Assembly: GCA_951812525.1 (NCBI GenBank)
Contig: OX638316.1
Coordinates: forward strand, 4,396,506 to 4,460,505
Direction: 5' to 3'
DNA: 64,000 nucleotides
Source of the DNA: an uncultured Poribacteria bacterium
GTDB taxonomy: Bacteria; Poribacteria; WGA-4E; WGA-3G
Each line of letters begins with the position of its first letter. Within the stretch, counting starts at the first letter, position 1. This document shows, one piece after another, positions 1-64,000 of this stretch. A program made the position numbers and the translations under genes. The notes under the pieces were generated by a model that did no database searches, had not been told where the DNA came from, and worked only from the letters and a program-made list of their open reading frames with translations.

Positions 1-2
1 TG

Positions 3-578
3 CTTATATCCGCTATCTGCGTGATGCCTGACATTCAGCGTGCCGTCACAATGGATGTGAAAACTCCGGGCAACTACATTTACGTCGTGGGTAACACATA
101 CCCTGAATTGGGTGGCTCACACTACTTCGGCATTCATGGATTTATCGGCAACAACGCACCCATTGTCCGTCCCGATGAAGGTAAGTTGACAATGGAAAAA
201 CTCAGTACTGCTATTAGTAACGGATTGGTACGTTCTTGTCATGACTGTTCCGAAGGCGGTATCGGTGTAGCGGCAGCGGAAATGGCATTTGCAGGTGGAT
301 ACGGAATGGCGTTGAACCTGAGAAATATTCCAACAGGCGACAAGATCACTGCTGACGATATGCTCCTATTTTCGGAGTCAAATAGCCGTTTTCTTGTAGA
401 GATTGAACCGGAACACCAGCAGGCTTACGAAACTCACATGGCAGGCGTACCGACAGGTTGTCTCGGCACCGTTACAGACACACCAGATTTTGTCATCAAC
501 GGAACTACTGGGAACAGCATCATCTCAACTGCAATTGATACCCTTAAAAGCGCATGGCAAGCACCGTTGCAGTGGTAA
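3..578 (+). CDS. purL: PurL C-terminal part (phosphoribosylformylglycinamidine synthase), cut by the window edge
   Basis: The frame is open from the first bases, so only the last 191 residues of the protein are present. PurL is the large synthase subunit of the fourth step of purine synthesis, turning FGAR, glutamine-derived ammonia and ATP into FGAM in the cytoplasm. Visible family features are the PDIQRAVTMDVK stretch, the GNTYPELGGSHY segment, and SCHDCSEGGIGVAAAEMAFA, a typical AIRS-type C-terminal domain. purQ, the glutaminase partner, follows 110 bases downstream on the same strand, which supports the call. The sequence ends normally at TAA. No frameshift is visible. Confidence 0.93.
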   Translation, partial: LISAICVMPDIQRAVTMDVKTPGNYIYVVGNTYPELGGSHYFGIHGFIGNNAPIVRPDEGKLTMEKLSTAISNGLVRSCHDCSEGGIGVAAAEMAFAGGYGMALNLRNIPTGDKITADDMLLFSESNSRFLVEIEPEHQQAYETHMAGVPTGCLGTVTDTPDFVINGTTGNSIISTAIDTLKSAWQAPLQW

Positions 579-587
579 ATTTAATAC

Positions 588-615
588 CTGACAGCTGTCG
601 ACTGTCGGTTGTCAG
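588..615. repeat. purL-purQ intergenic dyad (CTGACA...TGTCAG)
   Basis: The gap between purL and purQ holds a 28-base dyad with CTGACA at one end and TGTCAG at the other. The inner palindrome is GACAGCTGTC. No T-run follows, so it does not look like a strong terminator. It could be a dispersed repeat or an mRNA hairpin between the two purine genes. Confidence 0.35.
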
Positions 616-688
616 CAAGAAGTATCTAATTATACCAGATATCACCTTACCGATTACTGACTGACAAAAGGAATCTCATCATAAAAAA

Positions 689-1492
689 ATGCTGAAACCT
701 AAAGCACTCATTTTGCGCACTGCGGGAACTAACTGCGATGCAGAAACGGATGCGGCGTTTCAACTCGCTGGTGCGGAGACTGCGTTAATCCACATTCAAA
801 ACCTGATATCCGATAAAGTTGACTTAACCGACTATCAGATCCTTGCCATTCCTGGTGGTTTCTCCTACGGCGATGATATTTCAGCCGGTATTCTACTGGC
901 AGTCGAGATGAAACACAAACTGGCAGACGCGCTGAATAAGTTCGTTGCGGATGGAAAACTGATACTGGGTATATGCAACGGATTTCAAGTCCTTGTGCGG
1001 ACAGGCTTGTTGCCTGGGATAAACCTACCCGGGAGCGACACTCCAGAAATGACGCAGCAGACGACTTTAGCAATGAATACCTCGGCGAAATTCGAGTGCC
1101 GATGGGTAGGCTTGGAAACAGAAGAGAGTACATGCGTCTTCACAGAAGGTATTAAAGATAACATCTATCTCCCTGTTGCACACGCTGAGGGACGGTTCAC
1201 TGCTCCACCAGGTGTGCTGGAAGAATTAGAATCAAACAAGCAGGTTGTGCTTCGGTATGCGAAAAGTGAGTACCCGCACAATCCAAATGGATCTGATGCT
1301 GATATTGCGGGTATCTGCGACACAACAGGTCGGATCTTTGGATTAATGCCCCACCCAGAACGGTTTCTGATGAAATGGAATCACCCGCGCTGGACACGAC
1401 TCACCAAGACAACAGGTAACAACTCTGAAGAGGGTGATGGGCTCGCCATCTTTAAAAATGCCGTTAATTACATTAAATCGCATGGCAAATAA
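689..1492 (+). CDS. purQ: PurQ, glutaminase subunit of FGAM synthase
   Basis: Class I glutamine amidotransferase that supplies ammonia to PurL. The N-terminus has the family segment RTAGTNCDAETDAAF. The nucleophile elbow GICNGFQ places the catalytic cysteine near residue 96. The His/Glu of the triad sit in LMPHPERF near the C-terminus. At 267 residues it is slightly longer than short-type PurQ proteins (about 230), with extra sequence around residues 105-210. The ATG at 689 follows a weak GGAA Shine-Dalgarno-like stretch. The 3' end overlaps the next gene by 11 bases. No separate PurS is visible, but the upstream side is outside the window. Confidence 0.95.
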   Translation: MLKPKALILRTAGTNCDAETDAAFQLAGAETALIHIQNLISDKVDLTDYQILAIPGGFSYGDDISAGILLAVEMKHKLADALNKFVADGKLILGICNGFQVLVRTGLLPGINLPGSDTPEMTQQTTLAMNTSAKFECRWVGLETEESTCVFTEGIKDNIYLPVAHAEGRFTAPPGVLEELESNKQVVLRYAKSEYPHNPNGSDADIAGICDTTGRIFGLMPHPERFLMKWNHPRWTRLTKTTGNNSEEGDGLAIFKNAVNYIKSHGK

Positions 1493-1916
1493 ATTATACC
1501 GCCGCCTACTTCCGTTTTATATGAAATTACCTGTCTTCTGGGCATTTATAGTAGTGTCTGTGTTAGGGCAGCTGCTTTGGGTGGTGGCTATCTCGCACGA
1601 CGTACGCATTGACCTCCGCTGGTCAAGTTTCGGCTATGGATTGGGAATTGGCTTGGGTTTTATGCAGGGGAAATGGACATCCCGGCTATGGGATCAATCT
1701 TACCTAAAGGTTTTAAAGCGGGAGATAACTTTCTGGGAAGCAAAAGGGGCGAAACTTTTAACTTTTTACACCTGTTTTGCACTGGGCTTACCGATTCTCT
1801 GTCCTTTCCTTATCCGATCACTTGATACTTTAGCAAGCATTCAGTCCTATGTCTTCGGTTTTATCGGTGCGATGAATGTGGCGCTGCTGCTATGGGTGCG
1901 GCGTATGCCGAAATGA
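1482..1916 (+). CDS. Small membrane protein of unknown function
   Basis: A 144-residue protein starting at the ATG inside the last codons of purQ (11-base overlap), which suggests translational coupling. A start 48 bases further upstream is open but would lie deeper within purQ. Hydrophobic segments are visible near residues 12-35 (LPVFWAFIVVSVLGQLLWVVAI), 44-58, 86-108 (TFYTCFALGLPILCPFLI) and 118-137. Basic residues flank them. I recognise no family and see no catalytic motif. The location after purQ gives no functional clue. Confidence 0.7.
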   Translation: MANKLYRRLLPFYMKLPVFWAFIVVSVLGQLLWVVAISHDVRIDLRWSSFGYGLGIGLGFMQGKWTSRLWDQSYLKVLKREITFWEAKGAKLLTFYTCFALGLPILCPFLIRSLDTLASIQSYVFGFIGAMNVALLLWVRRMPK

Positions 1917-2110
1917 ACGGTCTATTCGTTGTCAGTTACTTTTTGGATTTGTTGTAAAATACTTAACTGTCACACAAAATCTTTTGCTAAAACTGATATA
2001 CTGTGGTCCACCTGACCTGAGAAGAGCAAGATCGACTATAGAACTGATGTCAACTGCCACTGCACTTGCAAAATCGTTGCAAATGTAGTAAACTCTGTAC
2101 AAATCAATAG

Positions 2111-2272
2111 GTTGAGAGAGATGATTGGACAGTCCATTTTCTTTTACATCGGGAAACTGGTGAAATCAAAGGACAAACACCTATAGGTCGAGCAACAGTT
2201 GAAATGCTTGTGATGAATGCTGAGCAACCGATGCGAGCGCGGCGCAACCTGATAAGTTTTGAGGTTTTATGA
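2111..2272 (+). pseudogene. C-terminal remnant of an HNH endonuclease
   Basis: After an in-frame stop at 2108-2110 there is an open stretch of 53 codons ending in TGA. It encodes HRETGEIKGQTPIGRATVE followed by MLVMNAEQPMRARRNL. The pattern G.I.G.TP.GRATV..L.MN matches the tail that follows the last histidine in many HNH nucleases; this is from my knowledge of the family, not a search. The core ββα metal motif and start are missing, so I read it as a fragment. An overlapping minus-strand reading frame of similar size has no recognisable content. Confidence 0.55.
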
Positions 2273-2318
2273 AGACTTCGGAAATACCGCCATCTACTTA
2301 GTATTGATTTTTGAAATG

Positions 2319-2341
2319 CCTCCGGTCCCATCGGAGGTTTT
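2319..2341 (+). terminator. Putative intrinsic terminator after the HNH remnant
   Basis: CCTCCG (2319-2324) pairs with CGGAGG (2332-2337) around a 7-base loop and is followed directly by TTTT. The stem is short but GC-rich. It lies 47 bases after the remnant's stop codon, where a terminator of the lost gene would be expected. Confidence 0.5.
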
Positions 2342-2383
2342 GCATTTAATCTGGTAAAAAGAGGGAAACGCAAAATAGAATTG

Positions 2384-2392
2384 TGCTATAAT
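2384..2392 (+). promoter_or_regulatory. Extended -10 element TGCTATAAT
   Basis: TGC followed by a perfect TATAAT. No good -35 lies 16-18 bases upstream. The same TGnTATAAT form occurs elsewhere in the window ahead of real genes. A transcript from here would carry the 2426-2452 inverted repeat in its first 50-60 bases. Confidence 0.45.
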
Positions 2393-2425
2393 CGCGAGTC
2401 AGAAGTCGGAAATGCAAAGCTTAGA

Positions 2426-2452
2426 CAAATTGTGCTTTAATAGCACAATTTG
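2426..2452. promoter_or_regulatory. Perfect 11-bp inverted repeat, possible operator or hairpin
   Basis: CAAATTGTGCT, spacer TTAAT, then AGCACAATTTG: the arms are exactly complementary. There is no T-run after it. The left half repeats AATTGTGCT, which also runs into the -10 element about 49 bases upstream. The symmetry and position between two promoters would suit a repressor site. A structured 5' leader is the alternative. Confidence 0.45.
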
Positions 2453-2467
2453 GAGATTCCTCCTACA
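2447..2467 (+). repeat. Degenerate copy of dispersed repeat A
   Basis: ATTTGGAGATTCCTCCTACA differs from the 13268 copy (ATTTGGAAATCCCTCCTACA) at only a few positions. It overlaps the right arm of the inverted repeat. The left half of the element is not recognisable here. Confidence 0.4.
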
Positions 2468-2509
2468 AGGCAAGGAGAACCGAATGTGCCCATCTCAACC
2501 ATACACCTA

Positions 2510-2539
2510 TTGACAACTGAATGTGGTTTATTGTAAGAT
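2510..2539 (+). promoter_or_regulatory. Promoter for the VOC gene
   Basis: A perfect TTGACA (2510-2515), an 18-base spacer, and TAAGAT (2534-2539) preceded by TG. It lies about 65 bases ahead of the VOC start codon. A second TTGACA at 2562-2567 has no good -10 partner. Confidence 0.5.
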
Positions 2540-2602
2540 AAAACATAATTCCAGCGAGTTTTTGACAGATTCAGGACATCTTATCAAGAAGGAGATAGAC
2601 CA

Positions 2603-3007
2603 ATGGCATTTTTGAGACACATTGCACTCCGGACAAAGGATATGGAAGCCTCTCGCCGTTTTTACGAAACGATTGGTTTTGAGTTTGTTGGGTATCGAGG
2701 GCGCGGTGGATTAGATCTCTCGGACGGCACTCTGAATATGACGATCCTCCAATATAACGGTTCAGAACGCCCACCTTTTGAGGAAGGGACAGAGTTTATC
2801 CACTTCGGTATAATTGTCAAGGATTTAGGGAGCATATATAACACACTTCGCGATGGCGGTTTTGAATTGATTATGGATAATGTGAAGAAGGGCGATGAAA
2901 TTGACGATGACAAGCCACCCGAACGCTCTTTCAAGGTTGCGGATCCAGATGGAAACGTTGTGGATATTACATGTGCGACCAATGAGTGGCGCGGTGTGAC
3001 AGTCTAA
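2603..3007 (+). CDS. VOC-family (glyoxalase/dioxygenase fold) protein
   Basis: A 134-residue, single-domain vicinal-oxygen-chelate protein. It opens with FLRHIALRTKDMEASRRFYET, the usual first β-α unit with a metal-ligand His. It continues with the FIHFGIIVKDL unit carrying a second His, and ends with FKVADPDGNVVDI, where family members keep 'DPdGn.vE'; here the acidic ligand position reads D rather than E. Members of this family act as dimers with a divalent metal on glutathione or thiol adducts, antibiotics or catechols; the substrate cannot be told from sequence. A clear AAGGAG lies 9 bases before the ATG. The HIT gene follows on the same strand. Confidence 0.85.
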   Translation: MAFLRHIALRTKDMEASRRFYETIGFEFVGYRGRGGLDLSDGTLNMTILQYNGSERPPFEEGTEFIHFGIIVKDLGSIYNTLRDGGFELIMDNVKKGDEIDDDKPPERSFKVADPDGNVVDITCATNEWRGVTV

Positions 3008-3023
3008 TCAAAGGACACGAAGC

Positions 3024-3524
3024 ATGCCCCACACTCTTGCCCGATTCGAGATGCCAATCTGGGATCCTTGCCCATTTTGTGAGTTAGCTGCTGGACGTGG
3101 CGAAACCGGACACATCATCGACGCAACTGAAAACACACTCACATTTATCAATATAAGGCAATTTGAAATAGGGCAATTGTTGATTACGCCGCGCCGACAC
3201 GCACCAACAATATTGGACTTAAGGGATGATGAAGCGGTTGAAATTATGGATAAGCTGCGCACAGCAGCCGATGCTCTAACCGAAACCTTTAACCCAGACG
3301 GCATTACTGTTTATCAGAACAACGGTGTAACGAGTTTGCAGGAAGTTCCTCACTTCCATATTCACGTTGTCCCGCTCCGAAAATCGAGTGATTGGGGTAG
3401 CGGACCACCACACATCACGGCGCTGCAACCTAAAAATAGGGAAATGAAGCGGAAGGTAACCGTATCTTGGGAGCGTGCCGGAGAAATCGCCGCTATTGTG
3501 AAACCGAATTTCAAAACTCAGTAG
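3024..3524 (+). CDS. HIT-family nucleotide hydrolase/transferase
   Basis: A 166-residue histidine-triad protein. The catalytic triad motif is intact as HFHIHVVP, and the middle His is the nucleophile in the family. An N-terminal CPFC pair around residues 16-19 matches the zinc-binding site of Hint-like members. The segment LLITPRRHAPTILDL also fits ('hvLi.PkrH...l.dL'). HIT proteins split nucleoside phosphoramidates or dinucleoside polyphosphates in the cytoplasm. The gene starts 16 bases after the VOC stop, with AAGGA upstream, so the two are probably co-transcribed. The exact substrate is unknown. Confidence 0.9.
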   Translation: MPHTLARFEMPIWDPCPFCELAAGRGETGHIIDATENTLTFINIRQFEIGQLLITPRRHAPTILDLRDDEAVEIMDKLRTAADALTETFNPDGITVYQNNGVTSLQEVPHFHIHVVPLRKSSDWGSGPPHITALQPKNREMKRKVTVSWERAGEIAAIVKPNFKTQ

Positions 3525-3563
3525 ATTGCGACAGGATTAACTCCTGTTGTATTGGAAAATAGA

Positions 3564-4394
3564 ATGGCATTTCAATTTCAAGATTCGATGGTTAATGCGT
3601 ACCTCTCGCAAGGCTACTTGATTTTTCGTGGGATTCTTCCGCCGTCTCTGCTCAGTGATCTACGTCGCGAGGCAGAGAAAGCACGCGATCTAGCGCACAA
3701 ACTCAACGGACCCCAGACGCAACGGATTCAACCACTCTCCAATTATGGCGATGAACTAAATCTCCAGCCTTTTTATGATTATACTGAATTGCCGGAGCTT
3801 CGAGATGCTATTGAGAAATTGCTCGGCGATAACTACACGCATGGTCATGTCGATATCATGGGTCTACTCGTTGAACCGCTTGAGTATCCGTGGCATATCG
3901 GATGGCACCGAGACGGTGTTGTAGAGGTCCCACCTGAAGCGCGCGATGAGATCGTCAACGCGAAACTGGCGGAGGTCTGGTACGATCTGCGGCATTTTAA
4001 TCAGGTCAACTGTGCGATTTACGCCGATTCCTGTACGTGGTTTGTTCCGGGTAGCCACCTTCGTCAATGGGACTTGCCCGGCGAGAAGCAGTCTACAGGC
4101 GATCCGAGGCTACGGAAACCCTTGGAAGGACAGTCCAACGCTGAGGCTGAACGATACTGCTTAGAGCACTGTAGGCAGTTTCCAGGTGCCGTTCAGGTAC
4201 ATCTGGGACCGGGAGATTTTATGGTTTACCGGAATCTAGCATGGCATACCGGAAATTACATAACCTATCAACCGCGGGCAACCATTCACGATGTTGTTCG
4301 GTACGAGGAAAAAAAAGACTGGACGGATTGGCAACAGACAAAGTTGGACGCCGTGCAGCGGATGAAGGAAAAATCGACAAAACAGCACAGTTAA
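3564..4394 (+). CDS. Phytanoyl-CoA dioxygenase (PhyH) family protein
   Basis: A 276-residue Fe(II)/2-oxoglutarate-type oxygenase. The N-terminus (YLSQGYLIFRGILPPSLL) is the usual PhyH opening. The metal site is HRD in IGWHRDG (HxD, near residue 115), with the distal His in LAWHTGNY and an Arg shortly after (PRATIHD) that could bind 2-oxoglutarate. FVPGSHLRQW is the conserved substrate-side loop. I chose the ATG at 3564, with GGA 7 bases upstream, over an in-frame TTG 12 bases earlier. The substrate is unknown; relatives hydroxylate many small molecules. The next gene has its own promoter. Confidence 0.88.
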   Translation: MAFQFQDSMVNAYLSQGYLIFRGILPPSLLSDLRREAEKARDLAHKLNGPQTQRIQPLSNYGDELNLQPFYDYTELPELRDAIEKLLGDNYTHGHVDIMGLLVEPLEYPWHIGWHRDGVVEVPPEARDEIVNAKLAEVWYDLRHFNQVNCAIYADSCTWFVPGSHLRQWDLPGEKQSTGDPRLRKPLEGQSNAEAERYCLEHCRQFPGAVQVHLGPGDFMVYRNLAWHTGNYITYQPRATIHDVVRYEEKKDWTDWQQTKLDAVQRMKEKSTKQHS

Positions 4395-4421
4395 TTGTCC
4401 GCAACCGCCTATTCTTTGCGA

Positions 4422-4449
4422 TTGACTAAATAAATAATATGTGTATAAT
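4422..4449 (+). promoter_or_regulatory. Promoter for the amidohydrolase-Rieske operon
   Basis: TTGACT (4422-4427), a 16-base spacer and TATAAT (4444-4449). It lies about 47 bases ahead of the amidohydrolase start and is one of the best σ70-type matches in the window. Confidence 0.65.
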
Positions 4450-4495
4450 TGGCTAAAACTGGATGCCTATCCTCTAACTACAAGGAGACGCTGAA

Positions 4496-5659
4496 ATGAG
4501 TCAAATTGGAGCAAGACCCGTTACTGCCCCGGGTTGGACTGCTAAACCGAAAAACGGTATTACTATTGTTGACTGTGATGTCCACCACAATTTCCGCCAC
4601 CCTACACAATTATTGCCCCATCTGTCAAAGTTCTGGCAGGAACACCTTCTCGACCAAGGGCTGCATCTCGGCGGGTATCCGAATATTCCGATTCGGAGCA
4701 ACCGTGTAGATCTTAAAGGTAGAGTCGAAGATGCCATCGCATCGACGCCGAAGAACACTGGCGGTGACCCCAGGGATTTCAACTTCACATTAGAATTCCT
4801 CCAAGAAGAGCATCTCGATGTCTGGAATATAGACGTTGCTGTGCTTACGGGACCTCCTCCGTTCTATGGGTATTCTGGGTTACCCGACCCCGATTGGGCG
4901 GCTGCGCTTTGCCGGGCTTTTAATGACTGGACGATCGAGCATTGGCTTGATCGGGACGAACGCGTTGTCAACGCTATCCTCGTTTCACCGTCAGACCCAC
5001 CTCAAGCTATTGAAGAGATTAACAGGCTTGCAGACCGGAAGGATACCGTTGCCGTCATGGTGCCGATGGGAACAAGCCGTCCCTTTGGCAATCGTTTCTA
5101 TCATCCTATATGGGAAGCATGCGAAGCACATGGACTCCCTATCATATCGCATATTGGCGGTGGTGGCGGCGCGACCCGAAACACGCCTACTCCAGTTGGG
5201 CATCCCACCTACTATATGGAAAGTCGGATGAGCCGTCCGTATGTCGCCAGTACACACGCGACATCCCTTATCTGCGAAGGCGTCTTTGAAAAATTTCCGA
5301 ACCTCAAGTTCGCTCTTATTGAAGCACAACAGATGTGGGCGGTGCCGGTGATGTGGCATCTCGATACCGACTGGAAAGCCTTGCGTGATCAGACACCGTG
5401 GCTCAAACGCCTGCCGAGTGAATACTTCCGCGAACACATCCGAATTGGTTCGCAGCCGATGCACGAGCCTGAAAAACCAGAGCAGATGTACCAGATGTTA
5501 GAGATGTTGCATGCGGATGAAACGTTGATATTCTGTTCAGACTTCCCGCATTTCGACTGGAATGATCCGGTGACTATTTTTCCCAAACTTGATGACGACT
5601 TGAAGCACCGTATTTTCGCACAAAATGCGCTGGATATCCTTCGGATGGAGGATAAGTAG
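4496..5659 (+). CDS. Amidohydrolase-2 family metal-dependent hydrolase or decarboxylase
   Basis: A 387-residue TIM-barrel protein of the amidohydrolase-related (ACMS decarboxylase-like) group. IVDCDVHHNF near residue 25 carries the first metal-binding positions. PIISHIGGG supplies the barrel His, FALIEAQQMWAVPV is the typical following strand, and FCSDFPHFDW carries the catalytic Asp. The family cleaves or decarboxylates ring acids and related compounds. The Rieske gene starts only 2 bases after the stop, so the two are one operon and probably serve one pathway. AAGGAG lies 9 bases before the ATG. The substrate cannot be assigned. Confidence 0.87.
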   Translation: MSQIGARPVTAPGWTAKPKNGITIVDCDVHHNFRHPTQLLPHLSKFWQEHLLDQGLHLGGYPNIPIRSNRVDLKGRVEDAIASTPKNTGGDPRDFNFTLEFLQEEHLDVWNIDVAVLTGPPPFYGYSGLPDPDWAAALCRAFNDWTIEHWLDRDERVVNAILVSPSDPPQAIEEINRLADRKDTVAVMVPMGTSRPFGNRFYHPIWEACEAHGLPIISHIGGGGGATRNTPTPVGHPTYYMESRMSRPYVASTHATSLICEGVFEKFPNLKFALIEAQQMWAVPVMWHLDTDWKALRDQTPWLKRLPSEYFREHIRIGSQPMHEPEKPEQMYQMLEMLHADETLIFCSDFPHFDWNDPVTIFPKLDDDLKHRIFAQNALDILRMEDK

Positions 5660-5661
5660 TT

Positions 5662-6039
5662 ATGGCTCGTGTCGTCGTTGGGAAAGTGTCAGAGATTCCG
5701 CCCGGAAAACGCAAGATTATTGTCCCGTTCCGTGGTAAAGCGGGTATCGGTGTCTTTAATGTCGATGGTAAGTTTTACGCCATTCGCAATATCTGTCCAC
5801 ACAAGCGCGGACCTCTATGTACAGGCGAACTTACTGGTAGATTCGATGCCGAGGCACCGCCCTCTATTCACGGTGTGACGCTCTCTGTTGATAGTTTAGG
5901 TGAAATTCTACGCTGCCCTTGGCATCAATGGACCTTCGACCTCTCTACTGGACAGTGTCTCGTTGATGATACATTGCGTGTGGCGATTTACTCCGTCAAG
6001 GTTGAGGGTGACGATGTTGTCGTAGAATACGACGGCTAA
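5662..6039 (+). CDS. Rieske [2Fe-2S] ferredoxin-like protein
   Basis: A 125-residue soluble Rieske protein. The cluster ligands are visible as CPH in NICPHKRGPLC and CPWH in LRCPWHQWTF, the two Cys/His pairs of the fold. The 37 residues between the two boxes are longer than the usual 15-20 and contain an extra segment rich in acidic and hydrophobic residues. Such proteins carry electrons to an oxygenase or act as small electron carriers. It follows the amidohydrolase by 2 bases. No oxygenase large subunit is adjacent, so its partner is unknown; a PhyH protein lies just upstream. Confidence 0.9.
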   Translation: MARVVVGKVSEIPPGKRKIIVPFRGKAGIGVFNVDGKFYAIRNICPHKRGPLCTGELTGRFDAEAPPSIHGVTLSVDSLGEILRCPWHQWTFDLSTGQCLVDDTLRVAIYSVKVEGDDVVVEYDG

Positions 6040-6241
6040 GGTGATTAAGACGACTCATAACCGGTAATATGTGGTGTCAATTGACTGACTCAGGACTTTC
6101 AAGATTAGAGGATTCATAGGATTATCGTTTCTGTCTCTTGGTTGAAAATCGTTCTTCATTGCTTATTGCGTTATTTTTCTCAACTTCATTTAGATTTCAG
6201 TCTTTGTGGGGCATGCCCTGTTAGATGATGTCTGGCAGCTT

Positions 6242-6258
6242 GCAAACTAACAGTTTGC
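6242..6258. repeat. Short hairpin in the leader of the LamG gene
   Basis: GCAAACT, loop AAC, AGTTTGC: a perfect 7-bp stem 27 bases ahead of the LamG start. It has no T-run. It may be a dispersed hairpin repeat or an mRNA structure near the ribosome-binding site. Confidence 0.35.
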
Positions 6259-6284
6259 GGTACACAAACGCAACGGAGGACAAA

Positions 6285-7058
6285 ATGATTAGCAGCACTC
6301 GGGGACAAACCTTTGTTTTAGCCGTTATAGTGGCTGTTTTAATGGCTACAAACGTAGCACACGCCCGCCAAGCGATTACCGATGGGCTGGTGAGTTACTG
6401 GTCATTTAATAAAGATACGGTCACAGGTAAAGCGGTTGAAGATATTTTTGGCACCAACGATGGAACAATGGATGGGAATGTCGAGGTCGTTAACGGTAAA
6501 GTCGGCGAGGCACTTAAGTTTAGTGGAGGCCATGTTGATTGTGGCGCAGGGAACGATTTAACCGAGATTGGTGATCAAATTACATTAGAGATGTGGATAA
6601 AGCCTGAAAAAGCTGGATGGGCGATTATCGCAGGCATATCAAGGTCAGGAAACAATTCTTATGTGATTGCGTGGTCAGACCAAACTCGTGTTGATTTTAA
6701 TCTCTGGAACGGTGTCTTAGAGACTTGGCCCTTCCACAGTTTGGCTCAGCCTGATGTAAATAAATGGCATCACGTCGCTGGCGTTTACGACGGTTCTAAA
6801 GCGATAATTTACATTAATGGTGAAGAGGATAGTAATAAAAAATTCGAGGGCGATCTCAAACATAATGGAGAGAATTTTTGGATGGGTGCCAGAAAATCGG
6901 ATGGGCTTCCTTTCAATGGTCTTCTTGACGAACTTCGTCTCTACAACCGAGGCCTAAGTCAAGCGGAGATTGAACAGAACCGTGACGCCGTGGGACTTGC
7001 TGTCGAACCGACTGAGAAATTGACACTCACTTGGGGAAGCCTAAGAGCGTCAAAATAA
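6285..7058 (+). CDS. Secreted LamG-domain protein with WGSLRASK tail
   Basis: A 257-residue exported protein. The ATG at 6285 has GGAGGA upstream and gives a clean signal peptide (residues 1-24, hydrophobic FVLAVIVAVLMATNVAHA). One LamG/concanavalin-like β-sandwich follows: DGLVSYWSFN opening, HVDCGAGNDL, ITLEMWIKP, the WHHVAGVYDG strand near residue 165, and GLLDELRLYNRGLS near the end. Such domains bind carbohydrate or act as recognition modules. The last 20 residues end in EKLTLTWGSLRASK, a tail shared with three other exported proteins in this window. An upstream start 60 bases earlier is open but lacks a ribosome site. Confidence 0.85.
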   Translation: MISSTRGQTFVLAVIVAVLMATNVAHARQAITDGLVSYWSFNKDTVTGKAVEDIFGTNDGTMDGNVEVVNGKVGEALKFSGGHVDCGAGNDLTEIGDQITLEMWIKPEKAGWAIIAGISRSGNNSYVIAWSDQTRVDFNLWNGVLETWPFHSLAQPDVNKWHHVAGVYDGSKAIIYINGEEDSNKKFEGDLKHNGENFWMGARKSDGLPFNGLLDELRLYNRGLSQAEIEQNRDAVGLAVEPTEKLTLTWGSLRASK

Positions 7059-7080
7059 CCGATTTGAAAACGAGCCGTGA

Positions 7081-7584
7081 ATGAACAAGCAATCGCGCCT
7101 TTCGATTGAAGAAGTGACAGCCGACCATCCGGATTGGCAGGATTTTGTTGCGCTTGTCAAGGACACAAATCAGGAAGGCTGGGCATTTAATCCGTATTTT
7201 GAACAGTTTTCACGCTATTTTTTAGCGGCAAAACAGAATCGAATTATCGTTGGATTTCTCATGTTTGTCGTATGGGACATTGGTCCCCATGATCGCGACC
7301 ACCCACCTATTCAGATACATGGAAAAACGCTCAAAGAGGCGAAAATCCTTGCGTTTGGTGTGAAGGAAGGATATCGAAGGCAAGGTATTGGCACGGCACT
7401 TCAGGAATATACTATCAATCAAGCAAGATTGTTTGACTGCTATCAAGTTCGATCTGTCAGTGGTGAGAGCCACCCCGAAAACCACTATCTTAAACTCTCT
7501 ATGGGTTTCGCCGTAGAGCCGATGGAACGCGATGAACAGTGTTTAGCTTTTGTGATGCCTCTTAAATCGTCAGGAGAAAAGTAA
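7081..7584 (+). CDS. GNAT-family N-acetyltransferase
   Basis: A 167-residue acetyltransferase of the GNAT fold. The acetyl-CoA pyrophosphate loop is RRQGIGTAL, within AFGVKEGYRRQGIGTAL. The C-terminal ENHYLKLSMGF matches the usual 'A..lYek.GF' strand. The N-terminal third (IEEVTADHPDWQDFVALV) is the acceptor-binding part and gives no substrate. The gene lies 22 bases after the LamG stop and is followed 6 bases later by a membrane protein gene, so these may be co-transcribed. No unusual feature. Confidence 0.85.
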   Translation: MNKQSRLSIEEVTADHPDWQDFVALVKDTNQEGWAFNPYFEQFSRYFLAAKQNRIIVGFLMFVVWDIGPHDRDHPPIQIHGKTLKEAKILAFGVKEGYRRQGIGTALQEYTINQARLFDCYQVRSVSGESHPENHYLKLSMGFAVEPMERDEQCLAFVMPLKSSGEK

Positions 7585-7590
7585 GCTTTC

Positions 7591-8034
7591 ATGAGAGAGT
7601 TAACCCCCGCTGAGAAAGCGCAGCTTGAAGGAAAAATCAAGAAAGAACAAGAACGCCAGCAGGCCCTTCGGGAGACAAACCCAGACTTACCGAAATCTTT
7701 TGAAACGGCATCGGCAAAAAAGGGACTTATAAGGAGACTGGCATCAAAGCATCTTTGGAAATACGGTTTGCTTGGTCTTATTCTTTGTCTGCTTGCCTTC
7801 AACGTGTTCCAATTTCTCACGTGGCACAATTTTGGTTCTCACAAGCTCCTGAATCTCAATATTCTTGTTGCGCTGATGCTATTGTTCAATCACATTGGTT
7901 TTAACTTCACAAAAACAGGTTGGAAAAGCCGTGTGATGAAGACGGTTGCCTGTGTTTGGATAGTATTAGTGTTCGCTTACATATACATCTCTGATTTACA
8001 TACATATTTCTTGAATAGCTTGGGGCTCAGGTAG
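7591..8034 (+). CDS. Small membrane protein of unknown function
   Basis: A 147-residue protein with a charged N-terminal half and three hydrophobic segments. Residues 1-50 are rich in Lys, Glu and Gln (KAQLEGKIKKEQERQQALRE) and could form a short coiled coil. Hydrophobic segments are near 55-72 (YGLLGLILCLLAFNVFQFL), 84-103 and 116-135. No catalytic motif is visible and I recognise no family. The start overlaps no gene and is preceded by GGAGAA inside the GNAT 3' end, which suggests coupled expression. Confidence 0.7.
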   Translation: MRELTPAEKAQLEGKIKKEQERQQALRETNPDLPKSFETASAKKGLIRRLASKHLWKYGLLGLILCLLAFNVFQFLTWHNFGSHKLLNLNILVALMLLFNHIGFNFTKTGWKSRVMKTVACVWIVLVFAYIYISDLHTYFLNSLGLR

Positions 8035-8070
8035 CTTGCCGGTTCGCTATTTTACAGCATCTGAGGAAAA

Positions 8071-8793
8071 ATGATTAAAGCAGTATTCTTTGATCTCGAT
8101 GATACACTCTGCGACTCCGATGCAGCATGGAACGTTGCAACAAGAGAAACATTTCAGCTTTTACACAAGCACAAACCCGATGTTTCGGAAGAAACCGTTA
8201 CGAAGGCATGGAGAACAATTCACCAAAAACTTTTTCGGCAACTCGATGCGGGGAAAGGTTCTATGGCAGACTTAAGAGACAGCCGTTTTCACTGCTTATT
8301 CCAAGAACTGGATTTGCCCATAGGTAAAATTACAGAGGAGCTAAACGACTTCCTCAGTTCACGTTATCTCACGAATTTGCGTCTCTACGAAGATGTCTCG
8401 GTGCTTGAGAAGTTGCACGCCTACCATGTCGGTATCATTACAAACGGTGCACACGATAGCCATACTGACAGCCAATTTTCTAAAGTAAATCATCTTGGAC
8501 TCAGCGAACGCATTCAGTCGCTTACTATTTCCGATGAAGTCGGTGTCAGAAAACCGAACACCCAAGTCTTCCAAGTAGCTTGTGAACGTGCTTCCGTTTT
8601 ACCGAAAGAGGCTATGTTCGTGGGCAATTCCATCCAAAATGACATCGTTGGTGCTAACCGTGCAGGCATGATAAGCGTTCTCATCGACCGAAAATCAGAT
8701 GGACCGATACCGAAAAAAGGGGACAGCAGACCCGATTACTCAGTCTCAAATCTGCATGATGTTTTCTCCTGTTTGGCGCGCGAACAGGATTAG
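8071..8793 (+). CDS. HAD-superfamily hydrolase
   Basis: A 240-residue HAD phosphatase-type protein with all four motifs. Motif I is FFDLDDTL (nucleophile D8, acid/base D10), motif II is GIITNG near residue 129, motif III is the Lys in GVRKPNTQVF, and motif IV is MFVGNSIQNDIVGA, which has a single acidic residue rather than the usual GDs..ND pair start. A helical cap follows motif I (subclass I). The family dephosphorylates sugar or nucleotide phosphates. Its own short leader separates it from the membrane protein gene. The substrate is unknown. Confidence 0.9.
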   Translation: MIKAVFFDLDDTLCDSDAAWNVATRETFQLLHKHKPDVSEETVTKAWRTIHQKLFRQLDAGKGSMADLRDSRFHCLFQELDLPIGKITEELNDFLSSRYLTNLRLYEDVSVLEKLHAYHVGIITNGAHDSHTDSQFSKVNHLGLSERIQSLTISDEVGVRKPNTQVFQVACERASVLPKEAMFVGNSIQNDIVGANRAGMISVLIDRKSDGPIPKKGDSRPDYSVSNLHDVFSCLAREQD

Positions 8794-8884
8794 AGGTGTT
8801 AGGATTGAAGTGCTCTCGAGTTTTAATTCTATTCTCATGATGTAGCAGAACATAATGAGCGATCCAAAGTTAGAGGAGTCTACA

Positions 8885-9886
8885 ATGGACAAAAACTACA
8901 ATGTTGCGATAATTGGGTGCGGTGGAATTTCTCACATGCACGCCGGATGGTATGTGAATGAGCCGCGGGCTTCTCTGACTGCGATTGCCGATATTGATTC
9001 GGAACGGATAAAAGCGTATGGTGAACAGTACGGTGTCGAAAAACAGTATACCGATTACATTGAAATGCTCGAAACGGAAGAGATCGATCTGGTTTCTGTT
9101 TGTACGCGTCCGAAATTGCATGCCCCGGTCGCAATTGAGACTGCAAAACGGGGTGTGAAAGGAATTCTTTCTGAAAAACCGATGGCGGAAAACCTCGGAC
9201 AAGCACGGGAGATGCTTGAGGTCTGTTCACAGCACGGTGTGAAACTGGCGATTGATCATCAGACCCGGTTTAACCCACCTTACGTGCGGGCGAAACAGAT
9301 GCTTGCGGATGGTGTTATCGGGGACATTTTTCGTATTCACGGTGTCTGTAGCGGAGGCGACCTGAAGGACAATGCGACACACACCGTTGACATCATGCGA
9401 TTTCTCTACGGCGACCGTCCTGTAATTTGGGTGATGGGTCAGATTGAGCGTATCGGCACACCAACGAAATATGACCTGCACTCGGAGGATTTCTCAATCG
9501 GCTATTTCAAGTTTGAAGACAATGTTCGGGCAGTCATTGAATCGGGTAGCGATACCGCACCCGGTTATCATCATATCTACTGCTACGGAACGGAAGGCGA
9601 AATTGAGTTGGCTGCTCCAGGTGGTCCCTCACTCCGTTTCAGAAATGCAGAATCTGGAGGTGTCTGGGTAACACCAGAAATACCTTCGGAAACTACCCCT
9701 GTGCAAGACATGATTGCAGCAATCGAAGAGGGTCGGGAGCACCGTTCAAGCGGTTATCAGGGATACGCTACCCACGAACTGCTCATGGCGATTTATGAAT
9801 CGTCCCGGAAACGGCGGCGGATTCATTTACCGCTTGAAGAGATGGAATCGCCATTGACGTTGATGGTTGAAGATGGATGGATATAG
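8885..9886 (+). CDS. Gfo/Idh/MocA-family oxidoreductase
   Basis: A 333-residue NAD(P)-dependent sugar or inositol dehydrogenase-type protein. The Rossmann fold begins VAIIGCGGISHMHAGWY, followed by the acidic end of strand 2 at IADID. EKPMAENL is the family's catalytic-Lys motif, and DHQTRFNP begins the substrate domain; the usual H in 'GG.l.D.g.H..D' corresponds to NATHTVDIMRFL. I chose the ATG at 8885, with AGAGGAG 7 bases upstream, over one 30 bases earlier. It leads a run with GH32, SDR and aldo/keto reductase genes, suggesting a role in oxidising the sugar released by GH32. Confidence 0.9.
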   Translation: MDKNYNVAIIGCGGISHMHAGWYVNEPRASLTAIADIDSERIKAYGEQYGVEKQYTDYIEMLETEEIDLVSVCTRPKLHAPVAIETAKRGVKGILSEKPMAENLGQAREMLEVCSQHGVKLAIDHQTRFNPPYVRAKQMLADGVIGDIFRIHGVCSGGDLKDNATHTVDIMRFLYGDRPVIWVMGQIERIGTPTKYDLHSEDFSIGYFKFEDNVRAVIESGSDTAPGYHHIYCYGTEGEIELAAPGGPSLRFRNAESGGVWVTPEIPSETTPVQDMIAAIEEGREHRSSGYQGYATHELLMAIYESSRKRRRIHLPLEEMESPLTLMVEDGWI

Positions 9887-9921
9887 TAAAGATAGAGGTT
9901 CTCAATAAGGAACAAAAAACT

Positions 9922-11442
9922 ATGAACACAGCCATTGAAAAAACGGAAGCACTGATCCATTCCACACGAGTGCTCGATGCGATGTATGAAGACGACCCTT
10001 ATCGACCGTGCTATCACTTCACCCCGCCGTTCGGTTGGATGAACGATATCAACGGTTCGATCTTTTGGAAAGGACGATACCATATTTTCTATCAGCACAA
10101 TCCAGAAGGTGGCTATTGGAAGTGGATGCAGTGGGGACACGCATCAAGTGCGGATCTGGTGCATTGGGTGCATCACCCGATTGCTTTAACGCCCGACCTT
10201 GACGGACCAGACCGTGGCGGCTGCTTCAGCGGTGGTGCTCTCGTGAATCGAGAAGGCACTCCGACGTTTATCTATCATGGGATCCCGGATGGAACGTGTA
10301 TCGCAACGAGTGATGATGATTTACTCCTTACGTGGGACAAGCATCCAGCAAATCCCGTGATTCCAGTACCAAAACCGGGGGAGAAAGGACACGGTGAATA
10401 TATTGTATTTGACCCCTGTGCGTGGCTGGAAGGTGATACCTATTACGCACTCATCGGGAATACGATACCGGGTCAGAGTGGAGATGGGACTGCTCTGTTT
10501 AAGTCGTCTAACCTTGTAGAGTGGGAATTTGTGCGCTCCTTTTATGAGTCGCGGCGTGAGTGGACAGATGTGAAGGAAGACTGTGCCGTGCCCGATTTCT
10601 ATCCGTTGGGTGACAAACACATGCTGCTGTTTTGTAGCCATTGGCAGGGCACACAGTATTACCTTGGTAGATTTGAAAATGAGCGGTATCATGTTGAAAG
10701 TTATGGACGAATGAGTTGGGCGGGCGGCATGCTCGGTGGAGCGCGTTCACTATTAGACGATCAAGGTCGTCGTATCTTTTTCGATTGGGTTCGCGAAATT
10801 CGCGGCATCGAAGAGGAACGCGCTTCGGGCTGGTCAGGTATCATGACGGTACCCCGGATTCTTTCGCTGGCAACTGATGGTAGTCTGCAGATTGAACCGG
10901 TGCCAGAGCTGGAGTGCTTGCGAATGAACCCGAAACTGCATAAAAATATCGCGCTGAACGCTGATGAGGTAAACCTAAAAGACATTCAGGGAAACTGCAT
11001 TGAGTTGGCTGTCGAAATCGATCCCGGTGATGCGACCGAAGTGGGTGTGCTGGTGCTCTGTTCGCCTGATCAATCTGAACAGACTGGGATTCTGTATGTT
11101 CCAGCGGAAGGCACTTTAAAAGTAGACATCAGTCGTTCTACCTTAAACGAAGCTATTAAATATCCATACTACCGAGATGCGGGTGGCACTGCAAGACTAC
11201 CAGAATCGGAGCGTTATGTTGATGCCCAACGTGCCCCTTTCATGTTAAAAGAGAATGAAATACTTCAGCTTCGTATCTATGTCGATAAGTCCGTCGTTGA
11301 GGTGTTTGCTAACGGTAGGCAGTGTATTACACAGCGGGTCTATCCGACGCGAGCCGATAGCACCGGTGTAAGATTGTTGAGCAGTGGTGGGCAGGCACAC
11401 TTCCGATCCGTTCAGGCGTGGAAGATGGCTCCAGCGTTTTGA
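9922..11442 (+). CDS. Glycoside hydrolase family 32 (β-fructosidase-type)
   Basis: A 506-residue, five-bladed propeller enzyme with a C-terminal β-sandwich. The nucleophile motif is GWMNDINGS (D42). The transition-state Asp lies in VFDPCAWL where canonical enzymes have RDP, and the acid/base motif is EDCAVPDF (EC). VVEVFANGRQCITQRVYP is the typical end of the sandwich domain. GH32 enzymes split fructans, levan or sucrose. No signal peptide is visible, so it is probably cytoplasmic. The ATG at 9922, with AAGGAA upstream, is preferred over one overlapping the previous gene. The FDP variation may shift specificity. Confidence 0.9.
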   Translation: MNTAIEKTEALIHSTRVLDAMYEDDPYRPCYHFTPPFGWMNDINGSIFWKGRYHIFYQHNPEGGYWKWMQWGHASSADLVHWVHHPIALTPDLDGPDRGGCFSGGALVNREGTPTFIYHGIPDGTCIATSDDDLLLTWDKHPANPVIPVPKPGEKGHGEYIVFDPCAWLEGDTYYALIGNTIPGQSGDGTALFKSSNLVEWEFVRSFYESRREWTDVKEDCAVPDFYPLGDKHMLLFCSHWQGTQYYLGRFENERYHVESYGRMSWAGGMLGGARSLLDDQGRRIFFDWVREIRGIEEERASGWSGIMTVPRILSLATDGSLQIEPVPELECLRMNPKLHKNIALNADEVNLKDIQGNCIELAVEIDPGDATEVGVLVLCSPDQSEQTGILYVPAEGTLKVDISRSTLNEAIKYPYYRDAGGTARLPESERYVDAQRAPFMLKENEILQLRIYVDKSVVEVFANGRQCITQRVYPTRADSTGVRLLSSGGQAHFRSVQAWKMAPAF

Positions 11443-11452
11443 GGAACTGCTT

Positions 11453-12322
11453 ATGATTGACCCAAAGTTAAAGGGAAAAGTGGCACTTATTACAGGTGCT
11501 AATCACGGCATCGGTGCTGCAACGACTTTGGCACTCGGTAAACAAGGCATGAAGGTATTTGCTTCATACTTTCATCCACCGCACCGATATAGCGAATCAG
11601 AACTGCAACGTGCCGAAAAGGCAGGCATAGGTGGAGATGTCTTCTATCAAGCCATGCAACAAAAGCCTATAGGGCACCTTGTCAACCAATTTGAAGAAGC
11701 AGACATGACGATATCCGTCTTAGAGGCGGATCTTGGTGATGAAACAAATATTCTCAAACTCTTTGATGCCTGTGAGAAAGAATTAGGTCCTGTTGATATC
11801 TTGATTAATAATCATACCCATTGTGTATTGGAAACATTTGATCCTGAGCAAACTTCAAGGGAAGGGAGTGGTGTTTTCCTATCAACTGCTTCAAATATTG
11901 ACGCGCATTTTGTTATTAACTCGCGCGCATACGCGTTGATGATGCAAGCGTATTTGAACCAATACCTTAAAAACGGATTGAACTGCGGACGGATTGTAAA
12001 TACCAGCACAGATGCTGCACATTGCCACCCGCTGAACATCAGTTATGCAGCGAGCAAACACGCGATTGAATCCTATAGCCGTTCCGCTGCATGTGAGTTA
12101 GGGAAATACGGCATCACGGTAAACGTTATCGCACCTGGACCGGTACAGACAGGTTACATCCTACCTGAGGATGAGAAGTCAATTGCGCAATCCACACCGT
12201 TAGGAAGGGTGGGTAAACCTGAAGACGTGGCTGATGTTACGATTTTCCTCTGTTCCGAACAGGCGCGGTGGCTTACAGGACAGTTGCTGTATGTTGGAGG
12301 GGGGTACCGAATACCACAATAA
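11453..12322 (+). CDS. Short-chain dehydrogenase/reductase (SDR)
   Basis: A 289-residue classical SDR. The cofactor motif is ITGANHGIGAA (TGxxxGIG), the NNAG-like motif appears as NNHTHC, and the active site is YAASKHAIES (YxxxK). The catalytic Ser region reads VNTSTDAAH. The C-terminal GRVGKPEDVADVTIFLCS and GQLLYVGGG are standard for the family. Residues 30-80 hold a longer variable loop than usual. The gene starts 11 bases after the GH32 stop with GAGGAA upstream, so it belongs to the same operon and probably reduces or oxidises a sugar-derived ketone or alcohol. Confidence 0.9.
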   Translation: MIDPKLKGKVALITGANHGIGAATTLALGKQGMKVFASYFHPPHRYSESELQRAEKAGIGGDVFYQAMQQKPIGHLVNQFEEADMTISVLEADLGDETNILKLFDACEKELGPVDILINNHTHCVLETFDPEQTSREGSGVFLSTASNIDAHFVINSRAYALMMQAYLNQYLKNGLNCGRIVNTSTDAAHCHPLNISYAASKHAIESYSRSAACELGKYGITVNVIAPGPVQTGYILPEDEKSIAQSTPLGRVGKPEDVADVTIFLCSEQARWLTGQLLYVGGGYRIPQ

Positions 12323-12386
12323 ATATGGAGCGAGTATTTTCTGTCCGTAAACTAAAGGTTCTGCGGTAACCTTTGAGGTGAAAATA

Positions 12387-13190
12387 ATGACTTATGAAAT
12401 TCCGAAAACAGTCTTAGGTCGTACAGGTTTGATGGTTACTCGTCTCGGCATCGGTGGTGCGTATTGCGAATCCGTTGAGGGTTATCGTAAAGCGATTGAT
12501 GCGGGTGTCAATTATATTGATACAGCGCGCGCCTACAACAATGGTGAGGATGAAAAACTCATTGGAGCTGCCATAAAAGGCAAGCGTGATGCGTTGGTTC
12601 TTGCAACGAAAACGCATGAACGTGATGCCGACAATGCCCGGAGAGAACTTGAAGAATCTCTACAGACCCTTGATGTCGATTACATCGATGTCTACCAACT
12701 TCACTATCTGAACACGGAAGCAGGACGCGTCCAAGCGTTGGCACCGGGAGGCGCGCTGGAGATGGCACAGAAGGCACGAGAGGAAGGGCTTGTGCGATTC
12801 ATCGGTTTGACGGGACATGATTGGTTTCAGGTGCAGGAAGCGGTTGATACTGGACGCTTCGACACCGTTCTTTGCTGGTACAATTGCGCAATGAAGATAC
12901 CTGAAAAAACTGTCTTCCGGGCGGCGGCTAAACATGATACGGGGGTAGTTATTATGAACGCCTCACGTAATGATAGACTCTATGACGCGCCAGATGCACC
13001 AGCCGCAGAGGAATTCTATCGCTACGTGCTCAGTCATAAGAGTGTAAACACAACGATTATGGGGTTGAGAGATATTGAACGATTCCATCGAGTTGCAGCG
13101 GCACTTTCCGATCAAGAGACCTTAACATCGGAGGCGAAAACGGGTTTAGAAACATACGGCAGGCGGATGTTTCTAAAAGGTAAATTATAA
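12387..13190 (+). CDS. Aldo/keto reductase
   Basis: A 267-residue NADPH-type aldo/keto reductase with a (βα)8 barrel. The catalytic tetrad is visible: Asp and Tyr in YIDTARAYNNGED, Lys in LATKTHER, and His in YQLHYLN. The protein is shorter than the 310-330 residues of many members, with a trimmed C-terminal cofactor region. The ATG at 12387 has GAGGTG 8 bases upstream; an upstream GTG is less likely. It follows the SDR gene by 64 bases on the same strand and probably works in the same sugar pathway. The exact substrate is unknown. Confidence 0.87.
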   Translation: MTYEIPKTVLGRTGLMVTRLGIGGAYCESVEGYRKAIDAGVNYIDTARAYNNGEDEKLIGAAIKGKRDALVLATKTHERDADNARRELEESLQTLDVDYIDVYQLHYLNTEAGRVQALAPGGALEMAQKAREEGLVRFIGLTGHDWFQVQEAVDTGRFDTVLCWYNCAMKIPEKTVFRAAAKHDTGVVIMNASRNDRLYDAPDAPAAEEFYRYVLSHKSVNTTIMGLRDIERFHRVAAALSDQETLTSEAKTGLETYGRRMFLKGKL

Positions 13191-13267
13191 AAACGCAAAG
13201 CCAGAACTGTTCAGTTTTCGATACGGGGCATTGTATAGGGCACGTCGCGACCGCGTGTCTCGGAGAG

Positions 13268-13297
13268 GGTCGGGATTTGGAAATCCCTCCTACAGTA
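13268..13297 (+). repeat. Dispersed palindromic repeat A, copy 1
   Basis: GGTC followed by the palindrome GGGATTTGGAAATCCC (7-bp stem, 2-base centre) and then TCCTACAGTA. Related copies lie at 55771-55797 and, inverted, at 56650-56676, with a degenerate one at 2447-2467. It sits between the aldo/keto reductase and the MFS gene. Confidence 0.6.
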
Positions 13298-13404
13298 AAG
13301 AGATCTTGAAAGGAAAACATAGGAGGTTAGAAGACCACGTCTACTGACGAAACATAAGATGAAGAAGAAACTTGTAAATCTATTAACAGACAAATGGAAT
13401 CTTA

Positions 13405-14679
13405 ATGCATAAAAGTGGGGCCGATCAAACGAACATCGATTCAAAAAAATCTTATCCGCATGAAAAGCGCAATTTAATCGTCTTCGCGCTGAACCAAATT
13501 ATGATGCGCCTCGGTTGGATGTTCAAAGCCGAGTCTGTAGTCATTCCAGCGTTTATTGATACCCTTACCTCGTCTGGGACTATCCGCGGGTTCCTACCGC
13601 TCATTCTCCGAATCGGACAGAGCCTACCTCAGTTTCTGATTGCCCAACGTGTCGCGCGAATGCCGAAACAGCAAGGATTCTATATTCTATCAGGTTTAGG
13701 TTTCACTATCCCATGGTGCGTATTGTCCTTGATACTAAGTTTAACACAGTGGTCAGCAAATATTATTGTTGGCATCTTCCTTGTGCTATGTACCGGGCAT
13801 TGGCTCATGGTCGGTTGCAATCATTTGGCTAACGGAACCTTACAGGGCAAACTTATCAGTCCCGAAAAACGGGGTAGGCTCCTTGCCTATTCCAACGTCA
13901 TCGGTTGTACGCTTTCGATTGGGGTTGCCGTTTACTTTATGCCACGCTGGCTTTCTGAGAGCAACCCACGTTATGCGGTCCTCTTTGGTGCCACAGCTAC
14001 CACCTTCGGTGTTGCAGCTTTGGTCAGTTTCTGGTTTAAAGAAGTTCCTTCACCGCCCCAACACACTGCCCCTTTTTTCCGATTTCTCGGCGAGGCACTT
14101 CTCTTATTGAAATATGATAGAAATTTTCGGCGATTTGCAATCGTTATCCTGCTGTTCTACTCGATGTGGCCTCTTTTCCCACACTATGCGGTATTCGGAA
14201 AGCGAACATTAGGGCTGGCATCTTCCGGCTTTGTCGCCCTGATAGTTGCTCAAAATGTATCCAATGCTGTCGGTGCGGGTGTCATGGGCAATATCGCAGA
14301 TCGTTCAGGGAACCGATTTGTCTTACGTGTTCTGATATTAATCAGTGCCTTTACACCATTATTGGCGGTCGGCATTAGCCGAATCCCTTCCGGTGTCCAG
14401 TGGTATTGGATTATATTTGCGCTTATCGGATTCACGCCAGTATCTGCCCGCATTGTCACAAACTACACCCTTGAAATCGCGCCACAAGAGAAACATCCGC
14501 AATATCTCGGCGTGATGAGTCTTTTTCAAGCGATCCCTTTGTTCGTTTCACCTTTGATTGGAACACTAATCGAGACCCTTGCCTTTGAACCGGTTTTTAT
14601 CGGTTGTTCTGCCCTCGTTTTGGTAGGATTTTTGCTTACCTTCAAATTGGATGAACCACGACATAGCCAAAGGTACTGA
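13405..14679 (+). CDS. MFS transporter
   Basis: A 424-residue membrane protein with about 12 hydrophobic segments split by a central hydrophilic loop around residues 205-225 (FKEVPSPPQHTAPFF). Family-type features include GFLPLILRIGQSLPQFLIAQ in the first half and ADRSGNRFVLRVL after TM8, resembling the MFS motif A loop. The N-terminal 30 residues are hydrophilic. It follows the carbohydrate genes and could import or export their substrate, but no specificity can be read. No clear ribosome site precedes the ATG, so a downstream start cannot be excluded. Confidence 0.85.
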   Translation: MHKSGADQTNIDSKKSYPHEKRNLIVFALNQIMMRLGWMFKAESVVIPAFIDTLTSSGTIRGFLPLILRIGQSLPQFLIAQRVARMPKQQGFYILSGLGFTIPWCVLSLILSLTQWSANIIVGIFLVLCTGHWLMVGCNHLANGTLQGKLISPEKRGRLLAYSNVIGCTLSIGVAVYFMPRWLSESNPRYAVLFGATATTFGVAALVSFWFKEVPSPPQHTAPFFRFLGEALLLLKYDRNFRRFAIVILLFYSMWPLFPHYAVFGKRTLGLASSGFVALIVAQNVSNAVGAGVMGNIADRSGNRFVLRVLILISAFTPLLAVGISRIPSGVQWYWIIFALIGFTPVSARIVTNYTLEIAPQEKHPQYLGVMSLFQAIPLFVSPLIGTLIETLAFEPVFIGCSALVLVGFLLTFKLDEPRHSQRY

Positions 14680-14797
14680 CAAGCAACGTTCTACCATTTT
14701 TTTAGGGTGAATTTAGGTTATCTCCTCATACAAAATCAACGTGACTTGGCGTGCTGTTTCAGCGTTTAAATACGACAGAATTGGGAGGCACATCACT

Positions 14798-15901
14798 ATG
14801 GCAGAAAGAATACCATGTCCAATTTGTAGGACTCAAGTTGAATACGCCATCGAAAATTCGCCTGAATGGTACCGAGATCCGTCTCTACCGGTCTACCGAA
14901 TAGATTGTCATAATAAATGTAGACGGTATTGGCTTGAAGCGATTTCTGGCAGCCCTGCCCATATTGATCCCGATATCCTTGCCTTCTTGGATTCACTCAA
15001 TGATGAACAACGTACCTTTATATCCGAATCAACACAATATGCTTGCGACAACGGTATTTTGATCGTTTATAACAGAAAGGGTTTACAAAACCTTGCCACG
15101 GATTGGCATTATGTAAAAGCGGCTGTTGTGTTGTATGGATTGAACAACGCTTCATTCCGAATTAGTGGTTCTGGATTTGACATTGCTAACATGTTGTTTT
15201 TCTTAGATGCTGAAGACACTCGGTTCACACTGAGACTCCATCGTGCAGGTACCGCTGTCAATAAAATTCGATCAGAAATCTATTGGTTAAAAGCACTGTG
15301 GGACAAAGTTCAAATCAAGACCTTATCGCCTGTGCCTGGACGTGATGGGGAAATGATTCAGTGCATCTCCCCAGAGGAACTACCCTCGCGCTATACTACT
15401 GTATACGATTGGATTCCTGGCGAGACACTTAACACATTCTCTACAGGAGAAAAAACGCCAGAACTGATTCGGAGTTATGGTAACATGGTTGGTCGCATGC
15501 ACTCTGTGTCGGAAACGTTAGAATTACCACACTGGTTCACCCGTCCTCGGTACGATATAGACTGGGTTACCTCCGAAGTTGAAGAGGCACTTGGAAAACT
15601 TTCCTCCCTTCCATCGCGTTTCTCGCGGTTTGCTGCAGAACAAGGTGAAGGACCAGACGTTTTTGGACTGATTCACTTGGATCTGGCACCACATAATATC
15701 ATTGTCTCGGAGGCAGAAATCTGCCCAATTGACGTAGTACACTTGGGGTTTGGTTATTATCTGGCAGATGTTCAGACTGCTTCAAGCTACTTCAGTGAGG
15801 ACGAGCGGACATTTTTCTTTGAGGGTTATCAAGAAATTCGTCCGCTACCGAAAGATTGCCATCAACACTTGGCTTTATTTGACGAGATACGCGCGCTGTA
15901 G
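14798..15901 (+). CDS. Aminoglycoside-phosphotransferase-like kinase with N-terminal zinc ribbon
   Basis: A 367-residue protein. Residues 7-41 hold a four-cysteine pattern, CPIC then CHNKC (C7-x2-C10-x26-C37-x3-C41), which looks like a zinc ribbon. The rest is an APH/choline-kinase-type fold: RLHRAG near the β3 Lys/Arg region, the catalytic loop LIHLDLAPHNIIV (HxDxxxxN), and the metal Asp in CPIDVVHLGFGYYL. Such kinases phosphorylate small molecules or homoserine-like substrates in the cytoplasm. The fusion to a zinc ribbon is unusual. The ATG at 14798 has GGGAGG upstream. An earlier start (14741) lacks a ribosome site. Confidence 0.75.
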   Translation: MAERIPCPICRTQVEYAIENSPEWYRDPSLPVYRIDCHNKCRRYWLEAISGSPAHIDPDILAFLDSLNDEQRTFISESTQYACDNGILIVYNRKGLQNLATDWHYVKAAVVLYGLNNASFRISGSGFDIANMLFFLDAEDTRFTLRLHRAGTAVNKIRSEIYWLKALWDKVQIKTLSPVPGRDGEMIQCISPEELPSRYTTVYDWIPGETLNTFSTGEKTPELIRSYGNMVGRMHSVSETLELPHWFTRPRYDIDWVTSEVEEALGKLSSLPSRFSRFAAEQGEGPDVFGLIHLDLAPHNIIVSEAEICPIDVVHLGFGYYLADVQTASSYFSEDERTFFFEGYQEIRPLPKDCHQHLALFDEIRAL

Positions 15902-15949
15902 CCTACGCCCTATACCAGATGGTAAAGTAATGCGAACACTCCATAATGA

Positions 15950-15978
15950 TTGATTTGCGTTCACATCTGTGGTAATAT
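15950..15978 (+). promoter_or_regulatory. Promoter for the glycosidase-like gene
   Basis: TTGATT (15950-15955), a 17-base spacer, and an extended -10 TGGTAATAT (15970-15978). It lies 37 bases ahead of the ATG at 16016. Confidence 0.55.
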
Positions 15979-16015
15979 ATCTGCACAAGAGAGATGAACT
16001 TCTAGGAATTGTCAC

Positions 16016-17407
16016 ATGGAACACCGTTACCTTTTTCTCGATCTGCATCACATCACGCGAATCGAAGGACTTCATCGGCGAATGCACCAACCACAACGGC
16101 ACCCCGATAATCCGATTCTGCGCGGCGAGAACCCGTGGGAGAGCGTTGCGTCTCTCTACGGGACAGTGCTCTACGATCCACAGGACCTACTCTTTAAGAT
16201 GTGGTACCTTACCGGACCCTACGTTGATGGAATGGTGCAAATCCGTCAACGGAACGCCCTCGGTAATGTGACGCTCCTTGCATACGCTACTTCGACTGAT
16301 GGTGTACACTGGGAGAAGCCTATCCTCAATCAAGTCGATTTCGACGGAAGCACCGACAATAACCTCATTGACATTGGTCGGACGAACTGTGAAGGTGCCG
16401 CTGTTATCTACGATGAACACGAAACCGATCCAAATCGGCGTTACAAGGCGTTTTATTGGGAACATGGCGGTATCGACACCTTCGTCCAGTACGAGGGACG
16501 TACGATCTGGGGACGCGGGGATGGAGATGGTATGTGGATGTCTTTTTCGCCAGATGGCGTGCATTGGACGAACTGCGATGCCAATCCTGTTATTCCGCTT
16601 GATAGCGATACTACGCAATCGCTGGTGTGGGATCCAAAGATCGAGAAGTACGTTGTCTTTGGACGATTTGGGGCTGGTGGACGCAAAACCGCTCGTGCTG
16701 AGAGTCCCGATGGGATTCACTTCAGCGAACCGAAACGCGTGTTTGAGTGCGACGAAATTGATGAAGAGGGAACGCAAATTTACGGTATGCCAATTAATAT
16801 ATATGAAGGTATCTACCTCGGTATGATCTGGGTTTATCGCGAATGCGTTGATGGCACTATTGATACGTCACTGGCGATGAGCCGTGATGGTATCAACTGG
16901 CAACGCGTCTTGGATCGTCAAACATTTCTTACACTTGGACAACCGGGGAGTTGGGAGGATGGAATGGCAAGGATCAGCCAGAATTTCACCGTACACAACG
17001 ATCAGATCCATTTTTACTACGGTGGGGTAAATGGTCCACACACAGGCAGGAAATTCAAGCAGGTCGAGCGCAAGTATCCGTCTATGCTCGGTTTGGCGAC
17101 GCTGCGACGGGATGGGTTCGTCTCGCTTGATGCGGGTGAAACGGAAGGACAGATGCTAACAAAACCGTTGACGCTCAATGGCGGAGAATTACACCTCAAT
17201 GTTGATGCGAGTCATGGGTACGTTGTCGTCACTGTCACCAATGATATAGGCACCCCGTTGGAGCATTACACCTCTCAGCAGATTATTGGCAATCAATTAG
17301 ATGTCCCCGTTAAGTTTGAAGGTTCGTTAGAAGCACTTAAAGGGAGAGATATCCGACTCCAGTTTCAAATCAAAAACTCAAGTCTATATTCTTACTGGTT
17401 TGCTTAG
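16016..17407 (+). CDS. Five-bladed-propeller glycosidase-like protein
   Basis: A 463-residue protein built like GH43/GH32/GH130-type propellers. Repeated blade signatures are YATSTDGVHWEKP, MSFSPDGVHWTN, AESPDGIHFSEP and AMSRDGINWQRV. Acidic residues that could be catalytic occur in NCEGAAVIYDE, SLVWDPKIEKY and SWEDGMARIS, but the family residues cannot be assigned with certainty. The last 100 residues form a separate β-sandwich (DGFVSLDAGETEGQML onward). No signal peptide is seen. It has its own promoter. It may trim plant- or algal-type glycans, but this is inference from the fold. Confidence 0.7.
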   Translation: MEHRYLFLDLHHITRIEGLHRRMHQPQRHPDNPILRGENPWESVASLYGTVLYDPQDLLFKMWYLTGPYVDGMVQIRQRNALGNVTLLAYATSTDGVHWEKPILNQVDFDGSTDNNLIDIGRTNCEGAAVIYDEHETDPNRRYKAFYWEHGGIDTFVQYEGRTIWGRGDGDGMWMSFSPDGVHWTNCDANPVIPLDSDTTQSLVWDPKIEKYVVFGRFGAGGRKTARAESPDGIHFSEPKRVFECDEIDEEGTQIYGMPINIYEGIYLGMIWVYRECVDGTIDTSLAMSRDGINWQRVLDRQTFLTLGQPGSWEDGMARISQNFTVHNDQIHFYYGGVNGPHTGRKFKQVERKYPSMLGLATLRRDGFVSLDAGETEGQMLTKPLTLNGGELHLNVDASHGYVVVTVTNDIGTPLEHYTSQQIIGNQLDVPVKFEGSLEALKGRDIRLQFQIKNSSLYSYWFA

Positions 17408-17435
17408 GCATACAATACTATGAGAGGCAGAATCT

Positions 17436-17609
17436 GTGGCGATAAGGGGTATCCTCTTCGATCTTGATGATACACTTGTAATAGAGGGAGCCTCTGTGGA
17501 CGCGGCATTTTTAGTAACGTGTGTACATGCCTATAAGAAATATGGTATGGATCCGAAAGCACTCCATCAACCAGTTCAGTTGTGCCAGATGCCCAGATTA
17601 CCAGTCTGA
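17436..17609 (+). pseudogene. Truncated HAD hydrolase N-terminus
   Basis: A GTG with GAGAGG upstream opens 57 codons ending at TGA. They encode RGILFDLDDTLVIEGASVD, an intact HAD motif I, and the start of the cap helix (CVHAYKKYGMD). Motifs II-IV are missing. A further short frame at about 17617 (MHELLPTLGD) may be more of the same gene after a frameshift. I read this as a decayed relative of the intact HAD gene at 8071, not as a functional protein. Confidence 0.6.
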
Positions 17610-17695
17610 ATTAGATGCATGAGTTATTACCGACTTTAGGCGATACGGAAAGGATATAAGATTTCTAACATGAAATCTAATTTTGGAGAATAAAG

Positions 17696-18103
17696 ATGAA
17701 ACACATTTATCACAAAGAAGACGCTGAAGTTATCCGGATCGAAGGAGAAGCACCGCGTACCTTGTATACACTCGTCGAACCGAATACCGTAGGTACTGCG
17801 CATTTTGCTATGGGACTAGAAGAGGTAGATCCGAATAGTGAAATTCCTATGCATTCCCACAGCGACGCGGAAGAGATTATTTTTGTCTATGGTGGGCAAG
17901 GCAAAGGATATGTTGCGGACGAAGTTTCTGACTTGAAGCCCGGCACGGTAATTTATATTCCACCCAACGTCGAACACCGTTTTGTAAATACAGGCGATGA
18001 ACCGCTTTGGATTACATGGACGCTCTCACCACCGGGTTTTGAGAAACAGGTTCGACAGATTGCAGACGGCTCCGCGGGCATGGAAGTTTTTAGCCAGTCC
18101 TGA
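17696..18103 (+). CDS. Cupin-domain protein
   Basis: A 135-residue single-domain cupin. Motif 1 is MHSHSDAEEIIFVYGGQG, with the two His and the Glu that bind metal. Motif 2 is IPPNVEHRFVNTGDEPL, with the last His ligand. Small cupins of this type bind a metal and act as isomerases, dioxygenases or sensors. The ATG has GGAG-like sequence upstream (TTGGAGAATAAAG). It follows the HAD remnant and has no functional partner next to it. The substrate is unknown. Confidence 0.87.
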   Translation: MKHIYHKEDAEVIRIEGEAPRTLYTLVEPNTVGTAHFAMGLEEVDPNSEIPMHSHSDAEEIIFVYGGQGKGYVADEVSDLKPGTVIYIPPNVEHRFVNTGDEPLWITWTLSPPGFEKQVRQIADGSAGMEVFSQS

Positions 18104-18157
18104 GGACATTCCTTAAACTATTAGCAAACCGTGAGTTGAAACGCGGAGGATTTACAG

Positions 18158-18847
18158 GTGAATAATAGAGCATGGGGTTCGGTAGCATCTTCAAAACACT
18201 TTACCTACAAAGCAGAGGCAAAGCGTCCTTGGAGTTCTACATCAATTCTTGAGTTATTAGAAGAGACCCGCCAAGAATTTGAAAAACTCATGGGACCCGG
18301 ACCAGACATTGTTATTCAAGTGGAAGATCGAATCTGCGAACCTAACAACTACGGTGCGCGAGCAGAGATCAACAGACAAATTTACTCCCTTCGCGAGCAC
18401 TTCAGAGAAATCAAAATTATCTGCGAACTGCCGACAGATTATGGTTATACAGAACCAGAGCGGGATCTCGCATACCATTTCTTCGTTCATGAACTCTTTC
18501 ATTGCTGGATTGGCGGAGCAGTATCGAAACCATACGAGCCGATCGTTGAAGCGATTACCCAGTATATGACGAGTTGGATGCTCGTTCACTTGGGATGGTG
18601 CAGCGAAGATTTGTTCGTTCGGGAGCGAGCGGACTGGCAAGAAATCGTAGATACTGAAAACTCATCATACACGATTATCGCTGGATACAAACTTCTGTTT
18701 GACCAGATGTACACCGATGATGCAGAGTATCTATTCGCTTTCTGTAAAGATTTAGCTGGCTGTTTTCATGAGCAACGAAACCAAGAAGAAATAGACATCC
18801 TACCTGTCTTGGAGCACTACTTGGAAACAGCGTTTGAATCCGATTAA
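18158..18847 (+). CDS. HExxH (gluzincin-like) protein, paralogue 1
   Basis: A 229-residue protein with HELFHCW near residue 112 and a Glu in IVEAITQYM fifteen residues after the motif, giving HExxH-x15-E. This resembles the active site of M1/M61-type or 'peptidase MA-like' metalloproteases. No signal peptide or membrane segment is visible, so it should be cytoplasmic. The start is a GTG with GGAGGA 7 bases upstream. A second copy lies 656 bases downstream and is alike over the whole length, including KRPWS, ICEPNN and FAFC. I do not recognise a named family. Protease activity is inferred from the motif only. Confidence 0.7.
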   Translation: MNNRAWGSVASSKHFTYKAEAKRPWSSTSILELLEETRQEFEKLMGPGPDIVIQVEDRICEPNNYGARAEINRQIYSLREHFREIKIICELPTDYGYTEPERDLAYHFFVHELFHCWIGGAVSKPYEPIVEAITQYMTSWMLVHLGWCSEDLFVRERADWQEIVDTENSSYTIIAGYKLLFDQMYTDDAEYLFAFCKDLAGCFHEQRNQEEIDILPVLEHYLETAFESD

Positions 18848-19503
18848 GTTAGAAACCGATTTCGAGTAATCTCTATTTTTTTCTGTTCTTACTTGAGCCT
18901 CTGACAAGATACTGAAACGGATGTTGTTCGGCGAACACAGAATTTGACGCGATAACGCGCCTTAAATATAAAGATTGTCTCAATTCATTGGGGGTAAACA
19001 CCCATAAGCTCGGCTTCCCCTCAGCGCGCCGATACTTGTTCACCCATATTGTATTCTTTCCTTTTGTTCCCTATCCATTTACATCTCAAGAGAACACTAA
19101 CGTTCAGAACCATTCAACAACGCAAATATTGTGAAACAATTTACAATTTTTGCGCCTAATCCCACATTTTTTGCGCACCGACAACAATAGAAAACACTAT
19201 AAATCGACACCATTTTTTCTGTAGGATAGTCATTTTGGAGAAAAATACGCTGTTCCACAGAATTTGATAAACTTAGTGTGGGTCTGTGTTTAGCACATCA
19301 TAGCGGAAATATCTACGTTATTTTATCGATTCTTCTACATTGGCTCCACCACAGCAATTGGCATAAAACTTGCTCACAAAACAACAAGTGAGAGTGAATA
19401 GCAATTTCGGAATTGTTCGCTCTTGCGCGCCATATTCTAATCGAACGCATACAAGTGTTAAGATCAGCCCTAACCACACCAAATTAACTTCACAGTAAAT
19501 ATC
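18848..19503. other. Long AT-rich spacer without a gene
   Basis: 656 bases between the two HExxH paralogues. Only small dyads are visible, such as TGTTCG-G-CGAACA at 18925-18937. No tRNA, no good promoter pair and no coding signal are apparent. A 68-codon minus-strand frame near 19318-19524 has no recognisable content. Confidence 0.55.
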
Positions 19504-20229
19504 ATGACAAGTAACGAGAAACATTGCCCCGAAATTGATGATAATCCACAGGAGGAGCCTATATCATGTGTTGTGGCAGCATCTTCAGAGCACTTTACCT
19601 ATAAAACAGAAGCAAAGCGTCCTTGGAGTCCTAAAAAGGTTCTCGAACTATTAGAACAGGTCTATCAAGGATATGAAAAACTCATGGGATCGGGTTTGGA
19701 TACTATTATTGAAGTGAGAGATATCGTCTGCGAACCTAATAACCACAGTGCGCGAACTGAGATAAAAATACAGGTTCACTCCGCCGAAGAATTCACTATA
19801 GAATCCAAAATTATCTGTGAATTTCCGCCGAATTACGGTTACATACAGCAAGAACAGGATCTGGCGTATCATTTTTTCGCGCATGAACTTTTTCACTGCT
19901 GGATCGGTGGAGCAGTTGCGAACCTTTATGAACCGATCGTTGAAGCAATTACGCAGTATATGACAGATTTGACACTCGTCCGCTTGGGATGGTGCAGTGA
20001 AGATTTATTGATTCACGGACGCGTTAACTGGCAGGAAATCATAGAGACTGCAAATCTACCTCATACACTTATTGCGGGATACAAACTTATTTTTGACAAG
20101 ATGCATACCAACGAGCCGGAGAGATTATTTGCTTTCTGTAGAAATTTAGCAGACTGTTTTCGTCAGCAACGCACTTGCATGGAAATAGAGATTTCTCCTG
20201 TTTTGGAGCGATATTTGGGAGTAACATAG
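19504..20229 (+). CDS. HExxH (gluzincin-like) protein, paralogue 2
   Basis: A 241-residue paralogue of the gene at 18158. It keeps AHELFHCWIGGAV, EPIVEAITQYM, RLGWCSEDL, IAGYKL and FAFC. The first 20 or so residues (to EEPIS) have no match in paralogue 1, so the true start may be later. A strong GGAGGAG at 19551 is followed by an ATG at 19566, but that ATG is out of frame, while an in-frame GTG lies at 19573. I kept the ATG at 19504 with caution. The active-site residues are intact in both copies. A strong terminator follows. Confidence 0.68.
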   Translation: MTSNEKHCPEIDDNPQEEPISCVVAASSEHFTYKTEAKRPWSPKKVLELLEQVYQGYEKLMGSGLDTIIEVRDIVCEPNNHSARTEIKIQVHSAEEFTIESKIICEFPPNYGYIQQEQDLAYHFFAHELFHCWIGGAVANLYEPIVEAITQYMTDLTLVRLGWCSEDLLIHGRVNWQEIIETANLPHTLIAGYKLIFDKMHTNEPERLFAFCRNLADCFRQQRTCMEIEISPVLERYLGVT

Positions 20230-20272
20230 AAGCGTCTGTTTGCCACTTAATTTAAAGGGTAACGAAATTAAT

Positions 20273-20305
20273 AAAAGCCGTTTTCCTTATGAAAACGGCT
20301 TTTTT
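20273..20305 (+). terminator. Intrinsic terminator after HExxH paralogue 2
   Basis: AAAAGCCGTTTTC pairs with GAAAACGGCTTTT around a CTTAT loop, and the 3' side runs into six T's. This textbook ρ-independent terminator ends the HExxH unit and isolates the ATPase/PIN cassette. Confidence 0.85.
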
Positions 20306-20354
20306 CCGAGTGACACATCAAAGAGAAGACCTTGTATGTCTCCAGTGAATTTTT

Positions 20355-20387
20355 TTGACGAATTCTGATTAGATATGTTATTATAAT
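20355..20387 (+). promoter_or_regulatory. Possible promoter of the ATPase/PIN cassette
   Basis: A perfect TATAAT lies at 20382-20387 and a TTGACG at 20355-20360. The spacer is 21 bases, longer than usual, so the two may not work together. The start codon is about 95 bases downstream. Confidence 0.4.
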
Positions 20388-20481
20388 GTATAAGGTGTAT
20401 TAAGAACGCTGCAAACCAACACGTCCAAAAATCGAATCTAAGCAAAATGCCAACAACACAATGACGTGTGGAGATGATAAT

Positions 20482-21801
20482 ATGAGTATTACTCAATTCA
20501 CAATGGAGGAAGTTCGCTGCTTTAGTGAACGCCAGACGCTTGAAATCCGACCTCTGACCTTTTTGGTCGGAGAAAACAGCACTGGCAAAACAACGGCGTT
20601 GTCATGTTTCCACGTGTTAGCCAATTATTTAAGTGGCGGAGAAGTAGATTTTAATCAATCACCTTATTTAATGGGAACCTTCAAGAATATTCTCAGAAAC
20701 AGCAAAAAAAAAGAACAAATTTTCAAACTCGGATTTGTTTATAAGTATGCCAACCAAACTGTGGAGTCAACAGTGGAGTTTGTTGAAAAGAGTAGCGGAA
20801 TTGAACCCGCTGTGAATTCTGTTACAGTCAAATTCACTGACGGGGAAATCATTTTCAAAACAGGAAGTAACAAAGGAGTTATTACACATTTAGTTGACTT
20901 TGGTGAAAAACAAAATCAATACCAAATAGATTGCGAGACTGGTATTTTGGATAGGTTTCCCTATCCATTTTTTTTCGATAATTTAAGAATTCCCACCATC
21001 GTAGATGGACGTTCTGAAGCAGAAATTGCCTTAGGAAGATATTTAGTAAAACGTGGAGATTTTGGAGTAGCCGAACATCAACCGTGGAATATGTGGAAGG
21101 TCATGTCTGTGTTTAGCCCAGCCCCCATTCGCGCCTTGCCTAAACGAACGTATGATCCAACGCGAGAATTTGATGATCCAGAAGGCGGCGATCGTCCTAT
21201 GTACTTAATGCGGATTGAAGCAAATCAAAAAGAGGATTGGGAGGCATTGAAATCTCAATTGGTCGAATTTGGAAAAAGTTCTGGTTTATTTCAGAGCATA
21301 AAAATAAAAAAACTTGGACAGTCCTCAGGTGCCCCATTTCAACTGCAATTTAAGGTAAGAGGACCTATTTGCAATATCACTGATATCGGCTACGGAGTCA
21401 GCCAAATTCTGCCAATTTTGATTCATATTTTAAATTCTGATACCTCCAAGAGTCCTTCTAGACCTCTAAGATTTTCTTTATTACAACAGCCTGAAATCCA
21501 TTTGCATCCAAAAGCACAGGCGGAATTCTCTTCCCTATTGACTAAATTGGCAAGCAAAGAGGATAGGTTGTTTATTGTTGAAACACACAGCGACTATATG
21601 CTCGACCGCGCACGCATTGAAATTAGAAAAGGGACCATCCGTCCTGAAGATGTGTCCCTGATTTATTTTGAACCAAAAGGAAATATCGTCAGAGTGCACA
21701 ATATTCATTTTGATAAGATGGGTAACATGGAGGGCGTACCACCACATTATAGGAACTTTTTCTTGAAAGAGTCTAAACGCCTCATGGGATTCGAGGATTA
21801 G
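20482..21801 (+). CDS. AAA/ABC-type ATPase of the OLD/DUF3696-like group
   Basis: A 439-residue SMC/ABC-like ATPase. Walker A is GENSTGKTT (residues 30-38), followed by a long middle region (residues 60-270) without motifs. Then come the signature-like DIGYGVSQILPIL, the Walker B strand LLQQPEIHLHPKAQAEF with its Glu, and the His switch VETHSDYML. This order fits ATPases found with nuclease or TOPRIM effectors in abortive-infection systems. The ATG at 20482 has GGAG upstream. The PIN gene begins 3 bases after the stop, so they are translated together. The coding sequence looks AT-richer than its neighbours, suggesting transfer. Confidence 0.82.
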   Translation: MSITQFTMEEVRCFSERQTLEIRPLTFLVGENSTGKTTALSCFHVLANYLSGGEVDFNQSPYLMGTFKNILRNSKKKEQIFKLGFVYKYANQTVESTVEFVEKSSGIEPAVNSVTVKFTDGEIIFKTGSNKGVITHLVDFGEKQNQYQIDCETGILDRFPYPFFFDNLRIPTIVDGRSEAEIALGRYLVKRGDFGVAEHQPWNMWKVMSVFSPAPIRALPKRTYDPTREFDDPEGGDRPMYLMRIEANQKEDWEALKSQLVEFGKSSGLFQSIKIKKLGQSSGAPFQLQFKVRGPICNITDIGYGVSQILPILIHILNSDTSKSPSRPLRFSLLQQPEIHLHPKAQAEFSSLLTKLASKEDRLFIVETHSDYMLDRARIEIRKGTIRPEDVSLIYFEPKGNIVRVHNIHFDKMGNMEGVPPHYRNFFLKESKRLMGFED

Positions 21802-21804
21802 GTA

Positions 21805-22233
21805 ATGTGTGTGATTTTGGATACGAATACTTTTGGCAAATTCAAAAATCCAAACGATGCAGATATGGCACCTGTGTGGAAATGGTTGGATAACAGAAAT
21901 GGCAAAATCATCTATTCTAATACCAAAAAATTTGAAGGTGAATGGGAAAGAGGCGGGATGAATCATCTGAGAGACCAACTGATGCGTGCAGGAAAACTCA
22001 AATTAGTATCCGAGGGTGTGGAAGAAAAAGTAGATGAACTGAAAGGTAAAATAGCATCAAACGATGAGCATATCATTGCCTTAGCACTGATAGCAGAAAT
22101 AAAAGTCCTCGTATCTTACCGAGAGGGTGATAGGGATTTGTTCAGAGATTTTAAGAATCGTGAGTTAGTTAGTGGCAAAGTATATACAAGAAAAGCACAC
22201 GCACGTATGCTCACTAAAGACACCTGCCCTTAG
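21805..22233 (+). CDS. PIN-domain-like nuclease, partner of the ATPase
   Basis: A 142-residue protein with PIN-fold features. VILDTNTFGKF at residues 3-13 carries the first acidic residue of the active site. SNDEHIIALALIAEIKVLVS holds the second acidic pair and the typical helix-strand unit. EGDRDLFRDF supplies the last Asp positions. PIN domains cut RNA, and many are toxins. It has no adjacent small antitoxin; the ATPase just upstream (3-base gap) is the likely controller. The product is probably a cytoplasmic RNase effector. The assignment rests on motif placement, so it is probable rather than certain. Confidence 0.68.
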   Translation: MCVILDTNTFGKFKNPNDADMAPVWKWLDNRNGKIIYSNTKKFEGEWERGGMNHLRDQLMRAGKLKLVSEGVEEKVDELKGKIASNDEHIIALALIAEIKVLVSYREGDRDLFRDFKNRELVSGKVYTRKAHARMLTKDTCP

Positions 22234-22234
22234 A

Positions 22235-22272
22235 ATGCGGTTGCGAGGTATAGGAACCTCGCACTACCGCAT
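22235..22272. terminator. Two-part hairpin between convergent genes
   Basis: ATGCGGT and GCGAGGT pair with ACCTCGC and ACCGCAT, giving two 7-bp stems with a small internal loop and the loop ATAGGA. It fills the 48-base gap between the PIN gene and the TPP-enzyme gene. It has no long T-run but would work as a shared terminator or transcript end. Confidence 0.6.
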
Positions 22273-22281
22273 AACCTATCT

Positions 22282-23955
22282 TTAGGATGGCATCCATGTC
22301 CGCGGTGCAATTCCTTCCACATGCGTTTTGACATCCACAACCGCCGGTCTTCCTGAATCAAGTGCTTGATCAAGCGCGCTGGCGAGTTCACTGGGTTTGT
22401 TGACTGTGATCCCTAAACATCCCATCGATTCCGCCATCTTCGCGAAATCAGCATCCGGGAACAACCAGAGTTCATCGGAACCGGGTGTCCGACCACCGTA
22501 AACTCCCTCAACACCACCCTGCTCTTGATTCAGCGAATGGTTATTGTTCACAACAATGACTGCGTTAATTCCAGATTTCATTGCTGTATCAAGTTCCGTC
22601 ATGTGATACCAGATACCGCCATCACCCGTGAAACAGAGTACGGGTCTATCGGGTTGTGCGCATTTCGCTCCCATTGCCGCGGGAAGTCCCCATCCGAGCG
22701 AACCAGAACAACGTATGAAAGACTGATCGGGATGCTTAAAATCGATCATTGTGCCGGTCCAGATGCCTGAATGTCCTGTGTCGGACACGAGGATCGCATC
22801 TGACGGCAGATAATCCGTTAGTTCTCGGCATAGGCGTTCTGGTAGCATAGGAAGTCGCTCGGAGTTTACGTTGTCGCTGACTTCTTCTTTCCAATTATTC
22901 ACCAATTCCTGAACGCGACTTACCCATTCCGTCCGTGGTGCTCCGTTCTGTGCCTCGGCAATCATCCGGCGCAATGTATTCCTGACATCTCCCTGCATTC
23001 CTAATTGGATCGGATAATTTCGTCCGAGTTCATCGGGATTAATATCGAGTTGTATAATCGGTGTGCCTTGTGGCGGAATCTTGTATCCACCGGTGACCTG
23101 TCCGCCGGTATGGCTCCCGATAAAGAAGACAAGGTCTGCTTCGCACACGGCTTGGTTAGCACACGCTCGCGAGTATGAACCCGGTGTTCCGACTGCCAAT
23201 GGATGATCACTGGGGAACATCGCCTTAGCATTTAAGGAGGTAGCGACCGGAATAGAAAGCTTCTCTGCCAGTGCGACGAGTTCTGCTCTTGCATCCGATG
23301 CCGTTACACCCCCACCGGCTACAATGATAGGTCGTTTCGCATCGGCGAGTATTTTGATAGCCTCTGCTACTTTTTCTGCTTCCGCCTCGGGTCGGAAGGG
23401 TGGTAACTCGGTAAATGATTCCTCAATAATTACCTCAAGTTCGCCTTCTCGATCGATAACCGACGTTCCGGCGATACCTTCAAAATCAAGATGCGCAGGT
23501 CCGGGTGTCCCTGTTGTTGCGGAGCGGAAGGCTTGACGTAAGTAAAAAGGGAGCTGCTCGGGTGTGGCGACATACGCGCTGTATTTGGTAACCGCAGAAA
23601 ACGGATTAACGTGGTCTACCTCTTGGTAGGCATGGCGTTGTTGATTGATTTGGTTTTCCTTACCCGTCAAAGCAATCACTGGAGAACAGGCGAGATAGGC
23701 ATCTTGTAATCCTGCGGCGAGATTGACTGCTCCAACCGACTGCGCCATACAGAGACTGGGAGCGCGGTTCACACGAGCGTAGGCATCCGCCATATACGCT
23801 GCGGCTTTCTCACCGTGTGTCTGAACGCGTTTGATTCCGAGTTTTTCCATCTCCATTAAAGCTCGCGGTCCAATATACGGCATAAAAAAAACGTGTGTAA
23901 TCCCATATCCGTGGACAGTATCGGCAATAAATTTAGCACCTGTCATTTTCGGCAT
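22282..23955 (-). CDS. Thiamine-diphosphate enzyme (acetolactate-synthase-like)
   Basis: A 557-residue TPP enzyme with three domains: N-terminal Pyr domain, central DHS-like domain, and C-terminal PP domain. The activating Glu is in THGEKAAAYMADAYAR. The cofactor motif is FTGDGGIWYHMTELDTAMKS with NN in VIVVNNNHS (GDG...NN). The family includes acetolactate synthase, sulfoacetaldehyde acetyltransferase and benzoylformate decarboxylase; the exact reaction is not clear. No regulatory small subunit is adjacent. The ATG follows AGGAG. A promoter (TTGCAA, 17 bases, TGCTAAAAT) lies upstream on the minus strand. It converges on the PIN gene. Confidence 0.88.
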   Translation of the reverse strand: MPKMTGAKFIADTVHGYGITHVFFMPYIGPRALMEMEKLGIKRVQTHGEKAAAYMADAYARVNRAPSLCMAQSVGAVNLAAGLQDAYLACSPVIALTGKENQINQQRHAYQEVDHVNPFSAVTKYSAYVATPEQLPFYLRQAFRSATTGTPGPAHLDFEGIAGTSVIDREGELEVIIEESFTELPPFRPEAEAEKVAEAIKILADAKRPIIVAGGGVTASDARAELVALAEKLSIPVATSLNAKAMFPSDHPLAVGTPGSYSRACANQAVCEADLVFFIGSHTGGQVTGGYKIPPQGTPIIQLDINPDELGRNYPIQLGMQGDVRNTLRRMIAEAQNGAPRTEWVSRVQELVNNWKEEVSDNVNSERLPMLPERLCRELTDYLPSDAILVSDTGHSGIWTGTMIDFKHPDQSFIRCSGSLGWGLPAAMGAKCAQPDRPVLCFTGDGGIWYHMTELDTAMKSGINAVIVVNNNHSLNQEQGGVEGVYGGRTPGSDELWLFPDADFAKMAESMGCLGITVNKPSELASALDQALDSGRPAVVDVKTHVEGIAPRTWMPS

Positions 23956-24005
23956 AATTCTTTCTCCTCTTAATTCGGCGTAATTTGCAACACGATATAG
24001 GAGGC

Positions 24006-24034
24006 ATTTTAGCAGTTTTGGATATAACTTGCAA
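24006..24034 (-). promoter_or_regulatory. Promoter of the TPP-enzyme gene
   Basis: On the minus strand: TTGCAA (24029-24034), a 17-base spacer, and the extended -10 TGCTAAAAT (24006-24014). It is divergent from the LamG promoter 26 bases away. Confidence 0.55.
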
Positions 24035-24059
24035 GCGTGAACTTGGATTGAAAATAAAT

Positions 24060-24088
24060 TTGGTAAGAAATCCTTTAGATGCTATAAT
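24060..24088 (+). promoter_or_regulatory. Promoter of the second LamG gene
   Basis: TTGGTA (24060-24065), a 17-base spacer, and TGCTATAAT (24080-24088), a perfect extended -10. The start codon follows about 90 bases later. Confidence 0.6.
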
Positions 24089-24177
24089 TATTCGACCGAT
24101 TCCGAAAGCGTTAAGACCATATCAGAAATCTTTCACAGATGCGGAAATATGCCCATTTTCGCAAGGAGAAAAGGACT

Positions 24178-25020
24178 ATGAAAACGCTATTCTATCTCCT
24201 CACGCTCTCCCTGACTATCGTAACACTCTCATACAACGGATACACGGCACCAGTCGTCACGGACGGGCTTGTAAGTTATTGGACGTTTGACCAGAAAGAC
24301 GTCGCTGGTGGTGCAGTAAAAGATGTCTGGGGCAAAAACGATGGAAAAATTGTTGGTGCGCCGAAAGTCGTGGGTGGGAAAGTCGGAGATGCTCTCGAAT
24401 TTGATGGGAGCGACGATTATGTTAACCTAACAAACCTCGGCAACTTTGGTGAGCAGGTAGCTTCATCTACCTTTGAAGCCTGGGTTAAAACGAGTTTCAA
24501 GAAAGACTGGACGACGCTTTTCAAAGTTCTTGATCAGGGTTGTAACATGGCATGGGCAATCGATGTCAACCGGAGTGCGAAAGCGGGATTCCCGTTTGCT
24601 GAGGACATTGTCCACTACTACGTCCGTCAGAAATCAGGGGCTGGCTGCAATGCAATCGCTGTTGAGATTGAGTTTCCATTGTCGGATGGTAAATGGCATC
24701 ACATCGTTTTTGCAATTGAAGACGCTGGCAAATCCGAGATTAGCATTTATATGGACGGAGAGCCACAGGAGGTAATCGTAGGTTCTGCAAAAGATCTCGA
24801 CACCTTTATTCCGTTTGTGGAACCGGTTTATATCGGCGCGGCGAACAACCGTGGGACGGTCGAACGTCACTTCCCCGGTCTCATTGATGAAGTCCGTATT
24901 TACGATCGTCCGCTTACCGCTGGTGAAGTGACCCGGAATTTTGAATCGAAAATCGGACTCTCTGTACAAGCAGCTGAGAAATTACCTATCGTGTGGGGAA
25001 CACTCAAGGCAAATAGGTAA
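24178..25020 (+). CDS. Secreted LamG-domain protein with WGTLKANR tail
   Basis: A 280-residue exported protein. Residues 1-24 (LFYLLTLSLTIVTLSYNGYTA) form a signal peptide. The LamG domain shows DGLVSYWTFD, VGDALEFDGSDDYVNL, STFEAWVKTSFKKDW, KWHHIVFAI and PGLIDEVRIYDRPL in the expected order. The last 15 residues, AEKLPIVWGTLKANR, match the tail of three other exported proteins here. The ATG at 24178 has AAGGAG upstream; the longer frame upstream is not supported. A PhyH gene starts 17 bases after the stop. It may be a surface carbohydrate-binding protein. Confidence 0.85.
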   Translation: MKTLFYLLTLSLTIVTLSYNGYTAPVVTDGLVSYWTFDQKDVAGGAVKDVWGKNDGKIVGAPKVVGGKVGDALEFDGSDDYVNLTNLGNFGEQVASSTFEAWVKTSFKKDWTTLFKVLDQGCNMAWAIDVNRSAKAGFPFAEDIVHYYVRQKSGAGCNAIAVEIEFPLSDGKWHHIVFAIEDAGKSEISIYMDGEPQEVIVGSAKDLDTFIPFVEPVYIGAANNRGTVERHFPGLIDEVRIYDRPLTAGEVTRNFESKIGLSVQAAEKLPIVWGTLKANR

Positions 25021-25037
25021 AACCATAAGGATTTTAC

Positions 25038-25829
25038 ATGCTCACACCTGACGAAAAATGGTTTTTTGACCATCACGGATTCATTATCCTTCGCAAGGTC
25101 GTTCCACCCGAAGATGTCGAACGAATGATTGTACTCGGCAATCTGTGGCACGATACACCCTTGGAAGAACTACCGCCGCCGCTTACGTCCACTTCCCGGA
25201 CAGGTGATACTTCACCGACAATCGCACATTGGATTAATCATATTCAATACGGCGATGATGTATTCCAAAGACTTGTGCTCAACTTAGAAATTATGCGTGT
25301 GGTTATCGCCCTCACGCGGGGAACCCCCTGCCTCGTTGATTGTGCATTAACCAAGAATTACAAGACCTCCGATGATATCAACTTCCATGCTGCCGGTCAA
25401 GACTACAGTGTAGAAGCATCGGGACCTCGTGCAGGTTTCATTAACACTGCCATCTCCTTGGTTGATGTGCCACCTGGAACCGGATTTGTTTGTCTACCCG
25501 GAAGCCATAAGCGTAATTTTGAGCCACCCGAAAATCTCTCTATTTACGATGGACCGCCTACGGTTATCAACGTTCCCGTTGGCGCGGGCGATTGTGTTAT
25601 CTTCACAGAAGCCCTCTACCACGGTGGAAGACGCTGGACTGAAGACTATCCGCGCTTTACTATCTTCAACCGATATATTGATAAAGAATCGCACAAAAAT
25701 CTCCCTATTGAAAGCCATAAACATCTGATTTCCGATGAAGTCTACGAATTGGAACAATCCGCAGTTCAGGGACAACGAAAACGGGTCGTAGAGCGGATGA
25801 TAAGTGATTTAGAGGAACGTGAGAGGTAA
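25038..25829 (+). CDS. PhyH-family protein with altered metal motif
   Basis: A 263-residue phytanoyl-CoA dioxygenase-type protein. The opening (WFFDHHGFIILRKVVPPEDV) is typical. The expected HxD motif is not clear: the region reads INFHAAGQDYS, so His and Asp are five residues apart. The distal His is in EALYHGGRRW and the Arg in YPRFTIFNRY. GFVCLPGSHKRNF is conserved. Without a normal HxD the enzyme may use another ligand set, or it may be inactive. It sits between a LamG gene and a 712-residue unknown gene, with 17 and 2 bases of spacing, so the three are probably one operon. Confidence 0.8.
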   Translation: MLTPDEKWFFDHHGFIILRKVVPPEDVERMIVLGNLWHDTPLEELPPPLTSTSRTGDTSPTIAHWINHIQYGDDVFQRLVLNLEIMRVVIALTRGTPCLVDCALTKNYKTSDDINFHAAGQDYSVEASGPRAGFINTAISLVDVPPGTGFVCLPGSHKRNFEPPENLSIYDGPPTVINVPVGAGDCVIFTEALYHGGRRWTEDYPRFTIFNRYIDKESHKNLPIESHKHLISDEVYELEQSAVQGQRKRVVERMISDLEERER

Positions 25830-25831
25830 CA

Positions 25832-27970
25832 ATGCAAACACCCGCAACTACCGATGAGAAACCACACCCGCTTGGAAACCCGGGACGAGTGGCGACTTAC
25901 CAACATGAAAGCGAAGATATACTCGCCGAAACTGTGGTGAAGACCTTGACTTTAACAATCGGCTCGGTTGAAGAAAAGGCTGGTGTCCCGTATCAATGGA
26001 TGTGTCTCCGCGCCATGAAAGCATCGGGTGAAAAATTCGCGGTCTGGTTGCTGAGCGAAAGTGTCCCCTCCAAAGATATAAAAGTAGACAGGGCAACAAT
26101 CTCTCGCTACATCCTACAGATTGGAGACGACCTTCCCTTAGAGTTCCACGATAGATTCACAGATAAACCTGTTTTGCCAGCACTCGGTGTGTGGCAATAT
26201 ATTTTTCCGAAACCGACAGATAGTGGAATGGAAAATGAGCCTTTTTCGCAAAGGGTAAAATACCTTGGACATACCTATCGGCTTGCGCATATATCCGATT
26301 CAGGTGAATACGCCGAACCAACCGAGACGCAACTCCTTTTCCTCCGTCCGGATGTCCTTATTGGTCCGCCTAGCAATACAAGGCAGAAAGACGAGACGCG
26401 TCGTTACGATATGTCTGATTATGAACTTATACCCCTAACAGAAATCGATTATGACGAAATGATTGCAGCAGGCATCAACTGCGTTCGTGTTGATACCGAA
26501 CAGGTCGAATGGGTTAAAAATCGTGATGTGTTTTATTGGGGGGTAGACGCCGCTGTCCTCGGCTATCCTGAGTGCTTATACCGAAGCAATTACCTCGGTA
26601 CTACCATCTTCATGGACGAACCGGCTGTCTGCACACGGGATCATGTACTTCGCCCTAAACTGGAAACAGATTCCACCTATCGCAAAGCACTAACTCCACA
26701 ACTCGCCTTTGAAGCATTTCAAGACTACTTTCACACCGCCAAATATGAAGGTGCTCCCACGCGGTTATGTAAGGGTTTGGAATCGCATCCAGATGTAGAT
26801 TTAGGAGATATGCAGTTTCTACAGGAGAATCTATATACATGGGATACCATGATAAGTTCTGCTGCCTATCAACTCTCAGAGGGAAACACGGAATCACCCG
26901 CCGCTATAGTCTTTGAACCACCAGGTAGAGTTGGTACAATGCGAACTCTACCCGAAATGAATATGGCCTATGGTTGCCAAATTCCGGTAGATAATCCGAA
27001 GAATCTGGCGAGTATCCTCTACGGATTTCTGCGAGGTGCTGCGAGACAAACCGATAAAGGCTGGGGGATGAGCATTTATGGACAGCTCCATCGCGCCGAT
27101 GCCTTCTGGCTACAGACCCACGCTTATGATTTAGGTGCGCGACATTTTCACTACTGGGATAACTATCAACTCGCCTGCGTTCCATACAACGAAATCCTCG
27201 CGCTCTCACAGAATCTGAGTGCCCATGTCGAAAGCCATCCACACAGAAAAATTGACGAACTACGCAGCGCAGCGGAAGTTGTTATTCTCCTGCCGCCCGG
27301 CTACAATCTCGGACATGTTGAGATGGGAAGGGGCAATCTCTGGGGTGTAGGAGAACTTAATTTAGAACGGTACAATAGAGAAGGTGTCAAATACCGTACC
27401 GTGATGCGTAACTTTTTTACTGAAATTGAGAGAGCGATCCGGTTTGGTGTCGCTTTTGACCTCATCTGGGATTTAGAAGGACTCAAGTTGTCCGATTATC
27501 GTGAAGTCGTCCGCATTCGGGAAGATGGTAAGGTGACGGTAAATGAGAGTAACGAGACGGTTCTGCACGAAGGTGCGAGATTACCCGCCCGTCCAAACGG
27601 CATTCCACCAATATTGTGTGTCGATGTATCTATCCTACAAACTAATACACCTTTTGAAGTTCAGGCATCTGCTACTGTAACCGAAGGATCTGCCTCTGTT
27701 TACTACACGCGAGGTGCAAACGAAGTAGCGGTCTACAATAACGAAATGGTGTTGTGGGAGTTGTTTGGTCCTGAGGAAGAGGATTATCGGTTCTTGAACA
27801 GAGAGCAATCCGAAATTCGCATCAATCAGACGGAATCGGGAACTGCGGTGGAGATTCGTTTTGGTCTTGAACGCCCTGGAAATTATCGTCTTCGCGCTGC
27901 AACTGTTGATATGGTGGGTCGGACAGCAGTGGTATGGGAAACCATTACTGTTCCTGATAATCACACATAA
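25832..27970 (+). CDS. Large protein of unknown function, possibly a glycosidase-fold protein
   Basis: A 712-residue protein without signal peptide or membrane segments. The middle (residues about 205-510) looks like a TIM barrel: IAAGINCVRVDTEQVEW, FYWGVDAAVLGYPE, TTIFMDEPAV with a strand-end acidic pair, and AYDLGARHFHYWDN. Residues 590-710 form a C-terminal β-sandwich (SASVYYTRGANEVAVYNNE). This arrangement resembles clan-A glycosidases with a trailing domain, but no family catalytic Glu pair can be assigned. It begins 2 bases after the PhyH stop and should share its promoter and pathway. The function is unknown. Confidence 0.7.
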   Translation: MQTPATTDEKPHPLGNPGRVATYQHESEDILAETVVKTLTLTIGSVEEKAGVPYQWMCLRAMKASGEKFAVWLLSESVPSKDIKVDRATISRYILQIGDDLPLEFHDRFTDKPVLPALGVWQYIFPKPTDSGMENEPFSQRVKYLGHTYRLAHISDSGEYAEPTETQLLFLRPDVLIGPPSNTRQKDETRRYDMSDYELIPLTEIDYDEMIAAGINCVRVDTEQVEWVKNRDVFYWGVDAAVLGYPECLYRSNYLGTTIFMDEPAVCTRDHVLRPKLETDSTYRKALTPQLAFEAFQDYFHTAKYEGAPTRLCKGLESHPDVDLGDMQFLQENLYTWDTMISSAAYQLSEGNTESPAAIVFEPPGRVGTMRTLPEMNMAYGCQIPVDNPKNLASILYGFLRGAARQTDKGWGMSIYGQLHRADAFWLQTHAYDLGARHFHYWDNYQLACVPYNEILALSQNLSAHVESHPHRKIDELRSAAEVVILLPPGYNLGHVEMGRGNLWGVGELNLERYNREGVKYRTVMRNFFTEIERAIRFGVAFDLIWDLEGLKLSDYREVVRIREDGKVTVNESNETVLHEGARLPARPNGIPPILCVDVSILQTNTPFEVQASATVTEGSASVYYTRGANEVAVYNNEMVLWELFGPEEEDYRFLNREQSEIRINQTESGTAVEIRFGLERPGNYRLRAATVDMVGRTAVVWETITVPDNHT

Positions 27971-28011
27971 TTTCCGTTGGTTGTTTTCAGCATAGCACGC
28001 TTAGCAAAGAA

Positions 28012-28043
28012 GTTGGGTTTCACTACGTTCAACCCAACCTACG
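28012..28043 (+). repeat. Dispersed palindromic repeat B, copy 1
   Basis: GTTGGGTT pairs with AACCCAAC across an 11-base loop and is followed by CTACG. The same sequence, with the arms split by 81 bases, lies at 56734-56835. It may also stop transcripts of the upstream gene, although no T-run follows. Confidence 0.5.
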
Positions 28044-28117
28044 ATCTCTATGAACTGATGACGACTGATAGCTAAGAATCAACGCCTCAATTGAAAGTTT
28101 TTTAAAAACCCCAACTG

Positions 28118-28126
28118 TGATATAAT
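28118..28126 (+). promoter_or_regulatory. Extended -10 element ahead of the PQQ operon
   Basis: TGATATAAT, a full extended -10. No good -35 is at the right distance (a TTGAAA lies 24 bases upstream). The leader to the TTG start would be about 160 bases long. Confidence 0.45.
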
Positions 28127-28294
28127 AGCCTGTCAAACGGAATTGAAAACAGAACCGATTTGACGCGTGCCGATGCATTTGCAAGCACCGTACAGTAAAG
28201 TATTTTCAACAGACGCCCCGAATTTAAACACAGGGCATTTTTCATCGTCTTAAAATTACAGATACATGCAAAGGACACGAGGAGGAACAAAAAT

Positions 28295-29614
28295 TTGCAC
28301 TACCGAAAACCGATCTTTCGTCGGCTACTCATCTGCCTTGTTTTGGTCGCCCTTCCAATGCAGATGATCGCTGCCGACTGGCCAACATGGCGCGGACCAA
28401 ATCAAGACGGCACCTCATCAGAAACCGGGTTAGTTTCGACTTGGTCAGTTGAAGGCGAAAATCTTCTCTGGCAGGCAGAATTCATAGGACGCTCGACACC
28501 AATCGTACTCAACGGCAGAGTCTACGTCATCGGGCGCGTGGGGAAGGACCTCACTGAACAAGAACGTATCGCCTGCTTCGATGCAGAAACTGGCGAACTG
28601 ATTTGGAATTATCAATTCAACGTCTTTCACACTACTATATCCTTCAACCGCGTCGGATGGACGAGTCTTGCCGGTGATCCCGAAACAGGTAATATCTTTG
28701 CACACGGAGTACAAGGACTTTTCTTTTGTTTTGACAAAGACGGGAACATCCTCTGGTCCCGTTCGCTTACAGAGGAATATGGACGCATATCTGGATACGG
28801 CGGGCGCGTTCACACACCCATTATCGCTGGCGACCTCGTCGTGATTAGTTACCTCAATTCCGGATGGGGTGACCAAGCTGCCACACGTCACCGCTATTTT
28901 GCTTTCGACAAACAGACGGGCGAATTGATTTGGGTCTCAACTCCCGGCGGTAGACCTTTAGACACTACCTACTCCACGCCAGTCGTTGCCAATATCAACG
29001 GACAACAACTCATTATCGGCGGTAATGCCGATGGCGGCATCTACGCCATGAAACAGAATACCGGAGAGATGGTTTGGGGATTTAAACTGAGTCAGCGCGG
29101 TATCAATACATCTGTTATTGTTTCAGGCACGAAGGTTTATGCCTCGCATAGCGAAGAGAATATAGATAATACCGACATGGGACGCGTCGTCTGTATTGAT
29201 GCGACTGGCACTGGAGACATCACTCAGACTCACGAACTCTGGCGTCATGACGCGGTTAACGTTGGATACGCATCTCCGACACTTAACGCCGGACGACTCT
29301 ATGTCGTAGATAACTCAGCGAACCTCTACTCCCTGAATGCTGACACAGGTGAAGTCCATTGGAGCCACAGTATCGGTAAAGTCGGTAAAGGATCCCCCGT
29401 CTGGGCAGATGGTAAACTTTATGTTACAGAAGTCAATGGGGCATTCGCTATCCTTCAACCGAGCGAGGACGGGTGCGAATCGCTCAGCGTCCAAGAGATA
29501 AATCGAGCCGAGGACGATCACTACGTCGAAATCTTTGGTTCACCCGCTATCGCCGATGGACGTATCTATTTCACTACAGAAGAACACATCTATTGTATCG
29601 GGGGGACAAAATAA
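28295..29614 (+). CDS. Exported PQQ-type β-propeller protein
   Basis: A 439-residue propeller. The start is TTG with AGGAGG about 10 bases upstream and no nearby ATG. The signal peptide (residues 1-26, LLICLVLVALPMQMIAA) precedes DWPTWRGPNQDGTSSETGL, a typical opening of this group. Repeated blades show the W-docking pattern: CFDAETGELIWNYQ, AFDKQTGELIWVS, AMKQNTGEMVWGF and SLNADTGEVHWSH. No clear quinoprotein active-site residues are seen, so it may be a BamB-like scaffold rather than a dehydrogenase. Its stop codon overlaps the next start by one base. Confidence 0.85.
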   Translation: MHYRKPIFRRLLICLVLVALPMQMIAADWPTWRGPNQDGTSSETGLVSTWSVEGENLLWQAEFIGRSTPIVLNGRVYVIGRVGKDLTEQERIACFDAETGELIWNYQFNVFHTTISFNRVGWTSLAGDPETGNIFAHGVQGLFFCFDKDGNILWSRSLTEEYGRISGYGGRVHTPIIAGDLVVISYLNSGWGDQAATRHRYFAFDKQTGELIWVSTPGGRPLDTTYSTPVVANINGQQLIIGGNADGGIYAMKQNTGEMVWGFKLSQRGINTSVIVSGTKVYASHSEENIDNTDMGRVVCIDATGTGDITQTHELWRHDAVNVGYASPTLNAGRLYVVDNSANLYSLNADTGEVHWSHSIGKVGKGSPVWADGKLYVTEVNGAFAILQPSEDGCESLSVQEINRAEDDHYVEIFGSPAIADGRIYFTTEEHIYCIGGTK

Positions 29615-30534
29615 TGAAATATTCCATTCCAATTTACGCAGTCCTGATCGTGTGCCTTCTCGCTGTCGGTTGCGCCAGCAAAGAGATGACACCTGAACCG
29701 GTGAAGATGCCAACTACCCCGGCTGTTTCACTGTTGCTCACCCCCGCAGAAGCACTCACCTCAGGCGATTCTGTTGAGTTTAGTGTCATCGGATTTGATG
29801 CAAACGGAAAAGAGACGAGTAGCGTTGGCACTACAGAATGGATGCAAACAGGTTTAACCGGCATACTCCAAGACGGGACCTTCACACCCGATAAAAATGC
29901 AGGAGCGCATGCCGGCACGGTCACCGTCCAATCAGGGGATCTGAAGGCGAGTGCTCGAGTCCGTGTAATTCCATCACTCCCGTGGACAGAGGATTTTGAG
30001 ACGATTGAACTCGAGAAAATACCGACTCACTGGATCGGCGCGACTGGTAAGTTTTTTGTGCGCGAGAAGGACGGCAATAAAGTTTTAGTGAAAACACCCG
30101 TTCAGCGTGGATTAAACAGGTCTAATGTTTACCTAGGTCCATCAACGATGAAGAACTATCAGATTCAAGTCGATTTGATGGGAACAAAAGTTAAACGCAG
30201 ATTGCCAGACATGGGATTAATCGCGAACCGCTATACGTTGGATATGATGGGCAGACACCAACGCCTACAAATCCGCTCTTGGGCATCAGACTTACGCATG
30301 GCAAAGACAATTGATTTTTCGTGGGAGACGGATGTCTGGTATACAATGAAAATGATGGTAGAGGTAGTAGAAGATAAAGCAGTGATTCGCGGAAAAGTAT
30401 GGCGCACGGGAGAACCGGAACCAGATGAATGGACAATCACTGCCGAAGATCCGTTGCCCAATCGCGAGGGAAGTCCCGGTATTTATGGCTACTCCGCAAC
30501 TGAAATCTACTATGACAATCTAAAAGTATGGTAA
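29614..30534 (+). CDS. Lipoprotein with Ig-like and concanavalin-like domains
   Basis: A 306-residue lipoprotein. The ATG shares its A with the TAA of the previous gene (TAATG), a sign of coupled translation. The lipobox is LLAVGC, with cysteine near residue 20. Residues 40-110 look like an Ig/Big-type β-domain (SVEFSVIGFDANGKETSS). Residues 120-306 form a β-sandwich of the DUF1080/laminin-G type, ending ATEIYYDNLKVW. It is probably anchored in a membrane and works with the propeller proteins on either side. No catalytic residues are evident. Confidence 0.8.
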   Translation: MKYSIPIYAVLIVCLLAVGCASKEMTPEPVKMPTTPAVSLLLTPAEALTSGDSVEFSVIGFDANGKETSSVGTTEWMQTGLTGILQDGTFTPDKNAGAHAGTVTVQSGDLKASARVRVIPSLPWTEDFETIELEKIPTHWIGATGKFFVREKDGNKVLVKTPVQRGLNRSNVYLGPSTMKNYQIQVDLMGTKVKRRLPDMGLIANRYTLDMMGRHQRLQIRSWASDLRMAKTIDFSWETDVWYTMKMMVEVVEDKAVIRGKVWRTGEPEPDEWTITAEDPLPNREGSPGIYGYSATEIYYDNLKVW

Positions 30535-30574
30535 TCACACCGCGCGTAATATCAAAACATAAGGAGTCGTTCAA

Positions 30575-32029
30575 TTGAAACCTCTTTGGAAATCACGATT
30601 TATCTACATCATAAAATTGGCAATGCTTTTCGTTTTTGCGGTATCTACCACGTCTGCGGAAAAAGAAATTGCGTTGTGGGGAGGCACGTTGAGCCGTAAC
30701 ATGGTCTCCGACGAAACAGGTGTTCCCGAAAGTTGGGATTTGGAAAGCGGCGAAAATATCAAATGGGTAGCCGAACTTGGATCCCAAAGCTACGCGGGAC
30801 CACTCATTATTGGTGGAAAAATTTTTGTCGGAACAAATAATAAAGCACTCAAAAATCCCAAATTGACGGGTGACCGTGGGAACCTGATGGCTTTCAACGA
30901 ATCCGATGGTAAATTTCTCTGGCAATCTACGCACACCAAACTCACCTCAGGTAGGGTTAACGACTGGCCCCTACAGGGAATTTGTTCTACTCCGTTTATT
31001 GAAGGCGATCGACTCTACTATGTCTCGAACCGTTGTGAAGTCGTCTGTATTGACACGGAAGGCTTTCTTGATGGCGAAAACGACGGTCCCTTCACCGAAG
31101 AAACTGAGACAAGCGAGATTGATGGGGATATCATCTGGAGTTACGATATGATGGACGAGTTGGACGTCTTTCCACATAATCTCGCGACCTGTTCACCGCT
31201 TGCTGTCGGTGATCTCCTTTTCTTGGAAACGAGCAACGGTGTTGATGAAGGACATATCCACATACCCTCACCCGATGCACCTTCTTTTATTGCTTTGAAC
31301 AAACACACCGGTGAACTCGTCTGGGAAGATGCCTCCCCGGGCGAAAATATACTGCATGGGCAGTGGTCGAATCCTGCTTACGGTGTTATCAACGGTGTGC
31401 CGCAGGTCATCATTCCTGGTGGTGACGGTTGGATTTACGCCTTTGAGCCGGAAACCGGCAATATTATCTGGCAGTTCGACTGTAACCCAAAAGATTCCGT
31501 TTGGGAACTCGGTGGACGCGGCACACGCAATAACGTTATCTCAACACCTGTGGTTTATGATGATAAGGTCTTTGTTGCTGTCGGTCAAGATCCAGAGCAC
31601 GGAGAGGGTGTAGGACATCTCTGGTGCATTGATGCTTCCCAAACCGGTGATGTTACTGACACCGCTGGTGTCTGGCACTTTGGTGATGAACAGTTTAATC
31701 GCACGATGTCTACCGTAGCCATCTCAGATGGACTCCTCTATATCTCAGATCTGAGCGGATACCTTTACTGCTTGGATGTAAACACAGCAGATCTTTATTG
31801 GAAACATGACACCTTTGCTGCGATCTGGGGTTCACCATACGTTGTAGACGGTAAGGTTTATCTTGGAGATGAAGATGGTGATGTTGTTATCCTAAAGACA
31901 GGAAAAACAAAGCAGGTGCTGTTTGAAACCAATATGGGTAGTGCCGTTTATACTACACCTGTTGCAAAAGATGGGGTGCTTTACATCGTAACTCGCAATA
32001 CATTGATTGCAATAGAAGAGAAAAAATAA
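30575..32029 (+). CDS. Exported PQQ-type β-propeller protein
   Basis: A 484-residue propeller of the same kind as the gene at 28295, also starting with TTG (AAGGAG 8 bases upstream). The signal peptide (residues 1-25, IIKLAMLFVFAVSTTSA) precedes GGTLSRNMVSDETGVPESW. Blade signatures include AFNESDGKFLWQS, ALNKHTGELVWED, AFEPETGNIIWQF and CLDVNTADLYWKH. Residues 160-200 contain an acidic insert (ENDGPFTEETETSEIDGD). No heme or metal motif is seen. It is the third gene of the propeller-lipoprotein-propeller operon. The role is likely periplasmic or envelope-associated. Confidence 0.85.
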   Translation: MKPLWKSRFIYIIKLAMLFVFAVSTTSAEKEIALWGGTLSRNMVSDETGVPESWDLESGENIKWVAELGSQSYAGPLIIGGKIFVGTNNKALKNPKLTGDRGNLMAFNESDGKFLWQSTHTKLTSGRVNDWPLQGICSTPFIEGDRLYYVSNRCEVVCIDTEGFLDGENDGPFTEETETSEIDGDIIWSYDMMDELDVFPHNLATCSPLAVGDLLFLETSNGVDEGHIHIPSPDAPSFIALNKHTGELVWEDASPGENILHGQWSNPAYGVINGVPQVIIPGGDGWIYAFEPETGNIIWQFDCNPKDSVWELGGRGTRNNVISTPVVYDDKVFVAVGQDPEHGEGVGHLWCIDASQTGDVTDTAGVWHFGDEQFNRTMSTVAISDGLLYISDLSGYLYCLDVNTADLYWKHDTFAAIWGSPYVVDGKVYLGDEDGDVVILKTGKTKQVLFETNMGSAVYTTPVAKDGVLYIVTRNTLIAIEEKK

Positions 32030-32046
32030 AGTCGCCTGGATAACAC

Positions 32047-32319
32047 ATGCGTATTAGCCGATTGAATTGGGATGACTATCGCGTTGAACATATTGCTCGA
32101 CATGGTGTAGATCCTCGTGAAGTATGGGAAGTTTGTAATGACATTTCCCACTTAGCACGTCGTCAGGGACGCAACCGCTATCTTGTTTACGGGCAGACTT
32201 TGGATGGACGGTATCTATTTGTAGTGTTAGAACGTATCCAGGAGTCTGTGTATAAACCTATTACTGCCCGAAACATGACTGACCGCGAAAAGCAGAATTT
32301 TAGGAGACTGAAAAAATGA
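32047..32319 (+). CDS. BrnT-like toxin of a type II toxin-antitoxin pair
   Basis: A 90-residue protein matching the BrnT pattern: HIARHGVDPREVWEV near residues 16-30, then RNRYLVYGQTLDGRYLFVVLE, and the C-terminal ITARNMTDREKQNFRRL. BrnT toxins are RelE-fold RNases that stop translation. The stop overlaps the antitoxin start (ATGA). It lies 17 bases after the propeller gene, in the same direction, so the pair may have been inserted at the end of that operon. The order toxin-then-antitoxin is usual for this family. Confidence 0.78.
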   Translation: MRISRLNWDDYRVEHIARHGVDPREVWEVCNDISHLARRQGRNRYLVYGQTLDGRYLFVVLERIQESVYKPITARNMTDREKQNFRRLKK

Positions 32320-32573
32320 AAGCGTTGCAAGTACCAGAATTTTCGAGTTATGAGGAAGAAGCAGCTTTTTGGGATAACCTTGACACAGCCGATTTTATGG
32401 AGGACGACGGGGAATGGTTTCGTTTCAATACCAAGCAGGCGATTCGCGTCGCAATTCTTCCTGAAATCGCTGAGGAACTCACGAAAAAGGCACAGGCTGA
32501 GGGGGTATCAATTGAAACCTTAGTAAATGTCCTTTTGATCGAGCACATCAGGGAATCAGTCCCAACAAACTAA
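32316..32573 (+). CDS. BrnA/CopG-like antitoxin
   Basis: An 85-residue protein partnered with the BrnT-like toxin by an ATGA overlap. The N-terminus EFSSYEEEAAFWDNLDTADF is the typical toxin-contacting segment. The C-terminal half (IRVAILPEIAEELTKKAQAEGVSIETLVNVLL) resembles a ribbon-helix-helix DNA-binding domain. In the family it neutralises the toxin and represses its own operon. No palindromic operator was found in the short upstream gap, so control may come from the upstream operon promoter. Confidence 0.78.
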   Translation: MKALQVPEFSSYEEEAAFWDNLDTADFMEDDGEWFRFNTKQAIRVAILPEIAEELTKKAQAEGVSIETLVNVLLIEHIRESVPTN

Positions 32574-32624
32574 TTGCTTAAATTTGAAAGCACCAAGTAA
32601 TTTGGTCTATATAAAAGACTTTTT

Positions 32625-33704
32625 ATGCAAATGAATCTTTCACAAGAAATTGATGACTCCCGAATAGCACTCGATGCCCATGTACGGGATATGATTGAAT
32701 GGCATTTTAATCCAGAGACCGGTTGCCCGTTCTGGTTGGAATATGCTGAAAACTTAGATTTCGATCCGAGAAAAGAGATCGGCGGATATGCGGATCTCAA
32801 ACTCCTTGGGCATTTCCAAGACGAATGGCTCCGCGGTGGACCTGTACGTCGTTGGGTTCCGAAGGCTTACGCCGATCAACCCATTTATGTATTTGAAACT
32901 GGTGGCTCAACAGGTGTTCCTAAGTCAAGAATCAGCATCCGTGATTTCCATATTGATTATGAAATCTTCAGCAAAACGCTTTCCGATGAAGGTTTCCCAC
33001 CCGGTAGCGACTGGTTGATGTTAGGTCCGACGGGACCGCGTCGTTTGCGGCTTGCGGTCGAACATCTCGCCCAACATCGTGGTGGTATCTGTTTTCTCGT
33101 CGATCTCGACCCGCGCTGGGTGAACCAACTCGTACGCTACGGGAAAAACGAGGAATTGGATGCGTATAAAAACCATGTCATCGGTCAGGCACTCAACGTG
33201 CTACGCGCCCATGAAAACGTCCAATGTCTCTTCACTACACCCAAGCTGCTGGAGGCGTTGTGTGAGAAAATTTCCTTGCCAAAAGTCGGTATTAAAGGTA
33301 TCTTTTGTGGAGGTACCGAGATGGATGCGCAATTTCACCGCTTTGCTCGTGAGGAACTCGTTCCGGGGATTGATTTTATTCCGACCTACGGCAATACGCT
33401 CATGGGCTTAGCTACCTGTAAGCCTTTCGATCCGGTGGATAACTATGCTATTATCTATTATCCACCACAACCGCGTGCAGTCATTGAACTGGTTAACCCA
33501 GAAAATCCAGAGGAGACTGTTGATTACGGCGAAACCGGACGGGTTATGCTCACGACTCTGACGAGAGAATTCTTTATGCCCCGTTTTCTGGAACGCGACG
33601 AAGCAGAACGCGCCAAACCAATCCCAGAATATCCGTGGGACGGGGTTGAGAATCTCCGTCTGCTCACGGAACTCCAAGAAAGTGTCGTTGTAGGTGTTTA
33701 TTAA
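32625..33704 (+). CDS. LuxE-like acyl-protein synthetase / AMP-ligase
   Basis: A 359-residue adenylate-forming protein of the LuxE/PaaK-like type. The nucleotide loop is ETGGSTGVPKSR near residue 90. FCGGTEMDAQFHRFAREEL and DFIPTYGNTLMG correspond to the A4/A5 region of the fold, and YGETGRVMLTTLTREF to the later motifs. LuxE-type enzymes activate a fatty or aromatic acid for reduction by a LuxC-type partner. Such a reductase lies 0.8 kb downstream (34530). The start ATG has almost no leader after a TTGAAA/TATATA-like promoter; an ATG 6 bases later is also possible. Confidence 0.78.
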   Translation: MQMNLSQEIDDSRIALDAHVRDMIEWHFNPETGCPFWLEYAENLDFDPRKEIGGYADLKLLGHFQDEWLRGGPVRRWVPKAYADQPIYVFETGGSTGVPKSRISIRDFHIDYEIFSKTLSDEGFPPGSDWLMLGPTGPRRLRLAVEHLAQHRGGICFLVDLDPRWVNQLVRYGKNEELDAYKNHVIGQALNVLRAHENVQCLFTTPKLLEALCEKISLPKVGIKGIFCGGTEMDAQFHRFAREELVPGIDFIPTYGNTLMGLATCKPFDPVDNYAIIYYPPQPRAVIELVNPENPEETVDYGETGRVMLTTLTREFFMPRFLERDEAERAKPIPEYPWDGVENLRLLTELQESVVVGVY

Positions 33705-33792
33705 ATTGTTTTAACGAAAAGCGAATACCTCAATATTTAGAATTGCCAAGGTTAACTTAGTACAACTCCATAACACTAAAGAGGTGTCTGAT

Positions 33793-34494
33793 ATGGTAAC
33801 GAAAATTGAAAAACTCTTCCGGTCTCCTTATTCGGTGCCGAATGGTTTACAGGTTACAGAAGATGGTTTGTGGATCGTCGACCAGATTACCGATAGAGTC
33901 GCGTTGGTTGAAATTACAGCAGATGAGGATTATACTGTGCCGAAACTTATCCGCGACATTCCGAGCGAATCCTCCAACACGAGCGGTATGGCATACGGCG
34001 GCGGTGCGCTCTGGTTAGCTGCCAACGGACCTGGAGAACGCTGGCGTCCTGTCCGAGATACAGATGCCAAACCTGGCACAGGTGAGATTTTCAAAGTCGA
34101 TCCAGATACTGGCGAAACCCTGGGGCGCTATCCGATACCCGATGGTGGCGGCACACACGGCGTTGAATATGACCACTACGATGAGGGGTATTTGTGGGTT
34201 CAAACACTCAAGGATCAGGTCACACATAAGATGAGAATTTCGGATTGGTCTATACAAAAGACACTTCCACTTCCTCATGGACGTGGACATGGTATGGTTC
34301 GCGTCGAAGATGGACTCTGGTCAACACATACCTCTGATAGGCTTATCGTTAAACTCGATCTTGAAGATGGCACGCCGATGGATCAGATTTATGTTCCTGA
34401 AGATTGCCCTGAACCGCACGGTTTATCCATCTACGAGGATAATTTCATCTACTGTGATGCCTCGTCTGGGTGGGTAGGAAAGATTTCATGGTAG
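33793..34494 (+). CDS. NHL/SMP-30-like β-propeller protein
   Basis: A 233-residue, cytoplasmic, propeller-like protein. Repeated strands are GLQVTEDGLWIVDQITDRVALVE, GMAYGGGALWLAANG, GVEYDHYDEGYLWVQT and GMVRVEDGLWSTHTSDRLIV, the pattern of Vgb/streptogramin-lyase or SMP-30-like proteins. Residues such as THGVEYDH and HGRGHGM resemble the divalent-metal/substrate face of the group. It lies between the LuxE-like and ALDH-like genes. The ATG at 33793 has GAGGTG 6 bases upstream, favoured over an in-frame GTG at 33784. The function is unknown; lactone hydrolysis is one possibility. Confidence 0.75.
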   Translation: MVTKIEKLFRSPYSVPNGLQVTEDGLWIVDQITDRVALVEITADEDYTVPKLIRDIPSESSNTSGMAYGGGALWLAANGPGERWRPVRDTDAKPGTGEIFKVDPDTGETLGRYPIPDGGGTHGVEYDHYDEGYLWVQTLKDQVTHKMRISDWSIQKTLPLPHGRGHGMVRVEDGLWSTHTSDRLIVKLDLEDGTPMDQIYVPEDCPEPHGLSIYEDNFIYCDASSGWVGKISW

Positions 34495-34529
34495 TAGGCA
34501 CGCTTCGTGCTGTAACCTAATAACAGACG

Positions 34530-35936
34530 ATGATACACATTCCAATTCTACGCGCAGGACGTTCTTACAGAAGTCTGAATACTATTCACGTGTCACATAT
34601 CAAGACAGGCGAACCCTTAGTTGAGGTGAGCCAAGCGAACCGTGGATTGATTGCAAAGGATCTCGTTGACATTGCACTCCAAAAGGAGATACTCGGACAA
34701 CGTTCTGTCGCCGAATTGATTTCCATCTGCAAGGAGGCTGCGCGCCTTTTCACAACGGCGACGTTGCCTCTTGATGGAACCACTCAGTCTCCGACAGATT
34801 ATATCCAACAGGTCTCTGGGACAACAGGTTTGCCTGAAGCACTCTGTCAGGAAAACCTGTTCAAAATCCAAGGTGTTTTGGAAAACATTGATACGGTTTT
34901 AGATGGACTTACCCGTGGCTTGGATTTACAAGTCCTTGATACTGGATGGGGTGTCCAAAACGGACACACACTGAGTTATGTTTGTGAGACAGACTCCTTG
35001 GGTGCTGTGCTGCCGAGCAATTCACCGGGTGTGCATTCGTTGTGGGTGCCTGCGATTCCATTGAAAGTTCCGCTCGTCCTGAAACCGGGTCGCGAGGAGC
35101 CTTGGACTCCCTACCGGATCGCACAAGCATTTATAGAGGCGGGTGCTCCTGCGGAGGCGTTCAGTTTCTATCCTACCGATTATCCGGGTGCCAACGAAAT
35201 TCTCGCCCGGTGTGGTCGCGCTATGCTCTTTGGTGGCGGTTCAACCGTTGCTCCGTGGGTTAACACACCCCGTGTTGAAATCCACGGACCCGGACGCAGC
35301 AAAATTATTATCCACGAAGAAGCGGAGCACAATTGGGAGCAGTATCTCGACCTCATTGTAGAATCAGTCGCTAAGAACGGAGGCAGATCGTGTATCAACG
35401 CCTCTGGTGTATGGGTAACAGCACACGGACGTAAAATTGCTGAAGCGTTGACAGAACGCTTAGCCCGCATTGAACCGAAACCGCTTGACCATCCGGAGGC
35501 AGGAATCGCAGCGTGGGCGAACCCGAAAGCTGCCCACGGTATCTCGTCGTTGATTGATCGGCATCTGAAAGAGCCCGGCGCGACAGAATTAACAACCGGG
35601 GATCGAGTTGTAGAGTTAGATGGTTGCACTTTCCTCAGACCCACGGTTATTTGGTGTGATGATGCAGAACACCCATTAGCGAACACTGAATTTCCGTTCC
35701 CGTTCGTGAGTGTTGTCGAAGTGCCGTCGGCGGAGTTAGTTGAATCCATGGATGCGACGTTGGTAGCCACGGCGATTACAGAAGATCCATCGCTTACACG
35801 AGATCTCATAGCAACGCCTTTGATTGACCGTCTCAATTTAGGCGCAATCCCGACGAATCAGATTTCTTGGGATAGTCCGCATGAGGGAAATCTGTTTGAG
35901 CATCTCTATAGGCAGCGGGCATTTCAACGTGGGTAA
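34530..35936 (+). CDS. Aldehyde dehydrogenase-superfamily reductase (LuxC-like)
   Basis: A 468-residue ALDH-fold protein. The cofactor region reads VLPSNSPGVHSLWVPAIPLKVPLVLKP, matching the N-terminal nucleotide strand of acyl-CoA reductases. FGGGSTVAPW takes the place of the usual glycine motif. The catalytic cysteine is in NGGRSCINASGVWV. The C-terminus (FPFPFVSVVEVP) is also ALDH-like. LuxC-type enzymes reduce activated acyl groups to aldehydes. Together with the LuxE-like gene upstream it could turn a carboxylic acid into an aldehyde. An iron alcohol dehydrogenase follows 2.9 kb later. Confidence 0.8.
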   Translation: MIHIPILRAGRSYRSLNTIHVSHIKTGEPLVEVSQANRGLIAKDLVDIALQKEILGQRSVAELISICKEAARLFTTATLPLDGTTQSPTDYIQQVSGTTGLPEALCQENLFKIQGVLENIDTVLDGLTRGLDLQVLDTGWGVQNGHTLSYVCETDSLGAVLPSNSPGVHSLWVPAIPLKVPLVLKPGREEPWTPYRIAQAFIEAGAPAEAFSFYPTDYPGANEILARCGRAMLFGGGSTVAPWVNTPRVEIHGPGRSKIIIHEEAEHNWEQYLDLIVESVAKNGGRSCINASGVWVTAHGRKIAEALTERLARIEPKPLDHPEAGIAAWANPKAAHGISSLIDRHLKEPGATELTTGDRVVELDGCTFLRPTVIWCDDAEHPLANTEFPFPFVSVVEVPSAELVESMDATLVATAITEDPSLTRDLIATPLIDRLNLGAIPTNQISWDSPHEGNLFEHLYRQRAFQRG

Positions 35937-35989
35937 TATCGCGAAGAAGGTGTCTTTTTCAATCACTTCACAAGGAATAACTAGCACGT

Positions 35990-37489
35990 ATGTCCAATAA
36001 CCCGAATGTCATTCTCATCTACGGTGATGATCTCGGACGCGGTATGTTGAGTTGCTATGGACAGCAACATTTCGAGACACCAAACATTGACCGCCTTGCA
36101 AACGAGGGAATGAGATTCAACCATGCGTACGGTTGTGCTTTTTGTGCGCCATCCCGCGCCAGTATGCTGACAGGTCTGCACGACTGCCACGACGGAACTT
36201 GGACATATACACAGGGTGGGTTGTATGACAGGATGAGTGCCGGAGAGCTGACGCATAGTCAAATCACGGAACTTCTTCATACGACCGGACTCCAAGCGGG
36301 TCCTGACGATATTTTCTTGGCACAGGTCGCCGAGCAAGCAGGTTACGTCACTGGACAGATCGGGAAGTTGGAATGGGGTTTTGCCACGACAGGCGCGCGT
36401 ATCCGTCGTCACGGTTGGCAGTACCACTATGGTTACTATGACCATGCGCGTTGCCACGGCTTTTACCCACCTTTTCTCTTTGAGAATGGGCAGCCAACAC
36501 ACGTTCGAGGCAACACACATGCCGACTGCGGCGTAAATCTGAATTGGGAGTCTGAGGAAAACAGGGCGCGCCGCGAGAATCGACAAGGGAAAGCGGTGTA
36601 TTCCCAGGACATTTTCAATGAAAAAATTGTCGAGTTTCTTCGCACCCACCAAAACCAACCTTTCTTTCTCTATCACCCCTCTCAGTTACCACATGGTCCG
36701 ATTGCTATTCCCCACATACATCCGGCAGTGCAACAATCTTCCGAGTTGACAACGTATGAAAAAGAATATGCTTCGATGATTCTAAAATTGGATGAGACCG
36801 TCGGTATCATCTTGGACGAACTCGAACGCCTTGGGATTGATGACCGTACAATGATCGTTTTCTGTTCTGATAACGGTCATGAAGTGTATGCCTTGCAAGA
36901 AGGGCGGACCTCCGGTCGGAGAGCAGATTCGAATGGTGATGCTTTTGACGAGATAACAACGAAATTTTATTCGGAGACTGGAGGCGATGTGTTCAATGGA
37001 AACGACGGCATGGGAGGCTTGAAGTTTTCAAGTTGGGAAGGGGGTACACGAATTCCTTATATTGTCCGCTTGCCTGGAATGATTACAGCCGATAGCGTGT
37101 CGAACTACATGCTTGCGAACTACGATTTGATGCCCACCTTTGCCGACCTTCTTGGAGTTGAGTTGCCTCAAGGCAAAGACGGCGTTTCGTTCTTACCGAC
37201 TTTACTCGAACAGCCTGAGGTACAGCAACACCGTGAGTGGGTTGTGTATGCCTCTCGTCTGGGTCCTGCGTTGGTAACGCCAGATGGTTGGAAACTACGA
37301 TATATCAGCAGTACGGACAGTTTTCAGTTATATTACCTCAACGATGACTACCGCGAAGAGAACGACCTTTCATCGGATCACCCTGATCTCGTTTCCCGAC
37401 TCAGCGAATGGATGCTCAATGCGTGTGATGGAGATTATCGAAATGGCACACCTCAAGCGCATTTCGCTGCGTATTCGGATAACAATTAA
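35990..37489 (+). CDS. Sulfatase (type I, Cys-type)
   Basis: A 499-residue arylsulfatase-family enzyme. NPNVILIYGDDLGRG gives the paired Asp metal ligands. The signature CAPSRASMLTG places the formylglycine precursor at Cys52. SQLPHGPI, IVFCSDNGHE and the C-terminal HREWVVYAS region are also in place. The enzyme needs a formylglycine-generating or AtsB-type partner, which is not in the window. No signal peptide is seen at this start. Type I sulfatases remove sulfate from glycans, and the neighbouring dipeptidase and reductase genes do not clarify the substrate. Confidence 0.9.
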   Translation: MSNNPNVILIYGDDLGRGMLSCYGQQHFETPNIDRLANEGMRFNHAYGCAFCAPSRASMLTGLHDCHDGTWTYTQGGLYDRMSAGELTHSQITELLHTTGLQAGPDDIFLAQVAEQAGYVTGQIGKLEWGFATTGARIRRHGWQYHYGYYDHARCHGFYPPFLFENGQPTHVRGNTHADCGVNLNWESEENRARRENRQGKAVYSQDIFNEKIVEFLRTHQNQPFFLYHPSQLPHGPIAIPHIHPAVQQSSELTTYEKEYASMILKLDETVGIILDELERLGIDDRTMIVFCSDNGHEVYALQEGRTSGRRADSNGDAFDEITTKFYSETGGDVFNGNDGMGGLKFSSWEGGTRIPYIVRLPGMITADSVSNYMLANYDLMPTFADLLGVELPQGKDGVSFLPTLLEQPEVQQHREWVVYASRLGPALVTPDGWKLRYISSTDSFQLYYLNDDYREENDLSSDHPDLVSRLSEWMLNACDGDYRNGTPQAHFAAYSDNN

Positions 37490-37530
37490 CCCGATTCTTC
37501 CAACTTCAACACATCAGAGAGGACTGCTTT

Positions 37531-38616
37531 ATGCTCATTATTGATGCCCATCTCGATCTATCAATGAATGCACTACAAGGTAACCGTGACTTGTTGAGTT
37601 CCGCCTACACGATTCGCGCCCAAGAGGCGGGGATGTCCGGTAAGGGACGTACGCAAGGCACTGTCGCTTTTCCAGAGATGCGTCAAGGACGAATTGCCCT
37701 GAGTTTTGTTACGCTGTTCGCTCGCTCTACGGGCAGACCCTCTCCGCATTCTGACTATGCTTCGCCTATCCAATCCTATGGCATTGCCCAAGGACAACTG
37801 GCTTACTATCACGCCTTAGCAGAAGCCGGACATGTCCGCATCATTACAAGCACGGAAAACTTGGATAGCCACATCGACGATTGGCGGACTTGGGAAAACG
37901 AAACAGCAGATGATGTAAACGATGATAATACCCCGCCTTTGGGATTTGTGGTTAGTATGGAAGGTGCCGATTCGATTCTTCATCCCAGTCAATTGGAGGT
38001 TTGGGTTAACAATGGCTTGCGCCTTATCGGGTTGACACACTACGGTCCTGGACGCTATGCTGGTGGAACAGGCACAGAAATTGGATTGACTGAATTGGGT
38101 CCGCCGTTACTAACTGAAATGGAGCGTTTAGGCGTTATCCTTGATCTTACCCACTCCTCGGATCAGGCATTCTGGCAGTCGTTAGAACATTATAACGGGT
38201 TAGTCCTTGCAAGTCATAATAACTGTCGTACACTAGTTCCACATCAACGCCAATTCAGCGATGCGCAATTACGTGCGATTTTTGAGCGGAATGGTGTCAT
38301 TGGTGCTGCCTTTGACGCGTGGATGCTACAACCAGGTTGGATTACTGGTGAAAGCCGCAACGACAGTGTTACCCTGAACAATGTTGTTGACCATATTGAT
38401 TATATCTGCCAGTTAGCAGGCAACAGTCGCCACGCTGCTATCGGAACAGATTTAGACGGTGGCTATGGACGTGAGCAGTCCCCCAGTGACTTGGATACTA
38501 TTGCTGATCTACAGAAGTTAGTAGGTTTGTTGGAGGCACGTGGTTATAGCACCGATGACATCGCTGCTATCATGCACGGGAACTGGTTGCGGTTCTTGCA
38601 TGACGCGTGGGGTTAG
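37531..38616 (+). CDS. Membrane dipeptidase-family (renal dipeptidase-like) hydrolase
   Basis: A 361-residue TIM-barrel zinc peptidase. IIDAHLDLSMNALQGNRDL carries the HxD zinc site, VSMEGADSI the bridging Glu, and LTHYGPGRY and VLASHNNCR the two His. AAIGTDLDGGYG supplies the final Asp, and IMHGNWLRFL is the family ending. These enzymes split dipeptides, including D-amino-acid ones. No signal peptide is visible. GAGGA precedes the ATG, and the gene lies 41 bases after the sulfatase stop, suggesting co-transcription. A strong terminator follows. Confidence 0.9.
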   Translation: MLIIDAHLDLSMNALQGNRDLLSSAYTIRAQEAGMSGKGRTQGTVAFPEMRQGRIALSFVTLFARSTGRPSPHSDYASPIQSYGIAQGQLAYYHALAEAGHVRIITSTENLDSHIDDWRTWENETADDVNDDNTPPLGFVVSMEGADSILHPSQLEVWVNNGLRLIGLTHYGPGRYAGGTGTEIGLTELGPPLLTEMERLGVILDLTHSSDQAFWQSLEHYNGLVLASHNNCRTLVPHQRQFSDAQLRAIFERNGVIGAAFDAWMLQPGWITGESRNDSVTLNNVVDHIDYICQLAGNSRHAAIGTDLDGGYGREQSPSDLDTIADLQKLVGLLEARGYSTDDIAAIMHGNWLRFLHDAWG

Positions 38617-38713
38617 ACCAACACGTAGAGATAAATTGCATCACAAATACAAGTATCTGAAATAGTTTTACAATCAATACTTTCAACAACAAACTTCGCT
38701 AAAAGAGATACAG

Positions 38714-38741
38714 AGACGCAGGGATTCCCTGCGTCTTTTTT
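38714..38741 (+). terminator. Intrinsic terminator after the dipeptidase
   Basis: AGACGCAGGG pairs with CCCTGCGTCT across an ATT loop, followed by six T's. It is a clear ρ-independent terminator about 100 bases after the dipeptidase stop. Confidence 0.8.
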
Positions 38742-38775
38742 CTGATATTCCGATGATATGTGTAAACGCGCCAAC

Positions 38776-38805
38776 TTGACTTTGGCAGTCAACATCTGGT
38801 ATCAT
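38776..38805 (+). promoter_or_regulatory. Promoter of the iron alcohol dehydrogenase gene
   Basis: TTGACT (38776-38781), an 18-base spacer, and the extended -10 TGGTATCAT (38797-38805). It lies between the dipeptidase terminator and the start at 38870. Confidence 0.6.
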
Positions 38806-38869
38806 TTTAAATACAGGATCGTATGATACTGGATGGAATCTACCCAAACCGTTAAACTGTAGGGATAAT

Positions 38870-39991
38870 ATGCAAGCGTTTGATGCCGAATTGACACAAA
38901 GAATTATCTTTGGCGAAAACAGTATCGAAAAATTAGGCGAGTTGACTCGTGCACTCGGTGGTAGTCGCGTCCTCGTTGTGACAGACCGCGGTATCGAAAA
39001 GGCAGGGATTCTCGCGAGAGCCGTATCAGCGTTGCAAAGCACAAGGATTGCGGCTTATGTTTTTACTGATGTTTCGGCTAACCCTACAACGGAAGATGTG
39101 GAAGCTGCTGTTGCAGTCGCGAAAGCCGATGCTCCAATAGATTTAATTATTGGACTCGGTGGTGGCAGTCCAATGGATTGTGCAAAAGGAGCGAACTTTT
39201 TGCTCACAAATGGCGGCAAAATGGAGGACTACTGGGGCATCAACAAAGCAACGCGACCGATGCTTCCTTCTATCGGCATTCCGACGACGATCGGTACCGG
39301 AAGCGAAGCGCAATCCTTTGCGTTGATTGCACAGCCAAAGACGCACATCAAGATGGCATGTGGTGATAAAAAAGCGAAATTCGGCGCAGTAATTCTGGAC
39401 CCCACACTCACTAACACCTTGCCCAGATCCGTAGCGGCAGTAACTGGTATAGATGCGATTGCTCATGCGATCGAAAGTTTCGTCTCAACCAGACAGAACC
39501 CTATGTCCCAGATGTTCTCGCAACACGCCTGGGAGTTGTTAGACGCCAACTTTGAAGCAGCCCTCGTATCCAAAAGTGGTGAAGCACGAAGTAATATGTT
39601 ATTTGGTGCCTATCTTGCCGGTCTTGCAATTGAAAATTCAATGTTAGGTGCTGCGCATGCTTGTGCCAATCCGTTGACCGCTAGATACGATATCACCCAC
39701 GGCATTGCTGTTGCGTTGATGTTACCTCACGTTATTCGATTCAATAGTACCCTTGCAGGAAAATTGTATCGCCAATTTCATCCAAGCGGGAACTTAGCGG
39801 ACAGGATTGTCCACTTAAAACAAATGAGTGATTTACCGAACACATTACGCGCTTGTGCTGTCCAACATACTATCATACCAACTGATATACCAATATTAGC
39901 AAAAGAGGCATCAATACAGTGGACAGCGCAATTCAATCCACGCCCTCTGAACATACAAGATTTTATAAACCTTTATGAAGCAGCCTATTAA
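38870..39991 (+). CDS. Iron-containing alcohol dehydrogenase
   Basis: A 373-residue group III alcohol dehydrogenase. The NAD-binding strand shows IIGLGGGSPMDCAKG near residue 95. IPTTIGTGSEAQSFALI is the usual central motif. Metal-ligand positions are in GIDAIAHAIESFVS and in the segment AHACANPLTARYDITHGIAVALM, which keeps the conserved His pair. These enzymes reduce aldehydes or oxidise alcohols. It lies downstream of the LuxE/LuxC-like genes and could complete acid to alcohol reduction, though it has its own promoter. The 3' end overlaps the next gene by 17 bases. Confidence 0.92.
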   Translation: MQAFDAELTQRIIFGENSIEKLGELTRALGGSRVLVVTDRGIEKAGILARAVSALQSTRIAAYVFTDVSANPTTEDVEAAVAVAKADAPIDLIIGLGGGSPMDCAKGANFLLTNGGKMEDYWGINKATRPMLPSIGIPTTIGTGSEAQSFALIAQPKTHIKMACGDKKAKFGAVILDPTLTNTLPRSVAAVTGIDAIAHAIESFVSTRQNPMSQMFSQHAWELLDANFEAALVSKSGEARSNMLFGAYLAGLAIENSMLGAAHACANPLTARYDITHGIAVALMLPHVIRFNSTLAGKLYRQFHPSGNLADRIVHLKQMSDLPNTLRACAVQHTIIPTDIPILAKEASIQWTAQFNPRPLNIQDFINLYEAAY

Positions 39992-41132
39992 TATAAACCG
40001 TTCCGCATGCAAATTAGTTGTAAAAAGTGTCTTGTTTTTATTCTTCTTCATCGGACATGTAGCTTTCGCGAATTGGTCAAGTTTCCGCGGGAATCCACAA
40101 CTCACCGGTGTTAGCGACTCCGAACTTCCCGAAAACCCTCGGTTACTTTGGACTTTTCAAGCATCAGATATGATTGAATCCACTGCTGCAGTCGTCGATG
40201 GCACCGTTTATGTTGGCGCGTTAGATGGCGTCCTCTACGCAATCGACGCACAAACGGGCAAAAAAAGATGGACGTATCAGGCGAGCGGGTCTACTAAAGC
40301 ATCACCCTCGGTTGACAACGGCGTAATCTACTTCGGTGACAGTGAAGGGGTCTTTCATGCAGTAGATATTGCGACTCAACATACGAAATGGCAGTTTAAG
40401 ACGGAGGGTGAGATTATATCATCAGCGACTTTTGTTGGTGACCGCGTGCTATTCGGCTCGTATGACGGATTCCTCTACTGTCTCAATCGAGAAAACGGAG
40501 AACTGATTTGGAAATTCGAGACGGAAGGTTATGTCCACGGCACACCCGGGATCTGGACACAGCCTAGTCAAGAAAATGGGGACGTGCAAAATTTCACCAT
40601 CGTTACGGGATGTGATAGCTATCTTCGCGTTCTTAACATCGACGATGGCTCACAAACTCAACTGGTAGACCTTGGTGCATACGTGGGTGCGAGTCCAGCG
40701 ATTTCAGGAAGTTCCGTTTATTGTGGGACGTACGGGGCTGAAATATTGGCGGTCAACTTAGATACTGGGGAGATTGCCTGGCGGTATCGGCATCCGAAAC
40801 GGAGATTTCCATTTTTTGCTTCCGCTGCTCTTACCGATGACGCGGTTATTATCGGAGGACGAGATAAGATGGTTCACGCGCTTTCGTCTGAGACCGGAGA
40901 ATCGCTATGGACTTATACAACCAAGTCCCGCATTGAGTCATCGGCTGTTATCGTCGGGGGACGTGCTTTTTTAGGAACAACAGGCGGCATGCTTATCGCT
41001 TTAGACGTATCCACAGGAGAATCGGTGTGGGAATTTGCAACGGGTTCATCAATTGTGGCTTCACCGAGTGTTGCTGATAATAGACTCTACATCGGGACCG
41101 AAGACGGGACTCTCTATTGTTTTGGAAATTAG
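39975..41132 (+). CDS. Exported PQQ-type β-propeller protein
   Basis: A 385-residue propeller with a signal peptide (residues 1-31, VVKSVLFLFFFIGHVAFA) and NWSSFRGNPQLTGVS at the mature start. Seven or eight blades are visible, such as AIDAQTGKKRWTY, AVDIATQHTKWQF, CLNRENGELIWKF, AVNLDTGEIAWRY, ALSSETGESLWTY and ALDVSTGESVWEF. The even blades and lack of catalytic residues fit a BamB-like envelope protein. It overlaps the alcohol dehydrogenase gene by 17 bases and is therefore probably co-transcribed with it, so a link to a periplasmic redox step is possible but not shown. Confidence 0.87.
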   Translation: MKQPININRSACKLVVKSVLFLFFFIGHVAFANWSSFRGNPQLTGVSDSELPENPRLLWTFQASDMIESTAAVVDGTVYVGALDGVLYAIDAQTGKKRWTYQASGSTKASPSVDNGVIYFGDSEGVFHAVDIATQHTKWQFKTEGEIISSATFVGDRVLFGSYDGFLYCLNRENGELIWKFETEGYVHGTPGIWTQPSQENGDVQNFTIVTGCDSYLRVLNIDDGSQTQLVDLGAYVGASPAISGSSVYCGTYGAEILAVNLDTGEIAWRYRHPKRRFPFFASAALTDDAVIIGGRDKMVHALSSETGESLWTYTTKSRIESSAVIVGGRAFLGTTGGMLIALDVSTGESVWEFATGSSIVASPSVADNRLYIGTEDGTLYCFGN

Positions 41133-41269
41133 TTCTCAGGAATGAATTCATCAAGACGGAACTTCTCAGTAATGAACATTATAGGCATATATACTAACTT
41201 TATGCGTCATGTACGTTGCCGCAGGATTGGGAAGATACCAACGCATATTAAGACGAAGGAGCAAAGATA

Positions 41270-42610
41270 ATGCTTGAAACAAAACCAGAACCGGCAACAG
41301 CAGGAATAGATTCAAAACAGACGACCGTTGGGAGCGTTTTCGTCTCGAACTATCCGCCGTATTCCACTTGGGGCGAGTCAGACGTGCCGGAAGTGGAACA
41401 AGCACTCGGCGAACAGCCGCGACCTGATGCTACGCTTGGTCTCTACCTCCACATCCCTTTTTGTCGAAAACGGTGTAAATTCTGCTATTTCCGCGTCTAT
41501 ACCGATAAAAACAGTTCGGAAATTGACACCTACCTGAATGCACTCGCGAAAGAGATCGAACTCTACAGCAAACAATCAGCAATCGCAGGTAGACAGCTGA
41601 GATTCGTCTATTTCGGCGGTGGAACCCCGTCCTATATCAGCGTTAAACACCTAACAACTCTTGTTGATAGAGTGAAACGGGTGATGCCATGGGATGCTGC
41701 TGAAGAGGTGGCGTTTGAATGCGAACCTGGAACCCTGACAGAAAAAAAAGTAGACGCTATTAAAGGAATTGGTGTGACCCGACTGAGCCTGGGTGTTGAG
41801 AATTTGAACGACGAAATCCTCGCCGAAAACGGTAGGGCACATCTCTCTAAAGAGGTATATCGCATTGTGCCGTGGATAAAGTCGTTGGCGTTCGATCAGG
41901 TTAACATTGATCTCATCTCAGGTATGATAGGGGAGACATGGGAAAGTTGGCGTGAAACGGTAAAGAAAACGATAGAACTTGATCCTGACAGCGTCACTAT
42001 CTACCAGTTAGAATTGCCGTTTAACACTGTTTATTCTAAAGATCTCCTCGGTGGTGACACAGTCCCAGTAGCAGATTGGAAACTCAAGCGCGAATGGCAG
42101 CAATATGCTTTTGAGCAGTTTGCGGCAGCCGGTTACGCCCAAGGCAGCGCGTACACGGTGATTAAGAAAGATAAACCGTGCGAGTTCGTCTATCGCGATG
42201 CTGTATGGCAGGGAAGTGATATGATAGGTACAGGCGTAGCTTCTTTTTCACACCTCAGTGGGATTCACTTCCAGAATGCCCCATCATGGAGTGATTATCT
42301 CAGCCATCTTGAGGAAGACAAACTCCCCGTTTATCGTGCCCTGAAGCCCACGGAAGGAGAGCGGTTAACGCGAGAGATGATCCTGCAACTCAAACTCGGA
42401 AAAATCAGACCTTCCTACTTCAAGGCAAAGTTCAATGCTGATATTCTCACGCTTTATGCTGAAGCCTATATGAAACTTCAGAACGACGGTATGTTGCACG
42501 TCAATGCCGACTCAGATGAGATTCAATTGACGCAACGCGGATTGCTCCGAGTCGACAGTTTGCTTCCAGCTTTCTACGCTCCAGAATACCAGAACACACG
42601 GTATACGTAA
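41270..42610 (+). CDS. HemW/HemN-like radical SAM protein
   Basis: A 446-residue radical SAM enzyme. The cluster motif is HIPFCRKRCKFCYFRVY (CxxxCxxC) near residue 66. VYFGGGTPSYIS, LSLGVENLNDEILAENGR and INIDLISGMIGETWESW are typical of the coproporphyrinogen-oxidase-like subgroup that includes HemW. The C-terminal part (after residue 330) is the HemN_C-type helical domain, ending with ELRVDSLL-like sequence. HemN, HemW and relatives cannot be told apart with confidence. It is followed after 3 bases by an AMP-ligase gene, which is an unusual partner for a heme protein and hints at a different role. Confidence 0.82.
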   Translation: MLETKPEPATAGIDSKQTTVGSVFVSNYPPYSTWGESDVPEVEQALGEQPRPDATLGLYLHIPFCRKRCKFCYFRVYTDKNSSEIDTYLNALAKEIELYSKQSAIAGRQLRFVYFGGGTPSYISVKHLTTLVDRVKRVMPWDAAEEVAFECEPGTLTEKKVDAIKGIGVTRLSLGVENLNDEILAENGRAHLSKEVYRIVPWIKSLAFDQVNIDLISGMIGETWESWRETVKKTIELDPDSVTIYQLELPFNTVYSKDLLGGDTVPVADWKLKREWQQYAFEQFAAAGYAQGSAYTVIKKDKPCEFVYRDAVWQGSDMIGTGVASFSHLSGIHFQNAPSWSDYLSHLEEDKLPVYRALKPTEGERLTREMILQLKLGKIRPSYFKAKFNADILTLYAEAYMKLQNDGMLHVNADSDEIQLTQRGLLRVDSLLPAFYAPEYQNTRYT

Positions 42611-42613
42611 AAC

Positions 42614-43867
42614 ATGGACCCACAAACGCAATTACCCCGTCTGCGCGAGATGCTTGTCCCGGTGTTAGAGACAAACGCCTTTTACCAGCGAAAGCTTACT
42701 GCAGCCGGAATTACAAGTCCAAACGACGTACAAACGTTAGCGGATTATTGTCAGCTCCCTTTTACCACAAAAGCAGAACTGAGTGCTGATCAGGTATCAC
42801 ACCCTCCGTATGGGACAAATCTCACCTTTCCATTGGAACAATACACTTGTCTCCATCGCACATCGGGAACAACCGGTGCACCGTTGCGATGGTTAGATAC
42901 AGCAGAATCGTGGGACTGGTGGGGTAAGTGTTGGCGAGAAATCTATGATGCTGCAGGCGTGACATCGGCAGATCGGCTTATGCCCGCTTTCTCGTTTGGT
43001 CCGTTTATCGGGTTCTGGAGTGCATACCACGGAGCACAGCAACTCGGTGCCCTCACAATCGCAAATGGCGGCTTTACCTCTGGACAACGTATTCGTGCCA
43101 TCCTCAGCAACGATGTGACCGTCCTCATTTGTACACCGACTTATGCGTTGCGACTCGCCGAAGTTGCAGAAGAAGACGGCATTGATCTCCGCGAAGAATC
43201 TTCGGTTCGGGTAACAATCCATGCCGGTGAACCGGGTGCTAGCCTACCGGCAACCAAAGAACGGATTGAAAATAGCTGGGGTGCGCGTGCTTACGATCAC
43301 GCTGGCGCAACGGAGGTGGGGGCATGGGGTGTTATGTGTGAACCACAGGCAGGTGTCCACCTCAACGAAAATGAGTTTATCTGTGAGGTGCTCGATCCAG
43401 AAACCGGTCATCCGGCAGACGCGGGGGAATTAATAATTACTAACTTAGGTCGGATCGGCATGCCGGTTATCCGTTACAGGACGGGAGACTACGTTAAGTT
43501 GAAATCAACACCGTGCGAGTGTGGTAGAAAGAGTTGTGTTCTTGAGGGTGGTGTTATGGGCAGAGTTGATGATGCGCTCATCATTCGCGGTCTGAATGTG
43601 TATCCCGCCACGATCGAAAATATTATCCTCGAGTTCCCAGAGGTTCGCGAATTCGCCGTTCGTGCTTACAGCACAGAGACATTCGATGAACTTGAAATTC
43701 AGGTTGAGTCTACAAATCCGCGTCCTACCGACACGGTTAGTGCTGTAACTGCTGTGATCCGAGATATTTTAGGTTTGCGCGCCGTCGTAAAATCAGTGCC
43801 GATCGGAACACTACCGAGATACGAACTGAAGTCAAAACGATTTACCGATCAGCGAAAAACAGACTGA
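42614..43867 (+). CDS. Phenylacetate-CoA-ligase-like AMP ligase
   Basis: A 417-residue adenylate-forming enzyme of the PaaK type. The phosphate loop is HRTSGTTGAPLRW. YDHAGATEVGAWG corresponds to the A5-type motif, IRYRTGDYVKL is the A7/A8 region, and a CECGRKSC cysteine cluster lies between them, as in several PaaK proteins. RGLNVYPATIENII gives the hinge to the C-terminal domain. The substrate is an organic acid that cannot be identified. It is tightly coupled to the radical SAM gene by a 3-base gap, suggesting joint use of a modified acid. Confidence 0.88.
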   Translation: MDPQTQLPRLREMLVPVLETNAFYQRKLTAAGITSPNDVQTLADYCQLPFTTKAELSADQVSHPPYGTNLTFPLEQYTCLHRTSGTTGAPLRWLDTAESWDWWGKCWREIYDAAGVTSADRLMPAFSFGPFIGFWSAYHGAQQLGALTIANGGFTSGQRIRAILSNDVTVLICTPTYALRLAEVAEEDGIDLREESSVRVTIHAGEPGASLPATKERIENSWGARAYDHAGATEVGAWGVMCEPQAGVHLNENEFICEVLDPETGHPADAGELIITNLGRIGMPVIRYRTGDYVKLKSTPCECGRKSCVLEGGVMGRVDDALIIRGLNVYPATIENIILEFPEVREFAVRAYSTETFDELEIQVESTNPRPTDTVSAVTAVIRDILGLRAVVKSVPIGTLPRYELKSKRFTDQRKTD

Positions 43868-43895
43868 AACGGGTGTATAAACCGATGCCCTAAAA

Positions 43896-45056
43896 TTACA
43901 CCACGCTTGTCACGACCCCGAACCCGATCCGTACGCCCATCTTTTTCACTTCAAATCGAGTGCCGATTTCCATTACTAACGGCAGGTCAAGCGCGATGGT
44001 GACATGTGCATAAGCCCCCGATGTGATAAGAGAAAGTCCGGGTGGAAGCCGCAGGTGTGCCGGGACATCAATACCCCATAGGAAAATATCAGGTCTATCA
44101 TTTTCAATGAGCGGGATATGTGTGCCGCTTTCTTCATAAGTCAGCAGATAGATAAGTGCGGTAAACTCAGAATGCGCTTTGACCGTTTTCGGTGTACAAA
44201 GCACCTGCCCGACGGACAACCAGTCTGGTTCAGATTCGACACGCACCTCATTTCCATCTATACCGATCACTCGCGTCTTGATTCTGTCTCCCTTACCGAC
44301 AATATCGACTGCCTGTCCAACAGCGAGTTGCCCTTGCATAATTTCGCCTCGCACAGATACACTCTCCTTGCTTTCTCCAGTAATCTCATAAATTGGCATA
44401 ATAAGCGGTGAGTGTTCAGTATCCACGGGTGCTGGCATTGTACTGTTCATTGCAACAATCAAATCAACAATGGGTTGCCACTGAGGAGAGGTAATTCTAT
44501 CCCCTTTGTAGTCTAATGCCTTATGTAGGTCGCCGACGATTATGGGTGTCGTTTCTTTTTTACTTCCGTACGCATTTAGGAGTTCCTGCATCTCTTGTTG
44601 GCAGATGTCAACGATTTCATCGTCCTCTGTAACATCACCCGTATTGAGAAAAGCAAGCACTGAGGGTAGATGCATATCGCTCGTAAGGCGGAGATGTGCT
44701 TCGGAGTCCGGTGTGACACCCTCCACTGCGTTCACCACCCAAATTGCGCTTTGAATTCTCGGTGAACCACTGATTAGCATCTTGATTACATCAATAGATG
44801 TCTCGCAGTCAATTTGCGTATAAAATTTGCCGCTGGTCTCATAATCAATCGCACGGTAGGTGATGCCGACCCCTTCTCGGATCGGGTGATGGATTGGGAG
44901 TTGTGTTTCAAAAGCACCTTCTCCATCTGTGTGAATTGCTCCGATTCTTGCGATCACTTTTGCCATCGTTGCAGTCAACGTCGTCTTACCGTGTCCATCC
45001 GCACCGAGGGTACAGATAGGTAGTCTGCTGTGTGTATTTTCTTTTTTTTCTGTCAT
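43896..45056 (-). CDS. Degenerate EF-Tu paralogue
   Basis: A 386-residue protein with the three-domain layout of EF-Tu (normally about 394). The P-loop is GADGHGKTT (residues 18-26). The switch I region reads IREGVGITYRAIDYET. G3 is DCETSID where EF-Tu has DCPGHAD, so the DxxG glycine and catalytic His are lost. G4 is NTGD (138-141) instead of NKxD, which should weaken guanine specificity. Domains 2 (MPIYEITGESKES) and 3 (HSEFTALIYLLTYEE, ending GVVTSVV) keep the fold. It is probably not a translation factor, but a nucleotide-binding or decoy protein. It has its own minus-strand promoter. Confidence 0.85.
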   Translation of the reverse strand: MTEKKENTHSRLPICTLGADGHGKTTLTATMAKVIARIGAIHTDGEGAFETQLPIHHPIREGVGITYRAIDYETSGKFYTQIDCETSIDVIKMLISGSPRIQSAIWVVNAVEGVTPDSEAHLRLTSDMHLPSVLAFLNTGDVTEDDEIVDICQQEMQELLNAYGSKKETTPIIVGDLHKALDYKGDRITSPQWQPIVDLIVAMNSTMPAPVDTEHSPLIMPIYEITGESKESVSVRGEIMQGQLAVGQAVDIVGKGDRIKTRVIGIDGNEVRVESEPDWLSVGQVLCTPKTVKAHSEFTALIYLLTYEESGTHIPLIENDRPDIFLWGIDVPAHLRLPPGLSLITSGAYAHVTIALDLPLVMEIGTRFEVKKMGVRIGFGVVTSVV

Positions 45057-45103
45057 CTCTTCTCTCCTAATGCTGGTAATCTCTTATCTATGATACCTCT
45101 TTC

Positions 45104-45132
45104 ATTATAGCAGAAAGTTGGCAATCGTGCAA
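45104..45132 (-). promoter_or_regulatory. Promoter of the EF-Tu-like gene
   Basis: On the minus strand: TTGCAC (45127-45132), a 17-base spacer, and the extended -10 TGCTATAAT (45104-45112). The start codon is about 50 bases downstream. Confidence 0.65.
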
Positions 45133-45281
45133 TGCGGAAAAACTTGCCAAATGGTTAGAGGCGTGCTAAACTATTAACGATTTTTATGGTAGACTTTAGA
45201 GTTACCTATACACACAGGGACCTCGACAAACATCTTTTGGGGCGAGGTTAGGAACGCCAGAAGACTTTTATCAAGATAAAA

Positions 45282-45788
45282 ATGTCAAATCAAAAAATCT
45301 ACGATCACAGTGAACTCGCGAGTATCCTTCAACAAGCGAAATCAGAGGGTTCCGTTGTTGTCACTACCAACGGTTGTTTCGATGTCTTACACTTAGGACA
45401 TCTTCGGTATCTGCAGGCAGCACGTCAACTGGGTGATCTGCTTGTAGTGGCGGTTAATAGTGACAGTTCGGTCCGAGAAATAAAAGGCGAAAATCGTCCA
45501 CTTGTTCCTGAAGGAGAGCGGGCAGAGATGCTCGCCGGGTTAGGGTGCGTCGATTACGTTGTTATTTTTCCAGAACTAACCCCTATCTCGTTGCTTTCCG
45601 AACTCAAGCCGAACATCCACGTTAAAGGTGGCGACTATAAATTGGAAGAACTGATTGAAAGAGATGTCGTTGAGGCAAATGGTGGTAAAGTTATCGTCGG
45701 GCTGAATGTCCCCGGTAAATCGACCACTAATCTTATTCAAGTGATATGCGAACGTTATAAAGATACTCATTCCACAGACGCGCCGTGA
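45282..45788 (+). CDS. rfaE2: D-glycero-β-D-manno-heptose 1-phosphate adenylyltransferase
   Basis: A 168-residue nucleotidyltransferase matching the HldE C-terminal/RfaE2 protein. The motif TTNGCFDVLHLGHLRYLQ contains the HxGH active site. VNSDSSVREIKGENRPL and HVKGGDYKLEELIE also fit this enzyme. It adds an adenylyl group to heptose-1-phosphate on the way to ADP-heptose for lipopolysaccharide core, supporting a Gram-negative-type envelope. The kinase half is not fused and is not in the window. A TGGTAGACT element (45187-45195) could be part of its promoter. The next gene is unrelated. Confidence 0.92.
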   Translation: MSNQKIYDHSELASILQQAKSEGSVVVTTNGCFDVLHLGHLRYLQAARQLGDLLVVAVNSDSSVREIKGENRPLVPEGERAEMLAGLGCVDYVVIFPELTPISLLSELKPNIHVKGGDYKLEELIERDVVEANGGKVIVGLNVPGKSTTNLIQVICERYKDTHSTDAP

Positions 45789-45824
45789 TGCAGTTTTAGT
45801 GTGCTGAGGAGGCAACCATACAAC

Positions 45825-47195
45825 ATGCAGATAAACGATTCATTACGTATTGCTGACCTGAAATCTCAGATTGAGAGGCTTTTTGAGTGTTCAGGTCAAA
45901 AGATTTTAGCCATTGAGGACACGTGGCCCCCTGAAAAAGGCACTCCTGTCTTCACCGTCGCTGGTACTTATACAACACGCGGTTGGACAGAATGGACACA
46001 AGGTTTTCAATTCGGATCCGCTATTCTCCAATTCGATGCGACTGGTGATGAACAGTTCCTTGAAATCGGCAGACGGAACACGATTGAGAAGATGGCACCG
46101 CACGTCACACACATCGGCGTGCATGACCACGGGTTTAACAATGTTTCCACTTACGGTAATCTCCGCCGACTGATGCGGGAAGGTGTGCTTCCGTGGAACG
46201 ATAGCGAAATGGATTTCTATGAACTCGCATTGAAAGCCTCTGCTGCTGTGCAGGCGAGTCGCTGGACTGAGATCAAAGATGGAACGGGGTATATTACCTC
46301 TTTCAACGGTCCTCATTCGCTATTTTCAGATACCATTCGCTCTCTGCGGGTTTTAGCACTTGGGCATACACTTGGCGCGGTGCTGATGGGTGAAGGTGAT
46401 GTCGCTATCAGCCTGATGGAACGTCTGCTCCACCACTCTCAAACGACGGCAGCCTATAATGTCTACTACGGCGAAGGACGTGATGCCTTTGACCTGCGTG
46501 GACGGGTTGTGCATGAGTCTATCTTCAATACGAACGATGGAAACTACCGATGTCCGAGCACACAGCAAGGATACTCACCGTTTACGACTTGGACACGCGG
46601 GTTAGCATGGATTATTACGGGCTATGCCGAGCAGCTTGAGTTTTTTGACACACTATCTGCAGATGAACTTGAACCTTACGGTGGATATGCCCTAGTAACA
46701 GCACACATGCGCAAAGCAGCTGAAGCTACCGCCGATTTTTATATTGAGAACACTGCACAAGATGGGATTCCGTATTGGGATACGGGTGCTCCCGGCTTAG
46801 CGGAACTTGGAGATTATTTGCCTGTTCCTTCTGATCCATATAATGATCTTGAGCCGGTGGATAGTTCCGCAGCAGCAATTGCAGCGCAAGGACTCATTCG
46901 ACTCGGTAACTATCTCAAAAAACACGGTGAAACAGATGCAGGCAATTCCTATTATCAAGCGGGTTTAACGGTAGCCAAGACCCTTTTCGCTGAACCGTAT
47001 CTGTCTGAATCTGACTCGCATCAGGGATTGTTGTTGCACTCGGTGTATCATCGTCCGAATGGGTGGGATCATGTGCCAGAGGGTAGGAAGATTCCATGTG
47101 GAGAGGCGTCTATGTGGGGCGATTACCACGCCCGCGAACTCGCTGTCCTGCTATGGCGAGAGATAAATGGGAAGCCGTATTTGACGTTTTTCTAA
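45825..47195 (+). CDS. GH88-like unsaturated-glucuronyl hydrolase-type protein
   Basis: A 456-residue (α/α)6-barrel protein. WTRGLAWIITGYAEQLE is the signature helix of this group, DSSAAAIAAQGL another, and the ending GEASMWGDYHARELAVLL is typical. Aspartates that act in GH88/GH105 enzymes could be D near FSDTIRSLR and in the DSS segment, but exact assignment is uncertain. Such enzymes act on unsaturated sugars left by polysaccharide lyases. No signal peptide is visible. I chose the ATG at 45825, with GAGGAGG upstream (12-base spacing), over a GTG 24 bases earlier. It converges on a Gfo/Idh/MocA gene. Confidence 0.8.
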   Translation: MQINDSLRIADLKSQIERLFECSGQKILAIEDTWPPEKGTPVFTVAGTYTTRGWTEWTQGFQFGSAILQFDATGDEQFLEIGRRNTIEKMAPHVTHIGVHDHGFNNVSTYGNLRRLMREGVLPWNDSEMDFYELALKASAAVQASRWTEIKDGTGYITSFNGPHSLFSDTIRSLRVLALGHTLGAVLMGEGDVAISLMERLLHHSQTTAAYNVYYGEGRDAFDLRGRVVHESIFNTNDGNYRCPSTQQGYSPFTTWTRGLAWIITGYAEQLEFFDTLSADELEPYGGYALVTAHMRKAAEATADFYIENTAQDGIPYWDTGAPGLAELGDYLPVPSDPYNDLEPVDSSAAAIAAQGLIRLGNYLKKHGETDAGNSYYQAGLTVAKTLFAEPYLSESDSHQGLLLHSVYHRPNGWDHVPEGRKIPCGEASMWGDYHARELAVLLWREINGKPYLTFF

Positions 47196-47209
47196 TTTCC
47201 GTTTGATAG

Positions 47210-47236
47210 GCGCGCCTTGTAATTTGGCAGGCGCGC
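47210..47236. terminator. Hairpin between convergent genes
   Basis: GCGCGCC (47210-47216) pairs with GGCGCGC (47230-47236) across a 13-base loop. It lies in the 59-base gap between the GH88-like gene and the minus-strand dehydrogenase. There is no T-run, so a terminator role is likely but not certain. Confidence 0.45.
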
Positions 47237-47254
47237 TTCCGCCGACTTTCTTCC

Positions 47255-48214
47255 CTATTCCGCCACTTGCTCAACCTGCCCTGTCTCCAACGAACGATTC
47301 GCTGCAAGTGTAACAGCAAGACTTTTCACAGCATCAGCATAAGATGAAAGCACCAACCCCTGATCGTTCCCCTCAACCGCTTTGACGAACTGTTCAACTT
47401 GTCGGAAGTACCCCGCTTCCGTGCCGGTATAATCAATCGCCTCACCGTTAATCTGACCCCGTAATCCAAGGTCGTGTGTGAGTTTTAGGTAGAAAGAATC
47501 GCCTACTAATTCGGTTGCGAAATTGTCATGTGCGCGAGCGACACACGTACTGGTAATACTGCCCACTGCACCGCTTTCAAACTGCATGTTGCATGTGGTA
47601 CACTCCTCAAAGTCTGCAATACCTTCGGAAACCCCTTTAATACCATACGCCTGAACACTTGATACATCGCCGAGGAAGTAGCGGATGAGGTCAAAAACGT
47701 GGGTCGTCTGCTCTACCACCTGTCCGCGGGATACATCGTATTTACCCCACCACGGATGGTTGATACCCATCCGTGTGAGAAACCGTCCGATTCCCATGGC
47801 GAGTTTCTGATCTCCGACCAATTCCTTCGCTTTCGCTGTAATGTCACTGTATCGCGCCATATAGCCGACTTGGCTAAGGACACCTGCAGCACCAATTGCG
47901 TCACGGGTACGTTGGGCGGTTTCTAAGTCTTGGGCAACAGGTTTAGCGACGAAAAGTGCCGCACCGGATGCTGCTGCATCAGCAACCTGCGTTGTGTGCG
48001 CACCGGGTGGAATACAGATAAATACGACATCGGGTTTCTCTTTCTGCAGCATCTCACCATGATCGGTGTATGCTGTTGCATTTTCTTCGGTGGCGATGGT
48101 TGCAACGCGTTCAGCGTTTATATCGCAGACTGCTGCAATGGGACGTTCAAGTTGTTTGAGGCTTTGGCGGTAACTTCCGGTGATGCCGCCAACACCAATA
48201 AAGGTAATTTTCAT
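47255..48214 (-). CDS. Gfo/Idh/MocA-family oxidoreductase
   Basis: A 319-residue NAD(P)-dependent dehydrogenase-type protein. The Rossmann motif is ITFIGVGGITGSYRQ, with AVCDIN at the end of strand 2. The catalytic-Lys motif reads FVAKPVAQDL (VEKP in many members). QVVEQTTHVFDLIRYFLGD is the family's 'GG...hviD..r.l.G' segment, here with EQTTH. The C-terminal domain ends in AANRSLETGQ. It is a second relative of the gene at 8885. Next to the GH88-like gene it may act on uronic-acid-type products. AGGAAA-like sequence precedes the start. Confidence 0.88.
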   Translation of the reverse strand: MKITFIGVGGITGSYRQSLKQLERPIAAVCDINAERVATIATEENATAYTDHGEMLQKEKPDVVFICIPPGAHTTQVADAAASGAALFVAKPVAQDLETAQRTRDAIGAAGVLSQVGYMARYSDITAKAKELVGDQKLAMGIGRFLTRMGINHPWWGKYDVSRGQVVEQTTHVFDLIRYFLGDVSSVQAYGIKGVSEGIADFEECTTCNMQFESGAVGSITSTCVARAHDNFATELVGDSFYLKLTHDLGLRGQINGEAIDYTGTEAGYFRQVEQFVKAVEGNDQGLVLSSYADAVKSLAVTLAANRSLETGQVEQVAE

Positions 48215-48252
48215 ATTAATTTCCTATCTTTTTCTAAAATGTAAAGTAAAAC

Positions 48253-48277
48253 AGGGCAGGTTCGGAAATTACGCCCT
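48253..48277 (-). terminator. Possible terminator of the RND operon
   Basis: Read on the minus strand, AGGGC (48277-48273) and GCCCT (48257-48253) form a short stem with a 15-base loop, followed by GTTTTAC. It lies 11 bases beyond the stop of the first RND gene. The stem is short, so the call is tentative. Confidence 0.4.
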
Positions 48278-48287
48278 ACACTTCTGG

Positions 48288-51200
48288 TTAATCATCAGCT
48301 GGGGTCGCAGCACTTAATAACTCTTCGTCAGAAACGGGTTGGAACCGTTGTTCTGGATTTTTCAGGAAGATACGACGTAGGTCAGCCGTGATGGCGTACA
48401 ACGCTGGCATCACAAATAGGGTCATCAAGGTGGCAACGGAGAGACCAAAAATAATCGTATTTGCCATCGGCATCCAGATCGGCGATTTTCCACCTAAACC
48501 GATTGCCATCGGAATGAGACCAATAATTGTCGTCAGTGAGGTGAGAATGATCGGACGCAGCCGGACACTTCCGCCTTTCAGAATGGCATACCACTTGTTG
48601 TAACCATCCTCACGGTACTTGTTGATGAAATCGATAAGGACGATCGAATCGTTGACTACGATACCAGCGAGTGCGACTATGCCAAACATTGCGACTATGC
48701 TTAGGGTCGCATTGGAAAGCAAGAGTCCGACCATCGCACCTATCATGCCGAACGGAACGGCAAACATAATGATAATCGGTTGTATAAACGACTTGAATTG
48801 CGCCCCCAATACGACATAGATTAACAATAGCCCAACAATGAACAACTTCCACAACTCGGAAAAGGATTCCATAACTTGATCGAAAAGCCCCCGAAAATCG
48901 AGCTGGTATCCCGGATATAGGGATTCCACGTTAGCGAAGGCACTAATGAGTTCTTGATTTACTTTAACGGGTGTCGTTTTTGCTCTATCTACTGACGCAT
49001 AGACCGAGATTGCCCGCTCGCCACCGAATCGACGAATATCTGCGTATCCCTTCTCTTCTACGATGTCGGCGACATCTTTGAGCGGTACAATAGCACCAGT
49101 GGGTGTTGCAATCAATAGATTATTCAGTTCTGCGAGATTATTAAGGGTGTCTTCCTCGTATTTGACGATGACATCAATTGCCTCATCTGCTTCCCGATAG
49201 GTTGTCGCTTTGGCACCCTCAATGGCGGTACGCACCGTTTGTGCAACTTGGAACGTGGTTAACCCGTATTGATGTGCTTTCTCTGGCTTCAAGTAGATAC
49301 GCAATTCAGATTTACCGGTGCGAAAGTCATCATAAATATCGTAGACCCCATCCATCTGGGTTAGTGAAGTCTGAAGAACGGCAGCGAATTCGGTGAGATT
49401 CTCAAATCTGGGTCCCTTTACCTTGACCTCCACATCTTCTCCCTGTGGAGGACCACCTTCTTGTGTAATGAAATTCAGTTGTTCAATTCCACTAATTGTT
49501 GCAGTCTTCGTTCGTAGGTCTGCAATGATTTCATCAACGCCTCGGATCCGCTCCTGTTTTGGTGTAAGTTCAACAATAACTTCTCCGAAATTTGAGCCGT
49601 AAGCAACCCCCCTGATCAGGCCCGATGTGAGTGTGTGCAAGCCGATGTTACTGACGATCGCAGCAACTTCGGTTGATGGAAGTTCTTTAGCGACTTTTTC
49701 AATTTGGGCAATTACGCCTGCTGTTTCTTGGATGCCGTAAGAGATCGGCATTTCCGCTCTGACATAAAATTGTGGGAAATCTTCACCGGGGAAGAGTTCC
49801 TTGTCGAGAACTAAGAATGCTCCGACACACGCAATCAAGCCGATAAAGAGAACACTGCCAACAAAGGCATATCGCCATCGGATTGTTATTTTAAGGACTT
49901 TAACATATCGATTCCGAACGAGTTCAAACCATCTGTTAGTGCGTGCTTTTCGGTTTTCTGCTTTTCCCCACTCGGAAACGTGTGCCGGTAAAATCACGAA
50001 GACTTCAAAGAGAGAAGCAATCAACACCAGAATCGCCATAATCGGCACAACCCGCATAAACTGTCCAGAAACACCGGACATAAACATCAACGGACCAAAA
50101 GCGCAGATCGTCGTCAAACTTGCCGCCAGAACTGGCCAGCCAACCTCTTCTGCACCACGGATCGCAGCAACTTTTGGAGATTTCCCTGCCTCAATATGAC
50201 GGTAAATATTTTCTATGACGACAATAGCGTCATCTACAACGATTCCGACAACTAAGATAAGCCCAAATAGGGAGACCCCGCTCAGTGTATAACCTGCGAT
50301 GGACATAAACCAAAATGTTGCCATGAACGCGACAGGTATACCGAGTGCAGCGAATAGGGCGTTTCGCCAACCGATAAACAGGAGGAGCATTAGGACGACA
50401 AGCACCAAACCGAAAAACGCATTTGTTTCAAGAATACCCAATCGTTCCTTGAGAACAACCGAATAGTCGTTAACTGCTGTCAACTCAGCACCTTCAGGTA
50501 GATCTCTTCTCCGCTGTTCAATTAGCTCTCGGAGTTCGGCAACCAATGCTATTATGTTTCCTTCTGTCTTTTTCTGCACACTCAGGCTAATAGAAGGACT
50601 CCCATTGATACGCGACAGGGTTCTGGTTTCTTCGTAAGTATCCGAAACAGTTGCGACATCGTTGAGTCGGAGCGGCGTTCCTGTCGGTTGAACGGCGATG
50701 ATGGTTTCACCAATCTTATCAGGATTGGCGAACTCACCCATCGTTCGCACCATGAACTCCGTGTTGCCGAGTTCCATCGTGCCAGCTGGTAGATTCAAGT
50801 TACTAGCACCGATTGCAGTAACAACAGAGGCAATGGGAATTTGATACGCTTTCAACCGATTTGGGTTCACCTCAATCCATATTTCCCTTTCCCGAAAACC
50901 GGCTATTCGGACGGAGGCAATGTTTTTGATGTCTAAAATTTCATCTTTTAGGTTTTCGGCAATATCTCGCATCTGTGTTTCGGAGATGTTTCCTCCTACG
51001 ACAATTGTCAACATGGGGAAACCGGACGAGATATCAAGATCTTCGATCCTCGGATCGTCTAAAATCTCCTCTGGTAGCTCATTGACCTGCTCGACAGCAG
51101 TGCGGAGATTTTCGAGTTCCTTATCGAAATCCCGGTCGCTCATCTCTTCAAAATTGACAGCGATAACCGACCTGCCCTCTGAAGAGGTAGAAAACAGTAG

Positions 51201-51437
51201 GTCGATTTTGTTGACGTTCTCCTCAATAGCGTCTTCAATAGGGGCGGAGACGAGTTTTTCAACCTCTTCGGGAGAAGCTCCTGGATATAAGGTTGTTACG
51301 ACTGCGCTCTGTAGTGCGATTTCTGGTGTGAGTTCGCGTGGTAGGTTTATCCATGCGTACAACCCGAAAATGATGATGATAATCATCAACATGTTCGCTA
51401 AAACAGGGTTGTTCACAGATATTTTGGGGATAGACAT
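48288..51437 (-). CDS. RND efflux permease, copy 1
   Basis: A 1049-residue RND-family inner-membrane transporter. It shows the first TM (NPVLANMLMIIIIIFGLYAW), two large periplasmic loops, and TM4 with the proton-relay pair in GIVVDDAIVVIENIYRH, close to AcrB-type pumps. The C-terminal half repeats the layout (GIVVNDSIVLIDFINKY). No fusion protein or outer-membrane partner is adjacent, so these must be encoded elsewhere. It is strikingly similar to the gene just upstream (51557-54784), with almost identical DNA blocks. The start lacks a clear ribosome site, and a 12-bp hairpin lies between the two genes. Confidence 0.9.
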   Translation of the reverse strand: MSIPKISVNNPVLANMLMIIIIIFGLYAWINLPRELTPEIALQSAVVTTLYPGASPEEVEKLVSAPIEDAIEENVNKIDLLFSTSSEGRSVIAVNFEEMSDRDFDKELENLRTAVEQVNELPEEILDDPRIEDLDISSGFPMLTIVVGGNISETQMRDIAENLKDEILDIKNIASVRIAGFREREIWIEVNPNRLKAYQIPIASVVTAIGASNLNLPAGTMELGNTEFMVRTMGEFANPDKIGETIIAVQPTGTPLRLNDVATVSDTYEETRTLSRINGSPSISLSVQKKTEGNIIALVAELRELIEQRRRDLPEGAELTAVNDYSVVLKERLGILETNAFFGLVLVVLMLLLFIGWRNALFAALGIPVAFMATFWFMSIAGYTLSGVSLFGLILVVGIVVDDAIVVIENIYRHIEAGKSPKVAAIRGAEEVGWPVLAASLTTICAFGPLMFMSGVSGQFMRVVPIMAILVLIASLFEVFVILPAHVSEWGKAENRKARTNRWFELVRNRYVKVLKITIRWRYAFVGSVLFIGLIACVGAFLVLDKELFPGEDFPQFYVRAEMPISYGIQETAGVIAQIEKVAKELPSTEVAAIVSNIGLHTLTSGLIRGVAYGSNFGEVIVELTPKQERIRGVDEIIADLRTKTATISGIEQLNFITQEGGPPQGEDVEVKVKGPRFENLTEFAAVLQTSLTQMDGVYDIYDDFRTGKSELRIYLKPEKAHQYGLTTFQVAQTVRTAIEGAKATTYREADEAIDVIVKYEEDTLNNLAELNNLLIATPTGAIVPLKDVADIVEEKGYADIRRFGGERAISVYASVDRAKTTPVKVNQELISAFANVESLYPGYQLDFRGLFDQVMESFSELWKLFIVGLLLIYVVLGAQFKSFIQPIIIMFAVPFGMIGAMVGLLLSNATLSIVAMFGIVALAGIVVNDSIVLIDFINKYREDGYNKWYAILKGGSVRLRPIILTSLTTIIGLIPMAIGLGGKSPIWMPMANTIIFGLSVATLMTLFVMPALYAITADLRRIFLKNPEQRFQPVSDEELLSAATPADD

Positions 51438-51519
51438 GGTGATAGAATTTAGCTGCGTGGGGTGCTGAGTGCTTGGATTTACACTGCAGGTATTTCGTTT
51501 TAGACGGAGTGAAAACTGT

Positions 51520-51548
51520 GTAGAGTGAGGTACGAGACCTCACTCTAC
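51520..51548. promoter_or_regulatory. Perfect 12-bp hairpin between the two RND genes
   Basis: GTAGAGTGAGGT pairs with ACCTCACTCTAC around a 5-base loop. It lies 9 bases beyond the stop of copy 2 and about 80 bases ahead of the start of copy 1 (minus strand). There is no T-run, so it looks more like a processing or attenuation structure than a terminator. Confidence 0.6.
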
Positions 51549-51556
51549 CACTCTAT

Positions 51557-54500
51557 TTAATCATCAGCTGGGACTGCATCACCCAACAGATCATCCGCTG
51601 AAACGGTTTGGAAGCGTTCCTCTGGGTTTTTCAGGAAGACACCACGTAGGTCGGCTGTGATAGCATATAGGGCGGGCATCACAAACAGTGTCATTGTAGT
51701 TGCCAAGGCGAGACCGAAAATGATTGTATAAGCCATGGGCATCCAGATAGGTGATTTTCCACCTAAACCAACTGCCATCGGAATGAGTCCGAAAATAGTT
51801 GTCAGTGAGGTGAGAATGATCGGACGTAATCGGATACTCCCGCCTTTCAGAATCGCATACCACTTGTTAAATCCTCTTTCCCGATATTTGTTGATGAAGT
51901 CGATGAGGACAATCGAATCGTTCACCACAATCCCTGAGAGTGCGACGATGCCAAACATCGCTACCATACTAAGCGTCGCGTTTGCAAGGAGAAGCCCTAC
52001 CATCGCCCCTATCATTCCGAACGGAACAGCAAACATAATAACAATGGGCTGCAGAAACGATTTAAATTGCGCGCCTAAGACCACATAGATTAACAAGAGT
52101 CCAACAATAAATAATTTCCACAACTCAGAAAAGGATTCTATAATCTCATCGAAAACCCCTCGAAAATCAAGCTGGTATCCGGGATATAGGGTTTCGACAT
52201 CGGCGAATGTACCGATTAACGCCTGATTCACTTTAACAGCAGTCGTTTTTGTAGTATCTACGGAGGCGTAGACCGTGATTGCTCGCTCACCGTCGAATCG
52301 GCGAATATCGGAATATCCCTTCTCCTGGGTAATATCTGCGACATCCTTGAGTGGAACAATAGCACCGGTGGGGGTCGCAATTAGGAGATTACTAAGTTCT
52401 ACAAGGTTCGTGAGGTTATCTTCCTCGTATTTGACTACGACATCAATTGCTTCGTCTGCTTCACGATAGGTTGTGGCTTTTGCACCTTCAATAGCAGTGC
52501 GAACCGTTTGTGCAACTTGGAATGTGGTAACCCCGTATTGATGTGCTTTCTCGGGTTTCAGATAGATGCGAAGTTCAGATTTTCCAGTACGGAAGTCATC
52601 ACGGATATCATAAACACCGTCCGTCTGCATGAGTGATGCCTTCAGAATATCAACGAGTTCTATAAGTTGCTCAAATCTTGGTCCCTTCACCTTAACTTCA
52701 ACATCGGAGCCTGTTGGAGGACCGCCTTCCTGCGTGATGAAATTCAACTCTTCAATCCCACTAATTGTTGCGGTTTTCGTCCGTAGTTCTGCGATAATAT
52801 CATCTACACCGCGGGTGCGCTCCTGCTTCGGTGTGAGTTCAACAATAACTTCTCCAAAATTTGAGCCATAAGTAACGCCTTCCAGAATGCCTGATGTAGG
52901 CGTGTGTATACCGATATTGCTGACGATTGCAGCGATTTCATTTTTGGGGAGTGTTTCGGCAGCTGCTTCAATCTGGGCGATTATACCTGTTGTCTCTTGC
53001 ATACCGTATGAGGGAGGCATCTCGGCTTTGACATAAAATTGTGGAAAATCTTCGCCTGGGAAGAGTTCTTTGTCAAGAATTAAGAATGCCCCAACACAGG
53101 CAACCAAGCCGATGAAGAGAACACTTCCGACGAAGGCATATCGGTGTCGGATTGTCACTTTCAGAATTCTGACATATCGATTCCGTATAAGGTCAAAAAC
53201 CGTTCCGAACCAAGCCAAAAAGCCAACGATAAGAACGGTTAAGGAAAAGGCACCACTGGATCGTGTCCGAAGTCCTTCAAGTCTGCTGCGTCCTGTGCGA
53301 GGTTTAGGTCTTCCCCACTCGGAGACGTGTGCCGGTAAAATCACGAAGACTTCAAAGAGAGAAGCAATCAACACCAGAATCGCCATAATTGGCACGATCC
53401 GCATAAATTGTCCAGGAACGCCGGACATAAACATCAATGGACCAAAAGCACAGATCGTCGTCAAACTTGCCGCCAGAACTGGCCAGCCGACCTCTTCTGC
53501 CCCTCGAATGGCAGCAACTTTCGGAGGTTCGCCTGCCTCAATATGCCGGTAGATGTTCTCTACAACAACAATAGCGTCATCTACAACAATCCCCACCACT
53601 AAAATAAGCCCAAACAGGGAAACTCCGCTGAGTGAGTACCCTCCTACAGACATAAACCAAAACGTTGCCATAAATGCGACAGGTATGCCGAGTGCCGCGA
53701 ACATGGCATTCCGCCATCCGATAAAGAGGAGAAGCATCAACACAACAAGCATCAACCCGAAAAACGCGTTCGTTTCCAGAATGCCTAACCGCTCTTTTAA
53801 AATAACTGAGTAGTCGTTAACCGCTGTTAATTCGGCACCTTCAGGGAGGCCCCTTTCCCATTCTTTAACCAATTCCCGGAGTTCAGCAACTAACGCGATC
53901 GTGTTTCCTTCTGTCTTTTTTTGCACACTCAAGCTGATAGAAGGTTCTCCATGAATTCGCGATAAGGTCCTGGCTTCTTCATAGGTGTCTGAAACAGTCG
54001 CAACATCCTTCAGTCGGAGCGGGGTCCCTGTCGGTTGAACGGCAATGATGGTTTCACCAATCGTGTCTGGATTGGCAAACTCACCCATAGTTCGCACCAT
54101 GAATTCTGTATTGCCGAGTTCCATCGTGCCAGCTGGTAGATTCAAGTTACTGGCACCGATTGCGGTAACAACAGAGGCAATGGGAATTTGATATGCCTTC
54201 AACCGATCTGGGTCCACCTCAATCCATATTTCTCTTTCACGAAGCCCTGATATCTGGACGGAAGCGATGTTTTTGATGTCCAAGATTTCGTCTTTAAGAT
54301 TCTCGGCAATATCCCGCATCTGCGCTTCAGAGATTGTCCCACCAACAACGATTGTCAACATAGGGAAACCGGATGAGACATCGAGTTCTTCGACCTTTGG
54401 ATCGTCCAAAATCTCCTCCGGCAACTCATTCACCCCATCAACAGCCGTCCGGAGATTTTCCAGTTCCTTGTCGTAATCCCTGTCGCTCATCTCTTCAAAA

Positions 54501-54784
54501 TCGACAGAAATAACGGACCTGCCCTCTGAAGAGGTAGAAAACAGTAAGTCGATTTTGTTGACGTTTTCCTCAATTGCGTCTTCTATAGGGGCGGAGATGA
54601 GTTTTTCGACTTCCTCTGGCGAAGCACCTGGATATAGTGTTGTGACGTTTGCGCTCTGTAAATCGATTTCTGGCGTGAGTTCACGGGGTAGGTTTATCCA
54701 TGCGTACAACCCGAAAATGATGATGATAATCATTAACATATTTGCCAAGACCGGATTGTTCACGGATACTTTGGGGATGGACAT
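51557..54784 (-). CDS. RND efflux permease, copy 2
   Basis: A 1075-residue paralogue of the RND gene at 48288. It keeps the same TM4 pair (GIVVDDAIVVVENIYRH), LTTICAFGPLMFMSGV and GIVVNDSIVLIDFINKY. Between the first and second halves it has about 26 additional residues, including the hydrophobic SLTVLIVGFLAWFGTVF. The two genes lie head-to-tail in a likely operon, this one first. Such pairs can form heteromeric pumps like MdtB/MdtC. Substrate specificity cannot be inferred. The ribosome site AAGGAG is 13 bases from the ATG, longer than usual. Confidence 0.9.
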   Translation of the reverse strand: MSIPKVSVNNPVLANMLMIIIIIFGLYAWINLPRELTPEIDLQSANVTTLYPGASPEEVEKLISAPIEDAIEENVNKIDLLFSTSSEGRSVISVDFEEMSDRDYDKELENLRTAVDGVNELPEEILDDPKVEELDVSSGFPMLTIVVGGTISEAQMRDIAENLKDEILDIKNIASVQISGLREREIWIEVDPDRLKAYQIPIASVVTAIGASNLNLPAGTMELGNTEFMVRTMGEFANPDTIGETIIAVQPTGTPLRLKDVATVSDTYEEARTLSRIHGEPSISLSVQKKTEGNTIALVAELRELVKEWERGLPEGAELTAVNDYSVILKERLGILETNAFFGLMLVVLMLLLFIGWRNAMFAALGIPVAFMATFWFMSVGGYSLSGVSLFGLILVVGIVVDDAIVVVENIYRHIEAGEPPKVAAIRGAEEVGWPVLAASLTTICAFGPLMFMSGVPGQFMRIVPIMAILVLIASLFEVFVILPAHVSEWGRPKPRTGRSRLEGLRTRSSGAFSLTVLIVGFLAWFGTVFDLIRNRYVRILKVTIRHRYAFVGSVLFIGLVACVGAFLILDKELFPGEDFPQFYVKAEMPPSYGMQETTGIIAQIEAAAETLPKNEIAAIVSNIGIHTPTSGILEGVTYGSNFGEVIVELTPKQERTRGVDDIIAELRTKTATISGIEELNFITQEGGPPTGSDVEVKVKGPRFEQLIELVDILKASLMQTDGVYDIRDDFRTGKSELRIYLKPEKAHQYGVTTFQVAQTVRTAIEGAKATTYREADEAIDVVVKYEEDNLTNLVELSNLLIATPTGAIVPLKDVADITQEKGYSDIRRFDGERAITVYASVDTTKTTAVKVNQALIGTFADVETLYPGYQLDFRGVFDEIIESFSELWKLFIVGLLLIYVVLGAQFKSFLQPIVIMFAVPFGMIGAMVGLLLANATLSMVAMFGIVALSGIVVNDSIVLIDFINKYRERGFNKWYAILKGGSIRLRPIILTSLTTIFGLIPMAVGLGGKSPIWMPMAYTIIFGLALATTMTLFVMPALYAITADLRGVFLKNPEERFQTVSADDLLGDAVPADD

Positions 54785-54873
54785 GGCAGTAGTATTTCTC
54801 CTTATTTTCTTTTGTAACTTACATGGCTTGAAAAGGTTGTCTGTGGTGCAGTTTAGTTTTAAGAAGTATTATA

Positions 54874-54895
54874 GGGGTAGTGTTATCACTACCCC
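54874..54895. terminator. Hairpin between the secreted protein and the RND operon
   Basis: GGGGTAGTG and CACTACCCC form a perfect 9-bp stem with a TTAT loop. A GTTTTAAA run follows on the plus strand, while on the minus strand it is followed by TATAATAC, which could be the -10 of the RND promoter. It sits 16 bases beyond the stop of the secreted-protein gene and may end that transcript. Confidence 0.55.
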
Positions 54896-54910
54896 GTTTT
54901 AAATCGGCTA

Positions 54911-55648
54911 TCAGTCTGCTTTGAGGGTCCCCCATTTAGTTGCTAACTTCTCTTGTGGGGAAACTGCTAATGGCTCAATTCCTTCGCCTTCAATCGAGAG
55001 TGTATCAACAAGAAACGTGACCGTCTGACCTCCCCAACTGTTCATGAAGCCGATCCCAACGCGTTCGACATCAAACTTATGGTTCCACGTTTTGTCTCCA
55101 GAGAGTTCCCATTCATCCTTCTCGCTTTCTCGATAGTAGCCGGAGAAGAGATCGTCCTCTTTGACAATCTTCAAGTGGAGCGGGACATCAAAGCCGGTCT
55201 GAAAGTGTCCTTTGTCTTGCCAACCGCCTTGAACCATACTCCCTATGAGCGTTTTTTGGGGTTGATTGGCTTCACCACCAAACAGTAAACAAGCGTAGTT
55301 CAAATCGTCATCACTGTAAAGGAAAATACCGATCCACGAATCGGCGGGTGTATCGGGTTCAGTGGAAAAAATCCCGCTAACCGTTATATTCTTCGCTGCG
55401 GTTTTTGGAATTTCCCGTTCAAGCATCGGTTTGTCAGGCGTCGTATGCCCCCATCCACCCTTCGGATTGGTCATCTGTAAGAAGCCGTCTTTGACTTCCC
55501 ATGTTGTAACTTTGTCGCGATAGTCACGAAATTCCCATCCTTCAACGAGTTCGTCGCCATCAAACGGGTCTGTCCATACATCGGCAGACCCCACTGCGAT
55601 AAAGCCTAACACCAAGGCACCGCAGATTAGAATCATAGACGTTTTCAT
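54911..55648 (-). CDS. Exported β-sandwich protein with WGTLKAD tail
   Basis: A 245-residue exported protein with a signal peptide (ILICGALVLGFIAVGSA). The mature part (TDPFDGDELVEGWEFRDYRD, VKDGFLQMTNP, then SWIGIFLYSDDDLNYACL) resembles a DUF1080/DUF1349-type concanavalin-like domain rather than a standard LamG. The last residues are QEKLATKWGTLKAD, the tail shared with three LamG proteins. The second of two close ATGs is used because AGGAGG lies 7 bases ahead of it. An extended -10 promoter lies upstream. A possible binding protein for a sugar or glycan. Confidence 0.82.
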   Translation of the reverse strand: MKTSMILICGALVLGFIAVGSADVWTDPFDGDELVEGWEFRDYRDKVTTWEVKDGFLQMTNPKGGWGHTTPDKPMLEREIPKTAAKNITVSGIFSTEPDTPADSWIGIFLYSDDDLNYACLLFGGEANQPQKTLIGSMVQGGWQDKGHFQTGFDVPLHLKIVKEDDLFSGYYRESEKDEWELSGDKTWNHKFDVERVGIGFMNSWGGQTVTFLVDTLSIEGEGIEPLAVSPQEKLATKWGTLKAD

Positions 55649-55676
55649 AGCCATTCCTCCTTTAAGAAGTGCAACT

Positions 55677-55706
55677 ATTATAGCACGAAATCAGGTGTAA
55701 TGGCAA
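55677..55706 (-). promoter_or_regulatory. Promoter of the exported β-sandwich gene
   Basis: On the minus strand: TTGCCA (55701-55706), an 18-base spacer, and the extended -10 TGCTATAAT (55677-55685). The start codon lies 29 bases beyond the -10. Confidence 0.65.
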
Positions 55707-55770
55707 GTGGAATCAGTGGATACCTTAGGGTATTCGGTTGGCAGTTATCAGTCATGCGTCTATAGAATAA

Positions 55771-55797
55771 GGTCGGAGTTAGAAACCACTCCTACAG
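55771..55797 (+). repeat. Dispersed palindromic repeat A, copy 2
   Basis: GGTCGGAGTTAGAAACC followed by ACTCCTACAGA. The outer bases match copy 1 (GGTCGGG... CCTACAG) while the middle differs, with GGAGT pairing ACTCC. Confidence 0.5.
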
Positions 55798-55812
55798 ATA
55801 TTGAAACATATA

Positions 55813-56592
55813 CTACCGGCTTGCTTTGAGGGTAGCCCATGTTATTGCCAATTTATCCGTCGGTTCAACGTTTAGTCCGCCAAGGGCTTTTGCCAATCCG
55901 TGTTCCACAATAGTTGCGAGATCGTCTTCGCTGAGAACGGTGTTAAAAATGGCGGCTTCATCGATAAGACCGACGAAGTATGAACCACCACCCCATTTAC
56001 CAATCTCAACGGGATTTGCTGTGAAAGCGGTTTTTCCGGGACGAGTGCTTACACCTGCTTTTTTACCATTTACATAGACAACGAGTTGCTCAGCTTTCTC
56101 GTTGATGTCATAAGTCGCTGCGAAATGGATCCACTTTTTTTCATCAGGAACGTGTGCGGAGGCTCTCGGTTCCCAACTTCCGCCGGGTTTGACGAACGCA
56201 GACATTCTATTGCCTTCCTGCGGCGGATCAATACGTAAGAGATACTCATCACTTTTCGCGATGAGTTGTCTCCAAGTAGAAATATCAGTTGCATAAAACC
56301 ATGCCATCATGGTGAGTTCGTCACCGAGTTGTAGTTCCGGTGTGGAATCGATTGACACCCACTGTGCGCCATCAAACTCAAGTGCTTTTCCGATTTTCCC
56401 GTCTTTCCATTTGGCACCATTGATTGTGCCATCGTGTCCGAATTCTGAAGAATCTTTAGTTGTTTTGCCTGCACCTTCATCAAGGAGCCACACACCAACG
56501 GCTGTTTCGGGATCGATTTCGGCGGAAATAACACATGGTAGTAGCCATGCGATTGAACAAGCTATGCCTAAAACTAAGATTAATTTTCGCAT
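55813..56592 (-). CDS. Exported LamG-domain protein with WATLKASR tail
   Basis: A 259-residue exported protein. Residues 1-24 (LILVLGIACSIAWLLPCVISA) form the signal peptide. The LamG domain opens AVGVWLLDEGAGKTTKDSS and includes HDGTINGAKW, LTMMAWFYATD, KWIHFAATYD and GLIDEAAIFNTVLSEDD. The ending, TDKLAITWATLKASR, again matches the shared tail. AAAGGAGA lies ahead of the ATG. The two secreted genes are on the same strand, with repeat A and a promoter between them, so they may be separately expressed. A role in carbohydrate or surface binding is likely. Confidence 0.85.
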   Translation of the reverse strand: MRKLILVLGIACSIAWLLPCVISAEIDPETAVGVWLLDEGAGKTTKDSSEFGHDGTINGAKWKDGKIGKALEFDGAQWVSIDSTPELQLGDELTMMAWFYATDISTWRQLIAKSDEYLLRIDPPQEGNRMSAFVKPGGSWEPRASAHVPDEKKWIHFAATYDINEKAEQLVVYVNGKKAGVSTRPGKTAFTANPVEIGKWGGGSYFVGLIDEAAIFNTVLSEDDLATIVEHGLAKALGGLNVEPTDKLAITWATLKASR

Positions 56593-56649
56593 TTATGTCT
56601 CCTTTATTTCTGATGAATTATGAAAATACATATACATTTCAGGGCTCTT

Positions 56650-56676
56650 CTGTAGGAGGGATTTCCGAATCCCGAC
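56650..56676 (-). repeat. Dispersed palindromic repeat A, copy 3
   Basis: Read on the plus strand it is CTGTAGGAGGGATTTCCGAA then TCCCGAC, the reverse complement of copy 1 with one change in the centre. GGGATT pairs with AATCCC. Confidence 0.6.
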
Positions 56677-56733
56677 GTATGCTCGCAGATGCCTAATGTA
56701 TACGTAATTCTAATATCTACCATAGTATGGATT

Positions 56734-56835
56734 GTTGGGTTTTGCTGTATCTATCTGCCCTAACAAGGCATTGAAAAGTGGAACCCTCCGTATAAACGAG
56801 GAGATCTTGTTTCTATCCGTTCAACCCAACCTACG
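56734..56835 (+). repeat. Dispersed palindromic repeat B, split copy 2
   Basis: GTTGGGTT (56734-56741) and AACCCAAC (56823-56830) followed by CTACG are the same arms as copy 1, but 81 bases lie between them instead of 11. The split suggests about 70 bases inserted into the loop. Confidence 0.4.
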
Positions 56836-56960
56836 TCTTGGAAAAGTTTCCGCAAATAACTGAATTTTGGTAAGTGATATAGATTTTATAATTATAACAT
56901 ACTGCAAAAGTCTCTAACAAATAAAGAAATATTTTTCAAACCACCTGTTATATTTCTAAT

Positions 56961-56989
56961 TGGACATTCAACTAAAATTGTGGTAAAAT
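56961..56989 (+). promoter_or_regulatory. Promoter of glcD
   Basis: TGGACA (56961-56966), a 17-base spacer, and the extended -10 TGGTAAAAT (56981-56989). It lies about 45 bases ahead of the glcD ATG. Confidence 0.65.
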
Positions 56990-57034
56990 AAGTACAATAA
57001 TAATTATAAATTGCCCTTGGGAAGGATATAGACT

Positions 57035-58471
57035 ATGGACCAAAAAGAACAACTTATTGCTGACCTTTCTACACTCCTGGGTCCTAGAAATGTTCTAACG
57101 GATGCGACTGCCTTATCGGTATATGAATGCGATGCCGCCCCGTCTTTCAAGGCGATGCCAGATGTTGTTGTTTTCGCAGATACAGCACAACAAGTATCCG
57201 ATATTGTAAAGTTGGCGAACAAATACGAGGTACCCTTTATCGCTCGGGGCGGAGGCACTGGCTTGAGCGGTGGTATGCTCTCTGTCCAAGGTGGCATCAT
57301 TATTGCTCTCAATCGTATGGATCGTATCTTGGAGATAGATCTTGAAAACGAACGGGCAGTAATTGAACCTGGGGTCGTGAATCTCTTATTGACGGAGGCG
57401 GTGCAGAAAAGAGGTTATCACTACGCGCCCGATCCGTCGAGTCAGAAGGCATGTACAATAGGTGGAAATATCGCCGAAAATTCTGGTGGACCGCATACTT
57501 TGAAGTATGGTGTCACGTCCGACCACGTGCTTGGATTAGAAGTGGTTTTACCGGATGGCGAGATTATTGAACTGGGCGGTAGTGTGGAAGAAGCGATCGG
57601 TTACGATCTCCGCGGTGTGATGATCGGTTCCGAAGGTACATTCGGGATAGTGACCAAAGCTGTTGTACGTCTTACCCGTAATCCGCAAGCATATCAGACT
57701 GCGCTTGCTGTCTTTGAAACAATGGACGATGCTTCAAATGCGGTGTCAACAATTATCGGTGAGGGTATTATTCCTGCCGCACTTGAGATGATGGATAGTT
57801 TGGTTATTCGTGCTTTAGAAGAGGCTTTCCACTTTGGTTTTCCGCTTGATGCCGAAGCCATCTTGATTGTGGAACTCGACGGTATTCAGGCAGGCATGCA
57901 GAATCAGACAGACCAGATTTTAGAGATTTTCACGCAGCACAAGGCGCGGGATGTAAGCTACGCCAAAAATGAAGGGGAACGGCAGCAACTCTGGAAGGCA
58001 CGAAAAAGTGCGTTTGGCTCATTCGGACGACTCGCACCGAATTACATCACCCAAGATGGTGTTGTTCCGAGGACAACACTACCAAAGGTTTTACGGCGCA
58101 TCTCCGAAATTTCAGAAAAATACCAGATTCCGATTGCGAATGTGTTTCACGCCGGTGACGGTAACATTCATCCGATCGTTCTTTTTAACGAACGCGATGC
58201 CGATCAGTGCGAACGCGTAGAACACGTCAACAAGGAAATTCTGACGGTATGTGCTGAAGTCGGAGGTACTATCACCGGCGAACACGGCATCGGTGTTGAG
58301 AAAATGGATTACATGCCGCTGATTTTTAGTCCTGCTGATCTGCAAGTGATGGCAACGGTCAAAAGCATATTTAACCCGACCGGGCTATGCAATCCTGGAA
58401 AAGTATTCCCGACAGCCGAATCTTATGCGAAACTCGGTTTGCAATCCGATGGAATATGGATTAATTCTTAG
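57035..58471 (+). CDS. glcD: Glycolate oxidase subunit GlcD-like FAD protein
   Basis: A 478-residue FAD-linked oxidase of the GlcD/VAO type. PFIARGGGTGLSGGMLS is the FAD pyrophosphate motif, ACTIGGNIAENSGGPHTLKYG the second FAD region, and YDLRGVMIGSEGTFGIVTKA the next. The substrate-domain segments NVFHAGDGNIHP and GEHGIGVEK carry the conserved His. It oxidises glycolate or related 2-hydroxy acids (D-lactate is also possible), passing electrons to a GlcF-type iron-sulfur protein. glcE follows 81 bases later, but no glcF is next to them. AAGGA lies upstream of the ATG. Confidence 0.93.
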   Translation: MDQKEQLIADLSTLLGPRNVLTDATALSVYECDAAPSFKAMPDVVVFADTAQQVSDIVKLANKYEVPFIARGGGTGLSGGMLSVQGGIIIALNRMDRILEIDLENERAVIEPGVVNLLLTEAVQKRGYHYAPDPSSQKACTIGGNIAENSGGPHTLKYGVTSDHVLGLEVVLPDGEIIELGGSVEEAIGYDLRGVMIGSEGTFGIVTKAVVRLTRNPQAYQTALAVFETMDDASNAVSTIIGEGIIPAALEMMDSLVIRALEEAFHFGFPLDAEAILIVELDGIQAGMQNQTDQILEIFTQHKARDVSYAKNEGERQQLWKARKSAFGSFGRLAPNYITQDGVVPRTTLPKVLRRISEISEKYQIPIANVFHAGDGNIHPIVLFNERDADQCERVEHVNKEILTVCAEVGGTITGEHGIGVEKMDYMPLIFSPADLQVMATVKSIFNPTGLCNPGKVFPTAESYAKLGLQSDGIWINS

Positions 58472-58552
58472 GATTATACTTAATTTTAGACGTGATTCTG
58501 AGCTGAACTCAGAGAGAATCATTGGACGATAACGACAGAGAAAGAAAAATAG

Positions 58553-59911
58553 ATGGAAAATTCACGTGCGCTGCACGATGAACTTAGCAACATTGTTGGA
58601 GAAGTAGGTGTCTTGCCAGAGGCAGAATCCGCATCCTACGCTTTTGATGGATGTCTCCCCAAGGTGGTCGTTTCGCCAGCATCTGTCCAGGAGATCCAAG
58701 ATGTTCTCCAATTTGCGGCAAAACGGGACATGTCTGTCATACCCGCTGGTGCAGGTACGAAGCTTGGTATTGGAAATCTTCCGCCGAAAGTAGATGTGGT
58801 CCTTGCAACGACGCGTTTGAACAGTATTATTGAATATGAACCGGCGGATCTAACCGTAACTGTGGAAGCCGGTATTCGCTTGACGGATCTGCAAAAGGAG
58901 TTGGCGAAACATCGACAGTACTTGGTTTTGAATCCACCTTATGCTGAGCGATGCACGATTGGGGGGATTGTTGCGACAAATGCGAGTGGGTCGTTTCGTC
59001 TTCGACATGGAACCGCGCGAAACCAAGTGTTAGGATTACGAGTTGTCCATGCGAACGGCACCGTCGTTAAGAGCGGCGGGAAAGTCGTGAAAAACGTTGC
59101 AGGTTATGATCTCAACAAGCTCTACATAGGTGCCTTTGGCACGCTGGGTATCATCACCGAAGTTGCGCTCAAGCTGTCCCCTATACCGACTCGGCAAGCA
59201 GCAATCGCGTCAGAATTTCAGGATATCCAAAACGCAGTCAACACAGGCTTAAGCATTGTAGGTTCACAGACCCTACCGATGTTTGTAAATCTATTTATCA
59301 ATTCCGATCCGATGCGTGTGGAAACCGATGGACAGGGATCCAATACGACAAACACAGGCAAATCCACACTGGTAACCGGATTCGGTGGTGATCCTGAAAC
59401 TGTGGTGTGGCAATTAGTTGAAAGCCAAGAAATAATGGAACAAAACGGTGCTATCGGTGTGACAACTATAGAGGGTGAAATGCACCAACGTCTTCAAGAG
59501 ACTATTCAGGAATTCTCGGCGGATAACGGGGAAACCGATCCTCAGCGCGTGATTGCCAAAGTAAACCTGAAACGCACCGATATTGCTGAGTTTGCTCGGC
59601 ACATTGCAGATTCAAGTTGGGGCAGCGACGTCCAAATGATGCTATTACTCGGAAGCGGTGTGTTGTATTTGACAATTTCTTTAATTGGAGAAACAGATTT
59701 CCAGTACCTCACCGATGTGTTGATGCAGCTGCGTCAGTCCGCCGTGGAGAAACGAGGGAACCTTATCATAGAAACCGCGCCCCCTGAATTGAAGCAGCAT
59801 ATCGACGTTTGGGGACCGGTTGGCGATACACTCAACTTAATGAAACAGGTTAAAGCCAAATTTGATGCGAATGGGTTGTTGAATCCTAGGAGGTTTGTTG
59901 CCAGTATTTAG
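58553..59911 (+). CDS. glcE: Glycolate oxidase subunit GlcE-like FAD protein
   Basis: A 452-residue FAD-binding protein of the GlcE type; many GlcE proteins are about 350 residues, so this one carries a longer C-terminal part. FAD motifs are VIPAGAGTKLGIGNLPP, RCTIGGIVATNASGSFRLRHG and GKVVKNVAGYDLNKLYIGAFGTLG. The final segment LMKQVKAKFDANGLLNPRRF matches the family ending. It acts with GlcD in 2-hydroxy-acid oxidation at the membrane. A glcF gene is not visible before the next gene, and a small hairpin follows, so it seems to be missing here or encoded elsewhere. Confidence 0.9.
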   Translation: MENSRALHDELSNIVGEVGVLPEAESASYAFDGCLPKVVVSPASVQEIQDVLQFAAKRDMSVIPAGAGTKLGIGNLPPKVDVVLATTRLNSIIEYEPADLTVTVEAGIRLTDLQKELAKHRQYLVLNPPYAERCTIGGIVATNASGSFRLRHGTARNQVLGLRVVHANGTVVKSGGKVVKNVAGYDLNKLYIGAFGTLGIITEVALKLSPIPTRQAAIASEFQDIQNAVNTGLSIVGSQTLPMFVNLFINSDPMRVETDGQGSNTTNTGKSTLVTGFGGDPETVVWQLVESQEIMEQNGAIGVTTIEGEMHQRLQETIQEFSADNGETDPQRVIAKVNLKRTDIAEFARHIADSSWGSDVQMMLLLGSGVLYLTISLIGETDFQYLTDVLMQLRQSAVEKRGNLIIETAPPELKQHIDVWGPVGDTLNLMKQVKAKFDANGLLNPRRFVASI

Positions 59912-59996
59912 ATTCTGTTTTGCACAATAGAATACCGTGGCAGACTTCTCTGCTTTTCGTCAGAAGATTCACAACTGCTCACCCCGAAAACACCAG

Positions 59997-60019
59997 GCAC
60001 GCAACGGCGCGTGCATTTT
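59997..60019 (+). terminator. Putative terminator after glcDE
   Basis: GCACGC (59997-60002) pairs with GCGTGC (60009-60014) around AACGGC, followed by ATTTT. It lies before the ribosome site of the next gene, which supports the later ATG at 60051 as that gene's true start. Confidence 0.5.
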
Positions 60020-60050
60020 GCAAGCCTATATGCAAAGGAGGGGGATTACT

Positions 60051-61718
60051 ATGGAAGAAAGAAGAAGGAGGATCTTGTGGATTGACAACGAGGTTTCTGA
60101 TGTACGGCAATCAAATGTCCAGACAGCAGATCGCTATTCTGAAAAGCAAACATATATCACATCAAAACCTTACGTTCCCTTTTTGGAATACCAAGGATAT
60201 GATGTGTCAGTAGCAAACAGTACCTCACATGGAATAAGTGCGCTCAAAGACCGGACGTATGATGCTGTTCTATTGAATTATGACGGACCGGCGCGAAAAG
60301 AAAATCTGCTTTCGCATATCCGGAACTCGGATGCACACATTCCTATTCTACTCTTAACACGGAAAGATGGAGAAGAAATAAGGCAGGAGGCAAGCCTTTA
60401 TGATGTCACCAACATCTTTATAATGCCGACAAACCCACCCGGCGATGCTTGTGAAATGATATTGTGCAAACAGTTGGCAGCGTCCCTAGCTTTTCTGATT
60501 GAAAAGCGAACAGTGCGTGCGTCGTACATGCCACAAGCTTACGTTCAAAACTTTAATAGCGGGTACATCTCGGACAGCGTAACCCAGGCACATAATCTCA
60601 CCACGGGCTGGCAAACATGGATCGACACTTACCTTAACCTGATCAAGTGGGACATTCAGCTTGACACGCTCCACAACGTAGACGAACTCAAAACCATCCA
60701 TGCAATACAAAAACAGGAAGCAAACGCTGCATTCGCGAATTATATTGAAGACAATTACAGCAGCTGGCTAGTGAATGAAGCGTCGCCTACCTTATCGGTG
60801 GATGTTATCTACAGATACGTTATCCCTGAACTTCAAGCTGGAAAACAGGTATTGTTTGTTGTTATGGATTGCATGCGGTTGGATCATTGGCTGAAAATTG
60901 AGCCGATACTCCACCCAATGTTCGATATAACAACGAATTACTATTATTCCATTCTTCCGACAGCCACTCGTTATGCCAGAAACGCCATTTTTAGTGGACT
61001 GTTCCCTCTTGAACTGGCTGAACGGCACCCACATTTATATGCAGAACCGGATCAAACACATACGAGCATTAACCGCTATGAGAAAGAACTCATGCGCTTA
61101 CAACTTGATCGACACGGTATCGCACTCAAGCCACCACCGCATTACTTCAAAATTTTTGACACACAAGGTGAGGCACAATACCTACAGTGGCTAAGTACCG
61201 CCGACCGTATTAGTTTAGAAGCAATCGTTGTCGATTTCCTTGATATGCTGACACACACACGGTACGAGACAGATTTACTCCGGCAGCTTATTCCAGATGA
61301 ATCGGCGTTTCGGACCCTTGTGCAGACATGGTTTCATCATTCATGGCTCTATAAGATATTCAGAATGGCTGCCGATCGCGGTATAACTATTGTCTTAACA
61401 TCCGACCACGGTTCACTACTCTGTCAAAATGCGGCAAAAATTTCAAGCCAAACTACCCTGACTACCGGATTACGGTTTAAAGAAGGAAAGCACATCACTT
61501 GCGATCCTAATGCCGGATATCTCATAACAGATCCGGAGACATATCGCTTACCCGGTAGCTCAGAAGGAAAAAGCTACATCCTCGCTAAAGAGGACTACTA
61601 TTTCATTTACGAAAGACAGTTCAATGTTTATAAAGAGCTATTCCACGGTAGTTTCCAACACGGTGGCATTTCGCTTGAAGAAATGATACTTCCTTGCATT
61701 GTGCTTGAACCAAAGTAA
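60051..61718 (+). CDS. PorX-like protein: degenerate receiver plus PglZ domain
   Basis: A 555-residue protein. Residues 6-150 look like a response-regulator receiver (RILWIDNEVSDV, YQGYDVSVANS, YDAVLLNYDGP, IPILLLTRKDG, FIMPTNPPG). The phospho-acceptor Asp position is Asn76, and the late Lys is Met. Residues 270-555 form a PglZ/alkaline-phosphatase-fold domain: LFVVMDCMRLDHW, SILPTATRYARNAIFSGLFP and IVLTSDHGSL carry its metal and nucleophile positions. This pairing is known from PorX, the Bacteroidetes type IX secretion regulator. AGGAGG lies ahead of the ATG at 60051; a GTG 114 bases earlier overlaps a terminator. dsbD follows after 15 bases. Confidence 0.8.
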   Translation: MEERRRRILWIDNEVSDVRQSNVQTADRYSEKQTYITSKPYVPFLEYQGYDVSVANSTSHGISALKDRTYDAVLLNYDGPARKENLLSHIRNSDAHIPILLLTRKDGEEIRQEASLYDVTNIFIMPTNPPGDACEMILCKQLAASLAFLIEKRTVRASYMPQAYVQNFNSGYISDSVTQAHNLTTGWQTWIDTYLNLIKWDIQLDTLHNVDELKTIHAIQKQEANAAFANYIEDNYSSWLVNEASPTLSVDVIYRYVIPELQAGKQVLFVVMDCMRLDHWLKIEPILHPMFDITTNYYYSILPTATRYARNAIFSGLFPLELAERHPHLYAEPDQTHTSINRYEKELMRLQLDRHGIALKPPPHYFKIFDTQGEAQYLQWLSTADRISLEAIVVDFLDMLTHTRYETDLLRQLIPDESAFRTLVQTWFHHSWLYKIFRMAADRGITIVLTSDHGSLLCQNAAKISSQTTLTTGLRFKEGKHITCDPNAGYLITDPETYRLPGSSEGKSYILAKEDYYFIYERQFNVYKELFHGSFQHGGISLEEMILPCIVLEPK

Positions 61719-61733
61719 TTGAGGAAACTAAGC

Positions 61734-63581
61734 ATGCTTAAAATTTTTAGACATCATAAGTCCATACTCTGGATACTACTAACGCTTAGTACGATAACTT
61801 TTCCGATATGCGTACAGGCACAGCTGGCTGACTTTGGGCTTGTTGAAAAGCCTCTTGCTGAAAAGCTTACCGCAAAAGGATACCTTTCTGTAGATAAAGT
61901 GCAACCGGGAAGTCAATTCCAAATTGCTGTTGTGGTAGAAATTGCTGAAGGTTGGCACGTCAACGCTAATCCGGCGGGTGAAGGGCTTATTGATACTGAG
62001 ATACGCCTCCCCGATACACCTTATCTCACTTTCGGGGAGGTTGTATATCCGACAGGAGAAGTGCTAAAAATTGATTCAATTGGAGAAGCCCCTGTCTACC
62101 ACGATACCATCACTATTGGTATCCAAGTTGACGCAAGTCAAGACGCACCTATCGAGCCGATGGTGCTGGATTTGCAGCTACACTATCAGGCGTGCAATGA
62201 CGATGTGTGTTTACAACCAGAAACCATTGCTTTTACCGTACCTGTTGAAATTGTCGGTATAGAAGCACTGGTTCAACGGATGAATGAAGCGGTTTTCGCC
62301 AATATCGAATTTGGAGCACCTCCGAGTTCAGGCAGCGATGAGGGAAACCTTGCGCGTGCGCTATCAGGCGGACAGGTATGGCTTGCCTTCCTACTCGTGT
62401 TCGCCGGAGGTATCCTGACGAGTTTGACACCGTGCGTCTATCCGCTTATACCGATTACTGTCTCCATCTTCGGCGCAAATGAATCAGCGGGACTCTTTAA
62501 ATCTTTTCTGCTCTCTGTTGTATATGTTCTTGGTATCGTTGTCACCTATTCAATTTTAGGCGTTGCTGTTGCATCAACAGGTGCGGTTTTCGGTCAGATA
62601 ATGGCAAATCCGTGGGTTGTCGGATTCATTAGTTTGATTCTGGTTTCACTTGGACTCTCGATGTTCGGGGTCTTTGAAATTCGGTTGCCGCATGCGGTGC
62701 AGAATCGTCTTAATACCGTTGGCGGCACCGGATTTGCTGGTGGATTCGCTATGGGAACGGTTGCCGGTGTGATCGCTGCGCCTTGCACGGGACCGGCGTT
62801 AGCGGTCGTGTTAACTTATATCGCGACGACAGGTAGCCTGTTCCTCGGTTTCTGGCTCATGTTCACCTACGCTCTCGGCATGGGGCTCCTCTTTATCGGC
62901 ATTGGCACTTTCTCAGGTCTGCTCTCTGCGCTCCCACGGTCAGGGGGGTGGATGTATGTTTTGGAAAACATCTTCGGCATTGCTATCATTACGATGGCAC
63001 TCTATTTTTTGAAAGATGTATTTCCACCGTTGCAGAACTTCCTTCAGAACTCGCTACCCTTTTTCGCGATTGCTGGTGGTTTAGTGCTGATTGGGCTGTG
63101 GCTCGGTAAGTTAACGGAACGTTTTAGTAGTATCTCTGGAGGCGTGCGAATCCGAAAGGCGTGTGGTCTCTTGCTGGCTATTCTCGGCACTTATATGCTT
63201 GTTGGTGGTATCCAACAACCCGCTGGCCCTCACCTGAATTGGGTTTATGACGAAACGGAAGGTCTTGAAATGGCTAAACGCGAGGATAAACTCGTAATGC
63301 TTGACTTTTATGCGTCTTGGTGTGCGGCTTGCAAGGAACTCGACCATAAGACTTACGCTGATCCAGCAGTGGCGGAGAAACTTGCTGATTATGTCAACGT
63401 CAAACTCGATTTTACGCGCAGTTCTGAGACCACCGAGGCATTAACGGAAAAATATCAGATTCCGGGATTACCTGTCGTCATCTTCATGGACGCTGAAGGG
63501 CAGGTCCTCAAGCGGTTTACAGGTTTTGTTGCGCCAGAAAAGATGCTCAGTGTTCTGAACGAGATTGAGAATGGTATGTAG
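61734..63581 (+). CDS. dsbD: Thiol:disulfide interchange protein DsbD
   Basis: A 615-residue DsbD. The signal peptide (residues about 8-30, ILWILLTLSTITFPICVQAQ) is followed by an N-terminal periplasmic domain with the Cys pair in YQACNDDVCLQP. The eight-TM domain contains LTPCVYPLIPITV and IAAPCTGPALAVVL with its two cysteines. The C-terminal thioredoxin domain has DFYASWCAACKELDHKTYAD. It carries electrons from cytoplasmic thioredoxin to periplasmic proteins or cytochrome maturation. The ATG at 61734 (GAGGAA 7 bases upstream) is used instead of a TTG 15 bases earlier. It is very close to the PorX-like gene. Confidence 0.93.
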   Translation: MLKIFRHHKSILWILLTLSTITFPICVQAQLADFGLVEKPLAEKLTAKGYLSVDKVQPGSQFQIAVVVEIAEGWHVNANPAGEGLIDTEIRLPDTPYLTFGEVVYPTGEVLKIDSIGEAPVYHDTITIGIQVDASQDAPIEPMVLDLQLHYQACNDDVCLQPETIAFTVPVEIVGIEALVQRMNEAVFANIEFGAPPSSGSDEGNLARALSGGQVWLAFLLVFAGGILTSLTPCVYPLIPITVSIFGANESAGLFKSFLLSVVYVLGIVVTYSILGVAVASTGAVFGQIMANPWVVGFISLILVSLGLSMFGVFEIRLPHAVQNRLNTVGGTGFAGGFAMGTVAGVIAAPCTGPALAVVLTYIATTGSLFLGFWLMFTYALGMGLLFIGIGTFSGLLSALPRSGGWMYVLENIFGIAIITMALYFLKDVFPPLQNFLQNSLPFFAIAGGLVLIGLWLGKLTERFSSISGGVRIRKACGLLLAILGTYMLVGGIQQPAGPHLNWVYDETEGLEMAKREDKLVMLDFYASWCAACKELDHKTYADPAVAEKLADYVNVKLDFTRSSETTEALTEKYQIPGLPVVIFMDAEGQVLKRFTGFVAPEKMLSVLNEIENGM

Positions 63582-63624
63582 GAATCGTCGAGGTTAGAAT
63601 GCAGATCGCATGAATCAGAATCAG

Positions 63625-63790
63625 AATCAACGGTATGAAGCCCGTGTGGCTTCACCGGGTATTCATGCCGTGAATAAAAATCAACGGTATGAAGTCCGTG
63701 TGGACTTCACCGGGTATGAATGCCTTATGGCATTCAGAATCAACGGTATGAAGTCCGTGTGGACTTCACCGGGGCATGAACCGGGGCGAG
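63625..63790 (+). repeat. Array of three hairpin repeats after dsbD
   Basis: AATCAACGGTATGAAG begins units at 63625, 63679 and 63738 (periods of 54 and 59 bases). Each has a hairpin: TGAAGCC/GGCTTCA in unit 1 (loop CGTGT), and TGAAGTCC/GGACTTCA in units 2 and 3 (loop GTGT). Unit 1 versus 2 differ on both strands of the stem, so pairing is preserved. Units 1 and 2 carry a second hairpin (ATTCA/TGAAT, and TGAATGCC/GGCATTCA with loop TTAT). The short reading frame over the array is probably not a gene. Confidence 0.75.
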
Positions 63791-63841
63791 TACGCCACAT
63801 AACCTCGCCTATCATACGAAACACAAGGTAGAGGAATTAAG

Positions 63842-64000
63842 ATGCCTTTTAACACAAAGTCCCTATTCTCCTTACGGGGTTGGCTATTTTATGCAGAAGC
63901 GTTAGCACTAATTGGCTTTGTCGTACTTGCGGCACTGTATATTCGGCGAGGGAGTGCTGACCCTGAACCACCGCCTCTGTCGCAGGTAGGCACATTTATT
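63842..64000 (+). CDS. Membrane-anchored protein, cut by the window edge
   Basis: An ATG at 63842, with GAGGA about 10 bases upstream, opens a frame that runs to the window end (53 residues visible). It shows one hydrophobic segment (ALALIGFVVLAALYI, residues 24-38), a short basic stretch (RRGS) and a proline-rich start of the next region (EPPPLSQVGTF). This looks like an N-terminal membrane anchor followed by an exported domain. It follows the DsbD gene, so a thioredoxin-like or redox protein is possible, but the rest is missing and I do not recognise it. Confidence 0.6.
   Translation, partial: MPFNTKSLFSLRGWLFYAEALALIGFVVLAALYIRRGSADPEPPPLSQVGTFI

Follow-up and report, generated by a model that had tools for sequence, protein, structure and literature searches.

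A conserved EF-Tu paralogue in sponge-symbiotic Poribacteria that has probably lost both GTPase switching and tRNA delivery

Few bacterial proteins are as conserved or as abundant as EF-Tu, and bacterial duplicates of it normally either stay near-identical or disappear. In actEF-Tu2 (tuf3) the GTPase motifs are intact. A translational-GTPase fold has been reused as a non-hydrolysing adaptor in yeast Ski7, a paralogue of eukaryotic Hbs1 that serves the exosome; this offers a parallel to the Poribacterial protein described here, although there is no direct relationship between the two. In Atkinson's survey of translational GTPases a single bacterial EF-Tu subfamily was listed as distinct, namely actEF-Tu2, a group active in translation (PMC4342817). 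The Streptomyces protein (EF-Tu3, tuf3) has been described as a translation factor that is expressed under stress and resists inhibitors (PMC4342817). The archaeal SelB-like protein aSelBL has a disrupted G domain and its role is not known (PMC3037878; PMC4342817). In addition, EF-Tu(GDP) was found with Balon on hibernating ribosomes in 2024 (PMC10901736, 8rdw), which demonstrates that a static use of EF-Tu exists.

The gene considered here lies in a 64,000-nucleotide stretch of DNA (the window) from an uncultured Poribacteria bacterium. Its nearest known analogue is aSelBL, which is likewise an EF1/SelB-family paralogue, widespread in its lineage, with a disrupted G domain and an unconserved gene context. 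Judged from its motifs, the Poribacterial family belongs to the same general type, in which a translation factor has given rise to a pseudo-GTPase. However, aSelBL arose from archaeal SelB and has been described with tRNA- and ribosome-binding sites, whereas the Poribacterial paralogue arose from EF-Tu and still has its P-loop, but those sites have been lost. Moreover, the protein is not a member of aSelBL, since it scored 35 bits with the SelB model against 218 bits with EF-Tu. It resembles actEF-Tu2/tuf3 in being a clearly distinct second EF-Tu of one bacterial lineage, but actEF-Tu2 works in translation, whereas the tRNA and GTPase sites have been lost here. With canonical EF-Tu (TIGR00485) it shares the three-domain fold, ∼31–33% identity and the P-loop; unlike canonical EF-Tu, it is without the switch Thr and Gly, NKxD and the aminoacyl pocket. 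The Balon complex contains an EF-Tu in the open GDP form, which serves there as a static partner and does not carry tRNA; the predicted structure of the paralogue resembles this form, but the EF-Tu in that complex is an ordinary one. The open-access literature searched yielded no earlier account of a protein of this type.

The gene and its upstream signals are arranged in the window as follows.
43896..45056, minus strand: open reading frame of the EF-Tu paralogue, 386 aa, ATG start, stop at 43896-43898
45063..45068, minus strand: ribosome-binding site AGGAGA
45104..45133, minus strand: genus-conserved promoter, comprising TTGCAC (45128-45133) and the extended -10 TGC-TATAAT (TATAAT at 45104-45109)

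A first-pass annotation made from the DNA letters had described a full-length, three-domain EF-Tu paralogue with lost GTPase motifs, its own promoter and no frameshift, and the gene-level parts of this description were borne out. The 386-codon frame is intact, with zero frameshifts. Both models and structures place EF-Tu as the closest relative over the full length of the protein; the Pfam families GTP_EFTU and GTP_EFTU_D3 matched, while the Pfam domain-2 model gave no match in the window protein. Model scores were 210–218 bits for EF-Tu, 47 for EF-1A, 35 for SelB and 22 for CysN. The TIGR00485 score of 209.7 bits does not reach the equivalog cut-off of 522.4. On these scores the protein is EF1-family by descent, and of the EF-Tu subfamily rather than SelB, CysN or IF2. 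The source genome also has a single canonical tuf, located in the region of the ribosomal-protein operon.

The extended -10 element TGCTATAAT, ∼47 nt upstream of the ATG, is present in 29 of 35 genus orthologues, against a shuffle mean of 0.07, and the genus-wide upstream element reads TTGC-N-TGCTAYAAT. The promoter was not reported by a generic promoter scan because its -35 is weak. The flank TTTTTCC and a spacer motif, CAATTC, are also kept in many genus orthologues (window 45104-45133), a pattern that looks as if a regulator may bind across the promoter. The codon adaptation value is 0.705, compared with 0.763 for tuf and 0.726 ± 0.018 for the window genes; this is a mild argument for modest expression, below EF-Tu-like amounts, since codon bias is weak in the source genome. 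The adjoining genes are metabolic, transport-related or of unknown function, and translation genes are absent from the neighbourhood. A genus-conserved 464-aa protein without any Pfam match (window 45801-47195, plus strand) adjoins an HldE-like cytidylyltransferase.

Orthologues are present alongside canonical tuf in 71 of 73 genomes of this order of sponge-symbiotic Poribacteria, most of the sampled genomes being metagenome-assembled; the two genomes without one are assemblies of 86% and 78% completeness. Each genome has a single locus, except that in one (G048) the gene is split across two contigs. Identity is 74–91% within the genus and 38–54% between families, the orthologue frames are open with zero internal stops, and dN/dS is 0.08–0.12, which equals that of neighbouring genes and is alike across the three domains. 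The gene is maintained by selection, as the first-pass annotation had supposed. The orthologue search and dN/dS analysis proposed there revealed neither the absence nor the rapid decay of a pseudogene; a decaying pseudogene, for which a long tree stem and lost motifs might speak, is refuted by the distribution, the intact frames, the dN/dS of ∼0.1 and the conserved promoter and ribosome-binding site. Outside the phylum, no relative scored above the level of canonical EF-Tu among 387 genomes. A horizontal or viral origin was rejected, as no relative was found in viral_contigs and the PHROG match was only weak. An assignment as a defence gene was likewise rejected, as PADLOC gave no match.

In a tree built from EF-Tu-type rows only, the family forms a single clade (support 100). 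Its sister (support 100), on a stem of > 1 change per site, is L046, from a different family of the same class and outside the order counted above. The AU test is compatible with descent from a Poribacterial tuf (p 0.63), but long branches leave the root uncertain. L046 has family marks in common with the paralogue (DYETSGK, YRGNN...WQPI, PKSI and GTRF..KK) and has lost T61, R58, H66 and G83; it retains NKID, GSA, F218, T228 and E259. This one sequence suggests that the switch and trigger may have been lost first, and guanine recognition and the aminoacyl pocket later. In the genome G053 (79% complete), the half-decayed L046 is the sole EF-Tu-like match above threshold; the assembly probably lacks a canonical tuf.

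The GTPase motifs were counted over 60 orthologues, with the following outcome.
44979..45005, minus strand: G1/P-loop GADGHGKTT, with GxxxxGK[TS] kept in 59/60
44796..44810, minus strand: G3, DCETS in place of canonical DCPGH, with the Gly lost in 59/60 and the His kept in 42/60
44634..44645, minus strand: G4, NTGD in place of canonical NKxD, with the Asn kept in 59/60, the Lys in 7/60 and the Asp in 14/60
44529..44534, minus strand: G5, Ser173 replaced by Asp (GDL against EF-Tu GSAL), with Asp in 58/60 and Ser in none

The first-pass annotation had read the P-loop as present and G3 and G4 as DCET and NTGD, in agreement with these data. It had also reported the catalytic His as gone; this is true of the window copy but does not hold as a family trait, and the absence appears to be a local loss. 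Switch-I Thr61 is lost in all 60 orthologues, so that G1 is the only intact motif among G1–G5, and T61, G83, K136 and S173 are lost throughout the order. Positions 2–4 of G4 vary freely among orthologues. By sequence, then, the γ-phosphate sensors T61 and G83 and most of guanine recognition (K136, D138 and S173) are gone, and GTPase switching has very probably been lost. No part of the protein is as well conserved as the phosphate/Mg core (GxxxxGKT, D80 and N135), which has a retention of 0.98. In one orthologue, L043 (G042; L043:6853-8019), the P-loop is deleted (VG---EKSND) and the frame is still full length, so this lineage may not need to bind a nucleotide.

Retention was calculated as mean family retention over 192 positions invariant in canonical EF-Tu, with L043 left out, and its background value over these positions is 0.44. 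The E. coli EF-Tu yardstick sequence was confirmed against PDB entries, and the patch analysis used residue lists, in E. coli numbering, that we take to represent the functional sets of EF-Tu structures. Two regions of the window are of particular relevance.
44223..44264, minus strand: short domain-2 loop that replaces the aminoacyl/A76 pocket (region of E259, F261, R262 and N273), net -14 residues
44577..44624, minus strand: helix D, the EF-Ts and L7/L12 surface in canonical EF-Tu, in which E144 and E152 do not vary within the family

The domain-2 loop change is lineage-wide and goes beyond the losses listed in the first-pass annotation. Retention falls to 0.00 in the aminoacyl/A76 pocket, to 0.10 at the tRNA contacts and to 0.01 in the 16S-shoulder stretch. 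With the pocket wholly replaced or deleted and the contacts to tRNA and 16S lost, a role as tRNA carrier is very unlikely, and the earlier suggestion of a tRNA binder is contradicted by the same values. At the kirromycin site, A375E is found in 59/60 and E378K in 60/60 orthologues, and G316 is lost. Besides the core, the least-altered surfaces are helix D and scattered domain-3 residues, but the retention of 0.63 for helix D (P ∼0.08) is a weak trend only. Mutation of L148 in EF-Tu weakens L7/L12 binding, and the equivalent position in the paralogue is I or M. In canonical EF-Tu, helix D binds both EF-Ts and L7/L12 (PMC5770553).

An AlphaFold2 model based on 63 aligned sequences predicted the three-domain EF-Tu fold with a pLDDT of 91, switch I forming a confident β-hairpin. 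In Foldseek comparisons the model reached a TM of 0.87 to EF-Tu-GDP structures, including Balon-bound 8rdw, whereas its TM to 2c78, a GTP-analogue form, was 0.57. As a control, the product of the canonical tuf in this genome was modelled by the same method and came out closed, with a TM of 0.90 to 1eft, 1exm and 1ttt and ∼0.5 to the open forms 1efc and 1tui; this control model is weaker (pLDDT 80, switches < 50, 16 aligned rows against 63). The models are suggestive of an open, GDP-like form for the paralogue and a closed, GTP-like one for its canonical counterpart, but conformations predicted by AlphaFold do not amount to evidence on dynamics.

Taken as a whole, the explanation that we favour, with about an even chance of being right, is that an ancient lineage-specific duplicate turned into a non-switching pseudo-GTPase scaffold for a partner of EF-Tu(GDP). 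Its components differ in strength. That the protein is a pseudo-GTPase without tRNA delivery is highly likely and, as far as sequence allows, decoding and tRNA delivery are ruled out by the missing tRNA and 16S surfaces. That it is held in a fixed open form is somewhat more likely than not. A nucleotide that is held fixed and does not cycle would fit the combination of lost γ-phosphate sensors and a strictly retained phosphate/Mg core, so a nucleotide diphosphate, or something similar, may be bound as a fixed structural ligand, and the protein would never close. The scaffold would then present the GDP-state surfaces of EF-Tu to a protein partner, a role favoured by helix D and the domain-3 residues being least changed. 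The likeliest partners would be those already contacted by canonical EF-Tu(GDP) via helix D and domain 3, namely EF-Ts or the L7/L12 stalk, and the protein, present at low abundance, would then regulate EF-Tu recycling or idle ribosomes. The first-pass annotation had likewise listed an EF-Ts binder, but naming either partner is tentative and unlikely to be correct: no adjoining partner gene is common to different families of the order, the helix D trend is weak and L148 is changed. A fuller version, in which a permanently GDP-shaped, tRNA-blind mimic of EF-Tu(GDP) holds EF-Ts or the stalk and tunes elongation, perhaps with a non-guanine nucleotide bound through the G5 Asp, is unlikely. The tsf matches per genome fit one short gene of ∼200 codons, with no duplicate, and two models of Balon-type hibernation factors found nothing in Poribacteria (PF18854 0/83, PF18844 0/30).

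The absence of the P-loop in L043 counts against the scaffold explanation, since a bound nucleotide may then not be essential, and it also weighs on the idea of altered specificity, by which the P-loop and the G5 Asp, without NKxD, would bind ADP, ATP or an alarmone and make the protein a sensor or even an enzyme. The well-kept phosphate/Mg core, the near-universal S173D and the retained Asn135 all suit such a nucleotide; however, the elements that read the γ-phosphate are gone, no new catalytic motif was seen and the free variation within G4 is unlike a new specific base pocket, and we consider this reading unlikely. A structural protein that moonlights outside translation, with a cytoskeletal, chaperone or surface role and in which the EF-Tu fold is merely reused, would account for the loss of every decoding-related surface, the lack of an adjoining translation gene and the apparently ordinary expression. 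This too seems unlikely, as helix D and some of domain 3 still resemble EF-Tu and no extra domain was seen. The earlier proposal of a decoy that absorbs EF-Tu-directed toxins or antibiotics can appeal to the general EF-Tu shape, but the kirromycin-site and aminoacyl-pocket residues are replaced, and no defence-family match was obtained. Moreover, the low codon adaptation relative to tuf argues against EF-Tu-like abundance and so against a stoichiometric decoy. Order-wide, vertically inherited single copies are also atypical of resistance and defence genes, and a decoy of this type is highly improbable.

Overall, the EF-Tu paralogue probably does a new job. The long, order-wide retention of a copy that appears switch-dead and tRNA-free would mean that, in these Poribacteria, the EF-Tu fold has been taken into a new and conserved role.

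Follow-up and report, generated by a model that had tools for sequence, protein, structure and literature searches.

The gene porX2 of the window (the whole 64 000-nucleotide stretch of DNA, from the sponge-associated Poribacteria, that was analysed) encodes a member of the PorX family in which the receiver domain has lost the residues required for phosphotransfer and the PglZ domain has kept all of its catalytic residues. The product is a PorX paralogue and not a PorX response regulator: where a phosphorylatable receiver carries DD, D, T and K, it carries DN, N, T and M. The best explanation, which we hold to be moderately probable, is that PorX2 is a poribacterial PorX duplicate that has been uncoupled from its kinase and has lost phosphorylation, that has retained the phosphodiesterase (PglZ) half and that acts in the same secretion pathway as the second PorX of the genome, PorX1. 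Paralogy, separate conserved loci, a stepwise loss of the acceptor Asp, the Lys, the switch aromatic and the second acid, a full PglZ set and purifying selection are all read from the sequences; from the enzyme activity of PorX2 onwards, every step of the mechanism is what we infer.

The open reading frame of porX2 is intact (60051..61718, + strand, 555 residues) and a near-perfect Shine–Dalgarno sequence, AAAGGAGGGGG (60034..60044, +), precedes the ATG at 60051. The translated protein comprises a pseudo-receiver (residues 1–128; 60051..60434, +), a helical-bundle linker (approximately residues 132–262; 60444..60836, +; delimited by the secondary structure of the model) and a PglZ domain of the alkaline phosphatase superfamily (residues 263–555; 60837..61715, +). 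A score of 450.6 bits was obtained with the curated NCBIfam equivalog model T9SS_RR_PorX (NF052313; cut-off 300), and the closest entries in the PDB were the PorX crystal structures of Porphyromonas gingivalis and Flavobacterium johnsoniae (E = 9.6e-88). In an AlphaFold model based on an alignment of 60 sequences (mean pLDDT 85.5) the receiver keeps its β–α order, and both the helical bundle and PglZ fold are retained. The model was matched to PorX from the PDB along the whole chain (residues 4–555; VIA Z 54.6, r.m.s.d. 5.9, 506 residues), in line with the PorX-like build recognized in a preliminary description of this DNA.

The canonical PorX receiver carries, in F. johnsoniae numbering, the acid pair D11/E12, the acceptor D54, T82, Y101 and K104 (PMC10951265). 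The key columns of PorX2 are occupied by Asp12, Asn13, Asn76, Thr103, Ile122 and Met125, of which Asp12 and Thr103 are the only canonical residues left. The preliminary description had reported Asn at the phospho-acceptor position, Met at the conserved Lys and an insert of about 20 residues near the first loop, and all three stand: alignment with PorX proteins and column counts place Asn76 (codon 60276..60278, +) in the acceptor column, the Met is Met125 and the insert is of exactly 20 residues, held within residues 15–38 (60093..60164, +) between strand 1 and helix 1, with residues 15–32 predicted by AlphaFold to be disordered (pLDDT < 50). Three further changes had been overlooked, namely Asn13 (codon 60087..60089, +), with which the second acid of the metal pair is gone, Ile122 in place of the switch Tyr/Phe (Ile122 to Met125, 60414..60425, +) and a second insert of ten residues (130–139; 60438..60467, +) before helix 5, which is longest in the closest relatives of the window protein. 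The Pfam receiver model scored 23.8, below its cut-off of 30.2. Taken together, the alignment and the model describe a CheY fold without the catalytic residues, i.e. a pseudo-receiver. Leu113 in the receiver dimer face of PorX aligns with Ala144 of PorX2; this difference was considered and set aside as unspecific, PorX1 and another poribacterial PorX also being non-Leu at this position.

The phospho-Asp is absent from 59 of the 62 PorX2 rows of the alignment (61 distinct proteins; in all row counts the window protein appears twice, as the query and as L001, and distinct proteins number one fewer than rows). It is kept in 19/19 PorX1, 9/9 other poribacterial PorX and 38/38 PorX of other phyla, and the receiver, including the phospho-Asp, was intact in 30/30 Bacteroidota PorX, these being the best-scoring 30 from 247 genomes. 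Given its presence throughout the comparison sets, the missing Asp in PorX2 is not due to chance, and the PorX2 receiver very probably cannot be phosphorylated.

The phosphatase-fold half had been described as keeping its motifs, and it does. The PglZ fold is present both by Pfam (residues 265–461, E = 3.5e-15) and by the structural match given above, and the seven zinc and nucleophile residues D273, T306, D398, H402, D452, H453 and H537 are retained in PorX2 and invariant in 62/62 PorX2 rows and in all other PorX rows aligned. The roles of the residues of the two-zinc site and of the Thr nucleophile were taken from PMC10951265. These seven residues indicate a capacity for activity, which is not activity itself.

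The window genome, which consists of one 5.06 Mb contig, encodes a second PorX, PorX1 (C1:2324178-2325689; 42% identity to PorX2), which shares the domains and the catalytic PglZ residues of PorX2, has a canonical receiver (ILWIDDE, LLDQVMPG, LVKP) and is encoded directly 3' of a HisKA/HATPase kinase gene. PorX2 is therefore an extra copy and not a replacement. A PorX match was found in 83 of 85 poribacterial genomes. PorX2 was present in 67 of the 70 genomes of three families, f1–f3 (one copy being cut by a contig end), was not found in the other three (G016, G033 and G070) and occurred in 0/3 genomes of family f4. Nearly all genomes with PorX2 carry PorX1 too; the exceptions, e.g. G052, G028 and G041, are drafts or assemblies of several contigs, where PorX1 may have been missed. 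The locus order is kinase–porX1–RNaseG (RNase G) in essentially all PorX1 loci and glcE–porX2–dsbD in PorX2 loci, mostly with glcD ahead of glcE and with no adjoining kinase. In the window the neighbours, named from sequence, are a putative glcD-type FAD-linked oxidase (57035..58471, +), a putative glcE-type protein (58553..59911, +), which lies directly 5' in almost all PorX2 loci, and a putative dsbD-type thiol:disulfide transporter with a thioredoxin end (61734..63581, +). Since only 15 nt separate the porX2 stop codon from the dsbD ATG, the two genes are likely to be co-transcribed. Elsewhere in the window, two very similar RND-type transporter genes are arranged in tandem (48288-51437 and 51557-54784, −).

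In a tree computed without the receiver, PorX2 forms a single clade (SH-aLRT 100). Its deepest member, the second copy of genome G012, follows glcE and has an intact receiver (DD/D/T/F/K). The frame of this copy (L121:4484-6118, +) contains one in-frame TGA, which may be a sequencing error, the mark of a pseudogene or a case of recoding. The f2 and f3 copies retain Lys and Phe, with Asp in some and Asn or Ser in others; all copies read from f1, the family of the window genome, are without Asp, Lys and the switch aromatic. The Lys and the switch aromatic changed once each on the tree. Loss of the phospho-Asp required two events by parsimony, a single Asp-less clade is not rejected (AU p 0.49) and the loss thus occurred once or twice. 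The f1 orthologues also display an acid swap, the acceptor Asp being lost and an Asp or Glu gained two residues on. Values of dN/dS (Nei–Gojobori counts, pairs limited to a PglZ dS of 0.05–1) were 0.233 for the receiver, 0.13 for the linker and 0.061 for the PglZ domain of PorX2 (125 non-independent pairs), and 0.051, 0.060 and 0.041, respectively, for PorX1 (only 11 usable pairs, also non-independent). The PorX2 receiver, with a dN/dS approximately fivefold that of PorX1, is accordingly relaxed yet under purifying selection, and the constraint on its PglZ domain is close to that on PorX1's.

The raised receiver ratio and the three genomes without PorX2 would fit a redundant copy that is being lost. 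Such functionless decay is contradicted by the low dN/dS of the PglZ domain and its invariant catalytic residues, and by an open frame retained in nearly all f1–f3 genomes; we consider it highly improbable. Improbable to a lesser degree is that Asp/Glu78 serves as a relocated acceptor or, as a built-in phosphomimic, imitates the phosphorylated state. An acid at this position (D+2; Asp78 codon 60282..60284, +) is found in 45 of 52 f1 rows and in 0/76 PorX rows outside f1, which speaks for such a role, but the Lys, the second acid and the switch aromatic are gone as well, of the 52 rows 11 have Glu at position 78 and seven have no acid there, with up to four changes of the acid on the tree, and the f3 copies that are without Asp76 and still have the Lys show no acid at D+2. 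D78 as the true acceptor, an objection foreseen in the preliminary description, was rejected, as D78 falls in a column other than that of the acceptor and Asp is not conserved there. The chance that PorX2 is a BREX-type PglZ defence protein is negligible: BREX PglZ models match weakly and the BREX PglZ fold does match, but the best model score is 85.9 against a cut-off of 250 while the PorX cut-off is far exceeded, and no BREX genes were recognized among the neighbours; this identity was rejected on scores and context.

The main role of PorX2 might instead be to pair with phosphorylated PorX1, as an obligate partner or as a modulator, in the way that WhiI pairs with BldM, with the pseudo-receiver locked in one half of an X-shaped dimer and the pair sensing both the kinase signal and the expression of glcDE–dsbD. 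We regard this as possible and on balance unlikely. Consistent with it, PorX1 accompanies PorX2 in nearly all genomes, PorX dimerization is mediated by receiver and APS faces (PMC11320123) and heterodimers between pseudo-receiver proteins and other response regulators have been documented (PMC12632262). However, the second insert lies directly before helix 5 and adjoins the usual receiver dimer face, the identity between the two proteins is only ∼42% and G028 (four contigs) has PorX2 and no second PorX match.

The premise that PorX, as a regulator of type IX secretion, belongs to the Bacteroidetes proved wrong, since PorX is found in almost every poribacterial genome as stated above and all 12 other PorX-positive genomes tested carry SprA. 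Kamke et al. (2014) reported Poribacteria with sorting-tail (TIGR04183) proteins, structural Por-system genes not being reported (PMC3909097). Matches to the SprA model were obtained in 84/85 poribacterial genomes. In the window genome the SprA-like frame (C1:1481073-1487819, −; 2248 residues) scored 140.9 bits (E = 2.7e-41), short of the 200 bits set as equivalog cut-off. A profile built from poribacterial SprA-like copies gave no match in a sequence search of the PDB; in profile–profile comparison, a profile of nine such copies aligned with SprA of other PorX-positive genomes at probability 100 (E = 8.6e-60, 1078 columns). PorV-family matches above the cut-off occurred in 85/85 poribacterial genomes and at 16 places in the window genome, with a best score of 224.9 bits against a cut-off of 90; a PorV-like protein is encoded at C1:502562-503542. 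The match to PorV (6h3i_F) is weak (E = 8.7e-4), and that to the Pfam PorV model lies slightly below its cut-off. Three C25 proteins of the window genome (L174, L175 and L176), with propeptide and tail domain, are PorU-like at ∼260 bits against a cut-off of 420. The sorting domain TIGR04183 was matched at 73 places, nearly all above the cut-off, among which FlgD_ig-like domains may be included. In the window itself, four mostly LamG-like proteins (6225-7058, +; 24139-25020, +; 54911-55654, −; 55813-56592, −) share a C-terminal tail like GLAVEPTEKLAITWGTLKASR, possibly a lineage-specific sorting or anchoring tag; a profile of this type of tail matched 125 places in the window genome, some over the tail alone.

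Of the secretion components named in the preliminary description, SprA-like and PorV-like proteins were recovered and PorL and PorM gave no match. The PorL/GldL model, which was negative in the window genome, also missed GldL in SprA/PorU-positive Balneolaceae, Zixibacteria and Tariuqbacter, and the controls for PorM/GldM, likewise negative in the window genome, gave no match either. The SprA-, PorV- and PorU-like proteins and the sorting tails indicate that poribacterial PorX accompanies a distant T9SS translocon, and by homology the genomes with PorX2 do encode such an outer-membrane translocon. A literature search that covered few subscription papers found no report on Poribacteria that describes PorX or structural genes of a T9SS; what is new here is the SprA/PorV/PorU-like set, where the 2014 study had tails without structural genes.

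The favoured explanation, the kinase-uncoupled duplicate, would proceed as follows. PorX was duplicated anciently in Poribacteria; PorX2 would then have left the kinase operon and settled between glcE and dsbD, after which its receiver would have lost phosphorylation and the zinc-dependent phosphodiesterase half would have been kept. The pseudo-receiver may serve as a dimerization or docking module or scaffold, and the enzyme would be active without a kinase, by default or through metal. Its output could depend on expression with glcDE–dsbD, on metal loading or on association with PorX1, and PorX homology and co-occurrence in genomes suggest that it acts on the secretion pathway of PorX1. The phosphodiesterase of F. 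johnsoniae PorX requires metal and not phosphorylation (PMC10951265), PorX dimerization is possible with zinc alone and, in P. gingivalis, 50–61% of gingipain activity remains with phosphorylation-null PorX (PMC11320123). When phosphorylation of D54 is prevented in F. johnsoniae PorX, binding to GldL stops (PMC10951265); the loss of the Asp in PorX2 could therefore equally mark a changed partner or function.

No GGDEF match was found in the window genome in a search that was positive in eight control genomes, which makes pGpG from c-di-GMP an unlikely natural substrate of PorX2; the substrate may be another nucleotide or oligonucleotide. The genome apparently has no c-di-GMP synthesis. The preliminary description had expected a different trigger for a non-phosphorylatable PorX, which holds in so far as control other than by a PorY-type kinase is concerned, but a canonical kinase-linked PorX1 is present in the same genome. 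A broader and more speculative possibility, to which we give limited credence, is that the T9SS of Poribacteria is motor-less or differently powered and stands under two PorX proteins, one kinase-read and one with a dead receiver, with a nucleotide signal that does not derive from c-di-GMP breakdown and with the output of the dead-receiver PorX set by metal, by expression of the redox/glycolate operon or by heterodimerization. PorX2 amounts to a natural experiment in which phosphorylation has been removed and the enzyme kept, with intermediates surviving and the ordinary copy in the same cell, and it makes the disputed separate roles of PorX phosphorylation and phosphodiesterase activity directly testable.

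Among known systems, PorX2 is homologous over its whole length to PorX of P. gingivalis and F. johnsoniae (PDB entries 7pv7, 8ted and 8p6f), with the same three-domain build and fold and with the zinc ligands and nucleophilic Thr all present. It differs from these proteins in being without the acceptor Asp, the Lys, the second acid and the switch Tyr, in having two inserts, in adjoining glcE and dsbD and in being a second copy in its genome. Unlike PorX2, poribacterial PorX1 has an intact receiver and adjoins a histidine kinase and RNase G. BREX PglZ has the PglZ fold and the metal site in common with PorX2; the N-terminal parts and the context differ and the scores are under the cut-off. A review of pseudo-receivers (PMC12632262) mentions neither PorX nor PglZ in its text. 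The regulators FrzS, WhiI and CmrT treated there resemble PorX2 in having a CheY fold without the phosphotransfer residues and in the loss of Y–T coupling, whereas the effector of PorX2 is of the metallo-phosphodiesterase fold.
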